From IMG/VR virus record IMGVR_UViG_3300012985_000029, positions 1 to 23,797 of that record: a stretch of 23,797 nt of DNA, one strand, 5' to 3'. Positions 1 to 23,797 of this stretch are shown one piece after another. The notes under the pieces were generated by a model, which saw only the letters and a list, made by a program, of their open reading frames with translations, did not search any database and was not told the origin of the DNA. Made by a program: the position numbers and the translations under genes. Each line of letters starts with the position of its first letter. The first letter of the stretch is position 1. Origin of the DNA: a virus.

Positions 1-62
1 TGCTCGGTGCTCTCCTCGGTGGCGAGGGCGGTGACAGTGGCGTCGGTGGTGGGGTTGGACAT
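1..62 (-). CDS. Partial CDS, N-terminus of unknown protein
   Basis: Only the first 20 codons are inside the window, reading MSNPTTDATVTALATEESTE. The ATG is preceded by AAGGAGT with 6 nt spacing, so the start is well supported. The visible part is Thr/Ala/Glu-rich and hydrophilic, with no membrane segment or signal peptide. It lies downstream of the small membrane-protein cluster and behind copy 1 of the repeated 24-nt element. No function can be assigned. Confidence 0.7.
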   Translation of the reverse strand, partial: MSNPTTDATVTALATEESTE

Positions 63-97
63 GGTGGTACTCCTTAGTTGAATGAGGGTATTACCTG

Positions 98-121
98 CAT
101 TATGGGGCGTGTTTTTCCTAC
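98..121 (-). promoter_or_regulatory. 24-nt repeated intergenic element, copy 1 (promoter-like)
   Basis: Minus-strand copy: GTAGGAAAAACA followed directly by CGCCCCATAATG. It has an A-tract and a CATAAT hexamer resembling a -10 box, about 30 nt before the ribosome site of the next gene. It overlaps the TAG stop of the upstream 125-aa gene. No convincing -35 hexamer is present. Four related copies lie at 1951, 2238, 2457 and 2892. A promoter role is inferred; an operator or processing site is also possible. Confidence 0.5.
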
Positions 122-495
122 CCACCCGTCTGCAGGTTGATGCCCTGCTCGATGCCGCTGAACCGCTTGCGGTCCTCTTCGTCGAACCCAACGTTCGGAA
201 GGCAGTCGTCGTAGTGCGTACGAACCACGCCGACCAGGAAGTGCAGGTCCTCGATGTAGCTGTCGATCGCGGTGGACTGGTGTCCGATGGTCTCCATGAA
301 GGAGAGGTACTGCTGCTCGTAGGCCTCGGACTCCTCGTCACGGCCTTCCTCGAGCGCGCGGTACTCCGCGGAGAGACGGTCGAACCGCTCCTGCCACCAG
401 CGACCGCCTTCGGCGTTCTTGAGGGCGAGGCCGGTCATGCTCGCGAGGAGCAGGATGAGCAGGACGATGATGACGAGCAAGATGACAGTAAGCAT
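118..495 (-). CDS. Small membrane-anchored protein, 125 aa
   Basis: Residues 1-24 are almost entirely Leu/Ile/Val (MLTVILLVIIVLLILLLAS), a single N-terminal membrane anchor or uncleaved signal. The remaining 100 residues are charged and helical, with a likely coiled coil around residues 35-65 (ERFDRLSAEYRALEEGRDEE). The start is supported by AAGAGGAA a few nt before ATG. It follows a 140-nt intergenic region holding a 12-bp stem-loop and ends inside copy 1 of the repeated element. The topology resembles Rz/spanin-like or regulatory lysis proteins, but no family motif is visible, so that is only a possibility given the nearby holin candidate. Confidence 0.8.
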   Translation of the reverse strand: MLTVILLVIIVLLILLLASMTGLALKNAEGGRWWQERFDRLSAEYRALEEGRDEESEAYEQQYLSFMETIGHQSTAIDSYIEDLHFLVGVVRTHYDDCLPNVGFDEEDRKRFSGIEQGINLQTGG

Positions 496-518
496 GATTC
501 CTCTTCTTGTGGTTGGGA

Positions 519-559
519 CCAGAGAGGGGGCGAGCGGGGGATCTCAACCCCCTCCCTGG
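519..559 (-). terminator. 12-bp stem-loop in the 496-635 intergenic region
   Basis: On the minus strand, arms CCAGGGAGGGGG (559-548) and CCCCCTCTCTGG (530-519) pair over 12 bp with one G-U wobble and a 17-nt loop. No U-run follows. It sits 23 nt upstream of the 125-aa gene start, after the DUF6353 gene. The rest of this 140-nt gap holds a smaller inverted repeat at 591-610 (GAGCCCTGC/GCAGGACTC). Terminator or mRNA-stability function is inferred. Confidence 0.5.
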
Positions 560-635
560 CGAATATGGGTACTACACGTGCACGAAGCATGAGTCCTGCA
601 AGCAGGGCTCACACCACATCACTACGAGGCCGTCG

Positions 636-1454
636 TCACTTGACGGGGCGGTCGTAGCCCTTCTCGGCGTCGGTCTGAAAAGTGAACCTCCGAGCCGGAC
701 GGCCGTCGTCGCGACGGACCTCGTCCCACTTGAGCTCCACGAACGCACCAGACCAGCCCCAGTCGTCGCCGTCCGGGGTGGACTCGAAGCCGGCGTTGCT
801 GTAGAAGGTGTTGAGGTCGCAGTCGCCGTGCTTGGCGATCCAGCGGTTGATGTTGTTGACGGCCTCGTCGATGCGCCGCTCGTTGGACCAGATGTCGCGG
901 CCCGTTCGAGCGTCACGGACGAGGTACATCTCCTCAACCTCGTGGTTGGTGTTCTGGACGTTGATCTTGCCGTCCTTGTCCGGGTCCAAGGCGTCGTCAG
1001 CGATCTTCTGCTGGGTCGCCTCGTCCGTGTTGGACTCGATGGCCTCGACGAGCTCGTTGGTGTACTGCTTGGACTGCTCCTTGACCTCCTCGATCGCCAT
1101 GAGAGCGGCGGCCGCGATGGCCTTCTTCTCCTTGACGTGCACGAGGTGGAGACCGACCGTGGAGCCGAGCGAGGCTCCCGTGAGACCGGCGGCAGGCAGG
1201 TAGTTCGTCCACGTCAGCTGGATCTTCTCCTTGACGTCGAGTGGCGTTGCCTTGCCATCCGGGCTGACCAGGTCGAGGTCCGAGTACTCGGCTCGCATGA
1301 CCTCCTGGCCGGACTTGTAGCCACCGCGAGCGGCAGCCACCACAGCGGCGACCGTGCTCACGAGGCTGGTGCCGAAGAGGATCTCCGGCTTGTGGGCGGC
1401 GACCGCGGCCTTGCCGAGACTCGCGAATCCCCTGATGTTGGGCAGCTTGATCAT
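636..1454 (-). CDS. DUF6353-like phage membrane protein, 272 aa
   Basis: The N-terminus (MIKLPNIRGFASLGKAAVAAHKPEILFGTSLV) is basic and leads into a hydrophobic segment around residues 28-45 (FGTSLVSTVAAVVAAARGG). A second weakly hydrophobic stretch follows near residues 85-115. The C-terminal part has the pattern typical of DUF6353 phage proteins: AVNNINRWIAKHGDCDLNTFYS followed by DDWGWS (both near residues 210-245). The function of that family is unknown. The ATG overlaps the upstream stop as ATGA and is preceded by GAGGAGAA, so it is translationally coupled to three tiny membrane genes. Family assignment rests on remembered sequence pattern, not a search. Confidence 0.8.
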   Translation of the reverse strand: MIKLPNIRGFASLGKAAVAAHKPEILFGTSLVSTVAAVVAAARGGYKSGQEVMRAEYSDLDLVSPDGKATPLDVKEKIQLTWTNYLPAAGLTGASLGSTVGLHLVHVKEKKAIAAAALMAIEEVKEQSKQYTNELVEAIESNTDEATQQKIADDALDPDKDGKINVQNTNHEVEEMYLVRDARTGRDIWSNERRIDEAVNNINRWIAKHGDCDLNTFYSNAGFESTPDGDDWGWSGAFVELKWDEVRRDDGRPARRFTFQTDAEKGYDRPVK

Positions 1455-1606
1455 GCGTTGTTCTCCTCGGTGGTGTTGTTGGCTTGCTCTTCCTTGTACT
1501 CCTGGAGCGTCCCGAAGAACCCGATCACTGCCATGACTGCGGCGCCGGCAGCCAGGTAGACATCGAGCTTGTTGGTGGGACGAACTCCGAACAGCCTGCG
1601 CCTCAT
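1451..1606 (-). CDS. Tiny single-pass membrane protein, 51 aa
   Basis: It reads MRRRLFGVRPTNKLDVY, then a hydrophobic segment at about residues 17-33 (YLAAGAAVMAVIGFFG), then a hydrophilic Glu/Asn-rich tail ending in NNTTEENNA. The basic N-terminus and acidic C-terminus predict an N-in orientation. The ATG overlaps the stop of the 41-aa gene by 4 nt (ATGA), with GGAG 6 nt upstream. It ends in another ATGA overlap with the DUF6353 gene. The tight overlaps on both sides strongly support it as real. Function unknown. Confidence 0.75.
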   Translation of the reverse strand: MRRRLFGVRPTNKLDVYLAAGAAVMAVIGFFGTLQEYKEEQANNTTEENNA

Positions 1607-1728
1607 CGGCTTCTCCGCATCTCTCGGACGAAGATCCAGATGAGCCAGAGCCCACCCGTGATGCACGTCAAGATGACGTCGAAGATGAAGTTGAGGCAGC
1701 CGTAGCCGCCTCGAGCTCGCTTGCTCAC
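1603..1728 (-). CDS. Tiny hydrophobic membrane protein, 41 aa, GTG start
   Basis: The GTG start is chosen because AAGGAGGACCA lies directly before it and it overlaps the previous stop as GTGA. An upstream in-frame ATG at 1926 would run through the leader and the 50-aa gene. The protein starts with basic residues (SKRARGGYG), then has a strongly hydrophobic stretch at residues 11-34 containing CITGGLWLIWIFV, and ends REMRRSR. Small proteins of this pattern (basic, GYGC, ITGGLWLIWIFVRE) recur in actinophage genomes, to my knowledge without assigned function. Superinfection or lysis roles are guesses. Confidence 0.78.
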   Translation of the reverse strand: MSKRARGGYGCLNFIFDVILTCITGGLWLIWIFVREMRRSR

Positions 1729-1877
1729 TGGTCCTCCTTGTTCTTGTTGCGAACGGTGATGACGAGGTCGATGATCTCGTCGATGACGATGAAGATGATG
1801 ATGAGCCACAGAGTGGCCACGACCAGACCTGCACTGAACAGGATGAGGTCGCTGAAGAATGACAGGATGGTTTCCAC
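1725..1877 (-). CDS. Tiny hydrophobic membrane protein, 50 aa, GTG start
   Basis: Translated directly: it begins ETILSFFSDLILFSAG after the initiating GTG, continues through a long hydrophobic stretch (VVATLWLIIIFIVI, residues 19-32) and a DEIIDLVITV segment, and ends NKNKEDQ. AAAGGAAC lies 4 nt before the GTG. It overlaps the next gene by 4 nt (GTGA). It is the first gene of a four-gene chain (50, 41, 51, 272 aa) joined by 4-nt overlaps, behind a structured leader and copy 2 of the 24-nt element. Function unknown. Confidence 0.72.
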   Translation of the reverse strand: METILSFFSDLILFSAGLVVATLWLIIIFIVIDEIIDLVITVRNKNKEDQ

Positions 1878-1899
1878 GCGTGTTCCTTTCGGGTGAGAG

Positions 1900-1951
1900 A
1901 AAAAATGGTGAGAAGCTGTTTGGCAACAGGCTAGACTACTAGCTTCTTCTC
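1900..1951 (-). promoter_or_regulatory. Structured leader with U-run before the four-gene chain
   Basis: The minus-strand leader can form three helices: GAGAAG (1951-1946) with CTTCTC (1915-1910); CTAG (1942-1939) with CTAG (1934-1931); and CTGTT (1929-1925) with AACAG (1920-1916). After ACCA comes a run of six T (1905-1900), then the ribosome site and GTG at 1877. This looks like a leader terminator or attenuator. If copy 2 of the 24-nt element is a promoter with a normal start spacing, the first arm would lie upstream of the transcript start and form only in read-through RNA. Confidence 0.4.
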
Positions 1952-1974
1952 ATTATGGGACGTGTTTTTTCTGC
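1951..1974 (-). promoter_or_regulatory. 24-nt repeated intergenic element, copy 2
   Basis: Minus strand: GCAGAAAAAACA followed directly by CGTCCCATAATG, the closest match to copy 1. It has an A-tract and a CATAAT hexamer, and lies 74 nt before the GTG at 1877. A stem-loop of the repeated family lies just upstream (1988-2014). Promoter role inferred. Confidence 0.55.
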
Positions 1975-1987
1975 CTATCCACAAGAC

Positions 1988-2014
1988 CCTAAGCCACTGT
2001 TGTAGTGACTTAGG
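1988..2014 (-). terminator. Repeated stem-loop, copy 1
   Basis: Minus-strand arms CCTAAGTCACT and AGTGGCTTAGG pair over 11 positions with one U-G wobble and a 5-nt loop; GGTCTTGTGG follows. It lies 19 nt after the stop of the 61-aa gene. The core CTAAG-CACT is shared with the stem-loops at 2272 and 2520. A terminator function is inferred from position; the trailing U-run is weak, as is common in high-GC actinomycetes. Confidence 0.6.
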
Positions 2015-2032
2015 ACCTTGACGGCGGATGGG

Positions 2033-2218
2033 CTATCGGGTCTTGGACTCGCGTCGCTTCACCTCCCGCTTCCAGGTCTTGGCGTTCTGACGAGCCGTGT
2101 TCGCGTTCAGCAGCTTGCTGGCTCCGGTGAGGAGACCAACGAGCACGCCGGCTGCGAGCAACGGGTTGTCTTCAACCTGCTCCTTGAGCTTGGTGGTGTC
2201 GAACGAAATCTTGGACAT
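2033..2218 (-). CDS. Small membrane-associated protein, 61 aa
   Basis: It begins MSKISFDTTKLKEQVEDN, has a moderately hydrophobic segment at about residues 19-36 (PLLAAGVLVGLLTGASKL), and ends in a very basic tail (TWKREVKRRESKTR). AAAGGAA lies 5 nt before the ATG. It has its own flanking elements: 24-nt copy 3 upstream and a stem-loop downstream, so it may be a monocistronic unit. The amphipathic N-terminus plus one helix plus basic tail would fit a small holin-like or membrane-tether protein. Function is unproven. Confidence 0.72.
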   Translation of the reverse strand: MSKISFDTTKLKEQVEDNPLLAAGVLVGLLTGASKLLNANTARQNAKTWKREVKRRESKTR

Positions 2219-2237
2219 GATGTTCCTTTCGTAGGGT

Positions 2238-2261
2238 CATCATAGGGCGTGTAAATATCAC
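2238..2261 (-). promoter_or_regulatory. 24-nt repeated intergenic element, copy 3 (diverged)
   Basis: Minus strand: GTGATATTTACA followed directly by CGCCCTATGATG. The A-tract is degraded, but ACACGCCC and a TATGAT hexamer are kept. It lies 19 nt before the start of the 61-aa gene and 10 nt after the stem-loop at 2272-2305. Promoter role inferred. Confidence 0.4.
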
Positions 2262-2271
2262 CTAGGAGAAG

Positions 2272-2305
2272 ACCCTAAGCCACTGTGGGGAAAGTGACTT
2301 AGGGT
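2272..2305 (-). terminator. Repeated stem-loop, copy 2
   Basis: Minus-strand arms ACCCTAAGTCACT and AGTGGCTTAGGGT pair over 13 positions with one U-G wobble and an 8-nt loop; CTTCTCC follows. It lies 5 nt beyond the stop of the 37-aa gene. The arms are almost identical to those at 1988-2014, including the wobble position. Confidence 0.65.
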
Positions 2306-2310
2306 GGGGA

Positions 2311-2424
2311 TCAGGCTCGCTTCTTCTTGATGAAGCCTCCGATGAGCAGTCCGAGGACGGTCAGGCACACCGCGTCGACCCAGTTGGGGCGGGGGATGTT
2401 GTGACGGTCGAGGAACTTGAACAT
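2311..2424 (-). CDS. Tiny membrane protein, 37 aa
   Basis: Translated by hand from the minus strand: it starts MFKFLDRHNIPRPNWVDAV, has a hydrophobic segment at about residues 18-32 (DAVCLTVLGLLIGGF), and ends IKKKRA. AAGGAGAA lies 5 nt before the ATG. It is isolated between a 24-nt element and two stem-loops, suggesting its own transcript. Its length of 38 codons falls below common gene-calling cut-offs. The strong ribosome site, codon composition and spacing support it. Function unknown. Confidence 0.7.
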   Translation of the reverse strand: MFKFLDRHNIPRPNWVDAVCLTVLGLLIGGFIKKKRA

Positions 2425-2456
2425 GGTGGTTCTCCTTTGGTGAAGGGGTTTCTGGT

Positions 2457-2480
2457 CATTACAAGCCATGTTTTTTCTAC
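2457..2480 (-). promoter_or_regulatory. 24-nt repeated intergenic element, copy 4
   Basis: Minus strand: GTAGAAAAAACA followed directly by TGGCTTGTAATG. The A-tract is intact and the hexamer is TGTAAT. It lies 32 nt before the 37-aa gene start, downstream of the stem-loop at 2520-2547. An unusually AT-rich spacer (2481-2519) separates them. Promoter role inferred. Confidence 0.5.
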
Positions 2481-2519
2481 TTTGAAATCGAATTTCCCAC
2501 CCGGGATTTTTTGAGAAAA

Positions 2520-2547
2520 CCTAAGACACTGTTTCCAGTGCCATAGG
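2520..2547 (-). terminator. Repeated stem-loop, copy 3, with U-tract
   Basis: Minus-strand arms CCTATGGCACTG and CAGTGTCTTAGG pair over 12 positions with one mismatch and one G-U wobble around a 4-nt loop. GTTTTCTC follows and AAAAAG precedes, so it has the form of an intrinsic terminator. It begins 8 nt after the stop of the 102-aa gene. The core matches the other two stem-loops. Confidence 0.7.
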
Positions 2548-2554
2548 CTTTTTG

Positions 2555-2863
2555 CTAGAAGTTCTCAGACTCCTTGTGCTTCTTCTGCTCCTGACGGGCA
2601 GCGAGAGTCTCCAGGGCCTTCGGTACGAGGACGCCGGCGAACTGCTGGAGCGCGTAGATCCCTCCGACGGCGGTGATGCCTCCCAGAGCGGGGATGACGG
2701 TCTTCTTGAGCTCGGTGGTCCTGTTGAGGATCTTGTCGAGTTCGTTGATTCGCGCCATCACCTTCTGATAGTCATCACTCTCCGGCGGGAGGGTGCTGAT
2801 GTGCTCCAGGAGTCGCGTGCGTTCCGCAACGTAGGGCTTGGGCTTACGCTTGGGTAGTGGCAT
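2555..2863 (-). CDS. Small membrane protein with cytoplasmic coiled coil, 102 aa
   Basis: The N-terminus is basic (MPLPKRKPKPYVAERTR), followed by a helical segment (residues 17-53), a hydrophobic segment at about residues 54-80 (TVIPALGGITAVGGIYALQQF), and a basic/charged tail (AARQEQKKHKESENF). TAAGGAG lies 6 nt before the ATG. It follows the holin candidate with copy 5 of the 24-nt element between them. A second holin or holin regulator is plausible by position, but no family signature is visible. Confidence 0.72.
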   Translation of the reverse strand: MPLPKRKPKPYVAERTRLLEHISTLPPESDDYQKVMARINELDKILNRTTELKKTVIPALGGITAVGGIYALQQFAGVLVPKALETLAARQEQKKHKESENF

Positions 2864-2891
2864 TGAATCTCCTTAGAGGTGAGTGGTTCTG

Positions 2892-2915
2892 CACCTTAAG
2901 GGATGTTTTCCCTAC
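2892..2915 (-). promoter_or_regulatory. 24-nt repeated intergenic element, copy 5 (diverged)
   Basis: Minus strand: GTAGGGAAAACA followed directly by TCCCTTAAGGTG. The GTAG and AAAACA part is conserved; the -10-like part is weakest here (TAAGGT). As in copy 1, the GTAG contains the stop codon of the preceding gene. It lies 28 nt before the 102-aa gene start. No stem-loop precedes it. Confidence 0.35.
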
Positions 2916-3265
2916 CCGCCTGCCATGGGGACGTTCTGGACCTTGAGGAGCAGGTCCTTCTGCGAGCCGACCTCTTCGGCGGTCTTCTTCATGTTGAGGT
3001 CGGTGATCACGTTGTCCTGTCCCGGTGGAGTCTCCTGGACCAGAGCGACGCCGTCATACTTGGCGTCCGAACGGTTCCAGGCGGCCTGGTTGAGGACCAG
3101 CAGGGCACCCAGCGCGACGTTGACCGCCACGATGGTCTTGACGATGGAGTCGGTGTTGTCCCAGCTCCAGATCGCGCCGAGCGACGCAACCAGGGTGGCC
3201 AGAGCCGGAAGACCGACCTGGGCGGCGTACTTGAGTACGTCGTAGAACTTGTTGGGGAGATTCAT
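2912..3265 (-). CDS. Putative holin, 117 aa
   Basis: It begins MNLPNKFYDVLKYAAQVGLP and has two hydrophobic segments, about residues 15-35 (ALATLVASLGAIWSW) and 40-60 (SIVKTIVAVNVALGALLVL), with a charged C-terminal half. This MNxPNKxYDxLK...LPALATL...IW...IV.TI.A....LGALL layout matches r1t-type phage holins, which oligomerise in the inner membrane to trigger lysis. AGGAGG precedes the ATG and overlaps the stop of the Gp37-like gene. The C-terminal extension beyond the usual r1t length (residues 65-117) is hydrophilic and unassigned. Location downstream of the tail genes fits a lysis role. Confidence 0.75.
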   Translation of the reverse strand: MNLPNKFYDVLKYAAQVGLPALATLVASLGAIWSWDNTDSIVKTIVAVNVALGALLVLNQAAWNRSDAKYDGVALVQETPPGQDNVITDLNMKKTAEEVGSQKDLLLKVQNVPMAGG

Positions 3266-3273
3266 GAGGCCTC

Positions 3274-4389
3274 CTAGGGCACGATGGTCTCGAGGGTCGG
3301 ATAGGCCTTCACGCCTGTCGCGTCCTCCGTACGGATGTACTCGGTCACCCGAGCGAACTCGTCCAGTCCGTAATCCCCTACCACGCGCACGATGTCGCCC
3401 AGGGCGTAGTCGATGCCGTACTTGTAGGGGTTGATGTCTGGGTTGATGTTGCCGTCAAATATGGCGGTCTCGCTGGCCTCCGCAAGAGCCTGTGACATGT
3501 AGTTGCCCAGCTGGGGCACGGAGTTGATGTCGGACTGAGAGCCGTCGACTAGAGCCACGCGTCGTTCCAGACCCGTGGGCTCAACCGCTCCTTCGAACAT
3601 AGTGGCGGCAAGTCCTGCACCGACCCCATAGCCAACGTTCGCTGACCCGACCTTGCTGAACAGGTAGGTACCGTCATCCAACAGCTCACGAGAAGCGTCG
3701 AAATATACGGTTCCAGAGCGGTCCGTACCGGCATAGATCTGGACGCCGATAGCAGTCCCGGCACTATTCGGCCGGACCGCCCTGATCCCATGCGGAACCA
3801 CGGCCGGAGTTGCCGGCACTGTTGTGGGATCCGCCTGAGCACTCGTCTGCAGCAATCCAAGAACCACTCCCAGGAGGTTGCCCCTCTCGATGGAGAAGTT
3901 CTTGGATGGGCCCGTGGACGTTCCGTAGTCAGCAGGTGTTGGGAACTGCACCACCGCCGACGGGAATATGTCATTGACCGACAGAAGGCCGGCACGGACG
4001 ATCTGGTCGATGGCGTACCAGGCCACGTCACTGGGAGTCTTTGCGGAGACTACCCAGTCAGACGAGCCAAGAGTTGCAGACACCGACTGTAGCGCGACAC
4101 GCCTGTCCAAGATGGACTCGTAGGCTCGACCCTTGATGGTCAGCTTCTGCGGCGTGTTCTTCTTCCTGTCGATCTGGTGTGTCTCCACAACCATTGCGAT
4201 GTTCGACTCTCGAAGAGTGACCACCGTTCCTTCTGGAAGAAGGTTGAGGAACCCCGTGGGTCCGTCGATCTTGCCGGTGACGATCTGGAAGTCGCCCACC
4301 GTGTTGAACCGTTCCGTCCAGATGAGGCTGTCGTAGTTCTCGATCAGCTTGGCCGGCTGGTTGTTCGCGTCCAGCGTCATGAGATCCAT
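3274..4389 (-). CDS. ReqiPepy6 Gp37-like tail tip protein, 371 aa
   Basis: The N-terminus MDLMTLDANNQPAKLIENYD, followed by SLIWTERFNTVGDFQIVTG and then ITIKGRAYESILDRR-like text (KLTIKGRAYESILDRRVAL near residue 80-98), is the signature of the siphovirus ReqiPepy6 Gp37-like family. That family is comparable to tail-associated hub/baseplate proteins next to Dit. The ATG at 4389 is chosen because AGGAGG lies 8 nt upstream and it overlaps the fibre stop as TGATG; the longer in-frame reading to 4767 would run through the fibre gene. Its position after Dit and the fibre and before the holin fits a tail-tip role. No lytic domain is seen. Confidence 0.82.
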   Translation of the reverse strand: MDLMTLDANNQPAKLIENYDSLIWTERFNTVGDFQIVTGKIDGPTGFLNLLPEGTVVTLRESNIAMVVETHQIDRKKNTPQKLTIKGRAYESILDRRVALQSVSATLGSSDWVVSAKTPSDVAWYAIDQIVRAGLLSVNDIFPSAVVQFPTPADYGTSTGPSKNFSIERGNLLGVVLGLLQTSAQADPTTVPATPAVVPHGIRAVRPNSAGTAIGVQIYAGTDRSGTVYFDASRELLDDGTYLFSKVGSANVGYGVGAGLAATMFEGAVEPTGLERRVALVDGSQSDINSVPQLGNYMSQALAEASETAIFDGNINPDINPYKYGIDYALGDIVRVVGDYGLDEFARVTEYIRTEDATGVKAYPTLETIVP

Positions 4390-5867
4390 CAGGCAGTCCT
4401 CCTCCACATGTAGACAGCAAGGAACGGGGGCAGGTGGTTGATAGCGGTTGAAGTACCCGGGCCGTTGCCCGAGTTTCCGTTGTAGGCCGGAAGTGAGATC
4501 TGTGCGGTCACCGAGGTACCCGTACCGCCGGTGGTGTTGGCCACGTCGGTAACGCGAGTTGCCGTGCCACCGGTCTGGGTAGTGGTGCCGTACTGGACAT
4601 TCACGGTTCCATTGCCATGGTCGTGGTTGATCGTGTGGGCGTGAGGCGGAAGGTTGGCCGCGGCGATGGTGTGAGTCTTGGCTCCACCCGTGTCTCCGGC
4701 CACATCCATGGTTGCGTCGGCGGGGTCCACTCCGATGAGCATTCGACCCGTACCGATGGCTACCCACGTTCCTCCAAACAGAGCAGCAGGGTTCGCTGAA
4801 CTGTACGAAATATAGACCGAGTCAACCGGCCAGTGGCTGAGAGCCGAGCCGGCAGGACCCGTTGCGCCCCGGATGTTCATCACCGGGTTGTACTTCTTGA
4901 TCGTAGCGCTGTTGGCGAAGTAGACGACTTCCTTGATGAAGTACACGTCGCCAAGATGATCGGGGTGAAGGTTCTGAACGATGTCCCCAGCCCTCGGTAG
5001 TCCGCCGTCAGCGAACGTACAAGGGACGCCCGACAACTCAGCATCCGCAGCACCGGGGAAGGACACGTTGACCGTGCCCCATCGGCTACCCTGGACACCC
5101 TGGGTGTTGTAGATCATAGGACCTACGTCCACGTTGCCCGACGGATACACCGCCGTTACAGGGAAGACCTGACCGACCGAGAAGCCGTTGAGGCTGACAA
5201 CCCAGTCACCGACTACCGGAATGCCGCCATCTTGCATGACGGCCGGAATATCCGTTGAGTCAGCGAAGGGCCATACGGAGATGGTTCCCCACCGAGTACC
5301 CTTTGGGCCAACGGGGCCTTGGATACCCTGGATACCCTGCGGCCCAGGCGCTCCTTGAGCCAGTTTCACAGCATGGATCCGCTGCACGTTGCAGGTGTGT
5401 GATGTGGTCGTCTGGACGTAGTCCTGCATGAGGACCTTTGCACCCGCTGCGTGAACGACGAACGTGCTCTTCGCGATGAACCAGCTACCGGTAGCCGCGG
5501 CAATAGCCGTCAAGCTACCACCGATCTCGGTGCTACCAGCACCCGACGACGGCGAGATGCTACCCGCCGTGTAGAACGCCAGACCATTGCGAACATCGGC
5601 TACACCACCGGTGATGGTACAGACGGCCTCTACCTCGTAGGTACCGGGGTAGTTGAACTGGATGCCTCCCGCCACGGGTGTGAACGCTCCTCGAGGGTCG
5701 TTCTTCTCCGTCAGAACCGGAACCTGGACGTGAGAGCCCCATCCAGACGTAGTACGAGCGGCTTCGGACGGCGGCACGCCCACCCAGTAGTGAGATTCGA
5801 CGTCCGGGTTGATCCCAGACCCGACCAAACGAGTGACAGTGGGAGAGGGCTTCTGGCGGTAAACCAT
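4389..5867 (-). CDS. Tail fibre/receptor-binding protein with collagen-like and collar domains, 492 aa
   Basis: Residues 1-170 look like a beta-rich jelly-roll (GAFTPVAGGIQFNYPGTYEVEA near 60-81; C1q-like by pattern). A collagen-like GXY stretch follows (GAPGPQGIQGIQGPVGPKG, 172-190), then two related about 70-residue units (190-256 and 260-333), a short RGATGPAG linker, and a C-terminal tail-collar/Gp10-C-like domain (345-492) with LFGGTWVAIGTGRMLIG and His-rich LPPHAHTINHDHGNG. The His cluster may bind metal, as in T4 gp12-type needles (inference). The ATG at 5867 overlaps the Dit stop as TGATG; the longer ORF to 5981 would overlap Dit by 115 nt. Likely host recognition. Confidence 0.82.
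   Translation of the reverse strand: MVYRQKPSPTVTRLVGSGINPDVESHYWVGVPPSEAARTTSGWGSHVQVPVLTEKNDPRGAFTPVAGGIQFNYPGTYEVEAVCTITGGVADVRNGLAFYTAGSISPSSGAGSTEIGGSLTAIAAATGSWFIAKSTFVVHAAGAKVLMQDYVQTTTSHTCNVQRIHAVKLAQGAPGPQGIQGIQGPVGPKGTRWGTISVWPFADSTDIPAVMQDGGIPVVGDWVVSLNGFSVGQVFPVTAVYPSGNVDVGPMIYNTQGVQGSRWGTVNVSFPGAADAELSGVPCTFADGGLPRAGDIVQNLHPDHLGDVYFIKEVVYFANSATIKKYNPVMNIRGATGPAGSALSHWPVDSVYISYSSANPAALFGGTWVAIGTGRMLIGVDPADATMDVAGDTGGAKTHTIAAANLPPHAHTINHDHGNGTVNVQYGTTTQTGGTATRVTDVANTTGGTGTSVTAQISLPAYNGNSGNGPGTSTAINHLPPFLAVYMWRRTA
4869..5300 (-). repeat. Internal duplication in the tail fibre
   Basis: Residues 190-256 and 260-333 of the fibre are two copies of one unit. Both open with G(T/S)RWGT(I/V), share DGG(I/L)PxxGD(W/I)V and a (V/I)xxV(Y/V)x pattern, and end before a QG or RG turn. 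The copies are diverged at protein level, so this is an old duplication rather than a recent DNA repeat. Confidence 0.65.
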
Positions 5868-6679
5868 CAGATACCCCACCACTGCGAGCGGAACTCGTAA
5901 CTCGTCATGACGACCTTGCCATCCCCGCTCACGGCTCCGTAGGCCTTGATGGTATTGCTGGGACGGTCCAGGCCGATCCACGACGAAGAGGGGTCCAGAG
6001 CGGCCATGATGTCGGTCGCACCGACCTTGATGCTCCGCTGGCCCTTTCGCGTGTCGATGGTGATGATCTGGCCGACCGTGAAGGCCCGGTTCAAGATCAT
6101 CTTGTTCCCGTTGATGTCGAACGTCAGCACGCTGGTGGCCGTGTTGACCTTGAACGTGGCCTTGATGCCCGTTCGAGCGGATCCGTCGTAGTTGACCGGG
6201 AGAGATCCCCAGCCAACAGCGTCCGCACCAGTCGTGAGGTCGTACGAGAACAAATATGCGTCCATGCAGACCATGCTGATCTGGATGTCGCGGCTTTGAC
6301 TGAACTGATCGGTGTTGATGTCCTCCGTGTAACCCACGAAGTAGCGGTCGGGCCTACGGTCGTCTTGGAGCACGACCTTGACACCGTCCGAGCCCGGCTG
6401 GGGCTGGTAGAACGTGCGGTACAGCGTCTCCCGAAGGTCGCTCACTTCGACATCGTTCTCGTAGTCAGGGTTCATCTTGAGGGTGATGACAGGCGTCAGC
6501 TTCTCAGCGCGCCGACCCTGGTAGTAGCTGCCCTCGCTGGCGTAGTCACCAGTGAACAGCCCCACCTTTGCCGAAGTGAGGCCCGAGATGTTCTTGACGA
6601 TGAACATCTCCGAGGGGTCGACGTCCGAAATATGGAGCGTCAAGGGGTTTGCACTCTCAACGATCACTGTCTCGAGCAT
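5867..6679 (-). CDS. Distal tail protein (Dit-like), 270 aa
   Basis: It sits directly after the tape measure gene and starts MLETVIVESANPLTLHISDVDP. This is the Sipho_tail/Dit pattern, including an early GL/GLTSAKVGLFTGDYAS-type loop and VITLKMNPDYENDVEVSDLRETLYRTFY (the conserved RE/LR-xLY region near residues 66-92). The second half (from about residue 150) is beta-rich and resembles the galectin-like Dit domain. Dit hexamers connect the tail tube to the tip complex. GGAGG lies 6 nt before the ATG. Length is typical of the family. Confidence 0.82.
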   Translation of the reverse strand: MLETVIVESANPLTLHISDVDPSEMFIVKNISGLTSAKVGLFTGDYASEGSYYQGRRAEKLTPVITLKMNPDYENDVEVSDLRETLYRTFYQPQPGSDGVKVVLQDDRRPDRYFVGYTEDINTDQFSQSRDIQISMVCMDAYLFSYDLTTGADAVGWGSLPVNYDGSARTGIKATFKVNTATSVLTFDINGNKMILNRAFTVGQIITIDTRKGQRSIKVGATDIMAALDPSSSWIGLDRPSNTIKAYGAVSGDGKVVMTSYEFRSQWWGI

Positions 6680-6693
6680 CTCGGGCCTCCTTC

Positions 6694-9600
6694 TCAGGCT
6701 GCAGCTCCCGCCAACTTGTCGCTGGCGAAGGTGAGCTGGTTGTTGGTCTGCCGGTAGATCTCAGCGTCACTGAGGGACTCCGGCGAGGTGTTGTACTGGT
6801 TGAATTCGATCGTCTGACCCGCCGCAGCCGCAGCGTAGGCCGAGTCGTACAGATCCTGGTACTTGTTGAATGCTGCAGCGGCATCTTCGGACTGGTAGAT
6901 GTCGATCACCGTCGGGGTTCCACCGCCAGTGCCGTTCCCGTCGTTCAGATATCCGTCCGCCTCTTCCTGGAGCTGACGCGCCTGCTCGGCCTCTTCGAGA
7001 GCCTGCTGAGCAAGTGCGTTCGCCCGTTCCAAGTCGGTGTAGGCGAGTTCCTTCGCCTTCTGCAGATGTGCGTCTGCCTTGGCCTGGAGGTCGATTGCCT
7101 CCTGGCGACGCTTCGCAGCCTTCTCCTCGTTGGAGAGCTTCTCGAACGCAGCGGCGTCGGCATCAGCCTTCGCTTCCTTGTCGAACAGCTCCTGGAAGGC
7201 CTTGGCCGCGTCGTCGCCGGCCAGCTTCTGGTACTTGATCGCGTCCAAAGCACTCTTACGGGACGCCTCGATGAGGTCGTTGGCTTTCTTCGCCTGCTCG
7301 CGAGCTTCCTTCTCAGCCTTGCGCGCCTGCTCGAGAAGCGCCTTGCGCTCCTTCTCCGAACCTGCGTGTTTGGCCTGCTCACGAAGTGCGGCAGCCTGGA
7401 TCCGAGCCGCTTCCGCAGCCTTCTCCGCCTGCTTGGCGCCTGCGAGCTGGGACTTGGCCTGGTTCGACCTGATCTCAGCACGCTCCGCGTTGTCAGCCTT
7501 CTGCCACTTCTCCTTGCGCGCCTCTGCTGCACGTGCGGCCTTGGCCTCGGCCTCTTCCTTACGTGCCTGCTTGGCTGCTTCCTTCGCCCTCTTGGAGAGC
7601 TTGTTGGCAGCCTTGTCGTCTTCCTTCGTCTTGGTCTTGTTCGCCGACTTCTGAGCAGCAGCGGCAGCAGCCGCCAGTCCCTGGGCCTTGGCGCGGGCCG
7701 CGATGGCCTGCTGGTCCAGCTTCTGCATGTACTTGCTCATCATGTCGTCAGCCATAGCGATCGTGCCGTGCATCATCGACGCGACGGCGGTGATCGCCAG
7801 TGCTGCGTGGTCCTGGATACCCTTACCGAGACCCATGACCATGAACTTACCGATCTCCATGAAGACGCGAGACGGCGAGTGAATAAGCGGGATCTTCTTG
7901 GCCAGACTGATGGCCTTACCGACCACGTCGCCGATGGGTCCGAGGACCTCCTGCGCGTTGTCTGCAATGCCCTGACCCAGACCCTTGACCATGTTGAGAC
8001 CGACGTCCTTCATGGCGTCCAGCACATCCGTGATGCCCCCACCGATGGCGGAGGAACCGTTTCGGATGGCCGAGGCCAGGTCGTGCAGGAACGTCGCGAT
8101 CAGGTTGATGCCGGCGTTCGCCAGCTTGAATGCGTTCTTCTCCAATCCCTGGGCGAACTTGATGACGACTTCCGTCGCCTTGTCCACCAACTGGCCCACA
8201 CGGGACCCGATGCCCTCGATGAGCTTAGTCAGGAACTGAATGCCGAGCGTGGCGAACTCGCCGACCCGAGACTGGAGCCCTCGCAGGAACCCAAGGACGA
8301 TGTCCAGTCCGAGCTTGACGAGCTTCGGAATATACTTCCGTGCCGCCGCGTCCAGCTTGGCCAGCCACTCGGTGACGACCTGTCCGAACGTCTGCTTCTT
8401 GTCGCCCGACTGCATTTCCTTCATGATCGCCTTGAAGAGGTCCTTGAACCCCTGGATGATCATGGGAACTGCCTGGACAACGGTGTCGATGATCTCCTGG
8501 AGGATCTTGAGGATCGACTCGCGCATGACAGGCGCCTGCTGGGCAAGCGTCTGGAAGAACACGCCGACCGCCACCGCAGCACCCGTTGCCAGGACCGCGA
8601 AAGCAGCCACACCCGCACCAGCCAGAGTGACCGCGATGGCCATGGCAGCAGCGAATGCGAGAAGACCCAAGCCCAGGAGGGCGAAGCCTGCAGCCAAGAT
8701 GATCAGCACCGGGGCTACCGGAGCGATGGCGTACAGGAACACGGTGAGGATCGCCGCGATAGCAGCGATTGCGACAGTGAGAACCGTCAGCACGACCGCA
8801 GCCTTGCCGATCGACTCCCAGTCGACGTGGTTGAACATGATGCAGGCCAGCGCCAGGGCCACCATGGCTGCAGCGGTAGCGAGGATCACGGCAGCGCCGG
8901 CACCTCCACCACCCACGTACAATATGGCAGCGATCGCAATGGTCAGAAGACCCAGGATCACGGCAGCCTTACCGATGCTCTCCCACTTGACGAGAGCGAA
9001 CATGATGAGGGCGTTGGCCAGAGCGATCATGCCGACGGAAGCCGCCAACATAGCCACACCAACCTTCGCGATGCCCTGATACGGGATGAGTGCCAAGGCA
9101 CCCACGGCCAGAGTGACGCCTGCAAGTGCAGCGCCAGCCTTGCCCATCGAACCCCAGTCGACCAGCTTGAAGAGGAGAAGCGCGCCCGCAAGGACGATCA
9201 TCGCCAGGGACACAGCCATGATGGCTGCAGCACCGGCTACCAGGTTCTTGGCCGCGTGCTCGCCAAGGTTGCCCAGTTGCTCCAGAACCTTCATCATCAC
9301 GATCATCGAGCCGAGGCCCTTGACCAGTGACGTCCAGTCCACCTTGTTCATGATGAGAAGTGCGGTCGACAGCATGACCATCGAGGCCGACAAAGCAAGC
9401 ATCGCCACAGAGAGGGCGAACATCTTGCCGATCGTTCCCTTGGAATTGAGCTTGTCCACCACGTCGCCCAGAGCGCTGAGGCTCTTGTTGAGGATGAAGC
9501 CGAGCGCACCCATCGCGACGATGGCCTGACCCAGGTTCTTGATCGGGATCTTGGAGAGGATGAACAGCGACACGGCCAGAAGACCCAACGCGATCGCAAC

Positions 9601-11511
9601 CGCGATGATCATCTTGGCCATGGCCTCGCGCTTCGCCGCCTGAGCGAACCCAGTCAGCGACTTGCCGAGGTCGTCCATCAACCCAACGGCAGCCGGCATG
9701 AAGTCTGCCAGTCCACCGAGACCCTTGCGGATCGAGTGCACGAAGCGGATGATCTCGTACGCCATGGTGGCGAAGATCGCCTGGTTGAAACTCTTGACCA
9801 GGTCCTCTGCAGTGAGCTTCTGGAAGAAGCCACTCACCTGATCCCACAACCACGAGAATCCTGCTCCTATTTTGGCCAAAGCGCCTTGAATGATGGAGGC
9901 CGCACTCTGCAGAGCCGACGCGGACTTCTGTGCGCCAGATGCTGCGCTGTCTCCAGCGCTACTTGCTCCACCGAGGTCGGGCATCGACGGCATCGAGATG
10001 CTCGGGAGGTTGATGCTACTGAGAGCACCACCCAGCGACTGCCCCTTCTTGATCAGATCGGAGATGGCGTCCTTCGCAGCGATGGCCACAGCGGCCACGC
10101 CCTGGAGGAAGCCCATGAAGCCGCCAGCACTCGGCGCATCCATCTCGGCCAGCCCTGCGGCGGCCTTGACGAAGTCGACGATGTAGCCAACGACGTTTCC
10201 GATGATGGTCCCGCCCATCTTGAAGGCGAGGAACATACCCGTGAGGAGGGGTGTGATGATCGGGATGCCCTTCGCCAACCAGGCCAGGGGGCGGGTGAGC
10301 AGCTCGAATCCGGCGGAGAGGCCGTAGAGGGCCTTGCCGGCACCCTTGTTGGAGCTGGGGAAGGCGGCACTCCATGCGTCGCCGATGGCGTGCAGGAGGG
10401 CGCCGATGGGGGCGAGGATGTTCTTGAAGCCCTGGAGGGTCTTCTCGAAGCCGCCCATCTGACGCCAGGTCTTGAGGGCGGTGGCCAGGAAGTTGAAGAA
10501 GTTCTTGACGGACCCACCGACGACGTTCGAAAGGCCGGTCCACATGGAGGTCGCCTGCTTGAGGTTACCCACCAGCGCCGTGAAGACGGCAGACCAGCCC
10601 GAGCCCAGGGACTCCTTGAGAGTGTCCATGAAGGCCGTGAACGTACGGACCTCGGTTGCAGACTTGAAGGCCTGCTTGCCGAGCTTGGTGTTGGTGTCCG
10701 CGTACTTGCCCAGCGCGCTGTTCAGGACCTCGGTGGTTGCCCACTGGTCCTGCAGGCCGTCTCGCCAACCCTTCGTGGCCGAGATGACCCGACCGCTCGA
10801 GGTAACGAACTCCTTGCCCTTCTTGGTCAGCGTTCCTGCCGCCACACCAGCCTGGAGCAACTGCTCCTTGAACTTGATCGTGCCCATGTTGGCGTTCTCG
10901 ATCTGCATCCAGTCGTTGAGCATGATGAAGCCGGTCTGCATCGACTGAGAGAACGCGTACATCGCCCGGTTTGCTTCCTGCGTCGAGGCACCTGCGAACG
11001 CCGCGGCGTTGGCGATACCCTTGATCGACGTGACAGCCCGGGGCAGGGGCACTCCAGCGTTGACGAACTTGGTGATGCTGTCCGTCATGTTGCTGAAGCT
11101 GTAGATCGTCTGGTCCGAGTAGGTGTTGAGCTGGTTCAGGTATCCCTTCACCTCGCCAGCGGACTTGCCGGTGGCGTTCATGATGACGTTCTGCTTGGTC
11201 AGCAAGGCCTCGTACTCGGAGAAGCCCTGCTTGATCGGGTCGAACGTGAGTGCCTTGGCCATGTTGAGGCCGGTGTTGACCACCTTGTTGGTGATCGTGG
11301 CGAGTGCCGTCGTGGTGACGATCGCCATCTTCGACGCCGTAACGCCGACAGTCTCCATCTGGGAGGAGAGGTCCAGAAGGCCCTTGCTCTTGCCCGCACC
11401 GTCGACAGCCTTGTTGGTGTCGGCCAACGCCTTCTGGGTGTCAGCCGCGCCCTTCATGAACTGCTTGTTGTCGAACTGCATCCGTACGATGCGATCATCG
11501 GTTGAACTCAT
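6694..11511 (-). CDS. Tape measure protein, 1605 aa
   Basis: By far the largest gene. The N-terminal region (about residues 60-330) has the tape-measure domain pattern (YEALLTKQNVIMNATGKSAGEVKGYL; TYSDQTIYSFSNMTDSITKF; ANAAAFAGASTQEANRAMYAFSQSMQTG). The middle (about 630-990) is highly hydrophobic, with five related about 55-60-residue units. Residues about 1257-1520 are Ala/Lys/Glu coiled coil, and the C-terminus ends EFNQYNTSPESLSDAEIYRQ, typical of actinophage tape measures. It sets tail length and probably helps DNA cross the membrane. At about 1.5 angstrom per residue, the tail would be near 240 nm (inference). The start overlaps the gp10-like gene as ATGA. Confidence 0.93.
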   Translation of the reverse strand: MSSTDDRIVRMQFDNKQFMKGAADTQKALADTNKAVDGAGKSKGLLDLSSQMETVGVTASKMAIVTTTALATITNKVVNTGLNMAKALTFDPIKQGFSEYEALLTKQNVIMNATGKSAGEVKGYLNQLNTYSDQTIYSFSNMTDSITKFVNAGVPLPRAVTSIKGIANAAAFAGASTQEANRAMYAFSQSMQTGFIMLNDWMQIENANMGTIKFKEQLLQAGVAAGTLTKKGKEFVTSSGRVISATKGWRDGLQDQWATTEVLNSALGKYADTNTKLGKQAFKSATEVRTFTAFMDTLKESLGSGWSAVFTALVGNLKQATSMWTGLSNVVGGSVKNFFNFLATALKTWRQMGGFEKTLQGFKNILAPIGALLHAIGDAWSAAFPSSNKGAGKALYGLSAGFELLTRPLAWLAKGIPIITPLLTGMFLAFKMGGTIIGNVVGYIVDFVKAAAGLAEMDAPSAGGFMGFLQGVAAVAIAAKDAISDLIKKGQSLGGALSSINLPSISMPSMPDLGGASSAGDSAASGAQKSASALQSAASIIQGALAKIGAGFSWLWDQVSGFFQKLTAEDLVKSFNQAIFATMAYEIIRFVHSIRKGLGGLADFMPAAVGLMDDLGKSLTGFAQAAKREAMAKMIIAVAIALGLLAVSLFILSKIPIKNLGQAIVAMGALGFILNKSLSALGDVVDKLNSKGTIGKMFALSVAMLALSASMVMLSTALLIMNKVDWTSLVKGLGSMIVMMKVLEQLGNLGEHAAKNLVAGAAAIMAVSLAMIVLAGALLLFKLVDWGSMGKAGAALAGVTLAVGALALIPYQGIAKVGVAMLAASVGMIALANALIMFALVKWESIGKAAVILGLLTIAIAAILYVGGGGAGAAVILATAAAMVALALACIMFNHVDWESIGKAAVVLTVLTVAIAAIAAILTVFLYAIAPVAPVLIILAAGFALLGLGLLAFAAAMAIAVTLAGAGVAAFAVLATGAAVAVGVFFQTLAQQAPVMRESILKILQEIIDTVVQAVPMIIQGFKDLFKAIMKEMQSGDKKQTFGQVVTEWLAKLDAAARKYIPKLVKLGLDIVLGFLRGLQSRVGEFATLGIQFLTKLIEGIGSRVGQLVDKATEVVIKFAQGLEKNAFKLANAGINLIATFLHDLASAIRNGSSAIGGGITDVLDAMKDVGLNMVKGLGQGIADNAQEVLGPIGDVVGKAISLAKKIPLIHSPSRVFMEIGKFMVMGLGKGIQDHAALAITAVASMMHGTIAMADDMMSKYMQKLDQQAIAARAKAQGLAAAAAAAQKSANKTKTKEDDKAANKLSKRAKEAAKQARKEEAEAKAARAAEARKEKWQKADNAERAEIRSNQAKSQLAGAKQAEKAAEAARIQAAALREQAKHAGSEKERKALLEQARKAEKEAREQAKKANDLIEASRKSALDAIKYQKLAGDDAAKAFQELFDKEAKADADAAAFEKLSNEEKAAKRRQEAIDLQAKADAHLQKAKELAYTDLERANALAQQALEEAEQARQLQEEADGYLNDGNGTGGGTPTVIDIYQSEDAAAAFNKYQDLYDSAYAAAAAGQTIEFNQYNTSPESLSDAEIYRQTNNQLTFASDKLAGAAA
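8741..9617 (-). repeat. Five hydrophobic repeat units within the tape measure
   Basis: Each unit is two hydrophobic helices around a short polar turn. The turns read KIPIKNLGQA, KVDWTSLVKG, LVDWGSMGKA, LVKWESIGKA and HVDWESIGKA, spaced 55-60 residues apart in the last four. The final two are the most alike (ESIGKAAV(I/V)L..LT(I/V)AIAAI). The pattern suggests tandem duplication of a membrane hairpin module. Confidence 0.7.
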
Positions 11512-11885
11512 GCCTTCTGCACCTCCTTCCAGACACTGGCAGCGATCTCGTCAAATATGGGCCGTAGGGCCGGGTTGATGTAGTCGTACCCCTGGATCCA
11601 GCCTCCATTGCCGGTTCCGTGGCCGTACTGAAGCCCGATAGCGACGTGGAAACCGTTCTCGACGTTCGTGTTGGACCACCAGATGGTGACTCCTCCACTA
11701 GTCTTCTCGATCTCCGCGGTCCACGAGTCTGCGGTGAGTCCCGAATCACGGGGCGTTGCTGCACGAAGGGCCTCTACACCCCGCTGGGCAAGCGGCTCCA
11801 GCCCGGAATATAGGTCGCCCCTGATCATGCTGGCCAGGAAACGTTCGGTGTTGCTGGTGTTCCCTGACGCTGTGATGCTGATCAT
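11508..11885 (-). CDS. HK97 gp10-like tail completion/connector protein, 125 aa
   Basis: The motif set ATPRDSGLTADSW, WWSNTNVENGFHVAI, LQYGHGTGNGGWIQGYDYINPAL and IFDEIA is characteristic of the HK97 gp10-like family of head-tail connector/tail completion proteins. AAGGAG precedes the ATG. It overlaps the tape measure start by 4 nt. In most siphophages this gene lies between head closure and tail terminator; here it is directly before the tape measure, about 3.4 kb from that position, so its role in tail rather than neck assembly should be kept open. Confidence 0.75.
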   Translation of the reverse strand: MISITASGNTSNTERFLASMIRGDLYSGLEPLAQRGVEALRAATPRDSGLTADSWTAEIEKTSGGVTIWWSNTNVENGFHVAIGLQYGHGTGNGGWIQGYDYINPALRPIFDEIAASVWKEVQKA

Positions 11886-11896
11886 GGCGCTCCTTT

Positions 11897-12616
11897 CTAG
11901 TCCGTGGTGAAGTAGAGGACGACGACGCCAGGCTTGCCGGTCGTACCCGTCAGACCTGCCACCGACGTGGCGCTACCCGTGGAATATCCCGGTGCGGAGT
12001 CTCCACCTTCGCCACCTTCGCCGTACACCAGACCCGTGCTGGGCTCGGTATACCCGTGACCCCCGATGCCGCCGGCGCCGCCGCTCCAGAGGTAGGAGCT
12101 TCCGATGTCGGACACCACACCAGCCGTCCCGTTGGCTCCCGAGAACCCTTCCGAGACCGCAGGGGCCTTAACGCCAGCCGCACCGCCTGCCGAAGCCGTG
12201 CTGTTGCCGCCGTTTCCACCGACGATTCCAGCCGCAGCCGCGGTACCGTTGAATGAGCTCGCCGCGGCAGCCCCGCCCACAGTGACCGGAGTCCCCGTTG
12301 TGGGGAGGTTTGTGATGGGGGCCTTAGCAGTGGTCGTCTGACCCCCGCTCGAACCGCCACCTCCACCACCCGCGCGAGCGTAGTAGGTACCGGTCGTCTG
12401 CGGACGGTCCGGAAGCTTGGTGGTCTTCACGCTGGTACCACCGTTGCCGCCCTTGCCGCCACCGCCGACCACGACCGCCTGGAACTTGCGGTATCCGTGG
12501 GCGATGTACTTGTCTCGATCGAAGATGGCCGGCGTGAGCACGCTTCCTGGAGGCGTCGCGGTGAGCTTGATGGACGACGGCAGTTGCGTGGGCTGCGGTC
12601 GCACGACCATCTTCAT
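11897..12616 (-). CDS. Glycine-rich adhesin-like virion protein, 239 aa
   Basis: After about 45 ordinary residues (with KYIAHGYRKFQAVVV), the chain becomes glycine-rich: GGGGKGGNGG, AGGGGGGSSGG, GGNGGNSTASAGGAAG, SGGAGGIGGHGY, GEGGEGGD. It closes with GKPGVVVLYF, the usual last beta strand of phage glycine-rich domains that stack polyglycine-II helices in receptor-binding tips. The ATG at 12616 overlaps the upstream TGA as TGATG; a GTG at 12619 (one codon longer) is equally possible because GGTGGA serves either. It is placed before the tape measure, unlike normal tip adhesins. Receptor binding or surface decoration is inferred. Confidence 0.7.
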   Translation of the reverse strand: MKMVVRPQPTQLPSSIKLTATPPGSVLTPAIFDRDKYIAHGYRKFQAVVVGGGGKGGNGGTSVKTTKLPDRPQTTGTYYARAGGGGGGSSGGQTTTAKAPITNLPTTGTPVTVGGAAAASSFNGTAAAAGIVGGNGGNSTASAGGAAGVKAPAVSEGFSGANGTAGVVSDIGSSYLWSGGAGGIGGHGYTEPSTGLVYGEGGEGGDSAPGYSTGSATSVAGLTGTTGKPGVVVLYFTTD

Positions 12617-13176
12617 CACTTGAGATCCACCCCCATGAAGCCGGCGAACCAGTTGGTCCCGTCGAACCAGAAGACGACAACGTCGATGGCGTTGGCCGCC
12701 GTGGTGAGGGTGAGCACCCCCTGGGACTTCTTGAAGCCCGCCAGCGTGAGGGTCCGGCCGCCAGTGGCGTCCTGAGTGATTCGAACCGCGAACTGGGTGT
12801 TCGGCTTGGCACCTGCAGGCAGATTCGCCGTGTCGATGGTGATGTTGCCGGTCGCGGTGAGGGTGATCAAGGCGTTGACCAGGTTGGCGTTGTTGAATGA
12901 GCCGCCCGGGGCGTCGGTGAACGTCAGGCTTCCGGAGAAGTTCCCTCGGTTCACGACCTTTCCAGCGACCTGGTTCGGAACTGCAGCGTTGACGGCTGCA
13001 TCCACCTGACCGGCGACGAGGCCGGACATGATCGCGGAGAAGTCACCAGCGTCGATGGTCGAACCGTTCCCTCGAGTGAGGATCAGGTGACCAGCGCCGT
13101 TGATGGAGCCCGAGACTACGGACATGCCGAGGACCTCGTCAGCCTTTGCCTTGGTGATGCCGGTTACTGTGGCCAT
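12616..13176 (-). CDS. Fibre-like minor tail protein, 186 aa
   Basis: The N-terminus GITKAKADEVLGMSVVSGSINGAGHLILTRGNGSTIDAG is an attachment module common to actinophage tail fibres (GLTxxRxxEI..xSVVSGxVxxxGxLILT.xDGxxIDAG). The C-terminal half is a beta-rich domain (FAVRITQDATGGRTLTL ... DVVVFWFDGTNWFAG) also found at the ends of phage fibres. It starts after GAGGAAGGAA. It lies between the tail-tube paralogue and the glycine-rich protein and is coupled to the latter by TGATG, so the two probably act together on the virion surface. Confidence 0.7.
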   Translation of the reverse strand: MATVTGITKAKADEVLGMSVVSGSINGAGHLILTRGNGSTIDAGDFSAIMSGLVAGQVDAAVNAAVPNQVAGKVVNRGNFSGSLTFTDAPGGSFNNANLVNALITLTATGNITIDTANLPAGAKPNTQFAVRITQDATGGRTLTLAGFKKSQGVLTLTTAANAIDVVVFWFDGTNWFAGFMGVDLK

Positions 13177-13190
13177 GTGGCTTCCTTCCT

Positions 13191-14003
13191 CTAGCCCGTA
13201 ACGACGGTGGTGTTGCCACCGGTGGATATGACGTAGCTGCCGTCAGCAGCAGGTGCTGTGGCGTTGATGTTGTTGAGGATGATGTCCCACGGACCGTCCT
13301 CAATGACGTTCTCGCTCGATCCCTCCACCGTGAAGGTCCCGTCTCCATGATCGGTCACCGTGATGGCGTCGCCGAAGTTCATGAGGTCGAAGAGCTCCTG
13401 CGGGTCGGGCATACGGGGCGCGGTCGAAGCCGTTCCGTAGATGATCGCCTCGAGCTCCGCCAGAACCGACGGAGAGAGGCTGCGAGTGTCGATGATGATG
13501 TGCGCCGTGGGTCGGTACCCAGGCAACTTGACTGGGGTGCAGGCGATGTCGAACTCGAAGCTGACTGGCGCCGTGTCCTTACCGATCGTGTTGCGCTTGC
13601 GCTGCTTGATCGTCGCCATGCAGTTGTAGATCAGGTGGATCTGGTAGCCGAACATGTCGCCAGCCGAGCCACTCCCGATGAGCGTCCGGTAGGACATGCT
13701 GAAGCGCTGAGGCTTCTGGTTGTCGACGTACAGACCGTCCGTGACCTTCGGGATTCCGATGCACGCACCGAACGAATCGGGATACATCATCGAGGTGACC
13801 GAAGCGACGTGGTCTCCCGGCTCGGCGTCTGCCAGGTATACCACGCCGTCTCGGTACAGCATCTCCATGCTGCCCTCGCCGCCCTCGTCAACACTGATGA
13901 GGCCGTTCCAAGGAATCCCGGCTGCGGTGCCGATGTACAACACGCCATGGTCGAGGCCGTGCTGGTAGTAACGACGTGTCGGGTCGTCCCAGGTGATGAG
14001 CAT
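13191..14003 (-). CDS. Second tail tube-like protein, 270 aa, paralogue of the major tail protein
   Basis: It aligns along its length with the product of 14582-15244: ITWDDPTRRYYQHGLDHGVLY versus ITWDALDERWFERGVDHGVLY, then PWNGL versus AWNGL, FSMSYRT versus FGFSWRN, GYQIHLIYN versus GYILNLAYG, GYRPTAHIIIDT versus GFKPTAIVKVDS, and LAELEAIIYG versus LAALEDALYG with APRMPDP versus SPRLPLP. It then has about 65 extra residues (GDAITVTDHGDGTFTVEGS ... TGGNTTVVTG), a small beta-rich domain. AGGAGG precedes the ATG. A minor tube subunit or tube-tip adaptor that carries the following fibre proteins is the working inference. Confidence 0.8.
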   Translation of the reverse strand: MLITWDDPTRRYYQHGLDHGVLYIGTAAGIPWNGLISVDEGGEGSMEMLYRDGVVYLADAEPGDHVASVTSMMYPDSFGACIGIPKVTDGLYVDNQKPQRFSMSYRTLIGSGSAGDMFGYQIHLIYNCMATIKQRKRNTIGKDTAPVSFEFDIACTPVKLPGYRPTAHIIIDTRSLSPSVLAELEAIIYGTASTAPRMPDPQELFDLMNFGDAITVTDHGDGTFTVEGSSENVIEDGPWDIILNNINATAPAADGSYVISTGGNTTVVTG

Positions 14004-14011
14004 CTGGCCTC

Positions 14012-14515
14012 CTAACCGGATGTGTTGAGTAGCTTCTTACGGCGCTCGTTCTCACGGCGCATGTCACTGAGTACCTCACGGGGGTTCCGCTTCTTGGGCG
14101 GCTGCTGCTTGTAGCTCGTGATCTGGATCAGCATCATCAGGCGGCTGAGGTGCCAGTCCTGTGCTTCCCAGTTGATCTTGAGCGCGACCATCCAGAAGTA
14201 GATCAGCTCACTCGTCGTGATCTCCGCGTTGTACTGGGGTGGCCCGTCTTGCGGGACCGACGAGGCGGACTGACTCTCGTTGATGTACTCGGTGAGGGTG
14301 TCCATCTGCTTGGGATCGAGCAGGTACACCATCTCAGGGTTTTCCGGAGACAAAAGCATGCACTGGTAGTAGTCCAGCATCTCCGACGGGCCCTTCTCCC
14401 GACCGGCCATGAAAGCGACCTTGTGTTTTGACTCCCATTTTGACAGAGAACGAAGAGAATGCTCGAACTGGAGCTTGACGATCTTTCCTTCGTTCTCGAC
14501 TTCAAGCTCGAGCAT
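14012..14515 (-). CDS. Tail assembly chaperone, 167 aa
   Basis: The N-terminal half is MLELEVENEGKIVKLQFEHSLRSLSKWESKH, the beta-then-helix opening of siphophage tail assembly chaperones. The centre has SELIYFWMVALKINWEAQDWHLSRLMMLIQ, and the C-terminus ends REVLSDMRRENERRKKLLNTSG, which matches the usual end of the long (frameshifted) form. Here it is all in one frame, so no programmed frameshift is needed. AGAGGAG precedes the ATG. It follows the major tail protein, but four genes separate it from the tape measure it should chaperone. Confidence 0.8.
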   Translation of the reverse strand: MLELEVENEGKIVKLQFEHSLRSLSKWESKHKVAFMAGREKGPSEMLDYYQCMLLSPENPEMVYLLDPKQMDTLTEYINESQSASSVPQDGPPQYNAEITTSELIYFWMVALKINWEAQDWHLSRLMMLIQITSYKQQPPKKRNPREVLSDMRRENERRKKLLNTSG

Positions 14516-14536
14516 CTCTTTCTCCTCTGCAGTGGG

Positions 14537-14577
14537 GCTGTGCCGGGGCTGAGGGTCGAAGTCAACCCCGGCACAGC
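14537..14577 (-). terminator. 12-bp perfect stem-loop after the major tail protein
   Basis: Arms GCTGTGCCGGGG (minus strand, 14577-14566) and CCCCGGCACAGC (14548-14537) pair without mismatch; the 17-nt loop can pair further internally. It starts 5 nt past the major tail protein stop and ends 9 nt before the chaperone ribosome site. No U-run follows. It is either a partial terminator, lowering expression after the abundant tail protein, or a 3' stabilising hairpin. Confidence 0.7.
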
Positions 14578-14581
14578 GTCA

Positions 14582-15244
14582 TCACACGCCGGAACCGAGC
14601 AGCGTGTCGACCTCGTCCGGCAGCGGAAGCCGCGGGCTGGGGCCGGCACCTCGGCCGTACAGAGCGTCCTCGAGAGCCGCGAGACCGGCGGGGTCCACGT
14701 CGGGGTCCGTGCTGTCGACCTTGACGATCGCGGTGGGCTTGAAGCCGGTGACCGCGACGGGGGTCGAGCTGACGGTCCACGAGAACGCCTTGAGCTCCGG
14801 GCTGTCGTTGACGGTGTTGTTGGCCTTCTCCGAGGGAGAGGCCTGCAGGCCGTAGGCCAGGTTGAGGATGTAGCCCGCGTCCTCGTCCTGGGCGTTGCCC
14901 TTGAGGTTCCTCCAGCTGAAGCCGAAGGAGGGACGGGACTGCATGCCGATGAGGGCACCGTTGGCCGTCTTGACCACACCGTCGTGAAGGAGGAACTCCT
15001 CGGGGAAGGTGAAGGCCTCGATGGTGGCGTTGAACTCCTCGGCGGAGAGGAGGTTCACGTACACCATGTTGTCGGCGTACTGCTTGTTGCTCTCCGCGCC
15101 GGCGGGCGACTCGGTGACGGCGGTGAGGCCGTTCCACGCCACTCCGGAGGAGTAGACACCCGCGGTGGGGGTGTAGAGGACGCCGTGGTCGACGCCACGC
15201 TCGAACCAGCGCTCGTCGAGAGCGTCCCAAGTGATCTCGGGCAT
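14582..15244 (-). CDS. Major tail (tube) protein, 220 aa
   Basis: It begins MPEITWDALDERWFERGVDHGVLY and contains VAWNGLTAV, an insertion with Ala/Glu-rich text, and the C-terminal VTGFKPTAIVKVDSTDPD...LAALEDALYG. This is the layout of a family of actinophage and Firmicutes phage tail tube proteins. AAAGGGG precedes the ATG. Codon use is very GC-rich and regular, like the capsid gene, consistent with high expression. It is followed at once by a perfect 12-bp stem-loop. A paralogue lies at 13191-14003. Confidence 0.8.
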   Translation of the reverse strand: MPEITWDALDERWFERGVDHGVLYTPTAGVYSSGVAWNGLTAVTESPAGAESNKQYADNMVYVNLLSAEEFNATIEAFTFPEEFLLHDGVVKTANGALIGMQSRPSFGFSWRNLKGNAQDEDAGYILNLAYGLQASPSEKANNTVNDSPELKAFSWTVSSTPVAVTGFKPTAIVKVDSTDPDVDPAGLAALEDALYGRGAGPSPRLPLPDEVDTLLGSGV

Positions 15245-15261
15245 GATTGCCCCTTTCTGTG

Positions 15262-15570
15262 TCAGAAGAACATCTGGAAGACGAAGTGATTGAGCCCGTT
15301 CGTCCGGAAAGACCGGTCGAAACGAGCGTATTGAAGCCCTTCCACGAGGTCGGGGATCAGACTGTCAGGCGCACGGTCCATGACGGTTACCGTGTATGCC
15401 TTTTTGAGGCTGTGAACTTTGTTATCCGCGTGATTGACCGCCGAGGGCAAGCCTCGTTCGATCATGATGCACGGATACTCCATACCCTCCGTCGGAGGCT
15501 GGATGTAGGCATCTTTGACGCCTTCCAGCCCCTTCAAGAGAGCCTGAAGTTCACTCAGGGGTCGGGCCAC
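15262..15570 (-). CDS. Tail terminator protein, 102 aa, GTG start
   Basis: The motifs CIMIERGLPSA, KAYTVTVMDRAPDS, LQYARFDRSFRTNGLNHFVFQMFF match the tail terminator/neck family that caps the tube (the FDR-x-F..NLNH-x-VF-x-LYF ending is diagnostic by recall). The GTG at 15570 is used because GGAGGTG lies 5 nt upstream and it overlaps the head-closure gene by 20 nt. Length fits the family. Position between head closure and major tail protein is canonical. Confidence 0.75.
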   Translation of the reverse strand: MARPLSELQALLKGLEGVKDAYIQPPTEGMEYPCIMIERGLPSAVNHADNKVHSLKKAYTVTVMDRAPDSLIPDLVEGLQYARFDRSFRTNGLNHFVFQMFF

Positions 15571-15874
15571 GGTACACCTCCCCGATATAGCACACGATGC
15601 GCGGTGGTTCGTCGACGATCGTAGTGATCTGCCAACGAAGTCCCTTGTACGTGACGTATCGGATCATGGAGTTGTCCTGGGGCCCGACGCCCCGAGCAGG
15701 GACGGAGATGCTGGTGGTGGTTCCGTACTCCGGGAGCACAGATCCTTCGCCATTCAGCACCTCCGTCCGCTGCCGCACGGTCCCGAGAACCGGTACCTCT
15801 GTGACAACCTCTTCCCAGATGCCGGGTCGGACTTCCAGCTGCTCGACTAGGCCGAGCTTGCCGGAATACCTCAT
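15551..15874 (-). CDS. Head closure (stopper)-like protein, 107 aa
   Basis: It starts MRYSGKLGLVEQLEVRPGIWEEVV and has the beta-barrel-like pattern GTTTSISVPARG, MIRYVTYKGLRWQITTIVDEPPRIVCYIGEVYRG, as in phage head closure proteins (SPP1 gp16/HK97 gp7-type position). The ATG lies 13 nt after the capsid stop without a strong ribosome site, so it is probably translated by coupling from the capsid gene. Function is assigned mostly by position and beta pattern. Confidence 0.65.
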   Translation of the reverse strand: MRYSGKLGLVEQLEVRPGIWEEVVTEVPVLGTVRQRTEVLNGEGSVLPEYGTTTSISVPARGVGPQDNSMIRYVTYKGLRWQITTIVDEPPRIVCYIGEVYRGPTPE

Positions 15875-15887
15875 GGCGGGCCTGGGA

Positions 15888-17267
15888 TCAGGCCTTGTAG
15901 CGGAAGGTCCAGTTGTCCTTCATGTCGCTGTCGGACTCGAAGTAGTGCGTCGAGTTGGGCTTGGCCTCGATCACGACCTGCTTGTTCGTGTCGGACAGGG
16001 TGATGGTGGAACCACCGACGAGGGTGGAGCCGTCGCTGGCGTTCGTGTAGACGACGCCGGTCTGGGTCGGGACGGTCACCACGTTGGCGGCGACGGTCGG
16101 AGCCGTGATGTCCTCGACGAGGGTCTGCTCGGCCGGGTCGACGCTCATGAAGATCTGCGCGCAGTACGGCAGCGTGAGCGCACCCGAGAGGTAGACCTCG
16201 TACAGGTACTTGTACTGGTTGAAGTCGATGTCGAAGTCGTCGAAGAACGTGAGGTCTCCGCCGCGGTCGGTACCGAAGTTGTAGTCCGCCAGGTCGAGGA
16301 TGATGGCGAGGCAGCCCTCGGGCATCAGCTCGGTGGGGACGCGGACGATCTGCGAGACGTCCATGTCGCCGGCGACCTCGGACAGGTTGCGGTAGATCCG
16401 CTGACCGGTCATGGGGTTGCGCAGCGTCAGGAACTTCGTCGCCATGCGGTACGACAGGAACGCCGTCTTGTTGCCGGAGCCCAGGTAGAACTCCTGCTCC
16501 TCGGTGATCTGGTCGAGGAAGGCGTTGTAGTCGTCGTTGTCCGGGACGGCCGGCATCGGAACGAAGTAGCGCGTGGCGTACAGGTCGTCGTCGTTGAAGA
16601 CGGACCGGATGCCGTTGCCCTCGTTGCCCTGCGGCTCCTGGATCTTGTCCGGGTTGGCGGAGCCGTCGCCCAGGAGGACGGGACGACCGTCACCGAAGAG
16701 GGCCGCGCGAGCGAGCTCCTCGTCCAGCTTGCCGCGCATCTCGACCTTCATCCACGCCACGACGTCGAAGTCGGTGATGTCGATGATGTCCTGACGGTCG
16801 AGCTTCTGGCGCTTGTAGATCCACGCCGGGCCGGTCGTCCGGCGGAACACCGGGAAGACCTCGTCGACCTTCTGGTTGGCCTTGATGTAACCCCGGGCCC
16901 GGGCCTCGTCCGCGGTGATGTCCGCGTACGTGGTCTTGACGCGGGAGAACGGCGAGTGGGAGGTCCCGGCGAGGAACTTCTTCACCCAGTCCTGCCGGCG
17001 GTCGACGAACTGCGGGGTGTTCATCAGCGCACGAGCGTCCGGGAAGAGGACCTCGATGTTGCGGATGCCGTAGTCGTCGGCGTGCATCAGCTCCTTGCCC
17101 TGCGAGGAGCGAACGAGCTCACGCAGCGAGGAGGTGGCGTTGGTGCCGCCCTCGCCCTGCGGGCCCTTCGCGACCTTCAGGATCGCCTGGACGTCGTCGT
17201 GCTTGAGCTCCTTGACGGCGGTGCCCCCGCCTTCCTTCTCGGAGCGGTCGAACTGGTTGCGGCTCAT
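15888..17267 (-). CDS. Nested in-frame major capsid protein, 459 aa
   Basis: Residue 234 of the fusion is Met (MSRNQFDRSEKEGGG) and is preceded by GAAGGGAAC, with 7 nt between AAGGG and ATG. Independent initiation here would make capsid without protease and scaffold helix, in the needed large excess over the full-length fusion. The boundary coincides with the end of the linker/acidic helix, which supports intent. Comparable nested starts are known for lambda C/Nu3. The same residue could alternatively be near the protease cleavage site. Confidence 0.6.
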   Translation of the reverse strand: MSRNQFDRSEKEGGGTAVKELKHDDVQAILKVAKGPQGEGGTNATSSLRELVRSSQGKELMHADDYGIRNIEVLFPDARALMNTPQFVDRRQDWVKKFLAGTSHSPFSRVKTTYADITADEARARGYIKANQKVDEVFPVFRRTTGPAWIYKRQKLDRQDIIDITDFDVVAWMKVEMRGKLDEELARAALFGDGRPVLLGDGSANPDKIQEPQGNEGNGIRSVFNDDDLYATRYFVPMPAVPDNDDYNAFLDQITEEQEFYLGSGNKTAFLSYRMATKFLTLRNPMTGQRIYRNLSEVAGDMDVSQIVRVPTELMPEGCLAIILDLADYNFGTDRGGDLTFFDDFDIDFNQYKYLYEVYLSGALTLPYCAQIFMSVDPAEQTLVEDITAPTVAANVVTVPTQTGVVYTNASDGSTLVGGSTITLSDTNKQVVIEAKPNSTHYFESDSDMKDNWTFRYKA

Positions 17268-17966
17268 GTTGGTTCCCTTCGTGGAGTCGGAGTGGGTGAG
17301 CTGCGGCTCCTCGGTGAGGGCCTCGGTGACTGCCTCCTTGACGATGTCGTCGATGTAGGCGTTGACTGCGGTGACCTGGTCCTCGGAGAGGGTGTCCAGG
17401 ACCTGCGCGACGGTGGTGTCGCCCTCTTCCGGCTTGTCCGGGTCGGGCTTGTCCTCGGCCGGCTTGTCGTCCGGCTTCGGCTCCTCCTTGGGCTTGTCAC
17501 CCTCGGAGTCGGCGTGCTTGATCTCGCCACCGACGATCATCATCTCGTCGTCGTCCATGTTGCCGTGGGCGAGGACGTTGTAGATGGACGCGCCGGAGTT
17601 GGCGCCAGCGAGAACCAGGCTGGTCTCCTGGATGACTCCGTCGTGGACCAGGGCCTCGTTGTTGCCGATGCGCTCGTCCAGGTCCTTGGCCCAGATCGAG
17701 TACTTGTCGAGATCCCCGTGCTGCACGGCGGCCCTGGCGTCGTTCGCCTTGGTCGAACCGTTCAGGTACGAGTCACCCCAGACGCCGTCCTCCTTCATGG
17801 AGAGGATCGTGTAGCCGAGGACCTGGCTGACGTCGTTGTGCTGGTGCTGGTACACCAGCGGGACCTTCTTGCCGTCCTGGTGCTTGAAGGCACCCGGCAT
17901 GATGGTACGTCCGTCCGTGCACTTGATGCCGAAGCGGGTGACGTACCCAGAGAAATCCGGTTCCAT
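15888..17966 (-). CDS. Head maturation protease-major capsid fusion, 692 aa
   Basis: Residues 1-130 are a prohead protease (U35-like): KKVPLVYQHQHN (His 41 or 43), DLDKYSIWA (Ser 90) and QETSLVLAGANSGA. Residues 150-185 are a charged Lys/Pro/Asp linker, 186-220 an acidic helix (scaffold-like delta domain), and 234 onward the HK97-fold capsid (e.g. NTPQFVDRRQDWVKKFLAG; VDEVFPVFRRTTGPAWIYKRQ; DITDFDVVAWMKVEMRGKLDEELARAALFGDGR). The last about 75 residues form an extra beta-rich domain. AAGGAGG lies 5 nt before the first ATG. The capsid part has very uniform GC-ending codons. An internal start lies at residue 234. Confidence 0.9.
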   Translation of the reverse strand: MEPDFSGYVTRFGIKCTDGRTIMPGAFKHQDGKKVPLVYQHQHNDVSQVLGYTILSMKEDGVWGDSYLNGSTKANDARAAVQHGDLDKYSIWAKDLDERIGNNEALVHDGVIQETSLVLAGANSGASIYNVLAHGNMDDDEMMIVGGEIKHADSEGDKPKEEPKPDDKPAEDKPDPDKPEEGDTTVAQVLDTLSEDQVTAVNAYIDDIVKEAVTEALTEEPQLTHSDSTKGTNMSRNQFDRSEKEGGGTAVKELKHDDVQAILKVAKGPQGEGGTNATSSLRELVRSSQGKELMHADDYGIRNIEVLFPDARALMNTPQFVDRRQDWVKKFLAGTSHSPFSRVKTTYADITADEARARGYIKANQKVDEVFPVFRRTTGPAWIYKRQKLDRQDIIDITDFDVVAWMKVEMRGKLDEELARAALFGDGRPVLLGDGSANPDKIQEPQGNEGNGIRSVFNDDDLYATRYFVPMPAVPDNDDYNAFLDQITEEQEFYLGSGNKTAFLSYRMATKFLTLRNPMTGQRIYRNLSEVAGDMDVSQIVRVPTELMPEGCLAIILDLADYNFGTDRGGDLTFFDDFDIDFNQYKYLYEVYLSGALTLPYCAQIFMSVDPAEQTLVEDITAPTVAANVVTVPTQTGVVYTNASDGSTLVGGSTITLSDTNKQVVIEAKPNSTHYFESDSDMKDNWTFRYKA
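17272..17280 (-). promoter_or_regulatory. Internal ribosome binding site for free capsid
   Basis: Minus strand GAAGGGAAC, inside the protease-capsid reading frame, spaced suitably before ATG at 17267. It decides the nested start described for the 459-aa capsid. Confidence 0.55.
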
Positions 17967-17981
17967 TTTGACCTCCTTCGG

Positions 17982-18464
17982 TCACTTCTTCTTCGGCTCA
18001 GGGATCGAGTCGAGGATTGGGGTCGTGATGTACTTCTTGGCGACACCGTCCGCGACGGACTGCATCGTGTTCTGTGCCGCCTGCTGAAGCACCTTCTTGG
18101 AGGTCGCTGCCAGCCACGACGGATTCTGTGAGAACATCTTGTTGACCTTGGACAACGCCTCGGTTCGCGAGTTGTAGAACTTGAGATCCGCCTCGGACCA
18201 GTTGCTGGCCCCACCACCCTTCGCTTCGGAGGTGAGACGAGCGTAGCGCTGACTCGACGACTCTTCGCCGGTCTTCGCAATGGTGTGGGCCTCCTTGGCC
18301 TTGGCCGTCTCAGTGACCTTCTCACCAGACGACTTTCGTGCCACGGTGTCCTTGGCGATCTGGGCGTCAGTGCGGCGGATGCCCCACCTCATACCCTTGA
18401 TGCCGTGCTGCTTGACCTCGCCGATCTTGGCCTTGGCCTTGAGCAGCCCCAGGTAATCCTTCAT
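17982..18464 (-). CDS. HGIKGMRWG-motif phage head protein, 160 aa
   Basis: The N-terminus contains QHGIKGMRWGIRR at about residues 19-31, a motif (H-G-x-K-G-M-x-W-G-x-R) widespread in phage head-module proteins of Firmicutes and Actinobacteria and of unknown role. The rest is Lys/Ala/Ser-rich and helical (ETAKAKEAHTIAKTGEESSSQRYARL; LSKVNKMFSQNPSWLAATSKK), ending EPKKK. AGGAGG precedes the ATG; the upstream stop is 3 nt away. It lies directly before the protease-capsid fusion. Internal head protein or scaffold helper are possible roles. Confidence 0.75.
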   Translation of the reverse strand: MKDYLGLLKAKAKIGEVKQHGIKGMRWGIRRTDAQIAKDTVARKSSGEKVTETAKAKEAHTIAKTGEESSSQRYARLTSEAKGGGASNWSEADLKFYNSRTEALSKVNKMFSQNPSWLAATSKKVLQQAAQNTMQSVADGVAKKYITTPILDSIPEPKKK

Positions 18465-18467
18465 TCG

Positions 18468-18929
18468 TCACCCTCCTCTCATGCTTCGGGCTTCGGTGAT
18501 GGCCTGTTTCAGCTGGGTGACTACGTTGCGGATTGCGGTCTTCAGCTCGTCCACCGACATGTCTGCCGCGGTCTTTGGCTTCGACGCACCCTTCTCCGAC
18601 CCACCGCCTGATCCCTTGCGGAGGTTCTTGATCGACTGCTTGTGCTTGTCGTAGTACTCCTTGGACTGTTGCTGGTCCTTGAGTTTCTCGGCCTGGGTGG
18701 GCTTGTGATCGGCCTCCTTCTTCGCCGCCGCTTGCTTCTCGTGGAGAAGGTCACGAAGACGACTGAGCTTGGCCTGGATCTGAGCTACCTTGGCGTTGGC
18801 CGCCTGCACCTGATGGGCTGACGGCTTGTGCGCTACGGGCTTTCCACCCGAGCCGGGCTTACGACCCTTGAGATGCTTCGTGCGCTCGTAGTAGTCGTGC
18901 GCCTTCTGCGAGTCGTAGACCTTAGGCAT
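18468..18929 (-). CDS. Basic coiled-coil head-module protein, 153 aa
   Basis: It begins MPKVYDSQKAHDYYERTKHLKGRKPGSGGKP, a pattern (A-x-x-YYxRTxxLKGRKPG) also met in phage head maturation/minor head proteins. A coiled coil follows at about residues 40-75 (QAANAKVAQIQAKLSRLRDLLHEKQAAAKKE), then a Gly/Lys linker and a C-terminal helix (DELKTAIRNVVTQLKQAITEARSMRGG). It overlaps the portal stop by 8 nt with GGAG before ATG. Location between portal and capsid, with coiled-coil content, suggests a scaffold or internal protein; that is inference. Confidence 0.72.
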   Translation of the reverse strand: MPKVYDSQKAHDYYERTKHLKGRKPGSGGKPVAHKPSAHQVQAANAKVAQIQAKLSRLRDLLHEKQAAAKKEADHKPTQAEKLKDQQQSKEYYDKHKQSIKNLRKGSGGGSEKGASKPKTAADMSVDELKTAIRNVVTQLKQAITEARSMRGG

Positions 18930-20253
18930 CCAGGTCTCCGAGGAGTTCGTCCAGCTGAGTGTTCAGCGCGTCCAGAGGATCGGCTGCACCGTCTTCTCCC
19001 GCGGGCGCGGGTGAGTCCGTGTGCTGCTGGTCTTCCATCGGCATGTTGGGGTTGACCAACTTGTCGGCACCCGGCTGGTTCGACGGTCGGTACCCGATCT
19101 TCGGACGGAACTCGTTGGCCGTGAGAACGGCGTTCCGAATCAGCTTGTCCGCCACCTCGGCCAGCTCGCTGATGGGGATCATCTTCAGCGGGTCGCGGTA
19201 GTATTCGATCGAGTGCTTCTGAGTGACAGCAGTCTTGGTGAGGAACTTCCGCTTGGCCTCGAGCGCGAACGTCTGAGCGACGGGCTCGATGGTGCGGTCG
19301 TAGTAGTTGTTGATGGTGTCTCGGGAGGCCGTGCCGTTCATGATCTCCCGCGTCAGGCCCAGCTCAGACATGACGGCGTTGCCGAGGTACTCGATCTGGT
19401 CGAGCAACTTGTTCTCGATCGGCCGGTTGAGCTGGATGACCTTCTCCGAGATGTCGATGTAGCCGATGCCGAGCTCGTCGTCCTTCAGCTGGGCGCGCAG
19501 TGCATCGCGTCGCTTCGCCGCTTGCGTCTCCCTGGACTCACCGCGAACGGTGTAGGGAAGCTGCAGAATAAGGTCGAGCTTGCCGGATCCGGCTGCCTCG
19601 TCGATCTGGTCGAGGATGCCCAACTTGGTGATGAGCCGCTGAAGCAAGCCGTTGGGCTCGTTCATGACGGTGTAGAACGGATTCTCTACCACCATGACCA
19701 TGTCCTTGGGCAGCGTGAGCTGCTTCGTGATGCCACCGTTGACCGGCTGGCCGTCTTCGTCGACCTCTCGGTCGTCGTACACCATCATCGCGATCTTGCG
19801 CGGGAACCATGAGGCCACCGTGCCGACGCGAAGATCCTTGATGTCGTAGCTCGCGGACACCAACGGGTCCATGGTGCAGTCGATCGGGACCACGCAAGCG
19901 GTACCCTGTTCGAACAGCGTCATGGCGAAGTCAACCTTCAGCGCGAACGCGTTCTGGTCAATGTTGGCATCCAACGTGAAACACCGGTTGAGACCGTCTC
20001 TGACGATCTCGGTGGCCACGTCGTTTTCGTCGAGCTTCGCGTGGTAGAACTCAATCAGCGCGAAGTCCACTGCGAGACGATTGTAGATCGACCCGATGAA
20101 CGACCGATCACTGAAATAACGAGCCGGACTGCTCCGACTGTTCCGAGGGCTCTGCGAGTAACCACCCCCGTAACTGCTGTCCTGCGGAGCGTCACGGAAG
20201 GCATTCCAGCTGTGCTTGAGCTCACTGGTGATTTGCCTCCGGATCCGTCCCAT
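18922..20253 (-). CDS. Portal protein, 443 aa
   Basis: It follows the large terminase and has HK97-type portal features: an N-terminal clip/wing with SIYNRLAVDFALIEFYHAKL, TLFEQGTACVVPIDC, a stem region with VMNEPNGLLQRLITKLGILDQID, and YIDISEKVIQLNRPIENKLLDQIEYLGNAVMSELGLTREIMNG, followed by a helix with TINNYYDRTIEPVAQTFALEAKRKFL. The C-terminal about 45 residues are disordered and Pro/Asp/Gln-rich. AGGAGGTG precedes the ATG and overlaps the terminase stop. It forms the dodecameric DNA gate at one capsid vertex. Confidence 0.88.
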   Translation of the reverse strand: MGRIRRQITSELKHSWNAFRDAPQDSSYGGGYSQSPRNSRSSPARYFSDRSFIGSIYNRLAVDFALIEFYHAKLDENDVATEIVRDGLNRCFTLDANIDQNAFALKVDFAMTLFEQGTACVVPIDCTMDPLVSASYDIKDLRVGTVASWFPRKIAMMVYDDREVDEDGQPVNGGITKQLTLPKDMVMVVENPFYTVMNEPNGLLQRLITKLGILDQIDEAAGSGKLDLILQLPYTVRGESRETQAAKRRDALRAQLKDDELGIGYIDISEKVIQLNRPIENKLLDQIEYLGNAVMSELGLTREIMNGTASRDTINNYYDRTIEPVAQTFALEAKRKFLTKTAVTQKHSIEYYRDPLKMIPISELAEVADKLIRNAVLTANEFRPKIGYRPSNQPGADKLVNPNMPMEDQQHTDSPAPAGEDGAADPLDALNTQLDELLGDLDA

Positions 20254-20263
20254 CTCTCACCTC

Positions 20264-22006
20264 CTAGTCGAACTGGTCGGGGTGTGCCTTCATGGCGACG
20301 TAAGCGTCGAGCCAGGCAGACACATTGTCGATCTTCTCATCGTTCCGCCTCTTGTGAAGCTTCCGATTACCGTTTGAATCCTCCCACGTCACCGCGTTAC
20401 CCATGGTGTAAGTGACGATTCGCTCGTCGAACCGGATGAGACCTTGGTTCGCCTGCTTCTTCATCTCACCAAGCGGCACGGACTCGGTCCGAGCGCCCTG
20501 GATAACCTTCTCGATGCCGTACGGTCCCCACTCCCGCTCGTAGCGGTCCATGAAGGCCTTGGAGTTGTAGGGGTCGAAGCCCAGGGTACGGATGTCGTAC
20601 TCTCGCTCCTCAATATGACGGAACAGGTCGTCGTAGACGTCCATCATGTCAAGGACGGTGCCCTCGAAGATGATGAGCGAGCCTTCAGCCATGAACTCTT
20701 CATACTTAAGCCTTTTCGCTCCAGGGAGGAGGTCAAGAGTACGTCGAGTGATGTAGCTTCGGGACTTCAGACCGAATTCTTCGCGCGGGAGCGGGAAGAG
20801 CCATGTGAACGCACAGAAGTCGTCACCCATGGACAAGTCCACACCCATTGAGCAAGGCATCTTGTCGAAACGCTCAGGAATGAGCACGTCGAAGGTCGGA
20901 AGCGTCTCCTCGTAGGTGAAGAAGAACGTGTAGCCCTCCATCGGGAGGCCGAACCGCTTGGCGAGGATCTCGTTACGTACTGCCGGGAACTGCTTGGCCT
21001 TCCGCACGTCAGCCTCATAGGTCTCGTAGGAGACCGTCTTACCGATGTTCGGCTGCGCCTTCACCCACATGCGAGGGTTCCGGACCTCTGAGACATCATC
21101 CAGCTTGTAGTGCCAGATCGAGACGTTGGGCTCGTCGGCCTCCTGGCGGAGGATCGCGATGAGCTGCATCTTGATGTCGTCACCTACGCCGTTTCGGATT
21201 ACTCCCTCGGAGGAGATGGCGACGAGAACAGGATCCTCGAACTTGGTCGCGCCCTGCATGATCGCCTCGATGACGTTCTCTCGGGTATCACCGGAGAGCC
21301 ACTCGTCCACCGAGTTGTACTTCGACCGCATGCCCTGAAGCTTGTCGATCGACATTGGACGAACCTCGAGGTAGGAGTTCGTCAGGAAGTTCTCGATGCC
21401 TCGCTTCGTCGAAGCCAGCTTCTGCCGGCCAGACTTGGCGCCAGTGGTGTTGTTGAGGGAGCCGTCCGTGAGGAACTTGAACAGCGGACCCTTCGAACGA
21501 GTGATTGCGGTCTTGATGGGTGTGACGACCTCTAGGGCCTGGACCATGGTCGGCGCGACAGTCACCTGGTGGGTCGTGGAACGGTCAACCGTGAGGAAGT
21601 ACGCCTGGAGGAAGGCCACGTACATGGACTTCGCTCCACCACGAGCAACGATCAGGTACTGCGTGTCACGAAGACGCTTCTTGATCGTCTTCATGCGGAA
21701 CTCTTGCGCCTCTTCGTCCCAGCGCTCTCGCTCGACGAAGATGAACCACGACAGGAGATCCTCTGCCCAGAGCTTGAAGGAGTCCAACAGGTGGACGTCA
21801 CCCCCGTCTGTGAGGGTCATCTCCTCTTCACAGAACTCGATGAACCCGTCGATGGCCGAGTCGTCATACCAGACGTCAGGGTCAGCGATGAGCTTGTCGA
21901 TGAGCTGCATCTGAAGAGACACTTCCTCACAGACGGGGATTTGTCCGCTTAGAACCTTCTCCCGGAATTCCGCGTAGTACTTCGGGACGGCAGTGTTGCT
22001 AAGCAC
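20264..22006 (-). CDS. terL: Terminase large subunit, 580 aa
   Basis: The ATPase domain has a Walker A-like ARGGAKS (residues 121-127) and a Walker B ending YNSVDEW (230-236). The nuclease domain has the three acidic positions in GVDLSMGDDF (Asp 390), LGFDPYNS (Asp 478) and EKIDNVSAWLDAY (Asp 560). This is the HK97/Terminase_1-type packaging motor that cleaves concatemers and drives DNA into the prohead. The GTG start at 22006 lies 3 nt after the stop of the adaptor-like gene, with only a weak GGGTGA site, so coupling is likely. No small subunit is recognisable nearby. Confidence 0.93.
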   Translation of the reverse strand: MLSNTAVPKYYAEFREKVLSGQIPVCEEVSLQMQLIDKLIADPDVWYDDSAIDGFIEFCEEEMTLTDGGDVHLLDSFKLWAEDLLSWFIFVERERWDEEAQEFRMKTIKKRLRDTQYLIVARGGAKSMYVAFLQAYFLTVDRSTTHQVTVAPTMVQALEVVTPIKTAITRSKGPLFKFLTDGSLNNTTGAKSGRQKLASTKRGIENFLTNSYLEVRPMSIDKLQGMRSKYNSVDEWLSGDTRENVIEAIMQGATKFEDPVLVAISSEGVIRNGVGDDIKMQLIAILRQEADEPNVSIWHYKLDDVSEVRNPRMWVKAQPNIGKTVSYETYEADVRKAKQFPAVRNEILAKRFGLPMEGYTFFFTYEETLPTFDVLIPERFDKMPCSMGVDLSMGDDFCAFTWLFPLPREEFGLKSRSYITRRTLDLLPGAKRLKYEEFMAEGSLIIFEGTVLDMMDVYDDLFRHIEEREYDIRTLGFDPYNSKAFMDRYEREWGPYGIEKVIQGARTESVPLGEMKKQANQGLIRFDERIVTYTMGNAVTWEDSNGNRKLHKRRNDEKIDNVSAWLDAYVAMKAHPDQFD

Positions 22007-22009
22007 CTA

Positions 22010-22342
22010 TCACCCGTAGTCGGCCACGACGTTCAAACGGAACTCCAGCTCCTGAATCTGGCGCTCCATGGCCTGCTGTGTGAACCCGGTGGTAGGAGGG
22101 TCGAACGCGATCTTGGTGCGGAGGAAGACGTACGTCCTCACGGCGTTGAGGCGAGGGTCGGTGTAGAACGCGGCCCACACGTTGTCCTTGCCCGTGATCT
22201 GGTAGCCGACAACCAGGCCTACGCCCAGCTGGGTCAGCGTACCGAACGCGCCGTTGATGAAGTTGATGATGTCCACGTCGAACGCGGTCTCATCCGGCGT
22301 GATCCCAAGCATGTGCTTGATGGAATCGAGAATGCTCTCCAT
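22010..22342 (-). CDS. Head-tail adaptor (gp6-like connector) candidate, 110 aa
   Basis: The sequence MESILDSIKHMLGI, DETAFDVDIINFINGAFGTLTQLGVG, AVRTYVFLRTKIAFDPPTTGF and QQAMERQIQELEFRLNV is an all-helical pattern of the phage gp6-like head-tail connector family (short helices, DPP turn, ERQI-x-ELE end). Such adaptors bind under the portal. GGAAGGAGG precedes the ATG. It sits just upstream of terminase instead of after the capsid, and no other adaptor is present after the capsid, which fits relocation. Family call is by pattern only. Confidence 0.65.
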   Translation of the reverse strand: MESILDSIKHMLGITPDETAFDVDIINFINGAFGTLTQLGVGLVVGYQITGKDNVWAAFYTDPRLNAVRTYVFLRTKIAFDPPTTGFTQQAMERQIQELEFRLNVVADYG

Positions 22343-22371
22343 GTCCCCCTCCTTCCATTTTGACGGGTTGA

Positions 22372-22764
22372 CTAGGGTTTCTCGTTGGCTGTTGATTCCT
22401 CGAAGATGTGCTGCATCCTGATCGTCGGCTTGACGGTCAAGTACACTTCAGCGAGGGCTGCATCCATCACCTTGGAGTGAGAGATGTGGTTGGCGAGAAG
22501 TTGCTCGTGGTTGTCCTGCCGTTCGACAAGCCTCTCGAGCATCTCGGTCTGGTACTTGATGTGATCGTTCACATTCGGGATCTCGGATTCCATCCCACCG
22601 TTGGTGAGGACTTCCCGAGCCGTCTCTGCTGAACTCTGCTTGGCGGATCGAGCCCAGAAGGCCGCCAACGTCGTGGGGATGATCGTGATGACCGCCACCA
22701 CGACGATGGCGATCGAATTGAACTGGGGATCCGTCAACAGCGGGGGACTGATGAGCGGACCCAT
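22372..22764 (-). CDS. Single-pass membrane protein with helical tail, 130 aa (holin-like)
   Basis: One hydrophobic segment at residues 16-37 (SIAIVVVAVITIIPTTLAAFW) is followed by a long charged helical region (AETAREVLTNGGMESEIPNVNDHIKYQTEMLERLVERQ). The EVLTNGG...H pattern resembles DUF2746-type actinophage membrane proteins, often considered holin-like. It lies directly downstream of the CHAP-like protein (gap 3 nt), which would fit a lysis pair. The holin function is inferred; the candidate at 2912-3265 is a competitor. Confidence 0.7.
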   Translation of the reverse strand: MGPLISPPLLTDPQFNSIAIVVVAVITIIPTTLAAFWARSAKQSSAETAREVLTNGGMESEIPNVNDHIKYQTEMLERLVERQDNHEQLLANHISHSKVMDAALAEVYLTVKPTIRMQHIFEESTANEKP

Positions 22765-22767
22765 GGG

Positions 22768-23538
22768 CTAGACCCAGAGGACGGACTTGATCGCCTGCCG
22801 GAGCTTGTCGCGCTGGGTCTTGACGCGGCCCGAGCGGCCCTCCTTGACGGCCACGTTGAGGAGACGCATCTCGAGGATGCGCTTCTCGTTGAACGTGTCC
22901 TTGAACTGGTGGACCCGGGTGTCCTTGACGTCGTCCGGCAGGTCCTTGACGGCCTGCTCGATCTTCGCCACATCCTTCGCCAGGTCCTTGCGGCCGGCCT
23001 TGACGGCACGGTCCAGGATCTTGACATCCCAATCGGGAGCGGACTCCCGGAAGGACAGGACGCGAGCCGAGGTGTCGCGCTGAGGCGGCTTCGGCTTCTG
23101 GTAGTAGTCGAACTCCACGCCGTTGAGGTAGTCCGTTCCGAACTGGAACGAGTCACCCCAGTGAGCCTTGAAGTACGAACCCCGGACCACGACCAGCTGG
23201 CCGCGAACGACCGAGTTGGTCTCCACCAGGACGTCGTCGAGCGAGTCCGGGTCGTAGCCCTTGACGCGGCCGATCATCGTCACGATGTGGCCGGCGGTGT
23301 TGCTGTCGTGTGGGTCGTCGAAGAAGAGCTTCATGCCCCGACGAAGGTCGCGCACGCGCGTGAAGCGGTGCTCCTTCGGGGTGGCGTCCTGAGCCTGCTT
23401 CGCGGTGAGGAACTTGGGGCCGATGGCCCGCGAGGTACGACAGACCTTCAGGCACATGCCGTCGGGGTTGAACCCGATCTGGCTCGCCGTCTGGTGGTTG
23501 CGGTACCACTCGAGGTCCTGCTGCCAGGTGTTGGTCAT
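22768..23538 (-). CDS. CHAP/NlpC-like cysteine hydrolase candidate, 256 aa
   Basis: Residues 20-90 show a cysteine-hydrolase layout: PDGMCLKVCR (Cys 29 or 33), KFLTAKQAQDA, then LRRGMKLFF and AGHIVTMIGR (His about 83), as in CHAP/NlpC-P60 enzymes where Cys and His act on peptidoglycan peptides. A GDSFQFG/NGVEFDYYQ strand region follows to about residue 148, then a charged all-helical C-terminal domain (160-256) that may bind walls or oligomerise. The ATG overlaps the previous stop as ATGA. It could be the endolysin or a virion-associated lysin. Catalysis is inferred from the motif pattern. Confidence 0.65.
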   Translation of the reverse strand: MTNTWQQDLEWYRNHQTASQIGFNPDGMCLKVCRTSRAIGPKFLTAKQAQDATPKEHRFTRVRDLRRGMKLFFDDPHDSNTAGHIVTMIGRVKGYDPDSLDDVLVETNSVVRGQLVVVRGSYFKAHWGDSFQFGTDYLNGVEFDYYQKPKPPQRDTSARVLSFRESAPDWDVKILDRAVKAGRKDLAKDVAKIEQAVKDLPDDVKDTRVHQFKDTFNEKRILEMRLLNVAVKEGRSGRVKTQRDKLRQAIKSVLWV

Positions 23539-23696
23539 TCGCCAACCGCCTCGTCGTCCTGCACGCCGGGGATGACTGCGTTCGCCCAGGGGCTCTCGTC
23601 GAAGTCGGGAACGTCCTCGTAGATGTCCACGATTCCGTCCTCCACCTCCTCGGAGGCACGCAGCTCCTTGTCGTGCTCGGTGTTCTGCTCGGTCAT
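23535..23696 (-). CDS. Small acidic protein, 53 aa
   Basis: The start at 23696 (MTEQNTEHDKELRASEEVED) is preferred over the in-frame ATG at 23747, because AGGAGG lies 5 nt upstream and the longer form would overlap the previous gene. The protein is strongly acidic throughout (GIVDIYEDVPDFDESPW, DDEAVGE) and has no membrane segment. It overlaps the CHAP-like gene by 4 nt (ATGA), so the two are coupled. Function unknown; an acidic partner or inhibitor of the basic hydrolase is only a guess. Confidence 0.7.
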   Translation of the reverse strand: MTEQNTEHDKELRASEEVEDGIVDIYEDVPDFDESPWANAVIPGVQDDEAVGE

Positions 23697-23704
23697 GTCG
23701 CCTC

Positions 23705-23797
23705 CTAGGCGGTCTTGAGGTGCTGGATCTCCCAGGTCCCCCGACACACGAAGTGGTCGGAGTGCTGGAACATCTCCTTGTCGTCCAGAACGTTGAA
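23705..23797 (-). CDS. Partial CDS, C-terminus of unknown protein
   Basis: Only the last 30 residues are in the window: the frame is open from the window edge and ends VCRGTWEIQHLKTA before a TAG that lies next to the AGGAGG site of the following gene. The visible stretch includes MFQHSDHFVCRGTW. Direction, spacing and stop/ribosome-site overlap match its neighbours. No family can be named. Confidence 0.6.
   Translation of the reverse strand, partial: FNVLDDKEMFQHSDHFVCRGTWEIQHLKTA

Follow-up and report, generated by a model that had tools for sequence, protein, structure and literature searches.

Gene organization of the locus

The 23.8-kb window (the whole stretch of DNA analyzed here, 23,797 nucleotides) is a complete IMG/VR contig and represents a fragment of a tailed-phage genome. 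The terminase, portal, protease, tape measure and tail genes are encoded on the minus strand throughout the window. The terminase shows approximately 63% identity to the terminases of Streptomyces and Gordonia phages, and the phage appears to infect actinobacteria. Beyond the tail and holin-like genes, at positions 1–3300, small genes are separated by unusually wide gaps, which contain the stem-loops, promoter-like elements and structured RNA listed here in order along the minus strand:

2891–2909, minus strand: weak copy of the element (score 6.8) before the 102-aa gene
2555–2863, minus strand: 102-aa gene (P0001), whose orthologues anchor the relatives
~2515–2552, minus strand: stem-loop 3, a putative terminator after the 102-aa gene, with a GAAA loop followed by UUUU
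2456–2474, minus strand: element upstream of the 37-aa gene (score 18.6)
2311–2424, minus strand: 37-aa gene (P0003)
2272–2305, minus strand: stem-loop 2, a terminator-like hairpin of 13 pairs with a weak U-tract (UCUUC)
2237–2255, minus strand: element (score 28.9) before the 61-aa gene
2033–2218, minus strand: 61-aa gene (P0002)
1982–2020, minus strand: stem-loop 1, a terminator-like hairpin of 17 pairs with a weak U-tract
1950–1968, minus strand: element (score 23.4) before the three-way-junction RNA and/or the 50-aa gene
1900–1952, minus strand: conserved three-way-junction RNA (1909–1952) and subsequent U-run (1900–1905), beginning directly at the element end
1725–1877, minus strand: 50-aa membrane-protein-like gene (P0004) with a GTG start
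97–115, minus strand: element (score 19.2) before a gene starting at 62 and truncated by the contig end

The window had no match among cultured phages at the DNA level, and the 102-aa protein had none among cultured phages or GTDB genomes. For this reason, the relatives were gathered through protein searches of IMG/VR and, among the cultured phages, through a 273-aa gene of the module. Using the 102-, 61- and 50-aa proteins as queries, eight IMG/VR contigs with the same module were obtained.

Three related stem-loops fold in the coding-strand RNA

A preliminary description of the locus had pointed to three stem-loops with a shared core, and this was borne out by the folding analysis: the core reads CCTAAG-N-CACT, and all three structures fold in the minus-strand (coding) RNA. 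The z-scores of stems 1, 2 and 3 were -5.4, -6.3 and -8.0, respectively, with none of 200 shuffled sequences being equally stable. A scan of all 44-nt minus-strand windows placed the stems in the lowest 0.4–1.1% of local folds, at a GC content (0.42–0.53) below that of the window (0.61). Stem 3 consists of 15 pairs plus one U-U mismatch. A pair near the middle, said to be G-U in minus-strand RNA only, was indeed found in each stem (U-G, U-G and G-U, hence C-A or A-C in plus-strand RNA), and the non-Watson-Crick positions inside the three stems comprise six G-U, no A-C and one U-U on the minus strand.

As in intrinsic terminators, each stem follows a stop codon and folds stably in the transcribed strand. 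The U-tract directly 3' of the hairpin, which is common in the relatives, is good at stem 3 (UUUU) and weak at stems 1 and 2. Elsewhere on the minus strand, two intergenic hairpins of very high stability (14537–14577 and 518–561) are the strongest local folds of that strand and have no clear U-tracts.

The proposed order of stop codon, stem-loop, element, ribosome site and next gene was observed in two of the three gaps. It breaks down at stem 1, where the element is followed first by an extra structured RNA of about 44 nt and a U-run, and only then by the ribosome site of the 50-aa gene.

Conservation of pairing indicates selection on RNA

The hairpin after the 102-aa gene could be aligned in eight sequences, the window included. 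Across these stem 3 orthologues, 93.7% of the cells were paired, and compensatory double changes had occurred at 11 of the 16 pairs. None of 500 shuffles reached this level of pairing, and slid structures performed far worse. Where stem 3 of the window has G·U, four relatives have U·G and one has C-G. Structural conservation in relatives is thus directly visible from alignment and pair counting.

The strand specificity was assessed by counting G·U against A·C on the sense strand of 34 distinct hairpins. For each element the best upstream hairpin was used, with G·U and A·C treated alike in the choice. The ratio was 57:16 (p=1.5e-6), or 51:15 in the relatives alone; the excess may partly reflect U-tracts pairing back to G, which would be an RNA-level effect even so. 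Taken together, the covariation and the sense-strand G·U excess show that strand-specific selection acts on the RNA, in strong support of the earlier suggestion.

These results also bear on whether the inverted repeats could instead function at the DNA level, as operators for a dimeric protein of the phage; such a role has been proposed for the ESAS inverted repeats of cluster K mycobacteriophages (PMC3203893). The CCTAAG-N-CACT half site common to the three copies would suit such a role. However, the stem sequence varies freely in the relatives while the pairing is kept and sense-strand G·U is favoured, whereas the ESAS repeats behave in the opposite manner, with RNA pairing not kept (PMC3203893). 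Because the conserved feature is the pairing rather than the sequence, we rejected the operator reading, which is very improbable. The SAS/ESAS system otherwise resembles this locus in that conserved signals, some of them with inverted repeats, lie in the gaps before many small genes (PMC3203893). With the SAS consensus used here, the sequence showed no excess next to start codons in the window (4 loose matches versus 8 expected). The stems are best read as transcription terminators, a role that we infer from their sequence and structure.

A promoter-like element precedes the small genes

The 24-nt element of the preliminary description was scored with a matrix of 19 positions, trained on the relatives only with the window left out. 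The element proved to be real: four coding-strand intergenic sites scored 18.6–28.9, whereas the best score among 40 simulated windows was 12.9. The score of the copy at 2891–2909 is by itself within chance, and the relatives carry a stronger copy at that place.

The element consensus in cultured phages is TCGCA-N3-WTTACAYGNCCTATAATGAGACCCC, the CGCA box being degenerate in the window group (GGCA, GGTA). A total of 587 element sites displayed a near-invariant TATAAT, matching a sigma70-like -10 box, together with fixed TCGCA (14 bp before TATAAT) and ACA boxes and conservation to about +8. Part of the element statistics obtained after the exact-pattern scan is biased by it. The -35 consensus (TTGACA at 16–18 bp) was absent across the 587 sites, and the window has one 9/12 match. 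In the complete genome of Streptomyces phage Moozy every strong site is on a single strand, as is almost every one in Gordonia phage Secretariat, and most are found in the small-gene module, which separates the tail genes from the replication genes. Lactococcus phage 1706, which infects a host of a different phylum, contains 11 element sites versus 0 in simulation. No published report of the element sequence was found in the open-access literature.

Terminator-like hairpins and elements form a recurrent layout

The layout of terminator, element and gene recurs in the eight IMG/VR relatives and in Gordonia, Streptomyces, Arthrobacter and Rhodococcus phages, and the hairpins of the relatives typically end in UUUU. 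The same wrapping was observed in well over a hundred phage sequences, which with few exceptions also encode an unusual one-piece RNA polymerase. TTTT is found directly 5' of 310 of the 587 elements and AAAA of 31. The element often begins right at the U-tract of the preceding terminator (e.g. L011 5690–5715, Lactococcus phage 1706).

We conclude, with a probability of about 0.78, that the stem-loops terminate single-gene units and that the following element is the promoter of the next unit, giving an array of insulated cassettes. Each cassette would consist of a promoter, a small gene or small structured RNA, and a terminator, so that each gene or RNA would start at its own element and stop at its own hairpin. 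Both activities are inferred from the sequences. Termination followed by new initiation, as previously suggested, is the best reading in view of the recurrent layout, although the U-tracts of stems 1 and 2 are weak. Separate control of the 102-, 37- and 61-aa genes, a further suggestion, was not supported: every unit has the same promoter type, and the genes are therefore insulated but probably co-expressed.

The weak U-tracts of stems 1 and 2 would also be compatible with stems that stabilize 3' ends or serve as RNase processing sites of a long polycistronic transcript, with the element as a processing or translation signal. We consider this unlikely, given the UUUU ends of the relatives' hairpins, the excess of TTTT over AAAA before the elements, the repetition of both parts in each gap and the presence of the element before RNA units that contain no gene.

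Pairing in structured RNAs sets in directly after TATAAT

No gene follows 81 of the 613 distinct elements, and 56 distinct units end in a T-run. For 55 RNA units, we calculated the probability of pairing with the 3' end along the unit, with the first base after TATAAT as position +1. The probability was at most 0.03 upstream of -4, 0.08 at -4, 0.49 at +1 and 0.62 at +6, as compared to 0.01–0.13 for shuffled bodies. The pairing from +1 argues indirectly against a sigma70 start, which would be located 6–8 nt downstream of TATAAT and would remove the 5' arm. These units reveal dozens of unclassified phage small RNAs and define their putative start and end signals.

The three-way-junction RNA of the window is conserved across five contigs, and compensation is seen at three of its pairs, including two in the outer stem. 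Since it is located upstream of the 50-aa gene, which has no second promoter, it may be an attenuator or a separate small RNA. None of the structured RNAs, the three-way-junction RNA included, reached an Rfam gathering score; only tRNAs elsewhere did.

Arthrobacter phage Teacup has three consecutive promoter-to-RNA units (L024 6860-7180), the first of which carries the tRNA T-arm-like sequence GGTTCGAATCC within a stem starting right at TATAAT. Another recurrent promoter-driven RNA type, found in L082, L126, L139, L162 and others, is characterized by the motifs 'GAGACACGAATG..GTAGGTG' and 'TTTTCGTTGGACT'. The 'GAGACACGAATG..GTAGGTG' type had no Rfam match in the loci scanned.

The same cassettes could be transcribed by the host if the element were a sigma-A promoter with a strong -10 box and a phage activator bound to the ACA and CGCA boxes. 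The near-invariant TATAAT is perfectly sigma70-like, and weak -35 boxes are frequent in actinobacterial promoters. However, the 587 sites have fixed TCGCA and ACA boxes and conservation to about +8 in place of a -35 consensus, pairing within the structured RNAs sets in immediately after TATAAT, and the element is kept together with a phage polymerase from actinobacterial to Lactococcus phages. Transcription from a host sigma-A promoter is thus a tenable but doubtful explanation.

A candidate phage polymerase co-occurs with the element

The polymerase gene is located at a genome end in the relatives, which the window fragment stops short of. Both long contigs among the relatives with the 102-aa gene encode the polymerase, as do 18 of 20 long contigs picked by the element alone; in the other two and in six short element-bearing contigs none was found, perhaps because these are fragments. 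The polymerase is present in 250 of 50,697 phage records, and its counts by host genus compare with those of the 273-aa module gene as 95 to 95 in Arthrobacter, 55 to 55 in Gordonia and 54 to 49 in Streptomyces. Conversely, the strict element pattern was found in four of six polymerase-bearing contigs; the module is far from the polymerase gene, and short contigs with only the polymerase are uninformative for this comparison. An exception to the co-occurrence of motif and polymerase is Faecalibacterium phage FP_oengus, in which a polymerase homologue is present and no element copy was found; its promoter may have diverged. The link between polymerase and element is likely, and shared ancestry could account for part of the co-occurrence.

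The proteins Secretariat gp83 and Moozy gp57 are members of PHROG 4291, 'RNA-dependent RNA polymerase'. The SGADFDGD motif is invariant in the family, and helix-turn-helix domains are located at the N- and C-terminal ends of the protein. Sequence comparison with the PDB gave helix-turn-helix matches only, and the first Foldseek match of a mediocre AlphaFold model (pLDDT 70, pTM 0.41) was QDE-1 (E=1e-6), which came from fold comparison alone.

We slightly favour the view that the element is read by this single-chain, two-barrel, QDE-1-like phage polymerase rather than by a host sigma factor, with transcription predicted to start at the G after TATAAT. The odds are about even for the broader proposal of a widespread lineage in which a free QDE-1-like polymerase with helix-turn-helix domains reads a promoter of ~30 bp (TCGCA-N3-WTTACAYGNCCTATAAT/GAGA), starts right after TATAAT and expresses insulated gene and small-RNA cassettes. 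If so, a family of single-chain phage polymerases of the cellular type would have a concrete promoter that can be put to the test.

Relation to known phage systems

The nearest working parallel is Thermus phage P23-45, in which two-barrel polymerases use repeated promoter motifs of their own, located at early genes, together with a terminator motif of 26 nt (PMC10770324). The similarities comprise a two-barrel phage polymerase, repeated motifs at small early genes, dedicated terminators and the co-occurrence of motif and polymerase across relatives. However, the virion polymerase of P23-45 is fused to the tape measure protein and the promoter motif is another one (PMC10770324), whereas the polymerase considered here is a free gene with helix-turn-helix domains, and the putative terminators are ordinary hairpins. 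YonO of Bacillus phage SPbeta is likewise a single-chain phage polymerase and a distant relative of the multisubunit RNA polymerases. It transcribes the late genes as one operon, in a study that did not determine a promoter sequence (PMC5467207), in contrast to the many one-gene units with a clear motif observed here.

Arrays of small membrane-protein genes have been noted in Arthrobacter AM/AU and Rhodococcus Pepy6/Poco6 phages (PMC5513430), and these represent the same gene module as in the window. A term search of that paper returned no mention of promoters, terminators, intergenic signals or RNA polymerase. The cassettes suggest a possible route of expression for these puzzling arrays of tiny genes, which are found in many isolated actinobacteriophages.

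Two polymerase homologues carry other annotations. Orf75 of Lactococcus phage 1706 (L043 2082-5171) is annotated as a structural protein, and the polymerase may for this reason be carried in the virion. The homologue in the saliva Siphovirus contig89 (L040 20513-23173) is annotated as a 'tail fiber protein', which is probably a misannotation.
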